A DNA stretch of 64,000 nt from Tetradesmus obliquus (lineage: Eukaryota > Chlorophyta > Chlorophyceae > Sphaeropleales > Scenedesmaceae), in NCBI GenBank assembly GCA_030272155.1, contig CP126197.1, positions 3,526,001-3,590,000 of the forward strand, given 5' to 3'. The position numbers and the translations under genes are program-made. Position 1 is the first letter of the stretch; the number at the start of each line of letters is the position of its first letter. This document shows positions 1 to 64,000 of the stretch, piece by piece. Under the pieces are notes generated by a model. The model searched no databases. It had not been told where the DNA came from and saw only the letters and a list, made by a program, of their open reading frames with translations.

Positions 1-304
1 AGTGGTTGCGAGTGGTTGTGGTTGTGCCTGTGTGTGCGTGCCATGCTTTCGGCTGCCTGCTTTGCCAGCGTACTTGAAGTGGTACGTCCGGCAGTTGCTT
101 GTTGGTGTTTGCTGGTTGTGCCTGTTGTTCCCTCAACCAACACTGCTGGTTGCACATCAGGGTGTTGTGGAACGGCATCAACAAAGCAATGCCTGTTGAA
201 GCAGGGACAGCAGGCAACCCCACCAAGCTTTTTGCATGTTTGTTCTTTAACCCTTGTAAATTTTAAACTTAAGCCTGACCCTGCTGCTGCTGCTGCCGCC
301 GCAG

Positions 305-1646
305 AGCTTCCACCTGTGGCTCAACGTCATTGCCATCGCGCTCAGCGTCAGCGGCGCGCGCAAGTACCTGGACGCCGACTCGCCGCTGGCCCTACCCGCG
401 CTGGGCTGGCTGGACGGCGTGCTGGGCTGGTTCAGCTCCGCATGCATCCCCGTGCTGCTGTTTGCAAATGGCGTGTGGATGGTGGGCAAGGACATCACAG
501 GGGGCAAGCGCGGCCAGATCCAGGTGCGTGCTGTGTGTGTCACAGCAGCTTAGGGTAGGCCCATAAAGGCATGCATGCCTGTTTGATCAGCTGTTGAGTC
601 GAGTGGGCAGAGTTGCGGTCCACAATGACCAGCGTGTGGATGGTGGGCAAAACATCACAGGGGGCAAGCGCGGCCAGATGCAGGTGGCTATTTGTGATTG
701 AGTGGTTTATTTGCTCTGATGGCTATGGATGGTGTGCCTTTGCTTGACCTTGACCAACCCTCTAGCTCAGCGAAGCCTGCAGAAGCCATGCCAGCTCTAA
801 ATGTTGTGCCAAAGTTGGAGATAGGATGCACGCATAATGCTTGCGGTGCACCTGCTCGTACTTTGTTTGGAATTTCGCTCACTGACCGGCTTGCTGTCTG
901 CCGTCCCTTGCATGCGTGCAGGTCAGCCTGCTGCTGCTGCTGAAGCTGGCGCTGCTGCCGGGGCTCATGGTGGGCCTCACGCAGCTCTTCCACATGCGCG
1001 GCACGTACGGCCTGTCCCTGGTGCTGCTGAGCAGCTGCCCGCTGGCGCCGCTGGCATTCCTGGTGTGCCAGCAGTACGGCGTTGGTGCTGAGCTGGCGAC
1101 GAGTGTGACGATTCAGGGTGTGCTGCTGATGCTGCCACAGATGATGGCAGTCATCAAGATCAGCCAGGTGGGCGGCGTGAGGTTGGGTAGGGTATGATGG
1201 GATGGCATGACGCTGCCGAGACAGTGGCTGCAGACCTTGACATCAACTCGAACAAGGAGTAGTATAGCGTGGCCAGTGTTGCGGTAGTCTGCGTGGGGCG
1301 TGCTGCTGATGCTGCCGCAGGTGATGGCGGTCATCAAGATCAGCCAGGTGGGCGGCATAACATTGGTGTTGTAACGCACTACCAACATACTAGTATGTAA
1401 CGGGTGTGGGGGTGGGTAGGATGGGATGGGGTGTTGATGAAAGAGCGGCAGCAGGCCTTGATGAACTTTGATTATTAGTAGTGTGTAGTGTGGCAGGTGA
1501 TACGGTTATGCGTGTGGGATGTATCTGTCTGTTGATGTAAGCAGTGGAAGCTGCAAACGCAGCTGCGTAAGCGTGAGCCGCAGGACAACTGGATCATTGC
1601 AGCCTGCCTGGCTGCGCTGATCAGCACTGCATTGCGCACATTCTGA
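305..1646 (+). CDS. PIN-like / auxin efflux carrier family membrane transporter, 3' part
   Basis: Three exons can be read: 305-523, 922-1167 and 1545-1646 (stop TGA). All are phase 0 with AG/GT borders. The 5' end lies outside the window. The translation is hydrophobic: a segment ending in a GKDITGGKRGQIQ loop, then VSLLLLLKLALLPGLMVGL, then LAPLAFLVCQQYGVGAELATS. The P-x-A-FV-x-QQYG-x-xxELA pattern is characteristic of the C-terminal transmembrane half of the Mem_trans (auxin efflux carrier/PIN-like) family. The last exon adds a short tail ending in a hydrophobic AACLAALISTAL segment. Members transport organic anions, including auxin-like compounds, across the plasma or ER membrane; the substrate here is unknown. 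Both introns contain partial copies of the preceding exon end. Family call is good; exon 3 membership is inferred from phase only. Confidence 0.65.
632..683 (+). repeat. Ghost copy of exon end (PIN-like gene, intron 1)
   Basis: This stretch repeats the last ~53 bases of the exon ending at 523 (source 471-523), including the donor GT. It differs by a few substitutions and one lost base in the GGCAAGGACATC region, so the copied frame is broken. It lies about 110 bases into the intron. Confidence 0.8.
1292..1351 (+). repeat. Ghost copy of exon end (PIN-like gene, intron 2), frame intact
   Basis: This repeats source 1111-1167 with the donor (CAG then GTGGGCGGC). The flanking intron sequence is also loosely repeated (1175-1290 versus 1351-1500), so the unit is a tandem duplication of about 180 bases. 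The copy still encodes GVLLMLPQVMAVIKISQ. It has its own possible acceptor (CCGCAG ending at 1321), so it could be spliced in-frame as nine extra codons. Confidence 0.7.
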
Positions 1647-4317
1647 CGGCTGTGGTTGCTGCGTCTTGCTGCAGGTGGCTGGGCTGTATGATGTGGATCT
1701 CCTGAAGGCAGCCTAACGGCTGTCAACAGCACCTTGAAGCTTGGACAGGCAGTCTGAAGGCGCGTATGCCTGCTGCCGCATGCGGCTGGTTGAGGTTACA
1801 TGCGCTGGTCTGCATGCTTTGAATTCATGGCCAATGGTTTTCCGCAGGGCTGCTCGCATGTTGAGGGGCGTGTGAGGGTCCAGCAAGGAGGGTGTCCCTG
1901 GCATGCTGTGTATGAGGATGGGTAGCACCATGTTGGATGCCGTACAGGCTGTTGGCTTTTGCGTGGAATGCATACGCAGAGCTGTTTGGAACGTAGAGAT
2001 GTCCAGCTGCTGTGCCACTTCAATGCTTGGCTCTGGCAGCATATGGGTGCAGCGTTTGCTCTGATTTGTTTGCGTGTGGTCGCAGCTACCTTTGCAGCTA
2101 CCTGCTGGTGTCATTCTGTGTTTGATGCTCAATGTATTCTGATAGTTTTTTACGGGACTGCTCTTTTGAGCAGTAATCAAGCTACTGGCCTCTGTAGCGA
2201 AGAGGCTTCCGGCATGCAACGCAACAGGTTGAGGTCATTGTCTGCACAATCTGAAGCATGTTTAGCACATGTACTGTGTGAGCAACCTGCTCTTTCAAGC
2301 ACCGCGATCACACCGGTGTGTTGGGATGCCTATTGATCCCGTTGCCGCATTGCAGGTAGTGTGCATGCCTCTGATTTTGCGTCCCATATGCACGCAGGTT
2401 AGGTTGCAGACGCATTCAATAGTGATTGCTGCTGGTGTGTTGCAGAGCTGGCGCTAGATAGTGTGTGGTTTTTTGTATGCTCATTTGTATATGCTGCAGC
2501 TGCATTGAGCCGGCGCACAGCCACTTGTGTAGGTGCCTTTGTGCAGGTGCCTTTTGACTTGAATATGCCATTGGCCTCATAGGCCTTTGCGTGTCGTTGT
2601 TTGTAGCAGAGCAAAATTTGCAGCGTCAGTTTGAGAGCGTTAACGCAACGCAACGTGATTGCTTGCAGGCAGATCATGCTGACAGCGCCATCCCTGCCCC
2701 CAGGATGCTTGCAATGTTGTTCTTGTGTCATCATTGGATACGCTTGGTTTGTGTGTGATTTGTCGGGCTTCCGTGTGCAATTCGCTTTGTTTGTTCTGTT
2801 GTGTGCATTTGTGATCTGCGTGTGCAGTGTGACCATCAGCTATATAATGCTACCAGCGCGTCTGAGTGTATTGCATAAACAGCTTTCACGCTGCAGGAGT
2901 GTGTGTCACTCCATCGCATTAGGTGCAAGAGGCCGCCCGACTGGACTTGGTGTGCGGCTGATGCTGTGTCTGGTGCGAGAGGCAGGGGGGCCATGCTGCA
3001 TTAGCGTGCAATTAATCCAGTGCACTGGGTGCAGTGCGCCATCTTCGTTACTTTGCCTGTGTGCGGCTGACGCTGTGTTTGGTGCGAGGGGCAGGGCCGT
3101 CATGCTGCATTAGCGTGCAATCAATGTTGTCATGCTGCAGGAGTGTGCTTTACTACTTCCAATGCGTCTGGTGCAGTGTGCCACCCTTCTTTACTTTGCC
3201 TGGTGTGCGGCTGATGGCTGCCAGGACTGCAAGTGTTGCACTGTGCTGCTGCAATGCAGAGCCTTGCTGATCCTGTTCTCCGTGCCGTGGTCCCCGGGTG
3301 CAGCAAAGAAGAAGCAGATGCTCTCTGCTCTGTTGTTTATATTGCTTCCTAACAGCAGTTGCTGCCTGCCTTGCGACCTTGTTCTTGTGTGCTTTCTTCT
3401 GTTTGGCTGTCTTCAAGTGCAAATGAACATGGACCAGAGGTACGATCTGGAATGTCGACGACATGTGCTTGTTCATCAGGCAGTTGGTTGCTAGGCAGGT
3501 GCCCCAAGCATCGAGGCTGATGTGTCACACGGCGCCAGACGCCGTTTTCTGAGACCAGGGTTTTACTGGGGTCCCCAGTCAATGGATTGGCGTGGCAGTG
3601 TTGCCAAGGCCAACGGCGGGTCTGGTGGCTTGTGTATGGCTGGACGTCTTATACTTGCATGTTGGTGTGCACAGCAGCCTGCTGCAACTTGTGGTCATGG
3701 CTTCTTCATGAAGCATCAGGACCATGAGCCCTGAACCCTGCAGGGTCAAATGCGCCACTGTCACCGAGTAGGTGCTGTGCCCTGCTTACTGTCTTGCATG
3801 CTGCGGGTGTGAGCCTCTACATTGATTGATTGAGAGCGGACGAGTCCAGCTATGGTTTAGTTTAGGAAAAGATTGCTGCTTGAATCAAGTTGTACCTGGC
3901 CCATCCCAGTTGCAGGGCCTGCACATTCTCAGGATCGCCCATTGTAAAGTTGTTGTCTACAAATCCCGAGTACTGTCGTAAACTTACCAAACGTTCAAAG
4001 GGCACCCCGTTTGACACCGCTTGACTTTGAAGACAGATGGCAACCATTCAATCGACTCAGCTGCAGACGGCATATTCAGGATGACTGCTAGAAGCAACAC
4101 TTAAGCCGTCAACCGGTGCTCGAGGGTGCGTACGACCTGCTACCATATCTGAGGTAGTACTGCTGCTGCTACTGCTTTCCAGAGCCCAGCAGACATGCCT
4201 GCCTGACTCCATTGGCAAAGGGCACATGCTCAACTTGTTTGAGTGTCAACCGAATGACTGACTGTTGCAGACACTGCACCTGGCACTCCAGTGCTAGCTC
4301 CAGCTCTCAGAGGCGAC
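1647..4317. other. Intergenic region, no supported gene
   Basis: I find no convincing coding exon on either strand. A direct repeat of about 110 bases occurs at 2950-3120 (a GTGCGGCTGAYGCTGTGT motif followed by CATGCTGCATTAGCGTGCAAT, twice), with weaker related sequence to 3200. A minus-strand open stretch at 4060-3862 contains a good donor (GTTTG then GTAAGTTT near 3988). It has no recognisable domain and may be an orphan exon or chance. The 3' UTR of the PIN-like gene and the promoter of the RAP gene must lie here. Confidence 0.5.
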
Positions 4318-4593
4318 ATGCACACATGCCACAGCCGCAGCCAGCTGGCATCTAGGCCTTGCAGCCGAGGCAGCCATCTCAGCCCTGGGTTGTGCAGGCA
4401 AAACCTGCTCAACAGCAGCAGCAGCAGTCACATCCATCGCATCATTGCAGCAACTGCTGCTGTGCTGGCTGTTCAAGCCAGCAAGGCTGGTGCACAGGGG
4501 TCGCAGCAGCAGCAGCAGCAGCGGCAGCAGCAGCAGCAGCAGCAGCAGAAGTGGAGAGATGACCAGCCAAAGCCGTTTGCTGGTGATGAGGGC

Positions 4594-4632
<39 letters not shown>

Positions 4633-7600
4633 TCTGGTGTCTTTGTGCGAAAGAGGCCATCTGCTGCCGCGACAGTAGCCAGCAGCAGGAGCAGCAGCAG
4701 CAGCAGCAGCAGCGGTAGCAGTGGAGAGCAGCCCACCCGTAGCACAAACAAGAAGCAAAGGCAGAGCTGGAGCACCAGGACTGTAGACGCAGCGGCAGCA
4801 GCAGCAGCAGCATCTGCCGGTCCTGGTAGTACAGATAGCCCTGCAGGAATGAAGCAGCAAGCAGCAGCTAGTCAACAAGAACGTCAGCTTCATGACAGTC
4901 AGGTAGCAGGCAGCACAGCAGGCAGCCAACAAAGCGGCAGCGGAGCAGCAAGCAGCAGCAGCAAGCAGAGGCCCCGCAGGCCTAGCAGCAGCAAGCAGCA
5001 GCCTCTGACCTGGCGCAGCCAGGGCAAGCCTGAAGCTGCTGCGAGTGCTGCTGCAGCTGCTGCTGCCGGTCCTGTTGCTGCTGCTAGCTATAAGAACTTT
5101 AGACAGCCAGGAGAGGTTGCAAGCAGCAGCAGCAGCAGCAGCAGCGGCAGCAGCAGCAGCAGCAGCAGTGGATCTAGCAACAGGAAAGAGCAGCAAGCAG
5201 GTGGCCGGCTGACTCCGGGCAAAACGACCGGCGTCAGCCCCCCTGCTGTTCTTAACAAGCAGCAGGCAGCTGTGCGGGTGCTCACCGCAGATGCGCTGCC
5301 GCCTGCCACCACTGGCAGCAGCAGCAGCAGCAGCAACAGGAAGAGCGCTAATGGCAAGAGCAGCTGGTACAAGCGCGTGCAGCACCCACAACGGACTAAC
5401 AGTTGGGCAAGAACTGCTGCTGAGCCTGCTTTGCGCAACATCAAGCTGCGGAGCTTTCAAGAGCTGCAGGGGCTTGTGCAGCAGTACGGTGCTGCTGCAG
5501 ACTTGACTACGCTGCTGGCCATGTTCAGTAGGCTGCGCACTGTGCCCTGGCAGGATAGGGGTGCAAAGGCAGCGCTGCTGGACCAGCTGTGGGAGCTGCT
5601 GCAGCCTCACGTACAGCAGCAGCAGGCAAAGCAGTCACAGCAGCAGCAGGGAAAGCAGACACAGCAGCAGCAGGCAAAGCAGGCGCAGCAGCAGCCGCAG
5701 CCGCAAGCAGAGCAGATACAACAGCAGCAGCAGGCAAAGCAGACACAACAGCAGCAGCAGCAGCAGCAGCGGAAGCAGCCTACAGGCAGCCCACGGCACT
5801 GTGCGGAAGCAATGCTGGCAGCATCCAAGCTGCAGCATGCTCCGCCGGGCCTTTACAGAACCTGCCTGGCTGCATTTTCAGCGAAAGTTGCTGCTGCCGA
5901 CCCTCGGGTGCTATCCAACGCCATCTATGCAGCTGCAACAGCACCCAGCGGTGCAGTAGATGAAGCAAGCAAGGCTGTTATAGAGCAGGTGCTGCTGCCT
6001 GCCTTTGTGCGGGTGGCGGGTGTTTCTGCTTCGCAGTCTGTGGCGAATGTGGCATATGCTGCTGCTCTGTTAGGCTGCAGAGGGGCGCTGCTGCAGCAGC
6101 TGCTGGCTGCAGTGCCGAGTAGCACGTGGCAGGAGGCCAACCCGCAGGTACAGCAAAGCAGCTTTTGGTGGTTGAACTTGATCATGGTGGTGATTTTGAC
6201 TGAGCTTGAACGAGGATGTAGAACAGGGCGGCCTTTAAAAACACAGGCAGCAGAAGTTCTGGTTCTGAGCAGCGCACGAACAACTCGGTATGCGGACGTA
6301 ATACATGATTGCTATCAACAGTTTGATAAGTTTATTTTGCTGTTCCCTTCACCCCTCATGCCAACTGAACACCAGCTGTATCTTGCAACCCTGCAGGAAA
6401 TCTCAAACACAGTGTGGGCTGCAGGCGTGCTTGGTCAGAAGCTACCAGCAGCACAGCTGCAGGCGCTGCTGTCAAACCTGCTGGCCAAACTCCCAGAGGC
6501 AAAGCCGCAGCACATCAGCAACTGCACATGGGCAGTTGCAAGCATGGGCCAGCAGGTGCCGCATGCGCAGCTGCAGCAGCTGGTTGCTGCTGTGGTAGAT
6601 GGGAGGCAGGGGAGTAATGCACGGGCCGCTGCTGTTGCGCTGTGGAGCGCTGCAAAGATGGGTGCGCGGCTGCAGCAGCAGCAGGTGAGGATGGGAAGTG
6701 CTGCTGGGTTCTGCAAGCGCAGGAAACCTCCAGCAGTTCACAGCATGGCAAGAGTGCAGCGCAGCACACATTGATAACAACGGCGTGCCATGATGCATAG
6801 TACGTGCTGCTGCAACGCTCTGCAAGGATGAGAAGCAGTGCTTTGAGGTAGGCGTGGTTCAAAATGCTGGCGCATGGTTTCACAGGTCTGCCTGCTTGTT
6901 TTGTGTGTGCAGGTTGATGCGTTGGTGGAGCAGGTGGTGCCTGCAGCGGACCTGGAGGGAGGCAGCGACAGCAGTCCTCAGGTGAGCCTCAGCTGCTGCT
7001 GCGACTTGTGTGCATGCCACTAACGTTGCGAGCAGCTGTTGCAAGCGCGAAGCTGGGCATAGGGGGCTGATGAACAACCTGCATGAAGCACAGCTGTGCA
7101 CTTTGCACAGCATGGGATGCTGAGCAACTGGCATGCAGACACACCTAGCCACCTGCTTTGCCAACGCTGCATGCTTCTACAGGCCGTGTCCAACACGCTG
7201 TGGGCTGTTGCCACCATGAAGCACCCCCTCAATCGAGAGCAGCTGCAGCGGCTGCTGACAGCACATGTGCAGGAGCTACCGCAGCCGGAGTCCAACCCCC
7301 AATGCATCTCCAACACGCTGTGGGCAGCTGCGACGCTGAAAGCGGACGTCCCAACGGACGCACTCGAAGCGATCTTCGACACTCTGGCAGCACGCTTGCA
7401 CTCAGCAGAGCCCCAGGCACTTTCAAATGCGCTGTGGGCTGCTGCCAGCTTGCACCCGCCTTTCCTGCCTAGGCAGCTCCTGAAGGACCCAGCAGCTGTG
7501 AAGTTCATAGTGGAGGTGCTACTTCCCGGTATGAAGATCCAGGAGCTGTCCAATGTGATTGTGGCGTGTGGCCTGCTTGGCTGGAGCGATCCTGCGCTGC

Positions 7601-7707
7601 TGCTGCCGCTGGTCAGCAGGGCAGCAGAGCTGGCTGATAGAGAGAAGCAGCAGCAGCTGCAGCAGCTGCTGCTACCTGGCAGCACTGCAGATCTAGCCAG
7701 GCAGCAG

Positions 7708-7750
<43 letters not shown>

Positions 7751-8846
7751 CAGTGCTCAACACGCAGGCCTGGTGCAACATCTGCTGGGCTGCAGCTGTA
7801 CTGGACTTGCAGGAACTAACCCCACAGCTGCTGGCAATGGCTGCGCAGTGTGCTGGCGTGTTTGACAGGCTAGCTGTTGAGGACCATGTGCAGCTGTTTC
7901 AGCTGCACATGTGGCTGACAGACTGCAGGCAGGCTGGGCTTAAGGGTATGCTGAGTCAGCAGCAGCTGGGGAAATGCAGGGAGGCATGGCTGCAGCTGAT
8001 GGAGCAGCGCACGCAGACGTCTCGCCTGCAGGTGAGAAGCACAGGATGCGCTTCAGCTAGTTCATGGTCAACCTGGGTTGAAGTAGGTATGACACAGCAG
8101 GAGCGCATGCATTCCAGCGGGTGCCGTGTCTGTTGGGAGGCGCACTCAATGGTTTGTTTGCATAAACAAATTTGTGCCGCTGCTGTCGTGCTTGCAGGAG
8201 AACGTGTACAAGGCTGTGCAGCAGCTGCCGTGGCTGCAGGAGGTGGCCCTGGAGTGGCGTACAGCAGATGGGCTGCTGAGCGCAGACATCTACGCCACAG
8301 CCGCCGCGCCTGCAAACATTTTACAGCAGCAGCAGCAGCGACAGCAGCGCCAGGTGGTGATAGAGGTGGACGGCCCCTGGCACTTCCGGCGGCCTGACCA
8401 GGCGCTGACCGGGACCACTCACTTCCGCAACAGGGTGCTCGCTGCTCGGGGGCTTGTTGTTGTGTCGCTGCCGTGGTGAGTACATCAACTGCTGTGTCAG
8501 CTTAGGCACAGTGTGGTGTGGCTTTCCTGCAAGGCATGCATGGTGCACATTTGCAGGTCGGCCGTGCATGAACCAGCATCTCTGCACGGCTCTGCTTGTC
8601 AAACACGAGCAGTACGGTCTTGTACTGTACATTGTAATCAACCAGCGGCATCCACTGTTAAGCTATGGGTGTCGTCTGTCTGTTGATTTACTCTGCAGGT
8701 GGAAGTGGCGCTCACTGGACACGTGGCAGGACAAGGTGGAGTGGCTGGAGCAGATGGTGCAGACAGCGCTGGCTGCAGCTGTGGAGGTTGAGCAGCAACC
8801 TTCTTGCGCGAAACCACAGCCAGAATGTTGCAACTCAGTGTTGTAA
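4318..8846 (+). CDS. OPR/RAP-domain organellar RNA-binding protein
   Basis: Six exons (4318-6147, 6397-6684, 6913-6981, 7183-8031, 8198-8475, 8699-8846) keep phase and give 1153 residues. The first ATG in frame is at 4318. The N-terminus is rich in Ser, Arg and Ala and acidic-poor, resembling an organelle transit peptide. Residues ~50-400 are low complexity (poly-Q, poly-S and poly-A from CAG tracts). From ~residue 520 there are repeats of the form ISNTLWAAATLG..P..LQALL, the ~38-residue helical repeats seen in algal OPR/RAP proteins. Residues ~1060-1130 form a RAP domain (VVIEVDGPWHF, then LAARGLVVVSLPW, then a W-x-W segment across the last splice). Family members bind specific chloroplast or mitochondrial transcripts to control stability, splicing or translation. 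The target here cannot be told from sequence. A TGTAA motif overlaps the stop codon. Confidence 0.85.
8842..8846 (+). terminator. TGTAA polyadenylation-type signal
   Basis: TGTAA is the usual chlorophyte poly(A) signal. It overlaps the TAA stop of the RAP gene. Overlap with the stop would give an extremely short 3' UTR, so a later site may be used. Confidence 0.25.
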
Positions 8847-9266
8847 GGGAGTTGTTTGGCTGAGGCAGGGGGCAAACGTTGCCCGGTAAATGGCTTGCGG
8901 TGCGGTCCAGAGTTGTGTTGTGAGGTGCTCAAGGAGGCAAGCCGTGCCAATGCAGTGCAACGATGAATTTTGGATGTGATTACACGCTTTGCTCCCAGTT
9001 TATGTTGCTTGCGCTGCAGCACGCTTTCATAGTGTTGAGGTGACAACCTGCCAATGGCAGTTACGCCGGCACTACCTGTCTGCATGTGCACAAAGATGTG
9101 TAACTCGAACTTATGTAGAACAGGCAGATCGTTTGTTACAGGTCATGCAGCGCAGTTTGACCATGCTCCCGTAGATGGCAATATTTGTTCAGCATGATGC
9201 ACAGTTTTGGCATCACACGCTGCAGTTGATCCTTGGTTGACGTTTAAATCTTTTCTTGACGCTGTT
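8847..9266. other. Intergenic spacer between RAP gene and DCAF gene
   Basis: There are 420 bases with no supported coding exon. It should hold the 3' UTR of the upstream gene and the promoter of the WD40 gene. No TATA box or operator-like element stands out. Confidence 0.4.
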
Positions 9267-11998
9267 ATGGAGTCCCTGTTGTTCGCAAGGGAGACTGGGG
9301 GCTTCGGCAGCAACAAGAACGCCCATGCAGTCTCCATACAGCACAGCATCAGCAGCAGTGAAGCTTTGATACGTCGTTTGACCAATCACAAGCAGTTAAA
9401 CATAGCTGGAGGGAGCTCTGGGGGCGCGCTGTGCTGCAGTTGGGACGATGCTGGCGTTCAGCTTGCTGTAGGCACGGACACCTGTCAGCTTTCGATCTAC
9501 AATGCAGACAAGGGCAAGTTCACACATACCTTTGACCCGGTAAGCAATTCAGCTTTGCTGTGGGTTCTGCATGGTTGCCAGGAAGCCCCTTTCACCCCTG
9601 CTCTGCTGCTGCTGCCTGGCTGGTCCTGCAGGGTCACATCCAAGGGGTTGCTTGTGCAGAGTTTCTCCCTGGGACTGGCGGCAAGTTGCTTGTCACAGCT
9701 GGGCCAGCCAGAGACGTAAGTTTAATCAACCTTGTAATGCCAGGCACCCTGCCAATCAAACTGCTGGCTGGCTGGAAGCACTCCATGCCTGACTGCGTGG
9801 TGCAACAGCGGCAGACCTGCGCTGACTTGTCCAGTCTGTAGTGCATTGTATGATACGATGCTGTGTCTGTCTGCAGATACGCGTTGTTGACCTTGAGCGC
9901 CAAGCGGTGCGGCCATACAGCAGCCATGCAGCCACCATCAGGACCATCCTGCCTCTCAGTGGAGCAGTGTTTGCATCTGGCGCAGAGGACGGCACTATCC
10001 GCTGCTTTGACTCACGGATCAGGGGGTGCAGTGATGACAGCAGCCAGGCCAGCAGCAGTTCGCTGCTAGGTGAGCAGTTTCTGCAACTGGAGGTTGCATT
10101 GCCTTAGCTGACATGCCGCAGCCAGGCCCAGCACTGGCAGAGCTGCTTGGCATACTGCAGTGGTCCACGTTCACAGCAGATTCTTGCTGTGCATGCATCC
10201 GGTATGCATTTGACATGACAGCAGCCGCTGCCAGTAGGAGTTGGTGCCACTGCTCCTGCAGCACATGCATCACTCCTGCTGCCTTTCCTGCAAGCGCCTA
10301 ACTTTACTGCAAGCACTCTGCCGCCGCATGCCCGAATCTGTTGACCTGCAGTTGACCAGCGCCACGAGGCAGTGGGCCGGCCGGGGGGCAAGCCCAGCGT
10401 GCAGTCGATGTCTCGTGACCCGCTCAACACGCAGTACATCGCCACGGGAGGCGGAGATTCTCTTGGTGAGCCCCGCATGCGGCCCCTTGCAGGAGTAGGC
10501 CCTGGCTGTACTGTTTCAAAAGTTCAACAGTTCACGAGTTCGTCATCGTGATTGGTGGTTGAGCACGCACAATGGAAGCGACAAGGCTTTTTGTAACCAC
10601 AGCCGTCATGCGCATTGTAACATGTTTTCTGCTAACGCTGCTGAGGCTTGACCATGGCCGCGCTGCTGACTCCCTGCCTGTGTCCTGCATGTGTGCAGTG
10701 CGTGTGTACGACGTGCGCATGATGCGGCAGCCTGGCAGCGCAGCACTCGGCTACAGCCGCAGCAGGCCGCCGCCGTGGTGCTACTGCCTTGCTCCGGCCC
10801 ACATGCGTGATGGCAATGCTGCAGCATGCTCTCTCAGGCCCAGCAGCATTGCTAGTGTGGCCTTTGACCACACAGGCCAGCGGCTGCTGGCTAGCTACAC
10901 AGGCAAAGACGTCTACTCCTTCGATGTGGCGCAGCATGCCTGCAGCTATGACCAGCTGATGGATGCGCAGCAGCAGCAGCAGCTGCAAGGCAGGCGGCAG
11001 CAGCAGCCACCGTGGCTGCAAGGGGCCGTGCGGCAGCGGCGGCAAGGTGCCAGTGCTGCTGCTGCTGCTGCTACTGTTGGGTCAGGCAGGCGTGCACTGC
11101 GTGGCAGGAGGATGATGGCTGGCGTGTGGCCCAGTGACACTGATAACACAGCACGGCTTGCAGGACAGCCGCATGCAGCAGCAGCAGCACAGCCGCCAAG
11201 TATCGTCGCAGCTGCAGCTGCAGCTGCTGGTTCTGCAGCAGCTGCTGCTGCAGCAAGGCCACATGCCAGGCGCACAGTGCGGCCTGTGCGCTCGGCACGG
11301 CCTCGAGCAGCAGCAGCAGCAGCTGCAGCTGGCACTGCTGGTGCAGCAGCACCCCAGCCAGCACCTGCAGGAGCAGCAGCGCTCGCAACAGCAGCAGCCA
11401 GGGCAGGCAACCGGGTGCGGCAGCTGACTGAGCGCCTGGAGGAGCTGCAGCAGCGGCTGCAGCTGATTGAGCAGGAGCTTGGGCAGGAGCCTGGCACTGC
11501 AACTCCAAATGTTGATCCAGCACACAGTGATTCAGCTGCTGAGGATGACAGTGAGGGGCCGCCAAGTCTAACAGGCAGCGACGGCGATGCAAGCGGCAGC
11601 GGCAGTGACTCAGATGATGACAGTGGTGATGGCGCTGCAGCGGTAGTAGATGATGAGGATGATGAAGGAGCAGAGTTCACGCTGACAGCTGAGCTGCATG
11701 TGCTGGCCCGGGATGGCACAGTGCTGCACCGCGCCCGCGTGCCGCTGCACAGAGGGCGAGGTATGATGGCTGCTGCTGCTGCTGCTGCTGGTATGATGGG
11801 TGGTGCTGATGAGGACATGGCCGCAGCTGGCGGCCAGGGCCAGCAGCAGCAGCAGGGTGATGCAGGGGCGCAGCAGCAGCAGCAGCAGCACGGCTTGCCG
11901 GGTGTGGATTTGTTGCAGCAGCTGCAGCAGCAGTTGCTGCAGGCAGTAACCGCTCAGGGCACGTCGAGACAACTTGTGCCAGAGCCACCTGGCAGCCC

Positions 11999-12037
<39 letters not shown>

Positions 12038-12470
12038 TGATGATGAACCAGCAAGCAGTGCAGCTGCACACCAGCCCCACATGCCACCTGCAGCAGCAGG
12101 CCAGCAGGCTGAGCAGCAGCAGCAGCAGCAGCAGCAGCCTCAACAGGAGCAAGAAGCAGAGCCTGAGGACCGTGCAGCTGCAGCGGCCGCACGAGCAGCA
12201 GAAGCAGCAGAGGAGGCAGCAGCAGCGTTGGCTGAAGCGCGCAGGGCCGCGCGCAGGCTTAGGAGGAGTGCCAGGGCTGCTGCTGCCAGCGCTGAGCAGC
12301 AGCAGCCTGAGCAGCAGCAGCGGCGGCCCAGCAGGTTGAGGCTTAGCACTCCTCCATCATCTGCTGCAGCGCCTGCTGCTGCAGCCGCCACTCAGGAAGC
12401 AGGCAGTGCAGGCGCAGCAGCAGCAGCAGGTGCAGGAAGCGGCAGGCAGCGGCGCTCCAGCAGGAGAGCC

Positions 12471-12511
<41 letters not shown>

Positions 12512-12725
12512 CAGTGGCGGCAGCCGAGGCTCCAGTGCGAGGCGGCGGCTCAATGGCAATGTCTTCATGGGCTTGGGTGGTGATGCTGCTGGCTCTAGCC
12601 AAGGCATTGCTGATATGAGCCCTAGCGTTGCTGCAAGGCCTGAGGGGCTGCTGCGCAGCCAGGCTGCTGCTGCTGCTGCTGCAGGGCCGTGGGAGAGCCT
12701 GCCTGGGACAGCTGGAGCCAGTCAA

Positions 12726-12757
<32 letters not shown>

Positions 12758-12935
12758 TGATGAGGATGCAGCAGAGCCAGCTGCCAAGCGTGCCAGGAGG
12801 GAAGTTGAGCAGGCGGCAGCGGCAGCAGTGGCTGCGGCTGGCGCAGCAGCAGGGCATGCATCTGTGGCAGCAGTGCAGGGAGCGGCAGCAGCTGCAGACA
12901 AGCATCAGTTGGGCGATGCCGCAGGCGCAGCGGTG

Positions 12936-12979
<44 letters not shown>

Positions 12980-15900
12980 CGATGGTGGCTCAGGCTCACC
13001 GGGGCCTGCTGCCAGGACACGGCGGCAGACAGCCGCCAGGCATCACCCGTATGCTGGGCTGCGCGCGCTGCTGAGCCAGCAGCAGCGCCACCAGCAGCAG
13101 CAGCAGCAGCAGCAGAGCGGTGCAGCCACTGCCCAGCAAGGCTCACACTCTGCTGCTGCTGTAGCAGCAGCCGGCAGCGGTGCTGCCACAGCTGGCATTG
13201 CAGCAGCAGCAAACGCCCACGGTGCCACACATGCGGCACTGCAAAGTGCCCTGGGAGCTGCCACAGGCAGTAATGTCACTTCTCGCAGTGCTATGTTCAT
13301 GCCGGCTGGACCCGATGGTCCAGTTGTGTCTGTGCACCAGTTTGCTGTGCCGCTTGGCAACTTACTGTCTGGTGAGGGCGGCTTGGGGGACCCAGCAGCA
13401 GGCCTCATTCATCCAGCACAACAGCAGCAGCAGCAGGCCCCAGCAGGCCTCACTCCTCCAGCACAGCAGCATGAGCAGCAGCAGCAGCAGCTCACAAGTG
13501 GCCTCGAGGCAGGCGCAGCAGCGGCGCTGCATCGGCTGCAGCAGCTGCGGCAGCTGCGGGAACAGCGGCTGCAAGGTGTGATGCAGCGCAGCATGCACCC
13601 CGAGGGCGCAAGCCCTGCACAAGGGCCTGCTGCTGCTGCTGCTGCTGGTGGCGCACAGCCTATTGGAGTTGCAGATGGTGCAGATGGTGAAGACAGTGAA
13701 GAGGCCTCGATGCGCATTCTGCGGCCAGCACTGCGGCCACCAGCGTCACCAGCAGCAGCCAGTGCACAGCGATTGCAGCAGCAACAGCAGCAAGCTTTGC
13801 CGCTGTTTAGCCAGCATTTGATGCCCAGCATGCCAGGCGTGCAGGGTACACCAGGCCATGCTCATGCTGTCAACCAAAGTAATACTGCTAGCAGTAGTGC
13901 TGCTGGCGAGCAGGTGTTGCCTGCTGTCGCTGCAGCAAGCGGGGCAGTGCAGCAGCAGCAGCAGCAGCAGGTCTCGGAGCAGCAGCTTGAACAGGAGCGG
14001 CAGCGGCTGCTGCAGCAGCGCATGCTGGCTGTGGAGCAGCGGCAGCGCCAGCGGCAGCAGCAGCAGCAGCAGCAGCAAGGTGGTGTGGGTGCTGCTGCCG
14101 GGCCAATGCATGCACTGCTAGGCGCTATGCGGAACATTGCAACAGCTGCAGCAGCTGCTGCTGGAGGTGGGGGTGGGGGTGGCGGGGACTTTGAGGTATC
14201 TATTCCTTTGGATGGTGTAGGCCCTCTGCAGCAGCGAGCTACTGGTCCCAGGCGGCACACTGGCAGACTTACTGCAGTTGATGCTGCAGCAGAAGTGCAT
14301 GCGGCTGGTAGTGCTGCTGCTGCTGCCGGCAGCAGTGGGTTGCCTGGCTCCCAGCAGCAGCAGCAGCAGCAGGGGGATGCAGGGGCAGCTGTGATGCTGC
14401 GTGCTGAGCTTATGCTGCCACAGCTGGGCCGGCAGGACGCGGAGCGGCAGCTGCTGAGGCAGCGGCAGCAGCAGCAGTGGCAGCAGCAGCAGCAGCCTGC
14501 AGAAGCAGCTGCTTCAGTTGATGAGGCTGTTCCTGCAGTTGCCAGCTTTGCTGCAGGCGGCCAGCAAGCAGCTGCAACAGCAGAGGCAGCTGCAGCAGGT
14601 AAGCCAGGTGATGAGCAGGTGCCTGGTGCAGCTGCTGATTCAATGACACCTGAACTATTAACGCAGCAGCAGTCACAACCGCAGCAGCTGGCTGAGCAGC
14701 AGGTGCAGCAGGAGAGCGACGAGCAGGTGCAGCACAGGCTCAGGCGCAGCAAGCGCAAGCGGCGCAGCAGCGGCCACGCTGAGCATGCAGCAGCAGTAGC
14801 AGCAGAGCCGCCAGCTGGCACTGATGCTGCCTACATAGCAGCGCTCAGTGGTGCTGCTGCAGCTGCCAGCAGTGCCGCAGCTGTGATGTCTGCAGGTGGG
14901 CGTGTAGAGCATGGCGCCAGGCGCAGCAGCAGGCTTATGCGCAGTTCGAGCACTGCAGCAGCTGCTGCTGCTGCCCCCTCAGATGGCCTCGCTGCTGCTG
15001 CTGGTGCTGCTGCACCTGCAGCTGCAAGGCGCAGCGGCCGCCGGGCACGTGCAGCAACTGCAGCAGCTCCTGGTGGTGGTGGCAGCGACGATGAGGGCAA
15101 TGATGGCGGCGCCTTGAGTAACTCAGGCTCCGACGGTCCACCTGCTCTTGTTACCGCCAGTGACGATCAGTCAGATGGTGACGATGCAGAAGAGGCTGGC
15201 TCGCCGCCCCAGCTGCACTTGGACTTTGACTTCAGTGCAGCTGCTGCTGCTGCTGAGGGTGTGCCACGGCACTGGGAAGACAGAGCAGAACCCTTGTCAG
15301 CAGCAGCAGCAGCAGCAGCAGAAGGCTTTGGGCCAGCTGATGCTGAAGATGCTGCCGAAGAGGATCCCGAAGAGGATGAAGATGCTGCTGCTGCGGCGCG
15401 CGGCTACAGCCGCTGCTTCAGCGGCCACCGCAACATGCTCAGCGGCAGGAATGCAGCCTGGCTGGGCAGCCGGGGGCAGCACGTGGTGTCTGGCGCTGAT
15501 GATGGCTCGTTGTGTGTGTGGGCGGCTGGCAGCGGCCAGCTGCTGACGGTGCTGCATGGAGGGGACAAGGCGGTGCGGCGCGTGCAGGTGAGCGAGGTGG
15601 ACAGCTTGAGTGCAGTTTACGCTGGTGTTAGGGCTTCATCAAGGGATGCGGGTGGCAATGTTGTTGGTGCTGCCGGCAGCAGTAGCCAGGGATGACTGTT
15701 GACCACGGTGTTTCGTTGCGCATGGCATGTAGAGCATTGCTTACATCACTTGCTGGCAATGCACCACTTACGCTCTTGTGTGTACCAAATGCATCAAGAT
15801 CAGCTTGCATTTTAACTTTCTGTGGCCATTACTGCTCCTGCAGGTCAACCCCCGGCAGCTGCTGCTGGCCTCCTGCGGCACAGAGCCCACTGTACGCCTC

Positions 15901-16800
15901 TGGTCCCCTACAGCTGACGCAGCAGCAGCTGGCCACACCACAGCAGCAGCAGCAGGCGGCCGGCAAGCAGCGGATGAGCGGCAAGAGGATGAGCGCCGTG
16001 CAGCCATGGGTGGGCTGATGGGAATGCTGCGACAGATTGGTGAACGGCTCGTGTGGGGGCTGCTGCGAGGCGGCGAGGAGGGTGGGGAAGAAGGAGAAGC
16101 GGGCAGTGAGAATGATGGTGAGGATGAAGATGGGCGGCAAGACGATGGTGCTGCTGGTGCTGCTGCTGCTGGTGGTGGTCGTGGTGGTGGTGTTGCGGCG
16201 GGCTACTGGGAGGATTTGCAAGGCGCAGCGGATGAGGCAGCACCTGGCAGAGGTGGGAGGGGGCAGGCTAGAAGTAGGAGCAGCCGGCACCAGCAGCACG
16301 AGGCAGATGAGGCAGTCGGTAGTGGCGGGAGTGGCAGGAGCAGCAGGGCCAGGGCAGCAGCTGCCGCTACTGCTGCTGCGGGCGCTGGTGCAGCACAAAG
16401 CCTTGTGCAAGGCAGCGCTGCCACGACTGTTCAGCAGCAACAGCAGCAGCAGCAGGGTGAGGGCACAGCAGCCGCAGGCAGCATGCGCGCTGCTGGCAGA
16501 CGCACGCGGAGCGCCAACAGGGCTAGCAGGCAGCAGCAGCGGCAGCAGCAGCCAGCACCGCCAGGCAATGCTGCTGCAGCAGCAAGCATTGCTGTGCAGC
16601 AGGCAGGTGGCATGCAGGCGGGGTTGATGCCTGGCTTGCTGCAGCCGGGTGGCGTGCCTGGTGTGCCGCAGCTGCAGCCTGTTGTGGGGCAGCCAACCAT
16701 GATGATACCTTTGGGTGGTGGGCAGGTGCTGTTCCCTGGGCCTCAGGTGCCACACACAGCGCAGCAGCAGCAGCATGAGGGCCAGCAAGGGCCGCTTTAG
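9267..16800 (+). CDS. DCAF6/DCAF8-type WD40 protein with giant low-complexity insertion
   Basis: Six exons (9267-9539, 9632-9715, 9877-10069, 10352-10465, 10699-15587, 15844-16800) keep phase and give 2169 residues. Residues 1-310 hold WD40 strands (SGGALCCSWDDAGVQLAVGTD, GHIQGVACAEFLP, ASGAEDGTIRCFDSR, TGGGDSLVRVYDVR, IASVAFDHTGQRLLASY). CFDSR and VYDVR resemble the WDxR/DWD box that binds DDB1. Residues ~1790-1880 hold the closing blades (FSGHRN, VSGADDGSLCVW, LLASCGTEPTVRLWSP). This split propeller fits DDB1-CUL4-associated factors DCAF6/DCAF8/WDTC1, substrate receptors of CRL4 ubiquitin ligases. Between them lie ~1,480 residues of poly-Q, poly-A, acidic patches and Arg-rich islands, nearly all in one 4.9-kb exon. 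The C-terminal ~290 residues are also low complexity and end in ...EGQQGPL. The DCAF family call is good; the exact orthologue is uncertain. Confidence 0.8.
10967..15400 (+). repeat. Expanded CAG/GCT-rich low-complexity block inside DCAF exon 5
   Basis: About 4.4 kb of coding triplet repeats, dominated by CAG and its phases GCA/AGC and the reverse CTG/GCT. Longest runs are near 12000-12035, 12476-12510, 12724-12757 and 12938-12978. It encodes Gln and Ala tracts broken by acidic clusters (near 11540-11680 and 15090-15200) and basic clusters (near 11270, 12440, 14730, 14920 and 15030). The block stays open in the WD40 frame throughout. Confidence 0.75.
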
Positions 16801-17201
16801 CGAGCAGCAGCAGGGATGCAATGTTCAGGTGGACGAATGAGCTGGCACCAAATGGTGTGCTTGGCATTCCTTGTGCTAAGTGCTTTTGAGTATGCATGGG
16901 TGGGTGTCAGTGGGGGCAGGCTCTGTAGTGAACAGCTCACAGCAGGTTCCTTACAATTACTTGGCTTGGTCACACCAGCTGAGTTGTATTTACGCTACGT
17001 GCATGGTCGCTTGCAAACGTTATTCTGTTTTGTTGTCGGCCGATGGCAACCGTTGGAAGTTCTATGGTTGATTGCAGGCTGAGGGTCCAGAGTATCGCAA
17101 GGTATTCCTAGTCGCAAGTGCTGTGTTCTTGCAGATTTCGCAGTTGATCGCCGTTACATGCTACTCGTACATTGCACGATCTGCTGCTATCATTTGAGAT
17201 C
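16801..17201. other. Spacer between DCAF gene and F-box copy 1
   Basis: 401 bases with no coding exon. The first ~100 bases (DCAF 3' UTR) have a diverged copy at 19907-19995. The last ~45 bases before the F-box ATG (CTCGTACATTGCACGATCTGCT) are conserved upstream of copies 2 and 3, and may be shared promoter or 5' UTR. A diverged CGGCCGATG..AACCGTT block at 17038-17056 also recurs upstream of the other copies. Confidence 0.5.
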
Positions 17202-19368
17202 ATGTGCACCCCCGCCAAACACAGCATGGACGAGATTCAGCAGATCGTGCGGCTCTGCCTCCCTCATTTGACGCCACAGGACATGGGCATGGTCAGATGC
17301 ACCTGCTCCGAGCTGCGTGCCATGAGCGTGTCCTGGCACGACCACAGCATGGACTTCCAGCTGGACGGGTCGGTCTCTGCCATCTACTGGCTGCATAAGA
17401 ACATCGTCTCCATGCAGCAGCTTTGGCTGACCATAAGCGTGAGTCTGCCGGCGAAAATGCTGCAGGACGTCATGGAGTCTGGCAGGTGAACGGCAGCAGC
17501 AGTAGGTACTGTGCAGCAGCAGCGTGAGCAAGCACTTGCTGGGCCGTGCTATCCCAAGACAAAAGTGATGAGTGTTATTTTTCAGCTCTAGGTGTTGGTC
17601 TAGCGGGAAGTCTGCACAGGCAGTTGCTTTTCAAGCGTAAAGACGCTGTTGTCAACGGTGTTGCCTTCTGCATTGTGTGGTGGTTGCATTACAATATGTG
17701 TTCTGCCAACGCTATGCCCAATACGATGTCCCATCAGCTAGCTTCAGCAGAAGTGTACGCATACATGCACGCTGAACATCTTGCTTTCAGGAAGCTGACC
17801 TATTTGAACATCAACAGCCAGCACATGGAGGTGCTGCTGTCCGTGCCGCCGAAGCTGAAGCACCTGGACGTGACAGACTGCAGCAAGCTGCGTGCACTGC
17901 CAGTGCTACCCCCTACGCTGCAGCAGTTGGACTGTGCAGGCTGTGGTGGAAGCGCGGTACTACCCGGCCTGGGGCTGCTGGGCAGCTTGAGCACCACTGC
18001 TGTCTCACGGCTCAACTGCAGCAACTGCACATTTAAGAGGATTCCACAGCTGCCGCCGAGCTTGGTCGAGCTGGATTTGGGCTGTTGCGGCAACTTGCTG
18101 CGGCTGCCGGCGCTGCCTGAAGGCCTCAAGCGCCTGAGCACCTACGCTTGTGGGGCGCTGACAGCGGTGAGCAGCAGCTGCAGGACAGTGCTCATATACG
18201 ATGGGATGCACACAACGTGTTGCCGCAACCAGGCAAAAATGATCTTCAAGCAGCCGTGTCCTACACTTGACGGGGCGTCTACACACAGCACTGCTGGAAA
18301 TTGCATTTGTGATCACAATTGCCACAGTTGCCACGGTTTGTGGCAGTTCGCAGTCACTGCAGGTATATCGCAGCAGATGCCAACCATGTGAGCATCCTGC
18401 AAAAGGCCTTGCTAGTGGTGCGCCTTCTATGCCAGAGTATGCACCCGATATCCTATCACCAGCATGCTCCCTCCCGGCCAACCAGGTGTTGACTGTCATG
18501 TGCGACTGGCTGTGTGTCTGCTCTGCTTCACCTTCGCTGCCTTTCGCCTTGCAGCTGCCGGAGCTTCCCACGTCACTGAGTTACCTGGACTGCATACGCT
18601 GCACATCGCTGAGCAGGCTGCCTCAGCTAGTGCACACAGGCCTCACTCAGCTGCTGTGCGATGACTGCTGGCTGCTGGAGGAGCTGCCAGACATGCCAGA
18701 CAGCCTTGAGGTGTTGCGTGTGACTGAAGCCGCTTACCTCACCAGGCTACCCAAGCTGCCTACAGAGAGCTTGAGGCAGCTGTGCATTGCCGGAACAGGA
18801 GGCGGCGTGCTGCCAGACTTTTTGCCGCGCCTTGAGGTGCTGGATTGCAGCGGCACACACATTCAGCGGCTGCCAGCATTGCCGAGCTGCCGGCGGCTGT
18901 ATGTAGGGAGCTGCGTGCAGCTGCAGCAGCTGCCGGAGCAGCTGCCTGCTGGCCTCACACTCCTGGACTGCACCGGCTTGTAGCTGCAGCAGCTGCCAGA
19001 GCCGCTACCTTCCAGCCTCACAGTCCTGAACTGCAGTGAATGCAGCTCGCTGCAGCAGCTGCCTGCGCAGCTTCCTGCCGGCCTCACGCACCTGGACTGC
19101 AGTTGGTGCAGCGCCCTGCAGCAGCTGCCTGCGCAGCTGCCACCCAAGCTCGAGTGGCTGGAGATCAACAACTGCACAGCACTGCAGCAGCTGCCAGAGG
19201 TGCCAGCCACTCTGCGTATGTTCAAAGTTTACGGCTGCAGCAGGCTGCGGCAGCTGCCTGACATATCCAAGTGCCCTTTGGTGCACGATGTTGAGCTGGC
19301 GGGGTGTGATGCACTCAAGAAAGTCCGCTTGGGTGGCGTCTCTCTGCTGTGGAGTGAGGAGGCTTGAA
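17202..19368 (+). pseudogene. F-box / Cys-rich LRR gene, copy 1 (nonsense and +1 shift in exon 3)
   Basis: Exons 17202-17485, 17791-18166 and 18555-19368. Exon 1 encodes an F-box-like module (VRLCLPHLTPQDMGMVRCTC followed by SEL, WHDHSMDF, WLHKN). Exons 2-3 encode LRRs of about 21 residues with LxxLPxxLPxxLxxLdCsgCsx, rich in Cys and Leu-Pro. Such proteins normally act as SCF ubiquitin-ligase adaptors: the F-box binds SKP1 and the LRRs bind substrate. An in-frame TAG at 18981-18983 interrupts the LRRs where copy 2 has a sense codon. A fourth A at about 19320 (AAGAAAAG versus AAGAAAG in copy 2) shifts the end of the frame. Products would stop after ~363 residues unless read through. It could still give a shortened protein, so 'pseudogene' is a judgement. 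Confidence 0.65.
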
Positions 19369-19579
19369 TTGGGCCGTTGTGGCAGCTTGGATGTTGCTGC
19401 ACAGCTTGCAGTGTGCCTTCATCAAAGGAGATTGGGCTGCAGCAGTGTTGCTGGGATGCTCTGTAGTGGCTATGTGGGCCGATTGCACAATGCGTGTATC
19501 AAAGACGGAGTGATATGAAATTGATTTGCTTGCTGGAGTAATCATGTGTCTCCGTTGTTGGGGCTGCTGCGTCCACATG

Positions 19580-19584
19580 TGTAA
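19580..19584 (+). terminator. TGTAA polyadenylation-type signal, F-box copy 1
   Basis: TGTAA lies about 210 bases after the copy-1 exon-3 stop, a usual 3' UTR length for chlorophytes. No experimental support. Confidence 0.35.
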
Positions 19585-19730
19585 GGCAGGCTCTACGCTA
19601 AGGACGTGTAGCTCTGCTCTGAGGTGACAACCCATTGACCTGGTTCAACCTGCTAGTGAAGGGCAGAATGTACTAGGTACATTTGCAAATGAAGCAGCAT
19701 TCAGTATGGTGGCGCTATGTGGGGTGATGA

Positions 19731-19848
19731 GTGCTGCAGCGGCGGCATGCCTGGTGCCTCTGCAGCCTGTGGCGGGGCAGCAGACGGTGATGATACCTTT
19801 GGGTGGCGGGCAGGTGCTGTTCCCAGGACCCCAGGAGCCACACACAGC

Positions 19849-19880
<32 letters not shown>

Positions 19881-19906
19881 GTGAGGGCCAGCAAGGGCCG
19901 CCATAG
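19731..19906 (+). pseudogene. Duplicated 3' end of the DCAF gene
   Basis: The stretch is a near copy of the last ~120 coding bases of the WD40 gene (16678-16800) plus its stop and 3' UTR. It keeps the same frame: TVMIPLGGGQVLFPGPQ, then PHTAQ, a Q tract and EGQQGPP with TAG. The source has MMIPLGGGQVLFPGPQ..EGQQGPL. The CAG run is longer here (about ten codons against four). It has no start and no propeller, so it is a tail fragment, probably carried with the F-box/LRR duplication. Confidence 0.8.
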
Positions 19907-20294
19907 TGAGCAGCAGCAGGACCGGACTTTTCAGAGAGTAAAATGAGCTGCTGCTGCTGGTTGTGCTTCGCATTCCTGGTGCTGTTTGCTTGAATTCCTT
20001 AGCGGTGAGTGCCATGCCATCTTCAGATGGTGCCAGGAGCCTCTGGTAACATCTTTCTCTACTGCATGGTTTCTGGTATGGTTTTAATGCCTTTTGCCGG
20101 CCGATGCAAGCCGTTTGAGGTCCTTGAGGCTGAGGGTCGAGGGCTCGCGATACTGCAACATTTGTCCAAGGAAGTCCGAGGAAGTCCGAGCCTAACCTGC
20201 CGTATTCACCAAGGTACTTTGGCTGCATAGCTTTCCGTGAACTTCGTAAGCATCCTCCCGTACATTGCACGACCTGCTACCATCAACTGAACTT

Positions 20295-20571
20295 ATGAGC
20301 ACCCCTGCCGAACGCAGCATGGACGAGATCGTGCGCCTCTGCCTTCCTTACTTGACCCCACAAGACATGTGCATGGTCAGATGCACCTGCTCCGAGCTGC
20401 AGGACATGAAGGTGTCCTGGCACGGCCACAGCATCGACTTCAAGCTGGACGGGTCGGTCTCCGCTACCTCCTGGCTGCACAAGAACATCGAGTCCATGCA
20501 CACGCTAAATCTTACCATGAGCACTACTATGCCGCGGAAGACGCTGCAGGACGTCATGGAGCGCGGCAGGC

Positions 20572-20637
<66 letters not shown>

Positions 20638-22416
20638 GCCCTAAGGCAAGTGACTACAGTGGCAGTGGACCTGATGACACCATTGCGCTGTCAGGACATA
20701 TCTTCCACCTGCCTGTGCTGCTGTTGAGTAGGGCAGAGCAGGCAGCTGTGATGTAGAACAGAGACGCCGAATGTCCTGCTCAAAACATTGACACGAGGTT
20801 TGTCACCTAGGCACAGAGAACAATGTCTGTGTCAAAACATGCTGTTGTTGCTCCGTGCCGTCGTTGCAGGAACTTGACCCACCTGACCATCAACAGCAAG
20901 GACAGTCAAGAGCTGCCGGCCTTGCCACCAAAGCTGCAGCAGCTGGACGTGCGGAAATGCAGCAAGCTGCGCACACTGCCAGCACTGCCCCCTACCCTGC
21001 GCCGGCTGCACTGCGGTGCAGTGGAAGAACTTCCAGAGCTGCCAGAGAGCTTGATTGAGCTGAGGATTGGGTGCAGCAGCGTGGAGCAGCTGCCGGCGCT
21101 GCCTGAAGGCCTGCAGCGCTTGACCACTTACGAGTGCTGTGCACTGACAGAGGTGAGCAGCAGCTGCTGAAGGGTGCTCAGGTGTGGTGAGGGCACAGTC
21201 TGTCATCAGGACCAGGCAAGAGTTTCAATGCAGTGCTCTGCCGTACACTTGACGAGCCGCCCATACGCAGCACCTCTTGCAAACTGCAAACTCCAAAAAA
21301 CTTTGCCCTACTGTCTTCATCATAGACACAGTTACATCATCGGCAGTTTCCCGCGGCCACCGAGGTTTGAGCAGCAGATGCAATCACCCGCACGAGACCT
21401 TTGTTTTATTTGCCTTCCATGCTTTTAATACATCATAAGCAAGGCATGTCAGCAACTATCGCCAGCATGCTTTCTCCTTGCCAGGGTTTCACTGATCATG
21501 TGTGCGTGCTGCACCTCTTCTGTTGTGTACCTCGCAGCTGCCAGAGCTGCCAAAGTCCCTGGCTTTTCTGGACTGCTCATATTGCGTGTCACTGGCGGCC
21601 CTGCCGCCGCTAGCGCACACAGGCATCACCCAACTGGTCTGCTCTGACTGATGGCTGCTTGAAGAGCTGCCAGACATGCCAGACAGCCTCGAGGAGCTGG
21701 AGGCATACTCACTCCCGGAACTAACCAGGCTACCTAGGCTGCCTGAAGATACGCTCAAGAAGCTGTGCATAAGTAACACAGCCATCGGTGATCTGCCTGA
21801 CTCGCTGCCGCTGCTTGAGGCGCTGAGTTGCGGCGACACACGCATTCAGCGGCTGCCAGCGCTGCCAAGCTGCCGGGTGCTGTACGTAAACGGTTGCGTG
21901 CAGCTGCAGCAGCTGCCGGAGCAGCTGCCTGCTGGCCTCACACGCCTGGGTTGCAGTAATAGCCCCTTGCAGCGACTACCAGCGCAGCTACCCGCCGGTC
22001 TCGAAACACTGGACTGCAGTGTATGCAGCGTGCTGCAGCAGCTGCCTGCACAGCTGCCTGCTGGCGTCACAGACCTGGACTGCAGCGGATGCAGCGCCCT
22101 GCAGCGACTACCAGCGCAGCTACCTGCCGGCCTCGAAGCACTCGACTGCAGTGGATGTAGCGCCCTGCAGAGCCTGCCTGCACAGCTGCCACCTAAACTT
22201 CAGCGGCTGGCGGTCAACAATTGCACAGCACTCAGGCAGCTGCCAGAGCTGCCATTTACTCTGCGTACGTTCGACGTCTACGGCTGCAGCAGCCTGCAGC
22301 AGCTGCCCGACATATCCAAGTGCCCTTTGGTGCACGATGTTGAGCTGTCAGGGTGTGATGCACTCAAGAAAGTACGCTTGGGTGGCTTCTCTCTGCTGTG
22401 GAGTGAGGAGGCTTGA
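20295..22416 (+). pseudogene. F-box / Cys-rich LRR gene, copy 2 (TGA in exon 3, GC donor)
   Basis: Exons 20295-20569, 20870-21152 and 21538-22416. Exon 1 gives the F-box-like module (VRLCLPYLTPQDMCMVRCTC). Exon 3 is otherwise open for 293 codons and has the cleanest LRR array of the three, including four near-identical LQxLPAQLPAGLxxLDCSGCSx repeats. One codon, 21649-21651, is TGA in CSD*WLLEELP; copy 1 has TGC there (CDDCWLLEELP). This is a single-base change. The first intron starts with GC (GGCAG then GCGAGC), and 63 bases of AGC repeats follow. Exon 2 is followed within 18 intronic bases by an in-frame TGA. Either a recent pseudogene or a gene that makes a short isoform. Confidence 0.65.
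20573..20635. repeat. (AGC)21 tract next to the GC donor of F-box copy 2
   Basis: About 21 AGC triplets lie immediately after the GCG of the intron-1 donor. The same place holds only three triplets in copy 1 and six in copy 3, so the tract expanded after duplication. If the GC donor were ignored it would be translated as poly-alanine. Confidence 0.8.
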
Positions 22417-23080
22417 ATTGGGCCGTTGTGGCTGCATGGATGTTGCTGCACACCTTAGGGCGCCCTCGTCAGGGCTGTGCTGCAGCAGTGTATACATGGA
22501 GTTCTTGATTGTGGTAGGGATGCGTTGTGGTTTCATGTGTGGGAGCCGAGCGCACACAAACAATTGTAGTGGTTTGCTTGGTGGTCTTGTAATCATGCAT
22601 GTGTATCTTGGCTTTGTTGGGTCTCTCGGCAGCAGTTCTAGACTGTGCTCAAGAATAGACGAGGTGATGCGAACCGTGTACCTGTTGTTCCTGGTGCTGT
22701 GAGCCCATTGGGTTGCGCGTGAGTGGTTGCACCTGACGCACCAAAGCAGCTGCTTTTACTAGTTGCAATGCCGCATGGTTGCATGTGGGGCCTCAAAAGC
22801 TTTCAAATCTGTTACTTGATATGTGTGGCGCATGCGAAACTTTGAAACATAGAGAAACATAGGTTGGTTTTCTGCATTGGCCGACGGCAAGCTTTTTGGG
22901 GTCCTTCGCTTGGCCGTTCGAGCTGGAGGCTGATGGTCCAAGGTAGTGCACAACCGTCCAAAAAAAGTCCGAGTCTCAACTGCCGGGCGCATAAAGTTGG
23001 ATCTGGCAACCAAGCTGTCATTGTTCTCATCAAATCCTACATCCTACTCGCACCTTGCACGACCTGCTACCGTTGAGATC
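22417..23080. other. Spacer between F-box copies 2 and 3
   Basis: Holds the copy-2 3' UTR, a TGTAA at 22588-22592 and the conserved upstream blocks of copy 3 (GGCCGACGGCAAGC near 22880, CCTTGCACGACCTGCT near 23055). No DCAF tail fragment is seen here, unlike before copy 2. No coding exon. Confidence 0.5.
22588..22592 (+). terminator. TGTAA polyadenylation-type signal, F-box copy 2
   Basis: TGTAA about 170 bases after the copy-2 stop, matching the placement seen for copy 1. Confidence 0.35.
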
Positions 23081-25137
23081 ATGTGCACCCCCGACAAAGG
23101 CAGCATGGACGAAATTCTGCAGATCGTGCGGCTTTGCCACTCTCGCTTGACACCAAAAGACATATGCATGCTGAGGTGCACCTGCTCCGAGCTGCGAGAC
23201 ATGAGGGTGTCCTGGCACAACCACAGCATCGACTTTGAGCTGGACGGGTCAATATCCGCTGCATCCTGGCTGCATAAGAACATCGTGTCCATGCGGAAGC
23301 TAAGCCTCACGATAAGCGTCAGCTTGCCGCAAAAGACGTTGCAAGAAGTCATGGAGGGCGGCAGGCAAGCAGCAGCAGCAGCAGCAGTATGCTGAACCTA
23401 AAGACTGCAGTGCCGGGCAGCGGTTCCTGATCAAATTGTTACTATAAACCTGTCAGTCTGCCTATGATGCCTTTTGGTGGGCTGGCAGCATAGGCATCTA
23501 TGCTGTAGAGTAGAGACACCGGAGCCTCTGCAAATCAGGTTGACCGATGGCATCTAATCTAGCCACAGAGCCATCAACTGCATCAGGACACACCATGACA
23601 TGTTGCACCGTGTCCTTCTTGCAGGAACTTGACTTGCCTAACCATCAAAAGCAAGCACGTTGAAGAGTTGCCATCCTTGCCATCACCGCTGGAGCAACTG
23701 CATGTGTGGGAATGCAGCAAGCTGCGCGCACTGCCGGCCCTGGCCCCCACGCTGCGTCAGCTGCGGTGTGCAGGCTGCACATCTCTGGAGATGCTCCCCA
23801 GCAGCCTCAGTGCCACTGCTGTCTCAGTGTTGGACTGCAACGGCTGCTGTTCGCTCAAGAGCCTTCCACAGCTGCCGCTGAGCTTGGTTCAGCTTGAGGT
23901 GGCCTGGTGCGTCAACCTGCTGCAGTTGCCAATACTACCTGAAGGTCTCCAGGGCCTTGGGGCATTCTGCTGCCAAGGGCTGACAGTGGTGAGCAGCAGC
24001 TGCTGAACAGTGCTTGTGTTATTGATGATGTGCGCAGCTTGTCCCAGTAAGTTAAGCACGATCTGCAGTGCAGTGCAGGGACTGGGTAGCTCTGTCCTGT
24101 ACTTGGCGGTTGCACTGCACACAGCAGCAGCTCTTGCAAACAGCATTGTGGCAGGCTTGTGTTTCCCTGTCGTGCTCTATCGGTTGAATGAGCAAACAAA
24201 CTTCACAGCATGACGCCGTACATCCAAAGATGACCAAGACAGGCCCCAGTATCATTCAAGGGTCCTTATTGACCAATCCCTGCACCCAAAGCAACAATCC
24301 AGCTACTTCTTGCCACCCTCTTTGCCAATGTCATACTCAAGTGTATGGCTGTCTTTCTGTCTGCTGCGTTTCCATTCGGCTCGTCGTATGCCTTGCAGCT
24401 GCCAGAGCTGCCAGCGTCCCTGCGTCATCTGAACTGCATGTGCTGCAGCTCGCTGCGCAAGCTGCCGCAGCTAGCGCACACAGGCATCACCCAGCTTGCC
24501 TGTGATGGCTGCTCACAGCTGCAGGAGCTGCCAGACATGCCAGACAGCCTCGAAGACTTGCAAGCGGTTGCACTGCCACAAGTCACCAGGCTTCCTAGGC
24601 TGCCTACAGACACGCTAAAGAAGCTATCAATCAGCAACACAGCAATCAGCCAACTGCCTAGCTCACTGCCGCATCTTGAGGTGTTGGAGTGCAGCGACAC
24701 ACCCATTCAGCGGATGCCAGCGCTGCCAAGTTGCCGCCAGCTGGGTGTGATGCGCTGTGAGCAGCTGCAGCAGCTGCCAGAGCAGCTGCCTGCACACTTC
24801 GATTCACTCAACTGCTTAGGATGCAGCTCTCTGCAGCAGCTGCCAGAGCAACTGCCTGTTGGCATCAGATGGCTGAACTGCAGCGGGACGCAGCGTGCTG
24901 CAGCAGCTGCCTGCGCGGCTTCCACCTAGGCTTGAGAAGCTGTGGCTCAGCCACTGCACAGCACTTGCGCAGCTGCCTGAGCCTCCAGCCACTTTGACGG
25001 AGTTGATTTTAGACGGGTGCAGCAGCTTAAGACACATGCCAAACCTCCACAAGTGTAGGCTGTGGCGCTTGTTGCTGCAGGGGTGCGTGGGGTTGAAAAT
25101 GTTCTACCTGGGTGGCTGCCGAGTGGAGCTGGGTTGA
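23081..25137 (+). pseudogene. F-box / Cys-rich LRR gene, copy 3 (+1 frameshift in exon 3, GC donor)
   Basis: Exons 23081-23364, 23625-23988 and 24399-25137. Exon 1 encodes MCTPDKGSMDE followed by the F-box-like module with WHNHSIDF and WLHKN. Exon 2 and exon 3 encode the LPxLPxxLxxLxC LRRs. Near 24885-24895 the repeat CSG-x-CS reads TGCAGCGGGACGCAGCGTG. This is one base longer than the TGCAGCGGATGCAGCGTG-type repeats of its paralogues. The original frame then ends at a TAG (24927-24929), while the +1 frame continues the LRRs to the stop at 25137 (LQQLPARLPPRLEKLWL onward). Exon 3 length is 3n+1, which confirms the shift. Intron 1 has a GC donor (GGCAG then GCAAGC). The 3' half has diverged more than in copies 1 and 2. 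Confidence 0.65.
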
Positions 25138-25949
25138 GGGACCTTGAACAGGCCGGGTGTGATTGTTTCGATACTGCACTGCGCATCGCTGTGGGACAGA
25201 TACCTGCTGGGTGGCTGGTGGCCATGCATAGTGTGTGTGTCAGTGATTGTTGGTGCGCCAGTATCGACGTGGCATACTCGCTGGAGCATTATTAGTTAAC
25301 CCTTCATTCGGGCTGCTCTGCACACAGTTGGCGTGGACCCTGGCGCCGTAGCAGGCCACTTGGTGCTGCTGTGTTCATCATGACAGTGCTGCTGTTGTTG
25401 CTAGAATGTCACTTCAGTATCGTTGTGGCAGCGCAATGCAGAGTGTACAGAGTGCCTTCGCCACACCACGGTTTGGCTGTTCGCCAGAGTATCGTGGAGT
25501 TGGCGTGCGGCAGCAACCCAGTGCTTCTACTTATGTGTATATCCCTGTGACAGCACACAGTCTGCACTGCTCTTGGGTTATTGAATGTCTGCCCGCAGCA
25601 ACTCTGTGTGTGGCGTGCGTCGGACTTTTTGCATACCTGTAGCCAATGCGCTTGCCGGGCACATAGTGGCAGCAGACGGTTAAGTGCTTTATGTGGGTTG
25701 TACATGGGTGTTTTCTCACCAACTGTCCCGTGGCTGGCGAGATCGTGTTGATCAAGTTGATGTTATGTTGCTACCAGTGGTACAGCTGCTGCCCCATGTG
25801 TACAAGCATGCTGGGCGGCGGCTACTACTAGTAAAAAAGTTCTTGTTCTTGTGCAATTGGTGACCAATTGCAGTATGCGTGTTGACAGCAAATGGTGCCA
25901 TGTCATGTGTGCCATACTATGTGTGCCATACTACATATAGTATGTATGG

Positions 25950-25996
25950 ACAAGAGAAGACAAGAGATGACAAGATGCATCTTGTCGTCTTGTCTC
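25950..25996. repeat. Imperfect palindrome centred on GACAAGATGCATCTTGTC
   Basis: The 18-base core at about 25968-25985 is a perfect palindrome. The arms extend outward as AAGACAAGAGAT against CGTCTTGTCTCTC with few mismatches. It could form a hairpin of about 18 base pairs. No flanking target-site duplication or transposase is visible. Confidence 0.7.
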
Positions 25997-26254
25997 TCCC
26001 ATCAGCATTTGCCTTGCTTAACGTCTGGGCTTGCCACATGCCAGTCACTGGTGCGGCGGTCATGTAAGTGCTCTATTCTGCGTGTGCCGTCCCGTAAGAG
26101 GACTATCAATCTATGGTGTATTTTTATATGAATGAACGGGCAGCTAGGCGACATGGGCACATGCAGACAGTGCTGATGTCTGATGCGCGGCAACAGCTGG
26201 CAGCATTGTGGAATATGGTTTGCGCCCATCTGGCTTGCACACAAATGTCAGCGG

Positions 26255-26282
26255 TATTGCGCGATAGCGCTATTGCGCGGCC
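26255..26282. repeat. GC-rich near-palindrome around ATAGCGCTAT
   Basis: The sequence TTGCGCGATAGCGCTATTGCGCGG is close to its own reverse complement, with single mismatches flanking the ATAGCGCTAT centre. Function unknown. Confidence 0.6.
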
Positions 26283-27215
26283 ATGGAGCTTGGTGCAGTA
26301 GCCTGGCTGCACAGCAACTGCTGTGCATACGATGAGAGACATGGCTTATCACTCAAGGCAGGTGTGTTACACGATGGAAACACAGCCCGTTTTCAACCAA
26401 TGACAGGGTCATTGGCCACTGACCCATGGGCAACCACCTCAGGCTATTTGCGCTGCGCTGCAACCGATGCTGACGCAACACTGGCATGGCGGCCAGAGGC
26501 CTGACGTGCTTTGCACCCTACTGCTGATGCCAACTGTAAGCATAGAAGCACACGCGCCTGAGGCCCGTGACTCCTGCTGCCCTTGGCACTGCTGCTCGTG
26601 AGACAACGTGAAAGCTATTACGGCTGCTGTGCTGCCGCTGCAAACGTTTTTGTCCCCGTCCAAGCCACGTGCTTATTCGCAACCATCCACTGCAACACGG
26701 CGTGGCCAAGCTATTGTCGTGCTGACCCCAGGTGATAGCCCAGCACATTGATACTTCGCTGGCGGGCTGCAACCACCAGCAACACAGAACGCGCGCATTG
26801 GCGTTTGCAGGTCACAGCGACAAGGTTCCCAGCACGTGCTTTGCTGCGCTGCAAGCGAACCGCAAATCAATGCCCCCACATTGCTCCATGCCAAACAACA
26901 CTGCTGCAGCGAATACCGCCTGTCTTGAACAACCGTCGCCTCCTCTTGCTGCTGCTGCCACCGCCGTCAAGTGGCGCCCTGCTGCCACTGCAACTGCTGC
27001 TCCTGCAAAGACAGACAACCGCTCCAGCCTATCTCATACTGCCACTGCCACCATTGCCACCGGCCTGGTTGCTGAACAAATGACCACATGCTGCCGTGGT
27101 TGCCACTGGCGCTGCTGCACAGATGCTGCCAGTGCCACCGGCCTTCCCCGCTTCCCCCTATGATGGTGCTGCTAAAAAGCAACCCTACAACACACTGCTG
27201 CTGCTGCTGCTGCTG

Positions 27216-27411
27216 CTACAGCGCGCCGTAGGAGTGCTCCAGGCTGGCTGGCACTGCGATCGCGCTGAGCCAGTCGCTGGGGTGTGTGGGCAGCAGGCCC
27301 ATCGCGTTGAGCTTGTGCAGCGCAAACACAAACTGGCCCGCGTTGATCACGCAGTACAGCAGCCGGGGTGTGAGTGTGTCCAGCTTCTTCTCGGGGTCCG
27401 CGGGAAACACT

Positions 27412-27460
<49 letters not shown>

Positions 27461-29655
27461 TGTACCATCCAAGATGGTGCCAGGACCCACATGTAACTAT
27501 CCTCTCTCGATGTGTTACGTTTCAGGACATGTTAAACTGGTGCTGCTGCTGCTGCTGCTGCTGCTGCCGTCCCCAAAAATGAATGAGCAACCACAAGCCC
27601 GTTGCATACAGATGTGACACGACAGGCAGCAAGCTGCTGTGATACAAATAACATACATAACGATGACAAAGGTAGCGACAGATGCGGCTCACCCTCTTTG
27701 CTCTTGATGATGGCCATCACGGGTGTGGCCAGCCCTGAGAGTGTCATGAGTATGGAGAAGACCTGGACCGGATGCCGTCACAATGCAAGCTGCCAAAGAC
27801 AGGACCCGGGCCAGTGCTGCTGCTGCTGCTGGCGCCGCCGACAACACGCAGGAGATCACACACCTTGAGACAAATAGCAATGCATACAAACACACACGCA
27901 GCCAAAGGACCCTCGCTGGCTCACTCACCCTCTTTGCTCTTGATGATGGCCATCACGGGCGTGGCCAGGCCTGACAGCGTCATGAGTATGGAGAAGATCT
28001 GGATGCCGTTGCCCATCATCCACATCATGAAGCACATGAAGCCCACCTGCGCCAACATTGTGAAGAAAGAGAGCATGAAGCACGTCATGAAGCACACCAT
28101 TTACATAAGGAGCACATCACGCAGCACATCACGAAGCACACCCTCTACACTTGAAGCACATGATACCCACCTGCGCCCACACATCACGCCACACATCAAG
28201 CAATAGAGCATGAAGCACGTCATGCAGCTCACAATCTACATATAAAGCACATCACCAAGCACACACCATCCACAGCTGAAGCACATGAAGCCCACCCTGC
28301 GCCCACATCATCACGCAATGCAGCTCATCAGGCATGAAGCACACCAAGGCGCATGCAGCACAAAAGCGCATCAATCACAGCATCCACACCAAGCAGCATG
28401 ACATGCTCCACGCCTCCTTGATGTGCTGCATGCCTGATGATGTACTGCATGGTATGCCTGGTGATGTGTTTTGTGATGAATCACGAAGCACATCACCAGG
28501 CATGCCAGGCAGCGCATCACCAGGCACGAAGCAGATCGAGCATCATGGACACATCAACAGCATCATCTACATCAAGAAGCATAGCATCCGCATCGCCAAC
28601 ATATGCAGCACAGCATCCACATCACCAAGCTCAAGCTCATGAGACCCACCTGGCGGAAGGGGGCACTGGCCAGCTGCCACAGCGCCTGGGAGGAGTGAGA
28701 GGGCGGACATGAACACAGCACAGCAGAGCAGATGAGCAAAAGCATCACGTGAGAGCCTGCATGATGAAGCACACCTGGCACAAGGGGGCAGAGGCGAGCT
28801 GCCACAGCACCTGGCAGAGTACGAAGAAGCGGAATGCATGGGATGCATGAACGTTAACTTGCAGGAAACCGTTTGCATTGCTGTCGACGAGACACAGAAA
28901 GGTGTGAGAAGAGAGCAACATGCACTTCAAACAAGCACGTGGCGCGCATACAGACGACGGCTGACAAGCCTATAAGCACATGCACTGAGGGCACCTGCTG
29001 GGCGCCGCAGCGCAGCATCATGGCTGGGATAATGCTGCACGCTCTTCCTCACGTACACCACATGCCTGATACAATCGTTACATGTTTATGCAAGCTGCAC
29101 AAACAACTAGGGTTCCGTATCCTGGCGCTTCAGCTACTGCAGCATAGCGTCTGCCCAGCAGCTGCAGCGCAGAGATGAGTCAGCTGCTGCTGTAAGCCCT
29201 GCCCGCACCGCTTGCTTCTTCTCTATGAGCTGCGGGTCTCTGCGCTTGCCAAGTGTGCTTGTGCCTGCAACCTGCACAGCAGAGGCAACCCACCCACACA
29301 TCAACTGCAGCTCTGCAGCTCTTAAGCGCCAGTTTTGTCTGAGTATTCTGCTTCTGCTGCAGAGCACTTCAATGCAATGCACTGCCTGGCAGAACATGAA
29401 ATGTACGTAACCTCTCCCACATCAGCTTTGTTGCAACTCCTGCTGCTGCTCTGGCATGGCACTACAACACAGTGCACTGCCCAACAGCAGGCGACAGTAC
29501 GCAAGCTCAAAAGCAAGCATTGCTGAGCCTCTGCAGCCTCTACGCACCCAGTCCCGCGCTGTGACACTGTCGAAACCAGGAGGATCCAGCTTGTTGTGAT
29601 GCTTAAGGCCTTCTACGCTGTCGAAGTCCATCTTCCAGGGCTTCTGCTCAGCCAT
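27216..29655 (-). CDS. EMC4: ER membrane protein complex subunit 4 (EMC4/TMEM85)
   Basis: Five phase-consistent exons on the minus strand (29655-29548, 29271-29209, 28685-28650, 28046-27929, 27409-27216) give about 172 residues, the usual EMC4 length. Matches to the plant family: DPPGF near residue 25; WQLASAPFRQ; the first membrane segment VGFMCFMMWMMGNGIQIFSI with the GNxxQIFSI signature; a second segment LSGLATPVMAI; and a C-terminal part with LHKLNAMGLLPTHPSDWLS. EMC4 is part of the ER membrane insertase that inserts tail-anchored and multipass proteins. The ATG at 29655 gives MAEQKPWKMDFDS. Two exons have extra copies in the introns (28810-28775 and 27762-27693). A head-to-head neighbour, EBP2, starts 610 bases away. 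Confidence 0.85.
27408..27460. repeat. (CAG)n tract at the EMC4 exon-5 acceptor
   Basis: About 17 CAG triplets on the plus strand, CTG on the coding strand. They form the pyrimidine-poor run directly before the exon-5 acceptor (CTGCAG then TGTTTCC). Confidence 0.75.
27463..27510 (+). repeat. Dispersed short repeat, copy 1
   Basis: A core of about 45 bases beginning ACCATC-x-AAGATGGTGCC and ending ACATGTAACTATCCTCTCTC. It also occurs at 37418-37455 (minus orientation) and 43401-43449. ACCATC and GATGGT form a small inverted repeat at one end. Here it sits in EMC4 intron 4. Confidence 0.75.
27693..27762 (-). repeat. Ghost copy of EMC4 exon 4
   Basis: About 65 bases repeat the 3' two-thirds of exon 4 (ILMTLSGLATPVMAIIKSKE plus the GGTGAG donor). 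The copied acceptor position reads CCAG then GTCTTC. The first third of the exon is missing. Splicing it after exon 4 would break phase (phase 1 into phase 0), so it is either silent or an alternative to part of exon 4. Confidence 0.75.
28050..28640. repeat. Degenerate GAAGCACATCA-type repeats in EMC4 intron 3
   Basis: The intron is filled with irregular repeats of words such as GAAGCACATCAC, CATGAAGCACA and GCATCACCAGGCA. They spread from the end of exon 4 outward and look derived from its first coding bases (CATGAAGCACATGAAGCCCACC on the plus strand). Confidence 0.6.
28775..28810 (-). repeat. Second copy of the 36-base EMC4 exon 3
   Basis: This copy encodes VLWQLASAPLCQ. The called exon 3 (28685-28650) encodes ALWQLASAPFRQ. 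Both are 36 bases, phase 0, and flanked by AG and GT. The called copy matches the family APF motif better. The two could be alternative or both included. Confidence 0.7.
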
Positions 29656-30264
29656 GCTGCTGCTGTTCTGTTGTGCTGCTGTGCTGCTATGCTGCTTGCT
29701 CAGGCGCGCTAATGTAATCAGAAGTTTCGCAGTCTACTTGAAAGAAGGGATCAGGGGCAGATCAGGGGCTTGAACTCTGCCAGTGCTGAATGAGGCAGGC
29801 AAGTGCAGGAAAGTGGCTCTGTTGTCAACGATACAAGGTCTGCACTGTCTTGTAGTTGCAGCAAACCGTAGTGAGGCCATGACCGCTGGATGCAAAAGCA
29901 GTTCATCGTCCGTCTTGGTGTGAGCGATGCCATGGCTGTTGTCCATTCGCTTTCCCAAGTGTTACAAGTTGCCAGGCTGTGTCCTGCCTAGCGCACAGCC
30001 CACATACGTGACTGATTAACTTTACAACTGGTTGTCGCAGCTTCTATGCTTCCTTGTTGCCGGTTACTCGTGCGCTTGATTTCGCCACTCCACCCCGACA
30101 GCCCTTGTCCATCTTTATCAACGATAAGGCGTCTTAATCACCCTTAATATACTCCTTGGCATCTGCTTGATCGATTTGTAGCGTGCCAGCGGTCGTACAC
30201 ACGCCTGCAGCCACTGCAGCACAAGCAGCAGCACAGGTGTGACGGCAGCAGCAGCAGCAGCAGC
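29656..30264. promoter_or_regulatory. Head-to-head intergenic region EMC4 / EBP2
   Basis: 609 bases separate the start codons of two divergently transcribed genes, so it should contain both promoters. No clear TATA box on either side. Immediately before the EBP2 ATG there is a CAG run at 30245-30264. No coding exon supported. Confidence 0.45.
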
Positions 30265-33017
30265 ATGGCTAAGCCCATGAAGAAAGCAAAGGTGCGTGGC
30301 CGCTTGCTAGAAGCGTCATCAAGGGGTTTTAGTGCCTCATGTCTCAAGAAGCAGGAGACTCGGCTGCATGTGTTGCTCTGTGCATGACGTTCGCCTGGCA
30401 AAGTTGTGGGTGTTGCGTGTCCTGTGCTGGCGCAGCAGCACCATGTCTGGCGACTGTTTGGGTTCAATATGTACCCGTAGCTAGTGAACCCAACGTGGTT
30501 ACATATGGCATCCACACATGTTTGGGGCTGCCACATCTCCAAAGCAAGCGCCAAAGTGAGCATGTCATACGCACACCACCTAATGCAACACATCATCTAC
30601 CAAGTCACCACCAGCCTCGCACCTGACAGCACTCAATGCTCTTCCTGCCATGCACAATCCCTACTCTTCTTACTCCATCGCAGCAGCAGAAGCAGCAGCA
30701 GCGGCTGCCGCCGCCACCAGTTAGTGACTCAGATGACGAGATGCTGGGCTATGATTCAGAAGGCGATGAAATCTTTGAGCAGCAGCAGCAGCAGCAGCAG
30801 CGTGGCATCCCTCAGCTAGCTGCAGAGGCAGCCCGCAGGGCAGCAGGCTATGCAGCAGCACAAGCAGCAGCAGCAGCAGCAGGCGGCAGTGATGACGAAG
30901 ATGAAGAAGATGAGGAGGAGTCTGATGACGGCTCAGATGATGAGGCAGCAGCAGCAGCAGCAGGCCCAGGCGCGCGCAGGCACATCTACAATGCAGGTGG
31001 GTGTACTGGAAACAGGCTCGGTGGACACTTCTGGTGCAAGCACTGGTTCTCTGCCACTGTGCTAGGCAGGAATTTTGTGTTGTGGGTGGAAGGCCAAGCC
31101 CCACACTCATGTGCATGCTTGGTGCCGGCTTGTTCTGACCTGTCGGACGTGCGGCAGGAGAAGCTTTAGGACATAGCTTTGATTTGGAAACACACAGCAT
31201 ATGGCTCAAATATTGCTCGCTTTAGGATTGATTTTTTTTTGTCTGTTTCTGGTTTCTTCCTCCTTCAGACGCGCTGCATGAGAAGCTGGAGGACATGGCG
31301 TGGACTGGGCAGCAGCCGTGGGAGGAGGGCCTGGTGGTGACCAGCCTCGAGCCCACAGCAGTGGCTGACGTGGACGACGACCTGGAGCGGGAGCTGGCCC
31401 TCTACAACCAGGTGGGTGTTATTTGTTATTTCACATGTTAGTAGCGTGTTACTATTGCTGACCATGTAATGATGACCTTGGTTTGGGCCCACGGCAGTGG
31501 CTGACGTGGACGACGACCTGGAGTGGGAGCTGGCTTTATACAACCAGGTGGCTGTTATTTGTAATCTTCAACATCTACAACCACATGTGATGTAACACTT
31601 CATTGACGTGGAATGAACATAATGGCACCATCTCTGGTCTGTCTTCTGCAGGCTCTGTCCGCCACTGTGGAGGCCATCGGCAGGTTCCAGGCAGCCGGCA
31701 AGCCCTGGCTGCGGCCCCCAGACTACTACGCGGAGATGGTCAAGAGTGACGAGCAGATGGCACGCATCAAGGACAGGTTGATGTACGAGCAGCAGCAGAT
31801 AGACCAGGCTGCGGAGCGGTGAGTGTGGCTGCCTGCTTGGTGGCGTGGCGGGATGCGTTGTTTGTGCTGTTAACAGCAGCAGGCGGGGGAGTCACGTGTA
31901 TTTGAGGTGTAGTGGGGAGAGCAGCACAGCGCCTGTGTGCCTGCGCACTGAGCGGCTGGTGGGTTACTTTGGTGGAGCCGACGCCTGCTTGTGTGATCAG
32001 GAGCCGTCGCAGCATATTCTTTGTCATTCCACATGCCAGCAAGAACAAGATGGAGCATAACTCACATCACCTGTTGCTGCCTGCTGCTTAATCCGCCAAA
32101 TTGTTGGTCGATGACAAGGGCTGCTGTTGATATCACTATTCATCTATGATCCACGCTCTTCCTGCAGGCGCAAGGCGCGCGAGCAGAAGGCGTACGCAAA
32201 GCAGGTGCAGGCGGAGAAGGTGAAGGAGCGCGCACAGGAGAAGAAGCGGCAGATCAGCCAGGTGCAGCAGCTGCGCAAGCAGCGCGAGAAGTCGGTGAGT
32301 GGCTTGAGAGCCGTCTTGGGTAGGGCACCTGGCATCTGGCAAGCACGTTTGTATAAGATGTCGCCGGTGGTCGGATGGCACACAGCTGGGCTAGGGTCAG
32401 CAGCTGGCAGGCTTGAAATACAACCTTGAATGATCGGCAGGGGCTGCTGCAGCTGCGGCAGCTGCAAGATGCATGTCATGCGACAGACAGTGCATGTTTG
32501 TTCTTTACAGTCTGCACAGATGCAGCAGGCTAGCCGCTGCACCGGTGCTGGGACGTCTGGTACACGCCAGCACCTGAGCTGTCGAGGCTGACTTTGAAAT
32601 GTGTCATTGTATCATATCCTGCAGGGCTTTGCCGGCGAGCTGGACTTTGACGCCGAGATGTCCGGCGCCGCGCGGCGGCAGCAGCAGCCGCAGCAGCAGC
32701 GCGGCCAGCGCGCGGGCGTGCGCATCCAGGCTGGCGCAACACCTACAAAGAAGCGCCAAATGAAGGATGCAAAGTTTGGTTTCGGAGGCCGCAAGCGGCT
32801 GCAGAAGCAGAATGACGCATTCAGTGCAGCTGATATGAGCGGCTACAAGCCTGGCAGGTTTGATGACGGGCCTGCAGGAAAGAAGAAGGGAGGAGGATTT
32901 GGGGGAGGCAAGAAGGGAGGGCTGGGGGCCAAGGGCGGCGTGAAAAAGGGCGGGAAAGGCGGCGGCAACAGGCCTGGCAAGGCGCGGCGGCAGCAGATGA
33001 AGCAGCGCAAGGGGTAG
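30265..33017 (+). CDS. EBP2: rRNA-processing protein EBP2
   Basis: Six phase-consistent exons (30265-30291, 30684-30996, 31269-31411, 31652-31818, 32168-32294, 32625-33017) give about 389 residues. N-terminus MAKPMKKAK, then an acidic, Q-rich low-complexity part. The conserved core follows: DLERELALYNQALSATVEAI, GKPWLRPPDYYAEMVKSDEQM, RRKAREQKAYAKQVQAEKVKER. The C-terminus has RQMKDAKFGFGGRKR and a Lys/Gly-rich tail. This is the EBP2 (EBNA1-binding protein homologue) family, a nucleolar factor for 60S subunit assembly and 27S pre-rRNA processing. The basic tail fits nucleolar RNA binding. A partial copy of the exon-3 end lies in intron 3. TGTAA at 33086-33090 may be its poly(A) signal. Confidence 0.88.
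31487..31547 (+). repeat. Ghost copy of EBP2 exon-3 end
   Basis: 61 bases repeat source 31351-31411 (AVADVDDDLE then WELALYNQ, against RELALYNQ) together with the donor and the first intronic bases GTGG(G/C)TGTTATTTGT. It lies 75 bases downstream of the real donor. The Arg-to-Trp change suggests no selection on the copy. Confidence 0.8.
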
Positions 33018-33085
33018 GGTGGCGCAAGTTTTGCGGGTGCTTGCACCTTGGTGGCTGGGTGGTAGTTGCTGGCTGGCAGGCGGCT

Positions 33086-33090
33086 TGTAA
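33086..33090 (+). terminator. TGTAA polyadenylation-type signal, EBP2
   Basis: TGTAA about 70 bases after the EBP2 stop codon. Confidence 0.35.
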
Positions 33091-33192
33091 AGATGGACAG
33101 TCTAGCATGAAAAATGCAAAGCTGCGCACCTTCAAGCATTGCTGGCGGGATGGGTTTCTGAGTGTATTTCTGGGGTGCGTGTTGACACGCTG

Positions 33193-33320
33193 CCATTGGC
33201 AACCCCGACACGGGGCCGTCACGGCCGTCACGGCCCCGTGCGACACTGTGTCGCACTAAGCGGGATACATGGGTCGACATGTGTCGCACTAAGCGGGATA
33301 CATGGGTCGACATGTGTCGG
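33193..33320. repeat. GC-rich palindrome followed by a 35-base tandem repeat
   Basis: CACGGGGCCGT and ACGGCCCCGTG form the arms around a CACGGCCGTC centre (33213-33240). They are followed by two copies of a ~35-base unit (GTCGCACTAAGCGGGATACA continuing to TGGGTCGACATGT). The unit carries the GTCGAC palindrome. Confidence 0.7.
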
Positions 33321-33623
33321 AGGCGTGCCTGCAGGCTGGGAGCTGCAGTAAAGCAGCCTTCTTTGGCTATCAAAGTCGTGCACTGCATGCAGCATGGTTT
33401 GTCACCAGCTGCTGGATGTTGGTGATGCTACATGTTACATGGCACTGCAGTTGCATCTATACAGTACACTCCACAGCAGACAGCATCTGCTGTGAACGAA
33501 ACGTAAGACCCCTAATGTTTGACGTTTGCACTACGCTATTGGCAGCGGGTCCTTCAGATGTGCGTACTGTGCAGAGGCGTATGCACCTTAAGGTACTCTA
33601 AGCTTAGAGGCTCTACATGAGAT

Positions 33624-33943
33624 CATTCAGCCTGGTCTAACTCCAAGCTGCAAGGTTTGCGACATGCCGCTGCTGCAGTGAGCGGGCCCGCATCACTTGA
33701 GACAGTGGTAAATTTCTCCTTTGCCAGTGGGTCGCCATGCCTGGCGCCCCAGGGCGGGTGACGACAAACTTTACCTCTAGCGCCATACACGAGTGTGAAG
33801 CTTAACGTGATGCTCTCAAGTAGATTTGAGGAGCTACGGGTGGATTTTGCGGCAGAGGGCAGGTCATCCAGATCAGCGCGAACTTCGGCCTCGGCACGGA
33901 TAAGCGGCGTTACTGCTGCTGCACTCGCAACCTCTTTATGGAT
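33624..33943 (-). other. Orphan open reading frame without ATG
   Basis: On the minus strand the frame stays open for about 107 codons and ends in TGA near 33624. It has no ATG and mixed, non-repetitive composition (for example VRADLDDLPSAAKSTRSSSN and LLESITLSFTLVYGARG). It has a CAG run suitable as an acceptor at about 33918. It could be the last exon or a remnant of an otherwise lost gene. I recognise no family. Chance is possible, but the length is notable in a window where other non-coding stretches break up quickly. Confidence 0.3.
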
Positions 33944-34031
33944 TGATCTTTAAACGTGTTACCGATGCTACCTCTGTCCTGAGCACGATCCTGAGGTTTG
34001 CTACTCATTTTGTTGTGCATATGTTGCAAAC

Positions 34032-35197
34032 ATGTTTGGAAGCCTGCTCGCAGGACTTATCGGAGTTGGCCGGCCCCGCAGCCGGGAGGACATCATAAAT
34101 AGTCACATCGCAGCCGTAAAAGACATCACGAAGTTTCTGTCAGGCGCTGGAACGCGGGTCCATTGCAGCAACCCCAGGTTGGCCAAGCCTGCATGCTTTG
34201 GGAGGCCCCCAGCACTCAGCAGCTGCAGCCCCATCTTGTGCAGTGAGCTGCAGTTGGATGCAGTGCATAAGGGCCACGTGCTGTTTGGCACGCTGGTGGT
34301 TGATGCACTGCTGATGAGCAGCGTACAGACTGTGCTGGAGGATGAAGAAGGGCAAGTTGTCAAGGTGCGTTGACAGCGTCATCAGGATAATCGTGTGCCC
34401 ACATACGTTTGTGTGTTTGTCAAGCTGATGTTAACCTTGGAAATCACTGGCAGCGGAGATAAAGCACCTTCATCCGATGCACGCATCACACAGCAGTGCT
34501 CGCCTGCCAGGTGCAAGGCTTGTCAATTGACACAACAAATGATGTCCGTCGGCATTCTGGTGCTGCTGCTGCTGCTGCTGCTCCTGCTGAGTTCGGACTG
34601 CTGACTGCTGACTGCTGACTGCTGACTGCACTGATGTGCCCCTGTCACACACGCAGCTGCACATCTACAACACACCGCAGCTGCGCCGCAACACGCCAGC
34701 CGGCCAGCCTGCTGACATCGCTGCAGCGCAGCGCGTGTTCCCCAAGGGCCAGCGCATCGCCATCCTTGAGCCGTACTTCAAGGTCATGATGGATGGCAGC
34801 TTGGGGGTGCGCGTGGACAACCCAGCAGAGGTGAGCGGGTGGCTGAAACCAAATGTTATAATATCGAGTTGGGCATGGTCACCATGTACGGTACAGCTAT
34901 TACGAATGGCTTGTGGTTGACACTGTGATGGATGGCAGCCAGTCTCTGTGGGCTGCCCGGCAGCTGATGAGCTGTGAAGCTGTTAGTTTGGCATAGCTAG
35001 CTAGTTTTGATACGGCCTAGCTGTACCAAAATCCCTGAAGGTTTGTGGGCCCTGGGGGGTTTGTGATGCGACTGCCATGCATCAGGGATGTGTGTGAGTC
35101 TGCGAGCCTGCTGACATGCATCTTTGTTCATCGATTACCCCTGTATGCTGTACATAGCAGCTGTATAGAGTCGTCTTTTTACATATACCCTGCATGG

Positions 35198-35238
<41 letters not shown>

Positions 35239-35419
35239 TGTCTGCCAGGTGATCTTCCTGGATGAGTCAGGCTGCCCAGTGAAAGTGCCCCTGCAGATAG
35301 CTGCGTCCAGCAGCAACAGCAGCAGCGCTGGCGCTGGTGGCAGCAGCAGCGGTGCTGCGAGCGTGCCAAGCAAACCGAAGGGGCCCAACAAGAAAAAGGG
35401 CAAGGGCAAGAAGAAGTGA
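34032..35419 (+). CDS. Small conserved-looking protein with Lys-rich tail, function unknown
   Basis: Three phase-0 exons (34032-34364, 34657-34830, 35249-35419) give 225 residues. The start MFGSLLAGLIGVGRPRSRED follows a G+C-poorer leader. The middle has GHVLFGTLVVDALLMSSVQTVLEDEEG, LHIYNTPQLRR, AAQRVFPKGQRIAILEPYFKVMMDGSLGVRVDNPAEVIFLD. The tail is Ser/Gly-rich and ends PKGPNKKKGKGKKK. The FPKG-x-RIAI-x-EPYxKV-x-DG-x-x-GVRVD pattern recalls a segment found in plant TPR/SET-type proteins, but no TPR or SET domain is present. A possible unspliced insertion (residues ~38-70, Cys/Pro-rich) may be an extra intron. Function unassigned. Its introns end in simple repeats: GACTGCT at 34601-34630 and CCTG at 35198-35245. 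Confidence 0.6.
34601..34630. repeat. (GACTGCT)n tandem repeat near acceptor
   Basis: Four to five copies of a seven-base unit, ending 26 bases before the exon-2 acceptor of the 34-kb gene. Confidence 0.75.
35198..35245. repeat. (CCTG)n microsatellite at the exon-3 acceptor
   Basis: About nine CCTG units, then two GTCT units, run directly into the acceptor CTGCCAG. They may serve as its polypyrimidine tract, so length changes could affect splicing. Confidence 0.8.
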
Positions 35420-36744
35420 CACAGCGGTACGACAGCAGCGCAGCAGCATATGGAACCATCGTTGTTTGTTGTTACTCGTCACCATGTGAGTCATATATTG
35501 AATGGCATGGCTGCTGTGCTAAATGCAGCAAAGTCTCGTGCGAGGTGTGATCCAGCTCCCATAGGAGCGGCCTGCAACAGGCATGCCGGTTGATATCCCT
35601 GCTGCGAGTAAGCACAGCCTTAGCATTGAGGCTGAGCTATCGGCCTGACAGGGTCTCTACACACTGCTCCATCGTGGTGTGAATGGTTTGTGCAGTTTGG
35701 TCGGGCTCCAAGGGTGTTTGGCAATCTGATGTCCAAAATGGCACGCATATGCGGCACACATATGTATGTAGTCTGTGATTTGCAGCGCTCTGCTGTGGCT
35801 GTGCACTGCTCTGTGGTTGCTGAACCCTGAGTAACACATGCCATGCTCGGTGCTTGCCTATAGCCAGCACACTCGCAGTGAAACACTGTTGGGTGTGAGA
35901 TTAAAGAAAAGGTTGTTGGGGCACGTCCTTTTCGAATTCAGTCTGGCCGCCTTTGTGTGAAAAAGTGAAAAGTATCTGGATACACCCAACCCCTACACAC
36001 GCGTCTGCGATTACGAGCTTGAACACCCCGTGCTTTCATGGAAGCTAATCTTTATGGTTACATGTATGTAGAGAAGTAACGGGATAGCTCAATGGCTCCA
36101 TATGGATTGCTGACTAGTTGTACACCAGTTGCTACAGATGTTGGCAATCACTCAGCTGCCAATTGGCAAGGGCAGGCCCATGGGCCAATTTGATCGTTTG
36201 TTGCACACTTTGCATTGAATGTTGCTTGATCATGGTGCGCACCTCCTCCTCAGTGAGGCATGCCACCTCCTCCTCAGTGAGGATGATGATGTCCTCGCAT
36301 TGTTAACATGTTGGCCTGCAGCCCATCTGTGCACAGATGCCGGGGCAACAGTGTGGTCATGACCAGAACGCAGGCCACCAAAACAGTTACAGTCAACACG
36401 CTGAGCTATGTTGGCCAGAAAAAACTGCTGCAGCTGCAGCTTAGGACGCATGGCTCAGTGGATGAAACGCTAGACATCAGGCATCACGTGCCGGTCTACC
36501 AGCAGGGTTGACCACCACATTGCGGCAAGAAAGACAATGTGCGCAGAAGATGCCGTTGTGCGTCTGCGCTCAAACGACGCCAGGAGAGCTGACGCTCACA
36601 ACACAAAATTGTGCAGCCACTACCTCTGCAGACTGGCAACTGCTGATTCGTCCACCTGGACTTCAGACTCCATTTTTCGACAAGCAGCAGCAGATGCACT
36701 GCAAAGCAGCGGCGCACTTAAGCCACTGAACCTCAAGCGATGTC
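35420..36744. other. Convergent intergenic region
   Basis: The 34-kb gene ends at its left and the MYND gene (minus) at its right, so it should hold two 3' UTRs. A short direct repeat (CACCTCCTCCTCAGTGAGG, twice) lies at 36241-36283. No coding exon supported. Confidence 0.45.
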
Positions 36745-39700
36745 TCACTTGCACCTGCCACCTGCCGCAAGCTTGCACACCACCTTGTGCTGCTTCCAGT
36801 GGCTCTCAAAGCACACCTTGCTGCAGTAGGCAGCGCCGCACCTGGGGCAGGCAACAGCTGCTGCTGCTGCTGCCTCACTGACCTTGTCCAGGCAGCAGCA
36901 GGCGTGGCTGCTGCAGCACAGCCGCTGCGGCAGCGCAGCAACCAGCGCCTCTCCAAGCTCCTGCATGGTGTTGCAAACAGCAGTGCGCTTGCATTGCCTA
37001 GCATGCCAAGCGCATCCTCGAAATCATCCCACACATTAATAGAGGCACGCGGGTCCTGCTGCCCAACTAAACCGTCCAGTAGCAGGTTAGCCATGACCGC
37101 AGTGGCTGTTGCTGCCTTGCAAGTCCTTGTAGGTCCTGCAAGCGTCAAGCGACAAACTACGCTAGCTCACCCACCGATGCACCAACTACCACTGGGCGCT
37201 TGTTGTCTGGCCTCTTACTAAAGCGCACCTGTACGTTGGAAGCAACTTCAACTGCTAGCCACTGATTGACTGCACGCCAGCAGGCGCCCTCCCCGCTCAC
37301 AACAGCGCTCTGCTCAACTGCTGCCTTGAGCGCACTCCAGCGCTGCAAGCTGCATTGCAGTGCAGCTGCACGCCGCAGCAGCTTGCCGATCACCTGCATA
37401 AGTAAAAGGCATACATGGGAGAGAATAGTCACATGTGGGTCCTGGCACCATCTTTATGTTATGGGCCATAGGGTGAACTCATGGTCTGAGACCAGAAAGT
37501 AAGAGAGTGAGCAAGGGGGGGGGGGGGGGGGGGGGGCACTCCAGAAAGTCCAGGACAGCATCACCAAAAACCCAACCAGGGCCCAGCCCCCCCCCCCCCC
37601 CCCCCCGCCGTTGCCCCAAAAAGTCGCGTGTATAGGCCTGTTACTTGATTTTTCGCTATCATATAGCTGCAACGACACGTTTTTACGGCCTGAGCTGTGT
37701 TCACACATGTTTCAGGGACCATTCTGCCGCTCTGATCTGGCCCAAAAACCTTGCTGTTGCTGGGGTTCGACGTGAGGTCAGTCCATTGCCATGGCTGGCC
37801 AGCTGCTCCACATGTCTGTGATTGTTTACTGGTAACATTAACGTGTGTGGAAATGATAGAACATGATGTAAGCTTTCAAAGGAGCTTGCTCTGCCTTCCA
37901 TCAAGCTCCTAACCAAAAAGTTAAAAAACTTTGAGACAAAAAGTGACCAGCCCCCCAGACACCCCCCCACCCCCCCCCCTTCCAAAATGTACCTCAGATT
38001 CCCCTCAAAAAATGACAGTAGTTATTTTTAATAACATATAACATATCCTGAAGTTCTCAGGAGGAAAGGAATGATGGTGCTGTCAGGGGATGGAGTGCCC
38101 CCCCCCCCCCCCCCCCCCTTGGAGTGAGCACCAAAACACGATGCAACCTCTGACAGCACGGCAGACTGCGGAGATGCGTGTGTCAGCAACCATGTGTAAA
38201 TGAACCAACCCAGCAACTCCCAGGCATACAGTAAAGAAAGAACACGACTCCACCACGGCAGATGTGCACTGCAGCGACTGACCGGGCGGCAGTGGCTCGA
38301 CTGCATGCATGTGGTGGCACAGCCGTTACATGTACGTGTGTATCTGTCAACCCAACCCACCGTGGCATACGCCGCATCACTGACGCCTGGCAAGAACAAG
38401 GTCAGCAGCTGCTCCTTTAGCTGGTCAGTGATGCTGCTCCACATCTTCTGCGCGTGGTCAGCATTTGAGGCTGCTGTTTGGAAGCCCTTACATGGCAGCA
38501 GCGCCAGCAGCTGTGCCAGCAGCAGCAAGATGCGGCCAGCCACATGCAGCCACGGAGCTGCACCAGGGCCCAGATGCAACGCCAGGCTGCTGCTGCTGAG
38601 GCGATGCTGCACTGGTGTGGTGTCAGCTGGCATTGCCAAGAAGCTTAGACTGCTAAGCAGTGCGGCCAGCAGCTCGCTGCAAGACTTGATTCCGGTCCAT
38701 AGGTGGCTGAGGCCCTGCTCATCCTGCACATACACTTCCTCGGCCGCTTTTGAGCTAGTTGCGCTGTAGCACTTGCAGCTAGTGGTCAGTAAGCCATGCA
38801 GGCGCGGCGCCAGCTGCAGCAGGCCCGTGGCGGCTGCTGCAGCACGCAGCTTGCCCGACTTCGCTGCATGCACAAAGGCATCTATGCCAACGCTGGTTGT
38901 GCAGAGTAGCGCGTATTTTGCGGCGCTTTCTGCCCCCTGCTGGTAGCGCTCGTCAGCCAACCTAGCATCTGTCACGTACCCGGCAGGAATGAGCTGCTTG
39001 ACCTTGGCGCGCATTGCTGTCTCCAGCTGTGCTGTGGCTGTAACAGGCAGGTCAAACAGCACATCTGCCACCTGTGCAGGATTCGAGGCTGCAATCAAAT
39101 TGCAAGTGCATGCCAGCACAGCAACAACAAGAAAAGTTAGGCAAAGCGGGAAAGTACAGACAAGCTGACTACTGTGCAGCACCAAGCCTGGACTGCTGAC
39201 TCGCTCTGCAGAAACATGTCAGGCACGCCGCAGCGTGCCGTGAAAGTGTTGCACCTTTTTCGCAGTGGATTCATGAGTATTGGCAGCTTATGTAGCAACT
39301 TGGGATTTGCCGGGTGTTTCATCAGCTGCTGCCCTGTCAAGCAAGGAACACGCTGCTGCTGCTGCTGCTGCTGCTGAGCGTGCCTCACCATCAAAGAGCC
39401 CATCCAGCAAGCGATGGGATGTGAATGTCACCAGCGCCACTCGGTTCTGCACGACGTTGTGGGCTGCTGGCAGCCGCGCTGCCTCCACTGCACTGCCATC
39501 CAGCAGATGCTGCACTGCCGGCAGCAGCAGCTGCACCAGCGGCTGCAGCAGCATCCTGCCGGGGTACCGCTGCCCGCTGCTGCACGCCACTGCCATGGCT
39601 GCAGGCAGACCCTCAGTTGCTGATGCTCTATATGCACGCTCTGCATGCCGCCTGTTGATTTGGATTGTGTCCATCAACGCCAGTCCCCTCGTCATCAGAT

Positions 39701-40707
39701 GCAGGCTAGGGGACAGCACTAACAGCTCCAATGTCAGCAGCATTTACGATGCATACAGCTGCGGGGGGTACATCCCCAGCTTGCGCTGCTGCCACTGCTT
39801 GCTGTGCCGCTCGCGCAACACATTGTACTGTGCTGCAATGATGCTGCGAGCCCCTTCTGCTGAACTTGACCCGAGCGGGTTGCTTCCTAGATCTGAATCT
39901 GGATCTGCCAGGCATGCTTCGCTCAGGCCAACTGACACGAGCGCTGCCTGGTGGAACGGCGGCACGCGCAAACCCTGGTGTTGCTGCTGCTGCCGCTGCT
40001 GTAGCCGCCGCTGCTGCCGGGTCAGTGTCTGGAGCGCTGCTGCGCCATCGCTGCTGCTGTCGCTCCAGAAGTCAGCTGGGAGCGGCACTGGTGACTGTCC
40101 CCTGGCTTGCTTGTGCGCCGAGTATGCTACAAGCGCCATGACTGTTACAAGCAGCAGCAGCAAGTCATCAGAGGCCAGCAGCGCCGCTGCTGCAGGGTCT
40201 GCTCTCAGCCCTGCATCAATTGTGTGGGAGAACACCACTGCCATCCAGGCCGCTAGCTTAATGGCAGCGTTCTGTGCAGCCAGCAGTGACCTGCTCATGC
40301 TGCTGCTGCTGCTGCTGCCCCAAGCCTGATTGCTGTCACTGCAACTGCTGCTGCCAGTGCTGCTGCGAACCGCATCAGCACCAGAGTTGCTGCTGCTGCT
40401 GCTGCTGCTGCTTGCGCCCGAACTCATAGTCTCTGCAGGTGCCAACCGCAGGCTGCTTGAAAACGCTGCTGAGAGCTCGGCTGGTTGCCGCTGCTGCAGA
40501 CGTGCGCTGCAGATGCGTAATACTGTTACTGCTAGCGCTGCCGCTGGCTGCAAGTCAGGCAGTGTTGAAGGCGGAGCACCATCAGGGCGCATACCTAGCC
40601 AGTTGAAGCACAGCCGCTGCACTAGGTGCAGCAGTACTTGTGCCGCTTCCTCCGCATAAGTGCTGCTGCAGCGCTTGTCAAGCATGCGTGCACCGAGCTC
40701 GCTAGTA

Positions 40708-40752
<45 letters not shown>

Positions 40753-41578
40753 AAGGCTGCATCCACTGCAGTGCATGCTGCTCCCAAGGCAGCAAACAAA
40801 TTAGTGTCAGTGGAGCCGACGCTGCCAGCAGCCAGCTTTGTTAGCCCGGCGGCCTTGCTTGGTGCTGCAAGCACATAAGATGCGCAGCATAACTGCATTG
40901 CTGCACAGAGCTGCAGCAGAGCACCCAACGGACCCTGCAGCTGCTCGCTCGCAGCCCCAAGCCGCAGCCGGCGCCCATGCTGTGCTGCTTCTGGTAGCAA
41001 TAAGGGCAGCTGCTGCTGCACGCTTCCGCTCCTGTCTGCCATGTGCCTGTGATGAGCAGTGAAGCGCCAACAACATGGGTTCGCACTCGTGAATGGACAA
41101 AATGCAGGGCCCCAAGCAGCACGTGTGCTTGTGGGAAACAGGTGGCAGCAGTGTAGCAGTGCTGCTTGCAAGCACCTGAAGTTTGCGGGACAGGACGCAA
41201 CTTGACATGTACAACATACATGTACGTGATTGTACGCTGCTAAGGGCAGCCATGACAGCAACACTCTGAAGTGAGATATCCTGACTTTGAAGTTCACGCA
41301 GCAGTAGTGCCCAAGCAGATGTGGCCAGCTTACCAGAGCTGCACTGCTGCGGCCTCTGCCAGGGCATCAATCAAGCCGGTCTTTTCAAAGTCTGCCTGAA
41401 ATTGACGAGCAGCTGCTGTTGTCTGGTGCTCCTGGCCTGTGTGCTGCAGGCATGAGCGATACAGCACAAGCACCTGCGCTTGCGTTGCGCTGTCTTCCAG
41501 CTTATTTGTAGAGTTCGGAGTGGAGACGCGGTATAGCAGGCTCTTGACCTGTAATGTGGCCCATGCTGCGAATGCCAT
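36745..41578 (-). CDS. Large helical protein with C-terminal MYND zinc finger
   Basis: A seven-exon model (41578-41334, 41046-39757, 39705-39389, 39088-38361, 37393-37171, 37135-37035, 36960-36745) keeps phase and gives 1039 residues. Most is Ala/Leu-rich helix with Q and S tracts. The C-terminus has CPRCGAAYCSKVCFESHWKQ and then HKVVC. This is the CxxC-x4-C-x3-C-x7-H-x3-C half of a MYND finger; the first Cys pair must come from the CCSSHACCC cluster just before. MYND fingers bind proline-rich partners. Three introns are very short: 39756-39706 (51), 37170-37136 (35) and 37034-36961 (74). The last could instead be a frameshift, because reading through gives VWDDFEDALGMLGNASALLF and then the MYND frame one base off. 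Many such MYND proteins occur in chlorophytes; function unknown. Confidence 0.6.
37418..37455 (-). repeat. Dispersed short repeat, copy 2 (minus orientation)
   Basis: The reverse complement reads AAGATGGTGCCAGGACCCAC followed by ATGTGACTATTCTCTC, matching copies at 27463 and 43401. It lies just upstream of exon 5 in the long intron of the MYND gene. Confidence 0.7.
37515..38118. repeat. G22 / C20 / C-rich / C21 homopolymer cluster
   Basis: Runs of G at 37515-37536 and C at 37587-37606, C-rich at 37962-37980, and C at 38098-38118. All lie in the ~970-base intron 4 of the MYND gene. The G22 and C20 runs are 50 bases apart in inverted orientation and could pair; G22 could also form a quadruplex. 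Homopolymer lengths may be inexact in any assembly. Confidence 0.8.
40711..40752. repeat. (CTG)14 tract coding poly-Gln in the MYND gene
   Basis: Fourteen CTG triplets on the plus strand, read as CAG (Gln) on the coding strand within exon 2. Confidence 0.75.
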
Positions 41579-42954
41579 GCGACCAGCCGAGTGGGTGTGA
41601 GAAGACAGTTTCGGACACCCCAGGTCGCAGGTTCAACAATATTGAACAAGGTTAGTTACTGCAAGTGTAACTTGGATTTTCAATTATCAAACCTTCAAAC
41701 AGGCTAGGGGCCGTCAACAGATGGGCAGGGGGCTGGTGTGCTGGTGTCACCAGTTGCTTGTCATTTTGTTCAAATTGCGAGAATCTCCAAATTCCAATAT
41801 GTGCTGTTCACTGCATTGCACAATATTCGATGACATCGATAGGCAGAGGTGGTGCCCATGGAGTCATCGCGCGGACAAGTCCTCAACAAACAAACAACCA
41901 TGTTCCAGCCATGGATCAGGCCACATGCAACACCTGTCCTGCAAACCCCAGGACAGATGACAAAGGGCACATCAATGTCACCTGTCTGAAAATCTGAAAA
42001 CGTATGCTTGTCCTTCACTTTGAGCAGACCAGGCCACGCGCTGAACCCTGCAGATGCGCTGCATCTCCTGCCAGCTGGCAGGGGCCTGCTAGGAGTCAAG
42101 CTGCAGTCAGGTTAGTTACACAAAAGCCTTGGCCACTCCACAAGGGCTTCCTATCTGCTGGAATCGTTCTCTACCCTTTGCGCCTGCGTCAACAGACCAC
42201 TGCACTTGTTAATACCACAGACGCGTCACAATCGAAGCCACAACGCGACATAACAGGGGGGGGGGCAGGGGTCACAGGTGGTCCCGCCATTGGACCCCTA
42301 ACGACCCTGCCCTGCAACCTTCTCTGTGCCTACAGGTGAGAACTTTGCATGATGCTATGGCGCCGGGCAGCCGTGCCTACATGAACAGCCCCACTTGGAG
42401 TGCCAGGAGACTTTGGCGGGGGTCTTCTGGCTCGGCATTGCTTGAAGGTACGTACCTTCACCGGTGCGCAGCTGTGCATGACCAGCGTACTTCGGTATCC
42501 TGGTTTTGTCTAGAATTCGTCATTTTATAACGAATGGGCACAGTCCATCAGGGCCAAGCTCACTCTCACTTGATTATTTGCAGTGCTACTTTGCAGATCT
42601 CCTCCGCTTGCTGCTCCAGTGCTGTGCAGGCCAATGGTGTTGCTGAAGTAATAACATGATGAAGAAACCATCAGGTGCGCGGCCACACGTGTGGCAACAA
42701 CTTGGCAACTGTCCAAGGGCTGAGCTCAAGGCCGTGCTCACACCCTTAATCAATGTGCCTGGCAGTCTGCCTGCAGCCTGGCTGCCCACCAGCTGCAGCT
42801 CACCACCACCTACCCTACGTCACGTCACAGTATGATACCAGCCTGTCCAAACCATGCATAGTGTACTCAGCAGGCACGTATATGCATGCGCATGCACGGC
42901 TAGCCTAACCAGCCGTGCCCTAGCAGCACGGGCTTGGAGGTCGCAATCATGATT
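41579..42954. other. Intergenic region between MYND gene and cysteine protease gene
   Basis: It should hold the promoter of the MYND gene (minus, starting at 41578) and the 3' UTR of the protease gene (minus, ending at 42955). A G9 run lies at 42257-42265. No coding exon is supported; the open stretch at 42336-42530 lacks any recognisable feature. Confidence 0.45.
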
Positions 42955-45900
42955 TCAGGGCTTTGTCGAGTTGCCAGCTGGCTTCTTTGGGCACACCTTA
43001 GGGCCTCGCGTCAGCTTCTCCTTGCACTGCGCAGATTGTGCATCAGCTGTCTGCGCGCCCACGCACCTGCCCGAGGCTACACACCATACACACTGCGGCG
43101 TTTCCCCGCCATACATCAGGCAGCCGTCGCACGTGCTCAAGTCTCTGCAGCCAGCCCAAGAGTTGAAGGCTGCTGCATCTCCTGACAAGGGGCACTCTTT
43201 GGGGCCTTGCCCGTACCAGGAGTTGCACTGCTGGTTGGCGTGCTGGCACTCCACCAAGTCTGTGTTGGCGGCTGCGTACCAAGCACACAAGACAGCCGGC
43301 AGGGCAGGCACGGCTGTGTAAGTCTGTCAGGCAGCTCTACATTATTACTAACTGTGCATGCATATGACATCATTGATATTGAAATCAACCTGTGTGGCTC
43401 ATACCATCTAAGATGGTGCCCGGACCCACATGTAACTATCCTCTCTCTCAATGCACAGCAATTGTGATTGATCGCGACGGTGATCACAGTGCACAGTGCA
43501 AGATCTGCATGAGCAGCATGCATAGCGACAGTCATGCACAGCACTGCCTTTTACTGAACAGAATGCTGAAAGCAGTGTGCAGCTGCTTTTACAGGACACA
43601 TCGCAGCGGTGTGTGACAGTAGGAGTTTACGCATGGTAATTGCACAACACATGTCAGCGGTGTGTGTGTTGTGGGAGCTGCTCACCATCTAGGCACCACT
43701 TGCACTGGTAGGTAAATCTCAGGCACTCCCTGCAATTGCCCAGGCTGGCGCAGCGCACATCTGACTTGAGCTTCTGACCTCCAGGTTCCCCACCACTCAG
43801 CAGTTCCAGGTCCTTGACACGGTCAATGGGGCACTTGCTGATGTCCATAACCTCGCGCGAGCACACCTTGTTCTTGGTGGACAGGCAGGCGGGCTTGCTA
43901 TTCTTAAGGCCACCCTCGAAGCACCAGGTGCAGCCAGGGACCTCCTTGCACGCGTAGCAGGTTTTGAAAGCATCACACTGCTCATCTGCGGCAGCAGCAG
44001 TAGCAGAGCACCCCTGTATGAAGCACCAGCACTGGCTCAAGACCATCAGGCGCTTCCGCAACATTTTCTTCTTGCATGTTGATCAGGCTTAGAGCTTGAC
44101 ATGCACCATCATCCATCTGTCTGTGCACGCGAACCGCACAACTGGCCCCCACCCCGCGCGCCAGCATCCTTGACCTCCTGTATCAGCAAAGCAAACAACG
44201 CATTCACATCCATGCTGATGCTGTGTCACACAGCAAATTGCTGCGTCGATCCCCTTACCGGTCATGATGCCGCACACCAGCAGCTGCTGGCCTGTTGGCA
44301 GGTAGCTGCCAAGCTGAGAGATGCGATCTGCGTTGCGCAGCAGAAGCTCCTCCACTCGCAACTCAAGCCTGTCTGCAACCTTGGATACATAATCTCCAGG
44401 CTGCACCTGCAGCAGTGTGTGCATGCGTGTTGTGGCAGGTTGAAAGTTGTGCAAGATCGACTTGCAGGTATCTTGGAGGCTCGACAGCAAGCGGCTCTGT
44501 TGAGTCAGTGCTGCCGACAGCTGAATGTGATTGTGTTAGCAGTATTTTAATTGCTTGCATAATGATGGCGGCCTACACGGCTGGAGCAGCAACCTAGTTT
44601 GCATGCTGCATCCACAGTGCAGGTCTCACCGTGTACCAGAAGCAGCCTCTGCCCAGCTTTTTGTCTTGCACCAGTGGCAGTGTGAGCTTGACAGCGTGTT
44701 CAGGCACGAACATGATGCCATATGTGAAGGCGGGGTCGCCTACACCCAGTTGGTTGTACTTGACCTGCAAGTACGTTGCAATTGCTGATCCTGTCCAGTG
44801 TTCCCAAAATAAGACTTTGCTCAGCTTGTGTTTGACTACAACTTGGGACGTGTACTCAAAGTGACACAGCACAATAGCAAGGAGACTCGCCACGCGTCGA
44901 CGCAAGACATGACTGTGGCGGCACCAGCTGGCATCAAGGCTCAGGACCACTTAGCAAGACACACGGATCCCAAATTACTCCAGGAAAGCGTGGATGTCTG
45001 TTGCATACCAGCATTCATCATGTTCTAGTGTCCAGTTGTTCATGTGGCACGTGCCACAACATACACACGAAAGATATACCCCTTTTACAGTGGGATGCTG
45101 TCATACGTGCCTATCCTTGGCTAGGGGACCAGCACTGTGCTGAGCTGCATGGCTAGATATACCTTGCTGTTCAAGAACGTCATAATCCAGCCCAGTGGGC
45201 TGCCAGTTGGTTTGCTTGCATACTTCTATGTACTATAACAGCCTAGATGGTGCACTCACTCTCGCGTAGCCTCCATCGGCCCACTGTGGCCCCCAAGAGC
45301 TCCAGATAATCCAGCACTCGCGCACATTGTCATAGCCAGCAATAACAACAGCATGATTGACCGCTGCTCCTGCAGCTGTATCCAACTCGTTGCTGGCCTT
45401 TGCGTTATCATACACAGCTTTGCGGTTGGCCGGCACCTCAAACCACTGCTTGAAGCCAGCTGGCAGCGTCATGCGAGTCACTACTGACGCGCCGTGTTGA
45501 CGGATATGACGCTGGATCTGCAGGTGGGGCAGCAGCAAGGGGCAGCAAGAGGAGATAAATGCAAAGTCAAATGTTGTAAGACTGACAACTGGCGAGCTGC
45601 GCAGCAGGAATATGTACATAGGTTTGTGGGGTGATGCGGCATAATCATCTTATCATGTTGGCAACACTACCTCTGCCAGCGCTGTCCACACTCAATTACA
45701 AAGCAAGATATCTATGAGCCAACACAACTGTGTGATTCCATGCTTGCTGCAGAGTGATGAGTGCCTCTGCAGCTGAGTGGCTGCTGTAGCCTCAAAGATT
45801 CAGAAAAAGAAGCACATCCCATGCAGAGGCCGCACCTGTGGTATGTCTATCAGGTTGGCAAGCCGCGTGTAAGCAAAGCGCCCTTTGGGAAAGCGGGCAC

Positions 45901-47120
45901 TACAATTGTCCAGCGGCTTGCAGAGCTCTGGTGGGTGGCACAGCGGCAGGGCACAGTCAGCAGCGAAGGTTGTGCTGTTATAACAGCCTGGCATGCTCAG
46001 CATGTGCTGTTTTGTTTGCCTACATCTGCATCGTCTGCTGTCAACAGCAACGTTGCAGTTGTGACACCTGCAACTTGGGTGCAGCACAGTGCTGCAAAAA
46101 CAAGCTGCACACATAATGCAACACCCACGCAAATGCAGTGCAGTGATGCTGCTTACCATCATGTGCCAAGATGTTGAGCGACTCAGTTGACAGCATTGGT
46201 AGGCAGGTGTGCGCGGCCAAGCCATCTGGAAAGGCCTGCCTGCTGGCAAGCTGCTGCAGTGCCGGCGATAGCTGCGCACCAAAGTTGCAGTCATTCGATA
46301 CATCTTGACCAGCTGCACAGAAGAACAGCTGTCGCACACTCGGAAACGGCACATCGCTGGTGCTCTCGCGCCGCGCACTTGCTGCGGCTGACTGTGCCGC
46401 AGCTGCAATGGTGTATGCCACGCACGCATTGCAGTCGCCCTGGTCCATTGGAGTCGGCCCTTGAAACTGGCCGTCAGGCGTGTGCGAAGTATTGCGCACG
46501 TCGTACACAGCTGGTGAGGTTGCCAGCAGCACGGCAGATCTGCCCTCAACTGTCGAGGTGTCTGCACCGCACAGGCTGGCACTCGCAGCAGGGCCCTGGC
46601 ACGGCTTGGCCTTGCTGCCCCATCGCTTCTGCACCTCTGCTGCTCTGGCCACTGCTTGCTGGTAGTCCCTGGAGACGCGCTTCAGGCGCTCACTTGCGCC
46701 CAGCCTGTCACTGGACACATCCAGGCCTTGACCTGCAGCAGCAGCAACAACAGCAGCAGCAGCCTGGCTCGATGGCGCAGATGGCATGCTGCTGCTGCTG
46801 AGTTCATCCAGTCCATCACTGCTCCTGCCTAGTAAGCATGTTCAAACAACAGGCCGACATATGTTGCAGGTTGCTGGAAGGATCTTCCATGTCACTGGTG
46901 GCACATGAAAGCGCAAGGAAGTCAAGCAGTGCATGTGCAGTGGCAGTGTCCATGTTCACCAGTCAGCAGTGTGTGACATGTGGCTGGACACAGCGGGAAC
47001 ATCTTACAATGGTGAGGATGACATTTCCGGCGCACCTGCAGCCCCCACCAGCAAATAGGCCAGCAGCACTGGCACGAGCAGCAGTAGTAGCACTAGACTC
47101 TGGTGACCTTTGACAGGCAT
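42955..47120 (-). CDS. Secreted papain-like cysteine protease with LysM and PSI-like modules
   Basis: Eight phase-consistent exons (47120-47036, 46828-46157, 45987-45836, 45517-45260, 44764-44630, 44520-44259, 43985-43686, 43271-42955) give 726 residues. Exon 1 is a signal peptide (MPVKGHQS, then a Leu-rich core, then VGAAGA). The C1A domain begins near residue 120: VYDVRN, then DQGDCNACVAYT with the oxyanion Gln and catalytic Cys (~residue 164). VNHAVVIAGYDN carries the catalytic His. The Asn motif reads WSSWGPQWADGGYARV, so the usual Asn of NSWG is Ser. Exon 6 encodes a LysM module (VQPGDYVSKVADRLELRVEELLLRN...LPTGQQLLVCG). Exons 7-8 are Cys-rich PSI-like repeats (CxxCxxxxGCTWC; CDGCLMYGGETPQCVWC). 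LysM binds GlcNAc-type glycans, so a cell-wall or extracellular role is likely. Similar LysM-cysteine protease fusions occur in volvocine algae. Confidence 0.78.
43401..43449 (+). repeat. Dispersed short repeat, copy 3
   Basis: ATACCATCTAAGATGGTGCC followed by CGGACCCACATGTAACTATCCTCTCTC matches copy 1 at 27463 almost base for base. It lies in the last intron of the protease gene. Confidence 0.75.
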
Positions 47121-48178
47121 GGCCTGGTGCCGTGCGCAGCATGCGCCGATGTAGTGCGCTTTATCGTAAGTAATGTACTTTGATGGACCTGGTATAGATC
47201 GACTGTACGGTGGTCCGGGGCCAGCATAGGACAAAACGTGCACGTGCTGGGAGCGATGCTTACGAAACAACGGCGGGGTCTGATCAAAATACGCAGTCAA
47301 GCAATTAGCATGACATTAGGATGTGATCAATGCACGCCACCGGCTCGTAGCAGGGCAGAACCTCACTAAGAAACAAACTCAGTGTCTGGCCCAGTGAGTC
47401 CAAACCATGACATTATCAAACTGATTTGTCGTTATATGGAAAGTGAATAGTTTATTCCGTAAACGACCTGAAACGCAGCGAAGTAATGAAAGGCGTGCAG
47501 TGACTGCACTTCACTGAGTGGGTCTGCAGCTGTCCAGATTTGGGAAGCTAGACAGCACGTCTACAGCGGTGTGGGTCCGAAGCTAAGCTGTAAACTCAAA
47601 TGTTGAACATTTCACTCGTACACAATTGAGCTTGAGGGCCCAGGGGCTACAGTGTGCTAGAAGTGGCTCCAGCGATGCCACGGACTTCTCAGAAGTTCAA
47701 GTTGAAACTGTCGGCAGTCAGTGCCAGCTGGCGCAGCTATGCACTGAGTGCGCAGCCCGCACCGTGCTGTGCCGCCCGTTTCGGTCCAACGCCCACTTGC
47801 AATCTGTAAACTCTCCCTCAACAGCCACATGCCTAAGCTGTGCATTTTGACATGCTATCCTGCTACTGTGCGCACTGTGAACGCTGCAGTACGCCCCACA
47901 AAACAGTGTGTGCTACTACAGGCTGCAGCTTGACATGCTGCCAGCAGTGCCACATTGCACCCCACATCATGTGGTGAGTTACCAAAGCTGTACAGCTTCG
48001 TTCAATGTAGTCAAATTGGCGTGACCCACTTGACGATGCTGTGGATGCTGTAACGCGCAGACTGGGTGAGACATGCGTGGATGAGCAACTGCTCAACCAT
48101 TGAATCAAATATGGTGAAGTGCGTAGCTTGCTAGATGCGGCCAGCGCACACACAGCTTCAGGCCGCTGCTGTTGCGCT
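47121..48178. other. Intergenic region between protease and GT8 genes
   Basis: Should contain the protease promoter (minus, start at 47120) and the 3' UTR of the GT8 gene (minus, stop at 48179). No coding exon, RNA gene or notable repeat is recognised. Confidence 0.45.
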
Positions 48179-48548
48179 TTATCTGCCTAGCATAGCCAGG
48201 AGGCCGGGGCGCTTGTGCACAGTAGCATTGCGCTTCACATCTCCCTCAGCCTGGGCAAATGGCTTCCGCTGCTGCTGCTGCTGCTGCTGCTGAGGTGCTT
48301 CTGGCTTGCCGGGCTGCTCCAGGTCATCCTTGCAGCGGTTTGCAAACGGCCACATCTTATCGTCCTTCTTGATGTTCCAGGGCTTTGTGTTGGCAAAGTG
48401 CAGCACGATGGGTGGCGCGCCGCCAATCGTGAGCAGCTTGTCTCCTTCAATCTTGTCGATGCCCTTGATGGAGTTTGTGTTGTAGATCATGGGCAACCGG
48501 AAGCCGGTGTAGTGGAAGTACCTGCAGCCACGTCACATGCAGGCAGGG

Positions 48549-48601
<53 letters not shown>

Positions 48602-48670
48602 TTGTAGATCATGGGCAACCAGAAGCCGGTGTAGTGGAGGTACCTACGCCCGCACCACATGCAGGCAGGG

Positions 48671-48730
<60 letters not shown>

Positions 48731-49767
48731 CGTAGTAGATCATGGGCAGCCGGAAGCCAGTGTAGTGGAAGTACCTGCAGCCACACCACATCGTCGTTGC
48801 GACAACATCATGCATTGTGAAGGCAAGCGTGGTGCGCACCATGCACTGAATGCAGCAGCAGTGCATGGTGCATGGCATCAACTGCTGTACTGATGTGCCC
48901 GCCTGCAGTGCATGGTGCATGACGGCGACTGCTGTACTGATGTGCCCACTTGCGCGCAACCCTGCGGGCCTGACGGGAGCTGGTGCTACATGCCTGGCAA
49001 TGCCTGATCAGATCTTGGCCTGCGGGTTTGACGCTAGCTAGCTGATCTCTGATCAATGATGCAACACATCAATACCGTGGCTCGAGCTCGCTCTGTCTTC
49101 ACATCTCTGTTGAATTTTCAACACTCGTCGTGATACACAGCTTCACCACCAGCAGGCCAACACTCAGTACCTTCAGAAAACCTGGGCGCATGGTGTGCCA
49201 AGTGTCCACACTCTGTTAGCCTACTGCTACAGCTCCCAATACCGAAGACGCCGACAAGCCAAACACCCGCAACCCACCAACTGATAAAGGTCTGCTCTGC
49301 ATGCAGGTCTGGGAACTGCAGCCGCTCCTCGCTAGTGACAAGCTGCACCATGTGCTCCGCCACTGCGCGGCACGGCCGCAGAAACACAAAGCCTCCTGCG
49401 CAGCATAGCACCACACAGGGCACAATGTCAACACCACTTGAACTGCAGTCTCATGTAACCGCATGCCACATATGCACCGTCCAGCACAAGTGCAGTGCTA
49501 GTAGCGGAGCGTGTGACGCCACACTCGGTGTCCGCTGCAGCGTTGTACGCAGACTTGTACAGCCTGCTATGCTCAGCACAGAGTTACTCTGCGTGCAGCA
49601 TGGTTGCTGCTGCAGGGGTGCAATGACTCCGACTCCGCAGCAGCTGTTGCAGGTTGACCATCGCACCTTTGTTGTGCCACCACTTGTAAGGGCCCTGCCA
49701 GGGCACCCATGCAAAATCAGTTGGCAGGCTGCGCAAGTGCGTGAGGTCACCCAGCACCGTCATGTCT

Positions 49768-49857
<90 letters not shown>

Positions 49858-51161
49858 TCAGCAGTATGCCTGCCTACAGCTGGCATCGGGGTACATTGTC
49901 CCACGATTCAGCGCTTTGCTTGTAATTGGGCAGTCCACCTGCACACTTGCTATTACGTAACAGCTGCCAGCTGCTAGCGTACGCCTGCCAGGCATCAACG
50001 ATGATGGCAGCCGCTGTGCTCCTGTACAGCTCAGTTCACAAGAGCAGCGGTGTTCCACACCACCCGTTGCTGCTGCTGGCAACTCTGGTGACACCGTCGC
50101 CTTAGCCGCCGCTGCGTGTGCTGCTGCAGCTCCCAGCACCACCTGGAAGCTTCAGCTGTCAGCTTCCATCGTGTGCGCGCTGACAGCAATGGTGGCGCTG
50201 ATGCTGGCGACCTTCAAAATGCTTGTCAGCCTGGCATGCCCCTCAGCTGACTCACCGGTGTCCAAGTTAATGACTGTGTCAAACTCTGTCATGTTCCATG
50301 AGTTGAGCTTGATCCAGTTCAGCCCAAAGCGGGGCGAGAAATCGTTTTTGATCTTGATGTCTGGCACAGTGCGGTACTCCACCTGGAGTGCTGAGCTGGA
50401 CAGGTCCCGTATGAACTGCTTGTGCTGCTCGGTGAGATCGTCACTTTCACAGCCCATCACGATCAACAGCTGCCCTGCAGTTGCAACAGCAGAAGTGGGG
50501 CCTCTCAACGTGAGGTGTTGTGCTGCCAATGGTGATGGCAGAGGAGGCCTTGGGTTGTGTGTACAGACAAAGACTGCAAGTGCTGTCTGCTGAGGCTTAG
50601 ATGATGCATGCTCCACGCGTGAGGTGAGACAGGCACTTCAGCAGACAGCAGACTCAACAACTGCAAGCTGTGCAGCATCCAGCAAGTTACATGATGCAAG
50701 ATTTTATTCAACAGCTGTGCAGCCTGAAGCAGCAGCAGCAGCAGCAGCAGTGCTGCCAGACCAGGCTTAAGAAAGCTGCCATGCAGAGGCTGCAAACTAG
50801 GATTGCTCAAGTCAATTGCTCCAACACCTCATTACAGCAGCAGAGAGACCTGCTCACCTGGGTTGCTCTCTGCCAAGCTGCACACAAGCTGCCTCAGCAG
50901 AGGGACGTATTTGGCTGTGCGCACAGATGTGACAAACGCGTGCTGACCTGTCCTGTTTGCTGCACAGCTGCCTGCCATGCAACACCTAGGCGAAGGGTAG
51001 TCGCCATGCTCCCTGTACCCTAATTCTAGTGGCACTCCACCATCGTCTAATGGCCGCTTTGTCTTGTTGGCTGCCGCGGAACTAGACGTGGATGCGGACC
51101 AAAACACTGCATAGCATGCCAGCCAACAGAGCAGGCTGCAAACCAGCTTCCTCCGCTGCAT
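48179..51161 (-). CDS. GT8-family glycosyltransferase, Golgi type II membrane protein
   Basis: Five phase-consistent exons (51161-50858, 50474-50256, 49765-49667, 49395-49278, 48521-48179) give 360 residues. The N-terminus MQRRKLVCSLLCWLACYAVFW is a signal anchor. Residues ~75-100 (HAFVTSVRTAKYVPLLRQL) are the first nucleotide-sugar strand. W-x-KLNSWNMTEFDTVINLDTD carries the DxD metal motif, assembled across the exon 2/3 junction. GGFVFLRPCRAVAEHM and LHAEQTFISW follow. PIVLHFANTKPW corresponds to the family's HxxGxxKPW, with the Gly replaced. GT8 enzymes transfer sugars from UDP-sugars (glycogenin, galacturonosyl- or glucuronyltransferases); the acceptor here is unknown. The C-terminus is basic and Q-rich. 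Two truncated copies of the exon-5 start lie in intron 4. Confidence 0.82.
48521..48784 (-). repeat. Two ghost copies of the GT8 exon-5 start with CTG tracts
   Basis: The first ~45 bases of exon 5 (YFHYTGFRLPMIYN) plus acceptor are repeated at about 48780-48735 and 48642-48600. Each is followed by a CTG run of ~17-18 triplets (plus-strand CAG) and TTCCCTGCCTGCATGT. The unit is about 120-135 bases. Each ghost continues in frame into poly-Ala on the coding strand with no donor, so only the proximal copy (48521) makes a complete last exon. The ghost nearest exon 4 keeps CTGCAG; the middle one has GCGTAG. Confidence 0.8.
49770..49857. repeat. (CAG)~29 tract at the GT8 exon-3 acceptor
   Basis: The longest triplet run in the window, about 29 CAG on the plus strand (CTG in the transcript), ends at the exon-3 acceptor. 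Being transcribed CUG repeats, its length could vary between strains. Confidence 0.8.
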
Positions 51162-51715
51162 GACTGCCTCTTGCACTAAGCGGCTGAAAAGCACTATGTA
51201 GCTGTTATAACTCTGATTAGGGTGGAGCTCGTGAGTCCCGGTCGATGCTGCCTGATGTTCGATCGGCAGTGGCGGGGATTTGTGGCGTATGGCGCGGCAG
51301 ACGAGCATTTGATACCTCGTGCATATCACAACACTCAATGTTGAGAAAATTTGTCGACGATGCCCTTTCCGTTGCACCAATGCTGCCTGTAACACAATTC
51401 GTCGCGCCCGAGGCAGAAGCTGGCGTACCTGACAGCAATAGCCAATGCCGTCTTACGCATGTGAAGGGTTGCCCACGTCATCGCAAGACAAACGTCTGCA
51501 AAAAGCCGTACAGAGTTTGACAACACGGCAGACCGCGAAAAGCGCATCACCTTCAACAGCTCGTGCAGACAATGTGCCAACAACACCAGCAGCTTCACCG
51601 TCACGCCAGTGCTGTGCAGGCAGGGCAGTGCCTGAGATGGTACACGGCAGCCTTTCCGACTCAAAATTGCATGTTTTGTTGGCCTCAACTCAACCCAAAG
51701 CCTTTGCCTACTGTT
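51162..51715. other. Spacer between GT8 gene and J-domain gene
   Basis: 554 bases containing the GT8 promoter and the 3' UTR of the J-domain gene, both on the minus strand. No coding exon recognised. Confidence 0.4.
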
Positions 51716-52383
51716 CTACAGCCGCTGCCGCTTGAGGTCACCCCACCCATCATGTACACCAGCCTGCCACCCGCTACTGCCATAACCACCATCCGGAACA
51801 AACCCTCCCCCACCAACATCGCCGCTGCCATCTGCTGCTGTCCCACCCACTGATGCTTCTGCTGCTGCCAGCCCTGCAGCCCGCTGCTGCTGCATGCGCG
51901 CTGACAGCACAGAGCGGGCGGCCCGTAGCCGCTTCTGTCGTGCAGATGGCGTGCGTGCTGCATCTTCAGCACTCTGGGGCTGCAGGATGGCTGACTGGCG
52001 CCTCTCCACCTCTGCCACCAGCTCCTGAAAAGCAGCAACAGCAGCAGCAGCAGCAGCGGCTTCAGCAGCACACTGAGACAAGGCGCCGCCATAACGTGCT
52101 GGGGCCAGACCATTTTGAGTCAGATACGGGGACCCAAGCAGTGCTCTGCACGCCAGGGTCAGTCAACTCGCTGCTTATAGCGCATTCGGCTGGTTCTGCG
52201 ACCACTGCCTGCTGACCATCAGCCTAGCTTAGCAGCTCGCAATCAACCTGCATCAGAGGCCAAAACAACACACAAAACATAACAGCACATCGAGGTATGC
52301 ACGCTGCGCAACACCCTCACACCTGCATGCTGAGCTGCCACAGCTCCTCCTCTTCATCTGCTGCACCTGCCCGGCTGCCACCT

Positions 52384-52418
<35 letters not shown>

Positions 52419-53027
52419 CCTACCCCAGCTGCCGCCGGCTGCTGCCCCGCCCTCTATGTGCCCCTCTGACACATCTTGCTCCCACTCCGTCCACCAAGCA
52501 TAGTCATTCCCACTGCCACCTTCATCTGCTGCTGCTGCTGCTGCTGCATCATCCCATTCCTCTGCATCCTCCTGCCCCGCCACATCCGGACCACTTCCTC
52601 CTGATGATTTCAGCACCTGCGCCAGCCCAGCCTCATATGCAGTGCCTAGAGCTTTAAAAGCTGCCTCTGCACATGGATGCCTGCACTTGTCAGGGTGCAC
52701 AAGCGCAGCCAGCCGCCGGTATGCCCTCTTCACATCTGCAGCTGTCACTGCAGCATCTGCAGTGCCTCGATGCTGCTGCTGCTGCAGAGGTGCAGCTGGC
52801 AGCTGCAGTGCAGCTAGCCAGTGCTGCTGCGGCACCTCATGCAGCACCACTGCTACTGCCAGCAGGCGTTCTGCTTCCCTAATGAAGCTGCTGCTGCTGC
52901 TGCTGCTGCTAAGTGCGGCTGCTCCAGACAGTGCAGCAGCGGCTCGCTGCCCTGCCTCTGCAAAGTAGCCAGCAGACAAGCTTTGGGCTGCGAGCACCAG
53001 CAGGCGGCGCAGATGGCCTGGCACTGC

Positions 53028-53060
<33 letters not shown>

Positions 53061-53859
53061 AGCCACATGCTCCTGCTGAAGTGTGTTGGAGTGTGTCTGC
53101 TGCTCCTGGCGCTGCTGCTGCCGCTGCTGTGACAGCATCCCAGCTGCCTGTTCAGCACCGTTGCAATGCATGGGAGAAGTGCACATGGGCGACGCTATAC
53201 CATCTGCTGCTGCTGCAGCAGCAGCAGCATCACTGCCAGCGCCGCACGCCATGTCAGCATCAGCACAGTGAACTTCTTGCTGGGCATCCGCACTGTGAAG
53301 TTGAGGCTCTTCACAGTGAACTTCATCAGCTTCACAGTGTAACTCCAGGAACCCCTCCGTGAACTCCCCAGAAGCCAGCAGCACCCGCATGCATTCCACA
53401 AAGTCTGCAGGGGTCTGCAAGCGCCTGCAGTCCGGCAGAGTGCTGCCGGCTGCACAGCTGCTAGCTGCTGTGGCATGTGGCTGCTGCCCTGCTTGCCGCT
53501 GCTGCAGCAGCTGCAGCCGTTGCAGCAGTGACGCCTGCTCCCCTGCTGCTGCTGCTGTTGATGTGCTGCCACCAGCCTCCATTGCTGCTGCTACGGGCTC
53601 CTCAACTTGCTGCTGACTAGCTTGCCGCTGCTGCAGCAGCTGCAGCCGCTGCAGTAGAGCGGCCTGGCTGCTGCTGCCCCCAGCACTATCTGTTGCCGCA
53701 TCATCACCTGCAATGACAGCTGCATTTGAGGTGCTGGAAGGCTGCTGCTGTACCTGCCGTGCCTTAAGCAGCGCAATGCGTGCAGAAATGCCAGCGTCAG
53801 CAGACCCAGGGTGCTGCTGCTGGGGTATGTGTGCAGCAGGCGGCTCATCCAGCACTTCC

Positions 53860-53891
<32 letters not shown>

Positions 53892-53948
53892 GCGCCTTTG
53901 TAGAGCAGCTAGGCGGCCAGCGAGACCTGCCGGCATGGCTGCAGACAT
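51716..53948 (-). CDS. J-domain (DnaJ-like) co-chaperone with low-complexity N-terminus
   Basis: Two exons (53948-52323, 52024-51716; 644 residues). The start ATG at 53948 gives MSAAMPAGLAGRLAALQRRQ. Residues 1-180 are Q/A-rich with three LLQRLQLLQQRQA-like coiled-coil repeats. Residues ~195-230 have an ADFVECMRVLLASGEFTEGF segment. The J domain is near residues 410-455: VTAADVKRAYRRLAALVHPD then KCRHPCAEAAFKALGTAYE, with the essential HPD. A Trp/acidic stretch and poly-Ala follow. Exon 2 adds a coiled coil (ELVAEVERRQSAI) and a Gly-rich tail. J domains stimulate Hsp70 ATPase. No signal peptide or membrane segment is visible, so it is probably cytosolic or nuclear. The partner and client are unknown. 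Confidence 0.78.
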
Positions 53949-54054
53949 AGCAGCAACCTCAAAGGCAATGCACGCGGCTCAACCTGCCCGAAGCAGGTGC
54001 TGGGGTGTTTGAAGCAAGAGCCACTACTGCCACTGCGGCTGCTGCTGCTGCTGC

Positions 54055-54883
54055 TCAGGGCTTGCGCGGCTTTGGCAGCTGCTGCTTGGCAAGCAGCGGC
54101 GGACCCGAGCTGCTGCTGCTGCTGCCGCTGCTGCTGTTGGATGTCTGGTTGAAACCCTTTAGGCAGTAGAGGCTGCTGGTGATGTCTTGTGACCTGAGGG
54201 CATACAGCAGCAGCAGCACAAGTAGGTGGCAGTCTGGCTTTGTGTAATTACCGCGCCAGCAAGTCATCCAGCCCCTTACAGTTGCCTATTGCTGAGCACA
54301 GCAAATGCGCAGGGAGCACTTCTCAACCTCTCCTGGGGTCTTGCTGTGTACTTGGTTATGCAGAACGCAGCCACAGCTTCGGCTATTGCTGATTGTGCTG
54401 ACAGGCTAGTGTGCGCGTGTGTATATGCCAGGGGGGCGAGGGATCGCAGCTTTGCGTGTTGCATCTGTGTAGGTGCTGTGCAGGCGTGCTCACCTTGCTA
54501 GTGCATCATCCAACACTTTGTCAAAGGCGGAGAGCTCAGTTGGCAGCGCCTCCAAGCTCTGCAGGGGATGCAGCAGAGCAGCAGCAGCAGTGTGAAAGCA
54601 ATGACACCAAGCATGTACCTGCACTAGGGCTACAGGCTGGCACCAAGCTAGCTGCTGCTTCTACCAGCTGCTGCTGGCCATGCTGATCTTGTGTGTGCTG
54701 CTCAGTTACAGGGTTGCAGCGGGTACGTTGCTGCCTGCAATACAGAACACAAGACACTCTAACCACATTGTGCGAGTAGCACAGAAGCAGTTGATGGGAT
54801 TGCTGCTCACTGCTTGCGTGTTTGTGTGAGCAGTCTGCCTGGCCACAAGAGCGGTGGTCACTGTGTTGAGCTGCACAAGCACC

Positions 54884-54917
<34 letters not shown>

Positions 54918-55241
54918 TTACAAACCATGCAGCACGCTACTGCAAGAGAAGAGCTTGCTGCTCCAAGCAGCGTTGATGCAAACAGCAGAGCATGCGCTGA
55001 AACTCTGCGTTTCACATCGTGCCATGCACCCTACCTCTTTGCTTGTGTCTGCATGGATCAGTGCTGGCACTTTTGCTACAGTTGCTAGCACGCCTTGGAG
55101 CTTGTCCTTTACGCTATCCTTGTGCGCTTGCAGCTGTTGGAACGGCTGGCTGGACATCAATGCCTCCACAAGCGCACAAAGCAGCGCAGGGCAAGGCAAC
55201 AACAGCAAACTTGCAGGGAGAGTCACCTGCTCAAAAAGAGA
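54055..55241 (-). CDS. Uncharacterised protein, 5' end unresolved
   Basis: Three exons fit in phase: about 55241-55035, 54558-54494 and 54193-54055. They read EGSLFEQVTLPASLLLLPCP...LVEALMSSQPFQQLQAHKDS, then VKDKLQGVLATVAKVPALIHADTSKE; next SLEALPTELSAFDKVLDDAL; and last SQDITSSLYCLKGFNQTSN with a Ser-rich, basic end (QQLPKPRKP). The N-terminal exon must lie upstream (one ATG candidate is near 55450) but I cannot fix it. The helical, heptad-like segments suggest a coiled-coil complex subunit. I do not recognise the family. An 18-base mini-exon candidate in intron 1 (near 54943-54926) would introduce a stop. Confidence 0.45.
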
Positions 55242-55627
55242 GCCTTCCTGAAGCAGTGGGCTTAGTGGTCCGGCAAGTTGAACGAGGCAGCAGCAGGTGC
55301 AACTTGATCAGCACCACATCATGCATGTCATGGTGTCATGACACAGTTGTAAGGGTTCGATTGAAGTAACGGCACTCTGGTAGTCTCAAACAGGCATGCC
55401 GCTGTAGTAAGCAGTTAATTTTGTTTGCTTGTGCTTCTGGCTCTCGCGTGTTCTGCTCATTTGTCGCCGTTCCGCTCGAGTTCGCCGTTCATTCCGCTAC
55501 AGGCGCGCCCCAAACACACGCAGTGCTGGTTACTTCTTTAGTTCACGTAGTCTGCAACCTGTTTCGTCTGCAAAGCAGTCCGAGTGGCTGCCAGCACTGC
55601 CCCTAGTCAGCAGCAGCAGCAGCAGTC
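55242..55627. promoter_or_regulatory. Divergent promoter region
   Basis: Lies between the uncharacterised minus-strand gene and the plus-strand small basic protein gene. It should hold both start regions and possibly the missing first exon of the minus-strand gene. A CAG run precedes the ATG at 55628. Confidence 0.35.
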
Positions 55628-56496
55628 ATGTCGAAGAAGAACAACAAGAAGATTATAGCTAGGAAGCACGCTCATGACTTAAAACGTAGGTTATTATGAG
55701 TCATGTGCGGCCTGCAGCATGTCTTGCTACCTGCATGGTGTCTGCATCACCTACAGCCATCAGCCACCATCAGGTGGCAGCGGCTGACGCTGACACATGC
55801 AACTGCAAGTTTATGCCATACCAGGGCACCTTACTCAAAAGATATCTGCGTGTTGTTTATGCTGCTGCAGTGGAGAAAGAAGCCCAGGAGAAGCTGAAGA
55901 AGCAGCAGGAGAAAGCACAGCGCAAGAAGGAACGGCAGCTAGCAGCAACAGGCGTCGTGAAGACAAAGCGGAAGGGTCTTCGCATTCGCAAAGGCGTGCG
56001 CGTGAAGGTGCGGTAGCAGCCTCTGCCTCTTCTGTATGTGGATCTGTTTGCAGCTGTTTGTTCTGCAGGCCCAGCAGCAGACAGGTGGATGTTGCCAGTG
56101 CCGCTTGCTTGGCCTTGAATGTGTCACTCGTCAGCTGCAGCCCTGTACCATACTGCTGTTGCCGCAGCTGTGCCTGTCTGGACGAGTGCGGGCATCAAAC
56201 AACCTTTCATATGTTTCACTTTTTGCATACCCTTTCACATATGCGCCGCATGCCTCCTGCAGGGCATCAAGGTGGTTGATGCTGACAGCAAGAAAGCAGT
56301 GCTCAACCTGCTCAAACAAGAGCAGGCAGAGAAGCTCATGGAGGTAGATGACGCCCCAGCAGCAGCAGCAGCAGCAGCAGACGGCAGCAGCAAGAAGAAG
56401 GCCAAGAAGCGCAGCAAGGTGAAGCTGGTGACAAAAACTATGACAGGCACCACCAGCAAAAAAGCAGCAGCAGGCGCAGCTGCCATGGAGGACTGA
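55628..56496 (+). CDS. Small Lys-rich, probably nucleolar protein
   Basis: Three phase-consistent exons (55628-55685, 55871-56007, 56263-56496) give 142 residues. MSKKNNKKIIARKHAHDLK, then a charged helix (EKEAQEKLKKQQEKAQRKKE), then KTKRKGLRIRKGVRVKGIKV, VDADSKKAVLNLLKQEQAEK, MEVDDAP, and a tail with KKKAKKRSKVKLV and AAMED. The density of Lys/Arg clusters and the short length suggest a ribosome-biogenesis or nucleolar protein. The KKAVLNLLKQEQAEKLMEVD part faintly recalls human C11orf98, but I would not name it. The 3' end of this gene, including stop and 3' UTR, has two further copies at 56573-56822 and 61200-61395. Confidence 0.6.
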
Positions 56497-56572
56497 GCGA
56501 TTGGTAACATAGAGCAGGGAGATTTTGCAGATGCAGATGCCGATGCCGTGTAGATGCAGATGACGTAGAGGA

Positions 56573-56822
56573 ATGGCAAAGACCATGACAGGCACCACCA
56601 GCAGCAGCAGAAAGGCGGCAGGTGCAGCAGCCTTGAATGACTGAGCAGGCGCACATGTGGACACATACACAGGAAAGGCCTGCAGGAGACTGCAGAGGCA
56701 GCGGCTGTGGACAGAAAAGGGTCTGGAGCTAAGTTAAGTTGCAGGCTGGCAGTGTGTGCAGCAGGGAGCAGCGCTTGCGCGCGTCGCGCCAGGCACTGAA
56801 CAGCAGCCCTGTGGTGGCTAGG
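56573..56822 (+). repeat. Duplicated gene tail, copy A
   Basis: Starts with AAGACCATGACAGGCACCAC, as in the last exon of the small basic protein gene (56440-56490), followed by AGCAGCAGAAAGGCGGCAGG and a TGA. The sequence then continues as a 3' UTR-like block (CTGCAGGAGACTGCAGAGGC to CCCTGTGGTGGCTAGG). It lies 76 bases after the source stop codon. Confidence 0.75.
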
Positions 56823-58104
56823 CGTCTTGCTGCGGAGGTTCAGCTGATGGTGTTGGTTGTTCAGGTGTCGGTGCTCAGGCATGCGCCAGTTGCAGTTATA
56901 ACAATGCGTTTTCTGTCAGGCCACGACGGCGGTAGGGGCTGTTGGTTTGTGCTGCGTCCTTTGATGCTGCGCCTGACACCAAACAGTCAGCAAGTAAAGA
57001 TTGAGCATGCTGGGTAGCGCGTGTTGCAACACACATTAGAGATTGCAGGCGCTTGGCAGTGACTACATCCTTGCATGTGGCGCAATGGTTGGGCGGGTGT
57101 CCCAGTCGCCACGTAGTGTGCGTGTGCTGTGCAAGCACGCTCTTCTACCGCCAAGATGACGCAGCTTTGCGAATGAGTACAGCAACACCAGCAGCATGGC
57201 TGCGGCGCACACCTCAGCACTCACGCACAACCGTGAAGTGCTCTGAAGGTTTTGTACAGCATGATGTTCTGTGAACCATGCATCGGATGTTTGATCAGCA
57301 TGGTATATTGTGCGCACTTGTATGGTGGGCTGTGGACCTCCTTTGATGCATGTAGTGCTGCGCCACTCAGTTATCAGGGCTTGATGACATTGACGACCAC
57401 TGGCTGGCAGCTGCTGTATAGCAGCTTCACATGCAACTTGAAGCTCACATATGTTGCATTTGCTCACATATGTTGCGCAGGTGCCAGTCAGTGCTGTACA
57501 CAGCACGTGTAGTTCCTTCAATTCTCTATAGAGCACATGTTCACCACTCCAAATTCGCCAAGCCGCCGGGCAGGTCACCTGCTGGCCGAAGCTGGAGGTG
57601 TGTTCAGGGTTGACGGTTGCACAGTACCAGCCAGCCATCACCTTAAAGCTGGCCATATGACTAATATGATACAGGTTACACGCAATGTGCTGAAAAGGAA
57701 GCCTTGGCCAGCTGCTGGACCCCCGTGGATTGCTCAACCCTCACAGGGCCAGCGGAGATGCCCGGCCATGGCATGGCATGGCATGGTCGGCACAAGTAGC
57801 CTGCAGGCTGACATGACCACTAACCGTCGTGCATGACGCTCACTGAATGCCCCATTTCAAATGACGTATCAACGTACGTTGCCAGCAAGCCATGCCTGTC
57901 ATGGCTTCCTTGATCTCCACACCTCGGACAACGTGTGTCGAAGCGCGTATTGCGACGACGTCGGTTTTTGTGAGATCTTGAACAATGGCGGTGGCTATTC
58001 CATGCTTGCGCTTCGTGCAGTTGTCGAGTATCGTCATCCATTGTCTCTAGCCTCTGCTACAGCAGTTTGAGGGCAGCAGTGCAGCGCAGGCGCAAGCAAG
58101 CAGA
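56823..58104. other. Intergenic region before the BTB gene
   Basis: No gene is supported. On the minus strand a long frame (57737-57063) is open but has no recognisable domain and no codon signature. A second short frame (58037-57840) reads more protein-like (MTILDNCTKRKHGIATAIVQ onward) and starts 68 bases from the BTB ATG, head to head. A CATGG tandem repeat is at 57765-57785. Confidence 0.35.
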
Positions 58105-60799
58105 ATGGTCGACAACGCCTGCGTGCCAGACTTCAGCGAGTTCTTCGGGAAGCAGGAGCTTTCTGATGTGAACGTGTTCCTAGACGAGGACAATGCTGCG
58201 GCATGCACCGGCAGCAGCGCGGCAGGCAAGAAAAGGAAGAGGAGTAAGAAGGCTCCCGAGCCCAATGAAGACGAGGGCATCGTGCAGCAGCCACCTCTTC
58301 CTGGGCACAGCATGGTGCTAGTTGCCTTCTCAGAGTTCTTCAAGGCCAAGGTGAGGTTCAGCATCTCCTGCTGCAACAGCAATGCCTGGAGAGCCAGCAC
58401 TGTAGAGACACCCAGCACAGCATGACCACCAAAGAGGGCTGCTAGTAGTAGCGCTGTAGTACAACACTACTGCAGCACACCCTGTGGTGTTGCTGCTTGT
58501 AACAGCATGTTTTAACTTTTGGTTTGATGCACTCCTTGTACTGCTGCAGCTGATGGGCTGGTCCGCTGGGCCCTCCTCCAAGCCAGAGATCCGGCTGTCA
58601 GTTCCTGCAGGTGGGACAGCAAGCACATAAAGCATCCACCAGTGGCGCGCTGCATCATGGCAGCTACAACACGCAGCTTGCGTGGGGAAATGCATACACA
58701 TAGCTCTCGCTTGTGACAGTTTAGTCTTGCAGTGCCCTTGCAAGCAGAGGATCGCACTGTGCTGCGGCTTGCGAGACAATTGTGTCATGCGCCCTCTGCT
58801 TAGCTGCCAGCATTGCTCGCGTAACTTCGCGTCGCTTGTGCAGTCAACCACTTGCAATGAATACTGATCACGTGCTGCTGCTCCTGTGATTGCAGGACAG
58901 CTGGAGCTGGGCGAGCTGCTGCTGCGGGCAATGTACCAGTCCCAGCCAGACCTGGGCACCATCAGCCAGGAGCAGCTGCTGCAGCTGCTCATCCTCGCAG
59001 ACAGGTATGGCGTGAACAAGGTGATGCATGCCATGGCAGCGGCACTGCAGGCAGTGCCGCAAGCAGAGCTGCAGTGGGAGACAGTGCTTGGGCTATACAC
59101 GCTGCCGCCTGGCTGCACAGATGCCTGCAAGCCGCTGATGCCGGCTGCACAGCAGCAGCTGCAGCAGCAGCTGGGGGACCTGGAGGTGGCACTGAGCGAC
59201 AGCACGAAGCGGCAGCGGCTGCTGGCGCTGCCGCACAAGGTGCTGCTGGCGCTGCTGCAAGATGAGGAGACCAAGGTGGCTGCAGAGAACACAGGTGAAT
59301 CTGCTGTGTTTGGTGTACAAAATGCCCTTCAGCCGCTGCTTGAGAATTGCTGCAGGCTATGGCCAGTTCCGCACCTCTGATAAAGTTTCTCAGGGCCGTG
59401 CCTGAGCTGCTTGCTGCCAAGCCCCGTATTGCTGCCTTGCACTGCAAATATGCACTGTGATAGCAACAGTCAAGTTAGGGCAGCCAGCAGTGTGGGATTT
59501 ACTTGTGGCCGTTTGCGAGATCATGCCGGCACAGTTGCGGCTTCCCCACACCGCCTGCTGACAACAGAATGTTTGCAGATTTCTTCGGTTTCTGCTGTAC
59601 AGATCACCTCCAACATTACACTGCTACTATTTACATTTGTGCTGAAATTCGCTGCTTTTGCCGCATCGCCTTCAGTGTTCCGCGTCATCGAGTCCTGGCA
59701 TGACTACCAGCAGCAGCACTGCGGCGGTAGCAGCAAGCAGGAGCTGGTGCAGCTGCTGGAGCAGATCCACATGCAGCACTGTACGCAGCCCTTCGTGGCC
59801 ACTGTGCTGGTTGAGAGCCCTCTGGCTGCCAAGTGCTTCAGCGCGCTGGACCTGCGCCTGGCCTGCATCTGCAGCAGCACTCCAGGCAGTGAGCCTGGGC
59901 TCATGAGCACAGCCCTGGAGCAGGCAAGGTGCCCTGCTCTCGCGCGCTTGCCATCCTGGAAGCAGCCAAAGCGGCCAGCGTCAGCGGTGACGAAGATAAG
60001 CATGGAGCAGGAGGTGGGCGGCTGTGTGCTGGTACAGCTCGCTTCGCGTGAAGCTTGTATTGTGGCTGCTTATTTGGGGCTGATGCCTGCGTCTCCCTGC
60101 AGGTCATGTGGGCTCAATGCGTGTATATCTCAGGTTGTCTTGATTACACTTTTGCCACTCGCTGCACATGGCATGCCTGCAGGCATGCAGGCGTTGCTGA
60201 ACATAGGCGCTATGGAGAGAGAAGTGTTGTTGGTGATCGCTATCATAGCATAATGATTATGTTCCTCGTGCTGCTTATCTGTGACTGCAGGTGAGCCTTG
60301 CCGACCTGAAGCAGAAAGTAGAGGCGGCACAGCAGGGCGGCAACGACACCTTCTATACACTGTTAGAGTCGCAGCGCTGGCAGGGGGAGGTGTTTGAAGT
60401 CAGCTTGAAGGTGGGTGTGGAGGGTGAGACTGGTGAGGGGGCTGCAGCAGCTTCCCAGGCCACAGGAGCTGAGACAGCCAGCAGCAGCAGGCCATTCAGT
60501 GTTGGCATATTTGTCGGCCCCCAACTTCGGCGCAAGGACATGCTGCGCCTCATCAGCTTCAGTGTCACAGCCAGTGCAGCGCAGCCAGTGCCGCACCAGC
60601 ACGGGGGATTCGTGCCGCGGCACAAAACGCAGCGCATGACTAGGCAGGGCTTCAGGTTTCAGAAATGGGGCTGGCCGAACTTCTTCAGCTATGGCACAGT
60701 GGACAGCTGGGCTGCGTTCCGGCGAAGCTGCGGGCCGACAACCTGGTGCATGCAGGGGACTGCCTGCACATCAAGGTGGAGATCACAGAGGTGCTGTAG
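58105..60799 (+). CDS. BTB/POZ protein with chlorophyte-type C-terminal domain, frameshifted end
   Basis: Exons 58105-58350, 58550-58610, 58896-59294, 59676-60013 and 60291-60799. The BTB domain starts MVDNACVPDFSEFFGKQELS with DVNVFLDED; a basic insert (KKRKRSKK) is followed by LPGHSMVLVAFSEFFKAK and QLELGELLLRAMYQSQPDLG. LLQLLILADRYGVNKV closes the BTB. A BACK-like helical part follows. The C-terminus has FRFQKWGWPNFFSYGTVDSW, typical of algal BTB proteins. BTB proteins are CUL3 ligase adaptors. After AAF at about 60720 the frame must shift by one to continue KLRADNLVHAGDCLHIKVEI and TEVL (TAG at 60797-60799). The unshifted frame runs on to 60839 with unlikely sequence. Either a one-base deletion or a sequence error. 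Confidence 0.72.
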
Positions 60800-61038
60800 C
60801 AGGGCTCGGCCAGCGTGTCTTGCGCAGGAGGGGTTGTGACAAGAAGGGGAGGGGACGGAGATGGGGTCAGCGCATGCAGTGCGGGCGGGGCGCATGTCAG
60901 GTCGAGTGTTGTGCTGCATCTATGGGCGTGCATCAGCATTTGCCGCATGAGAAGCTCAGGAGGTGTTGTTTGAGTTAGTGGTCTCGCTGAGCGCCCGCGT
61001 GCAGACACATGCGTTGCTCTCATTGCGGTAGTTGGCTC

Positions 61039-61043
61039 GTGTA
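61039..61043 (+). terminator. TGTAA polyadenylation-type signal, BTB gene
   Basis: TGTAA about 240 bases after the proposed BTB stop. Confidence 0.35.
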
Positions 61044-61199
61044 AGCCGCAATGACGTTGACGTTGCCAGTAACCTTGGCATCATGTTGGCTGCAGCAGTT
61101 TCACAGTTGAATGCAGTATTTTGGTTTGTTATGATACCTTGTCACAGCAGTCGCCACCAACCAGTGAGCCACATTGTTACACAGCAATGCCTGGGTTGT

Positions 61200-61395
61200 A
61201 GAGACAGCAGCAGCAGAAAGGCAGCAGACGCAGCAACCATGGAGGACTGAGCAGGCGCCCATGTACAGTTGGACTCACACACAGTAGAGTCCTGCAGGAG
61301 ACTGCAGAGGGGGGCTGGAGCTGAGTGATGTGCAGCTGGCAGCACTTGCTGGCGCCGCTTCTGGCACTGGGCATCAGTCCTGTGGTGGCTAGGTT
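61200..61395 (+). repeat. Duplicated gene tail, copy B
   Basis: Begins AGACAGCAGCAGCAGAAAGG and contains GCAACCATGGAGGACTGAGC, which matches the end of the small basic protein gene (GCTGCCATGGAGGACTGAGC) better than copy A does. The following 3' UTR-like part matches copy A (GACTGCAGAGG, CTGGAGCT, GTGGTGGCTAGG). So copies A and B share a longer common tail than either shares with the source. Confidence 0.75.
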
Positions 61396-62857
61396 GCTGC
61401 TGTGTTTGGCTGATGCTTGCAAGTTGAGACGAGCACTGACAGAAGCACTGCTGGCGGCAGCATGCAGCGCAGCAGCATAGTGTTCTGTTGCGCTGCTACC
61501 CTACCAACGCCAGGGATGTTTCACTTGGCTGTTACCTCGGGATTATGGGCTTGAACCGGTTTTTGCTCTTACTAAACCCAGCTGCCTGTTCACTCGGGCA
61601 GCTGCTGGCTGCTATGAACATGTGTGCCAGGCATGCGTCCTTCAAACACCTGGCCTTTTACACCTGGCCTCGGGGTTGTTGCAGTGGTTGCGCTGTGTGT
61701 GACATCACATGCCTTGCGGTGTCATCTGCTGCACTTCTTCATAGCATAGGAACTCGGGGTTACTGCTGAGAAGCTGTGGCGTAACCAGTTCGTCACCTAT
61801 GGCATTTGTTACTGTCATGACAAGTGACACCTGGCCAGCACTGCTGGGCTACCTATATATAGTCTAGCAGCAACCCGAGCGCTTCAGTGGCAGCGCACCA
61901 GTTGAAATCCGAAACTACATGTCACACACATATAATTGTTCATATACGCGTGCCCACCCTGCTGAGCCTCTTGCTTCGTCTCTTGCCATGGTGCTGCTGC
62001 CGCTAGCAAAGGCGTCTTAATTGCTCTTCCAAAAGACTGGCTTGCCAAGTCCGTAAGCGGAGCAAAAAAATACGGGAGACGGTGCGCTATGTCCTGCGCC
62101 ATTGCGATAGACAACCAGGGCGGGGAGACAGCTCCCGTGCTCTGCTTCTGCTTGTGTCCGCGGCTGCTCGCTGCTCAGATAACTTACAGCACCCTTACTA
62201 CCTCTCTAGCTCAGCTGTTGCGGATTAACAGCACGCGGAGCTGGCAGGAGCTGCTTGGCGCCAAAGACAGGCTGCGCAAGGGTACAACTTGCCGTGCCAG
62301 GTATGCAACTGTTGCAGGACGCCTGCTGCTGTTCAATAGCTGCGTCTCAATCTGTTGTCGGTGTGTGCAGCCGCTGCTGTCCCTTGCAGCATTTGCTGAC
62401 TGCATGACCTAGCATGTGCATCCCAGGGCCTACTGCTTTGTCAGTGGCCTTTGCAAGCAGCAGCCATGCCACCAGCACAGCAGCATGCATGTTTGTGCTT
62501 GTTGTCAGAGGCTGCGACTGCTGGCAGCTTTGTTTGTGCAGACAGCAGCTGAGGATATGCTACTGTTACCAGCTGCAAATGCTGCAGCAGCGGCTGCGCT
62601 GCATGCTGCTCTGCGCTAGCCGCTGCTTCTTGCAGCCCTGCTGCTTCTGCTGCTCCTCCTGGCCTGCTGCTGCTGTAGGCAGCAATGGGTACCACCGCTG
62701 ACAGCGTAGCAGCACGAAGTGTAGGCAGCAGGTGCAGCTGCTTAAACCACCCACGAAAAAACCACAAACAACATGCTGCCAGATTCACCACGCATGCACA
62801 ATGCCTATAGGCACGCATGAGTTGATGCATGCACCTCACACAGCCGAAATAGTGTCC

Positions 62858-64000
62858 TCAGGTGTACGGCAGCAGTTTCAGCGACCGAAATTGGGACAAG
62901 TCAGGCAGCCGCTGCAGGTTGCTGCAGCCCCCGCACACCAACATCCGCAGTGTTGATGGCAGCTCTGGCAGCTGTTGCAGGTTGCTACAGCCCCCGCAGT
63001 CCAATACTTGCAGAGTGGGGGGCAGCTCTGGCAGCTGCTTTAGCGCTGTGCAGTTGCGGATCAGCAGCTGCTCAAGCCCAGACGGAAGCTGCGTAGGCAG
63101 CTGCTGCAGGGCGCTGCATCCACAGCAGTCCAGCACTTCAAGGCCTGCAGGCAGCTGCTCTGGCAGCTGCTGCAGCTGCGTGCAACCATACAGGAACAGC
63201 ACACGGCAGCTTGGCAGCCTCTCTGGCAGCTGCTGAATGGGTGTGGCGCCACACTGCAGCTCTTCTAGGCGTGGCAGGGAGCCAGGCAAATTGCTGATGG
63301 CTGTTGCAGTGACACACAGCTTCTTCAGCCTCTCTGTAGGCAGCCTGGGTAGCCTGGCGACTCGTGGGAGTGAGGATGCCTGTAGGTCTTCAAGGCTGTC
63401 TGGCATGTCTGGCAGCTCCTCCAGCAGGTCACAGCTGTAGCAGATGAGATGAGAGAGGCTCGTGTGTGCTAGCTGCGGCAGCTTCTGCAGGGACGTGCAG
63501 AGGGAAGAGTCCAGGTGACTGAGGGACTTCGGCAGCTCTGGCAGTTGCAAGGCATACAACAGCGGAGGTGAAACACGGCAGACACGAAGCCAGGCAAGCA
63601 AATTTATAGTCATAGGTATATAGCTGGCATCAACAACAGCCGTGCTTGGGTGACCCGTTCGGGCAAACGTGATAACACACATGACATCAGCAACTGCACA
63701 GCACTCAAGCAGCTGCCAAACCACCAACAACAATGCCTGCTCACGGCTGTCAGCGCCTCACAAGTGGAAGTGTTCAGGCGCTTAAGGCCTTCAGGCAGCG
63801 CCGGCAGCCGCAGCAAGCTGCTGCAGTTGACCACTTTCAGCTCGACCAAGCTCCGCGGCAGCCGTGGAAGGCTCTTGAACGTTTTGCAGTCGCTGCAGTC
63901 GAGCACTGAGACAGCAGTGGCGCTGAGGCTGATAGGTAGGTCCTGCAGAAACGCGCAGCCTGTGCACAGCAGCTGTCGCAGCGTAGGCGGCAGCGCTGGC
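62858..64000 (-). CDS. F-box / Cys-rich LRR gene, copy 4 (partial, broken acceptor)
   Basis: Exon 2 runs from the window edge to 63745 (LPPTLRQLLCTGCAFLQDLP to LKRLNTSTCEALTA). Exon 3 runs 63544-62858 and is open for 229 codons, with LRRs of the LQQLPEQLPAGLEVLDCCGC type, ending RLPDLSQFRSLKLLPYT. It is the same family as the three plus-strand copies but has a different C-terminus (no KKVRLGG-LLWSEEA). The acceptor before exon 3 reads TTGCAA then CTGCC, where the paralogues have TTGCAG then CTGCC. So the AG is mutated to AA. Retaining the 200-base intron truncates the protein after ~50 codons in exon 2's frame. The F-box exon lies beyond the window. Confidence 0.65.

Follow-up and report, generated by a model that had tools for sequence, protein, structure and literature searches.

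The F-box (FBX) superfamily of plants is among the closest described systems to the genes studied here. It has tandem arrays and turns over by rapid birth and death, with frameshifts and premature stops among its members (Hua et al. 2011, PMC3030570). Whether such plant FBX genes are altered recruitment modules or pseudogenes is debated in that study, and its authors favour pseudogenes. In its Table 1 the pseudogene share is at most 31.3% (Brachypodium), with 5 of 88 in Chlamydomonas.

Here we describe an array of three F-box-like/LRR genes of Tetradesmus obliquus, each disabled in the same exon. The array lies in a window of 64,000 nucleotides, the whole stretch of DNA analysed, and the family was traced through the genome.

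Results

Structure of the array and its lesions

The three genes had been described as adjacent paralogues with a common three-exon plan, and this is borne out, since the exons can be delimited in each copy (Table 1). The conserved family start is the inner ATG (17226, 20319 and 23105 in copies 1–3); among the loci compared upstream, an ATG equivalent to 17202 is present only in the other two array copies. Exons 1 and 2, called intact before, are indeed open in all three copies, but intron 1 of copies 2 and 3 starts with GC rather than the GT of most family members. The minus strand carries, at the right edge of the window, a fourth copy whose exon-3 acceptor has AA in place of AG. Its intron 1 starts with the same GTGCG type as a weak donor at 18656 in copy 1. 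An uninterrupted low-complexity frame of 1710 codons adjoins the array.

Table 1. Coordinates of the array genes, the duplicated neighbour tail and copy 4 (window positions unless a contig is named)
Feature	Position	Strand	Remarks
Copy 1 exon 1, F-box-like	17226..17485	+	donor GTGAAC at 17486; in-frame ATG upstream at 17202
Copy 1 exon 2, LRR, open	17791..18166	+	
Copy 1 exon 3, Cys-rich LRR	18555..19367	+	TAG 18981-18983; same frame open on both sides
Duplicated 3' tail of the gene upstream of copy 1	19732..19991	+	original at 16637-16885
Copy 2 exon 1, F-box-like	20319..20569	+	GC donor at 20570, then CAG run
Copy 2 exon 2, LRR, open	20870..21152	+	in-frame shortening relative to most copies
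Copy 2 exon 3, Cys-rich LRR	21538..22416	+	TGA 21649-21651
Copy 3 exon 1, F-box-like	23105..23364	+	GC donor at 23365
Copy 3 exon 2, LRR, open	23625..23988	+	
Copy 3 exon 3, Cys-rich LRR	24399..25137	+	+1 frameshift near 24891
Copy 4 exon 3, open, shorter C-terminus	62858..63544	-	acceptor TTGCAA; most others CAG
Copy 4 exon 2, part within window	63745..64000	-	remainder beyond the edge, to C7:3590107
Copy 4 exon 1, outside window	C7:3590401-3590673	-	

The TAG at 18981 in copy 1, the TGA at 21649 in copy 2 and the +1 shift reported near 24890 in copy 3, which we find near 24891, are all present in exon 3, and each is the sole stop or frameshift in the coding exons of its copy. A second lesion ascribed to copy 1, a +1 A near 19320, is ruled out. 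From its TAG onwards copy 1 stays open in a single frame, shared with copy 2, and reaches the same C-terminus; hence copy 1 has one lesion and not two. Lesion and place differ in each of the three sister genes, which supports the proposal of parallel, independent decay. The copies are probable pseudogenes, each being a copy of an otherwise open gene with a disabling lesion. The truncation points fall at exon-3 codons 143, 38 and about 165 in copies 1, 2 and 3 and leave very different proteins. All three lesions would fall in exon 3 with a chance of about 0.17 (product of the three exon-3 length shares), thus their common location is unsurprising.

Upstream sequence

Conserved upstream blocks had also been noted. 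In the stretch just 5' of the start, with copy 1 as the reference, this is true of copies 2 and 3 (79% and 87% identity) but not of 21 other loci (45–69%; no placement was possible for L049). Copies 1 and 2 are also preceded by a block of about 250 bp, a duplicated 3' tail of the neighbour gene (16637-16885 vs 19732-19991, 75% identity), and it marks the duplication that led from copy 1 to copy 2. In the unrooted tree of family loci copies 1 and 2 are grouped at an ultrafast bootstrap of 100, and copy 3 joins at only 79.

Protein domains

The F-box assignment is sub-threshold by Pfam cut-offs. In the Pfam scan the exon-1 protein of copy 1 has no F-box match; copies 2 and 3 score 14.0 and 14.3 bits against a cut-off of 24.3 for F-box-like, and copy 3 scores 17.6 against 20.5 for F-box. 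At E<=1, F-box-like matches 10 of the 23 members scanned (best 8.4e-05) and F-box 9 of 23 (best 3.3e-04). An hhalign comparison with 20 F-box-like sequences of the same genome gives P=1e-4 and a probability of 57%, over 24 columns and with Neff 2.5. None of the 85 F-box-like matches in the genome lies at an exon-1 place of the array family, and no PDB sequence resembles exon 1 at E<=10. The AlphaFold2 model of the F-box-like region (three sequences, pLDDT 49.8) is too poor to use.

The product of exon 3 is, by its score and its predicted LRR solenoid (pLDDT 87.4), a leucine-rich repeat protein: LRR_4 reaches 46.8 bits in copy 2 past its stop, over the cut-off of 27. We take the repeats to be LPX-type, of the class found in SlrP/SspH/YopM/IpaH and in the LRRs of plant TIR-NLR proteins (RPP1, Roq1). 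The sequence matches the YopM chain at 9.9e-27, the RPP1 chain 7crb at 3.3e-21 and Roq1 at 1.3e-18, and SlrP, YopM and RPP1 are among the matches listed for the predicted fold. Descent does not follow from such resemblance between repeats. No ligase, TIR or NB-ARC domain is listed in the Pfam scan of the pieces.

Family census

The search of the whole genome (104.7 Mb, 17 contigs) retrieved 29 family loci, 25 of them with all three exons. Four loci stand outside the 25: L043, open but with exons 2 and 3 fused; L044 and L053, which consist of a frameshifted exon 1 alone; and L048, truncated at either end. Of the 25, 17 (68%) are broken: one has lost a splice acceptor, and the other 16 have a coding exon with a stop or frameshift. 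Eight are open throughout. A single lesion is found in 12 of the 17 broken copies; L049 and L059 carry three each. Stop sites differ between loci, and all three stop codons are represented. Stops and shifts in the last 25 aligned exon-3 codons (L034, L037, L038, L041, L047, L049, L052, L054, L057) were regarded as variable C-termini and left uncounted; counting them would turn L037 and L047 from open to broken. The apparent shift of L036 precedes the start codon.

Lesion-bearing loci number 2, 7 and 11 for exons 1, 2 and 3, against 4.1, 5.1 and 10.8 expected from length (25 three-exon loci, splice lesion of copy 4 excluded, p=0.40). Lesions thus roughly follow exon length, and a loss specific to exon 3 is unsupported. 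In a second array, on contig C2 at 6.900–6.914 Mb, three of five genes are broken in exon 2, and exon 3 is open bar its variable end. The striking local pattern, in which each array copy is broken in the same exon, dissolves on the whole-family count.

In-frame stops occur within none of 35 RRM matches, none of 11 ABC_tran matches and one of the 85 F-box-like matches. Protein kinases gave stops within 16 of 111 matches, which may come from matches running into introns and which we count neither for nor against. In a method-matched control on other F-box families 8 of 19 loci showed some event, so that part of the raw lesion counts may be alignment noise; three of the 19 (L091, L095, L096) have an internal stop flanked on either side by homology. 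Stop codon reassignment is unlikely in view of the RRM and ABC results and of the scattered sites and mixed codons of the family stops. Two pattern matches to relatives of the family in viral contigs were not confirmed, and among the papers listed for Tetradesmus/Scenedesmus genomes and for plant and green-algal F-box pseudogenes we recognised none describing the family.

Selection and timing of the losses

The dN/dS values come from a purpose-written implementation of branch models, with alignment columns retained at gaps of 40% or less and with masking of part of exon 2 (L041 and L059) or of the end of exon 3 (L034, L047, L052 and L057). The preliminary description proposed a comparison of exons 1–2 with exon 3. 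On the array terminal branches it shows no difference (0.387 pooled vs 0.430; lnL -24519.55 vs -24519.88), therefore exon 3 had no special release and the lesions are late. Neutrality on these branches is rejected (lnL -24552.87 vs -24519.88), and the profile has its optimum at 0.41, with about 0.33–0.51 (interpolated) within 1.9 log units. A model with separate values for four parts is a clear improvement on a single value (lnL -24509.56 vs -24519.88, 3 extra parameters), with 0.24 for exon 1, 0.56 for exon 2, 0.44 for the first part of exon 3 and 0.42 for its repeat part. Exon 1 stands at 0.38 on other branches and at 0.37 in the family as a whole, where no exon is under stronger constraint.

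As a class, broken copies have terminal-branch values of 0.34/0.47/0.46/0.40, against 0.41/0.50/0.58/0.51 for the rest (lnL -24510.51 vs -24515.00, 4 extra parameters). No relaxed constraint is detectable on their terminal branches, and the lesions may be too recent to show it. One lesion corresponds to about 0.4–1.1% neutral divergence per site, assuming 0.05–0.2 indels per substitution, and the array terminal branches are about 0.25–0.39 per site long; hence the losses are late. Together, the 68% of broken copies, the single lesions in most of them and the unrelaxed constraint suggest recent loss.

Discussion

We suggest that the array probably reflects ordinary birth-and-death decay in an F-box-like/LRR family that is partly arranged in small tandem arrays, as in plant F-box genes. 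The three copies would have been born by local tandem duplication, and the event leading from copy 1 to copy 2 would also have carried along the 3' tail of the neighbour gene. Purifying selection would then have acted on the whole length of each copy for most of its history. One inactivating mutation per copy probably followed late and independently; that all of them hit exon 3 in the array would follow from its share of more than half of the coding length. The copies are now presumably non-functional. Intact members may act in an SCF-type ubiquitin ligase as the F-box subunits that recognise its substrates, and the Cys-rich LRRs would then form their binding face.

Counting against decay, birth and death of long standing should have left a degree of relaxation and a larger number of copies with multiple lesions than is seen. 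A recent collapse of the whole family would mean that two thirds of the copies were disabled in the final few per cent of terminal-branch divergence, in most cases through one lesion, the binding function having become unneeded or harmful in the lineage or in the cultured strain. We hold this to be unlikely; if it were true, most copies should be open in wild relatives. The main rival to decay is error of sequencing or assembly in a repeat-rich and CAG-rich region, which would fit single lesions under unrelaxed dN/dS; some stops also occur in kinase matches and other F-box loci. However, one array lesion is a frameshift and the other two are in-frame stops, 130 of the 131 domain matches from three further families are free of stops, the neighbouring 1710-codon frame is uninterrupted, and L049 and L059 have three lesions each, as expected of older pseudogenes. 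We consider such errors quite improbable as the cause.

Selection for a short product of the F-box and half of the LRR, the other reading proposed earlier, is unsupported and very improbable. Transcripts with stops in the last exon commonly escape exon-junction-dependent decay, so F-box plus partial LRR proteins could be made and be useful, and the open exons 1 and 2 and the low value of exon 1 on array branches, in the clearly better per-part model, agree with this. But exon 1 is the most constrained exon family-wide too, exon 2, which such a product needs, is the least constrained on array branches, and constraint persists in the repeat part of exon 3. Moreover, exons 1–2 and exon 3 do not differ in dN/dS, family lesions follow exon length, and the three truncation points differ widely. 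Extra introns within exon 3 that splice the lesions out have the slightest chance of all. All three copies do have YYYYNYAG-type acceptors within exon 3, and the weak donor of copy 1, in phase with an acceptor ending at 19015, would remove the TAG; yet that intron would cost copy 1 LRR coding sequence that is conserved family-wide. A good donor is not found. Each exon 3 has one GTRAG donor. In copies 1 and 2 it follows the lesion, at the extreme 3' end of the exon (19354, 22403); that of copy 3 (24757) does not share the phase of the one acceptor listed downstream of it, which itself lies before the lesion.

With so many broken copies and no relaxed dN/dS, the family should be polymorphic for its lesions among strains, which would date the losses and tell whether they were driven by a recent event.

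Comparison with known systems

The family resembles the plant FBX genes of PMC3030570 in its tandem arrays, its turnover, its disabling lesions and the same two readings of them. It differs in extent, with 17 of 25 loci broken in one family, whereas the table there covers a whole superfamily, and in constraint: the pseudogenes described there are under relaxed selection, and none is seen here. Within the same genome, some members of other F-box families are also near one another, and some have in-frame stops with continuing homology (L091, L095, L096), but internal stops affect 3 of 19 loci examined there. With bacterial SlrP/SspH/YopM/IpaH and plant TIR-NLR proteins the family shares the LRR fold and the repeat type; unlike in these, the repeats are Cys-rich and follow an F-box-like N-terminus within a multi-exon gene of a eukaryote.

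Organization of the array and identity of its proteins

Copies 1–3 are adjacent paralogues that share one three-exon plan, as the preliminary description held, with exon limits taken from splice sites and from a purpose-written frameshift-aware protein-to-DNA alignment. Exon 1 is F-box-like, with MDE at the start and GR at the end; exon 2 codes for LRRs, and exon 3, which is long, for Cys-rich LRRs. The LRR identity of the proteins is secure: Pfam LRR_4 is matched above cut-off, the repeat region is predicted with confidence (pLDDT 87.4), and the best matches, both in sequence and in fold, are repeats from bacterial effectors and from plant TIR-NLRs. Exon 1 is probably an F-box. Against the Pfam F-box models copies 2 and 3 stay below the cut-off and copy 1 has no match; F-box-like is matched at E≤1 in 10 of 23 scanned family members (best 8.4e-05), and comparing the exon-1 profile with that of 20 F-boxes of the same genome gives P=1e-4 across 24 columns. 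For exon 1 the predicted structure is too poor to use (pLDDT just 49.8). In 10 neighbouring frames scanned, the EBP2, DnaJ and papain-family protease models of Pfam are matched above cut-off, each by a single frame, which marks the DNA as eukaryotic. Its composition, its CAG-rich coding sequence and the style of its introns would fit a chlorophyte alga, perhaps one of the Scenedesmaceae.

The gene preceding copy 1 has about 250 bp of its 3′ end repeated, with 75% identity, between copies 1 and 2. This repeat marks the duplication breakpoint, and, since it is the tail of the neighbouring gene, the duplication from copy 1 to copy 2 appears to have started within that gene. Sequence shared by copies 2 and 3 begins just 65–68 bases upstream of the start codon. 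In the family tree copies 1 and 2 stand together with an ultrafast bootstrap of 100 and copy 3 is added at 79, thus the grouping of all three as one clade is weakly supported. Copy 4, a further member at the right edge of the window, is placed away from the array beside the family locus L036 (support 67); the deeper nodes have weak support.

Positions of the described features (plain numbers, window; C2, contig of the same genome)
Feature	Position	Strand
3′ end of the gene upstream of copy 1	16637-16885	
Copy 1	17226-19367	+
TAG, copy 1 exon 3	18981	
Repeat of the neighbour-gene tail	19732-19991	
Copy 2	20319-22416	+
GC start of intron 1, copy 2	20570	
TGA, copy 2 exon 3	21649	
Copy 3	23105-25137	+
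GC start of intron 1, copy 3	23365	
+1 shift, copy 3 exon 3	near 24891	
Copy 4	62858-64000	-
Second array	C2:6900076-6913893	
L043	C2:7230700-7233500	
L036	C2:7302709-7304094	

Lesions in the array copies

The TAG of copy 1, the TGA of copy 2 and the +1 shift of copy 3, reported earlier, are all present in exon 3, and exons 1 and 2 are indeed open in the three copies. A second lesion claimed for copy 1, an additional A near 19320, is absent: after the TAG the frame continues to a C-terminal sequence shared with copy 2. The array holds one lesion fewer than had been described. The TGA of copy 2 aligns with a Cys codon of most relatives. Intron 1 begins with GC in copies 2 and 3, against GT in most of the family, and may or may not be spliced. 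A long CAG run opens intron 1 of copy 2, so that its retention would give an F-box-like piece with a poly-Ala tail. In copy 4 exon 3 is open, yet its acceptor is CAA instead of CAG (AG to AA).

Probable decay across the family

In six-frame searches of the genome (104,662,953 bases in 17 contigs, the window being C7:3526001-3590000) the exon-1 query finds at least 30 places and the exon-3 query at least 91 matches, most of which coincide with the exon-1 loci, a few falling in other LRR genes; both counts are lower bounds. The 29 fetched loci cover all 30 exon-1 places, and 25 are complete with three exons. Seventeen of these (68%) are broken, 16 through a coding-exon stop or frameshift and the remaining one, copy 4, through a lost splice acceptor; 12 of the 17 carry a single lesion. 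Eight are open throughout (L036, L037, L045, L046, L047, L050, L055 and L056), including L037 and L047 with deviating C-termini. Locus L043, open and rearranged, has exons 2 and 3 joined into one, with intron 2 and several repeats missing; L044, L048 and L053 are fragments. Exon 3 of L036 lies within a 495-codon open frame of many alike LRR units, which is consistent with unequal crossing-over.

Lesion placement is as predicted by exon length. Exons 1, 2 and 3 carry a lesion at 2, 7 and 11 loci, where total exon length predicts 4.1, 5.1 and 10.8 (chi-square p=0.40). In copies 1, 2 and 3, respectively, exon 3 accounts for 55%, 61% and 52% of the coding length, and one random lesion per copy would place all three in exon 3 with probability 0.17. 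In the second array, of five family genes (L042, L039, L041, L040, L037), exon 2 is broken in three, exon 3 being open there bar its variable end; exon 3 is broken in one, and one is open.

Among domain matches of the same genome, in-frame stops occur in 0/35 for RRM, 0/11 for ABC_tran and 1/85 for F-box-like. The 16 of 111 protein kinase matches with such stops are probably alignments extending into introns, and this control is left uncounted. A method-matched control comes from 20 loci fetched from other F-box families, 19 with a usable relative. Some event falls in the matched segment at 8 of the 19, several being paired compensating shifts, and again at 8, partly different loci, with an extended reference. 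In the control locus L088 a TAG lies close to the alignment start, ahead of the F-box. An internal TAG flanked by homology, weak past the stop in L096, is found in three of the 19 (L091, L095, L096), aligning with Gln in L091 and L095; thus, broken F-box genes are not rare in the genome. The studied family exceeds that level.

Selection and the origin of the lesions

Using our own codon model with branch classes, we obtain for the whole family a single dN/dS of 0.37 in exon 1, 0.48 in exon 2, 0.51 in the first part of exon 3 and 0.45 in its repeat part. The respective values for the three branches of the array are 0.24, 0.56, 0.44 and 0.42, and the parts differ (four values versus one, lnL -24509.56 versus -24519.88, 3 extra parameters). 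The F-box-like exon 1 is the most constrained part in the array, where its 0.24 is below the 0.38 of the other branches, and likewise in the family at large. The proposal that selection maintains a short product of F-box and half of the LRR region is not supported: exons 1 and 2 pooled give 0.387 versus 0.430 for exon 3 on the array branches, with no real difference (lnL -24519.55 versus -24519.88), hence the exons upstream of the lesions are jointly no more constrained than the exon that bears them.

Neutrality is rejected on the array branches (lnL -24552.87), with the optimum at 0.41 and about 0.33–0.51 within 1.9 log units (interpolated). One lesion corresponds to about 0.4–1.1% neutral divergence under assumed indel rates and the array branches measure about 0.25–0.39 per site, therefore the losses date to the last few per cent of the branches. 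Broken copies as a class show no relaxed constraint (0.34–0.47 versus 0.41–0.58, lnL gain 4.5 for 4 parameters). This least expected result fits recent loss and is also compatible with the lesions being assembly errors. Additional introns splicing the lesions out of exon 3 are most improbable, even with the weak in-phase donor that exists in copy 1. We consider ordinary birth-and-death decay the best reading, and a rather likely one; the parallel decay proposed earlier is supported, and the lesions are independent, late and placed according to exon length.

Comparison with plant F-box genes

Our searches of the open literature found no published account of this T. obliquus family. Plant F-box genes, according to Hua et al. 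2011 (PMC3030570), arise in tandem and die frequently through frameshift or premature stop. The same study rejects a prior idea in which frameshifts at the C-terminus change the recruitment modules, and favours pseudogenes. Their share is 4.3–31.3% per species, and for Chlamydomonas the figure is 5 of 88 (its Table 1). The 68% broken here describes one family and stands apart from direct comparison with those per-species percentages. The process set out in PMC3030570 is the same as the one favoured here for T. obliquus, namely birth by tandem duplication and death.
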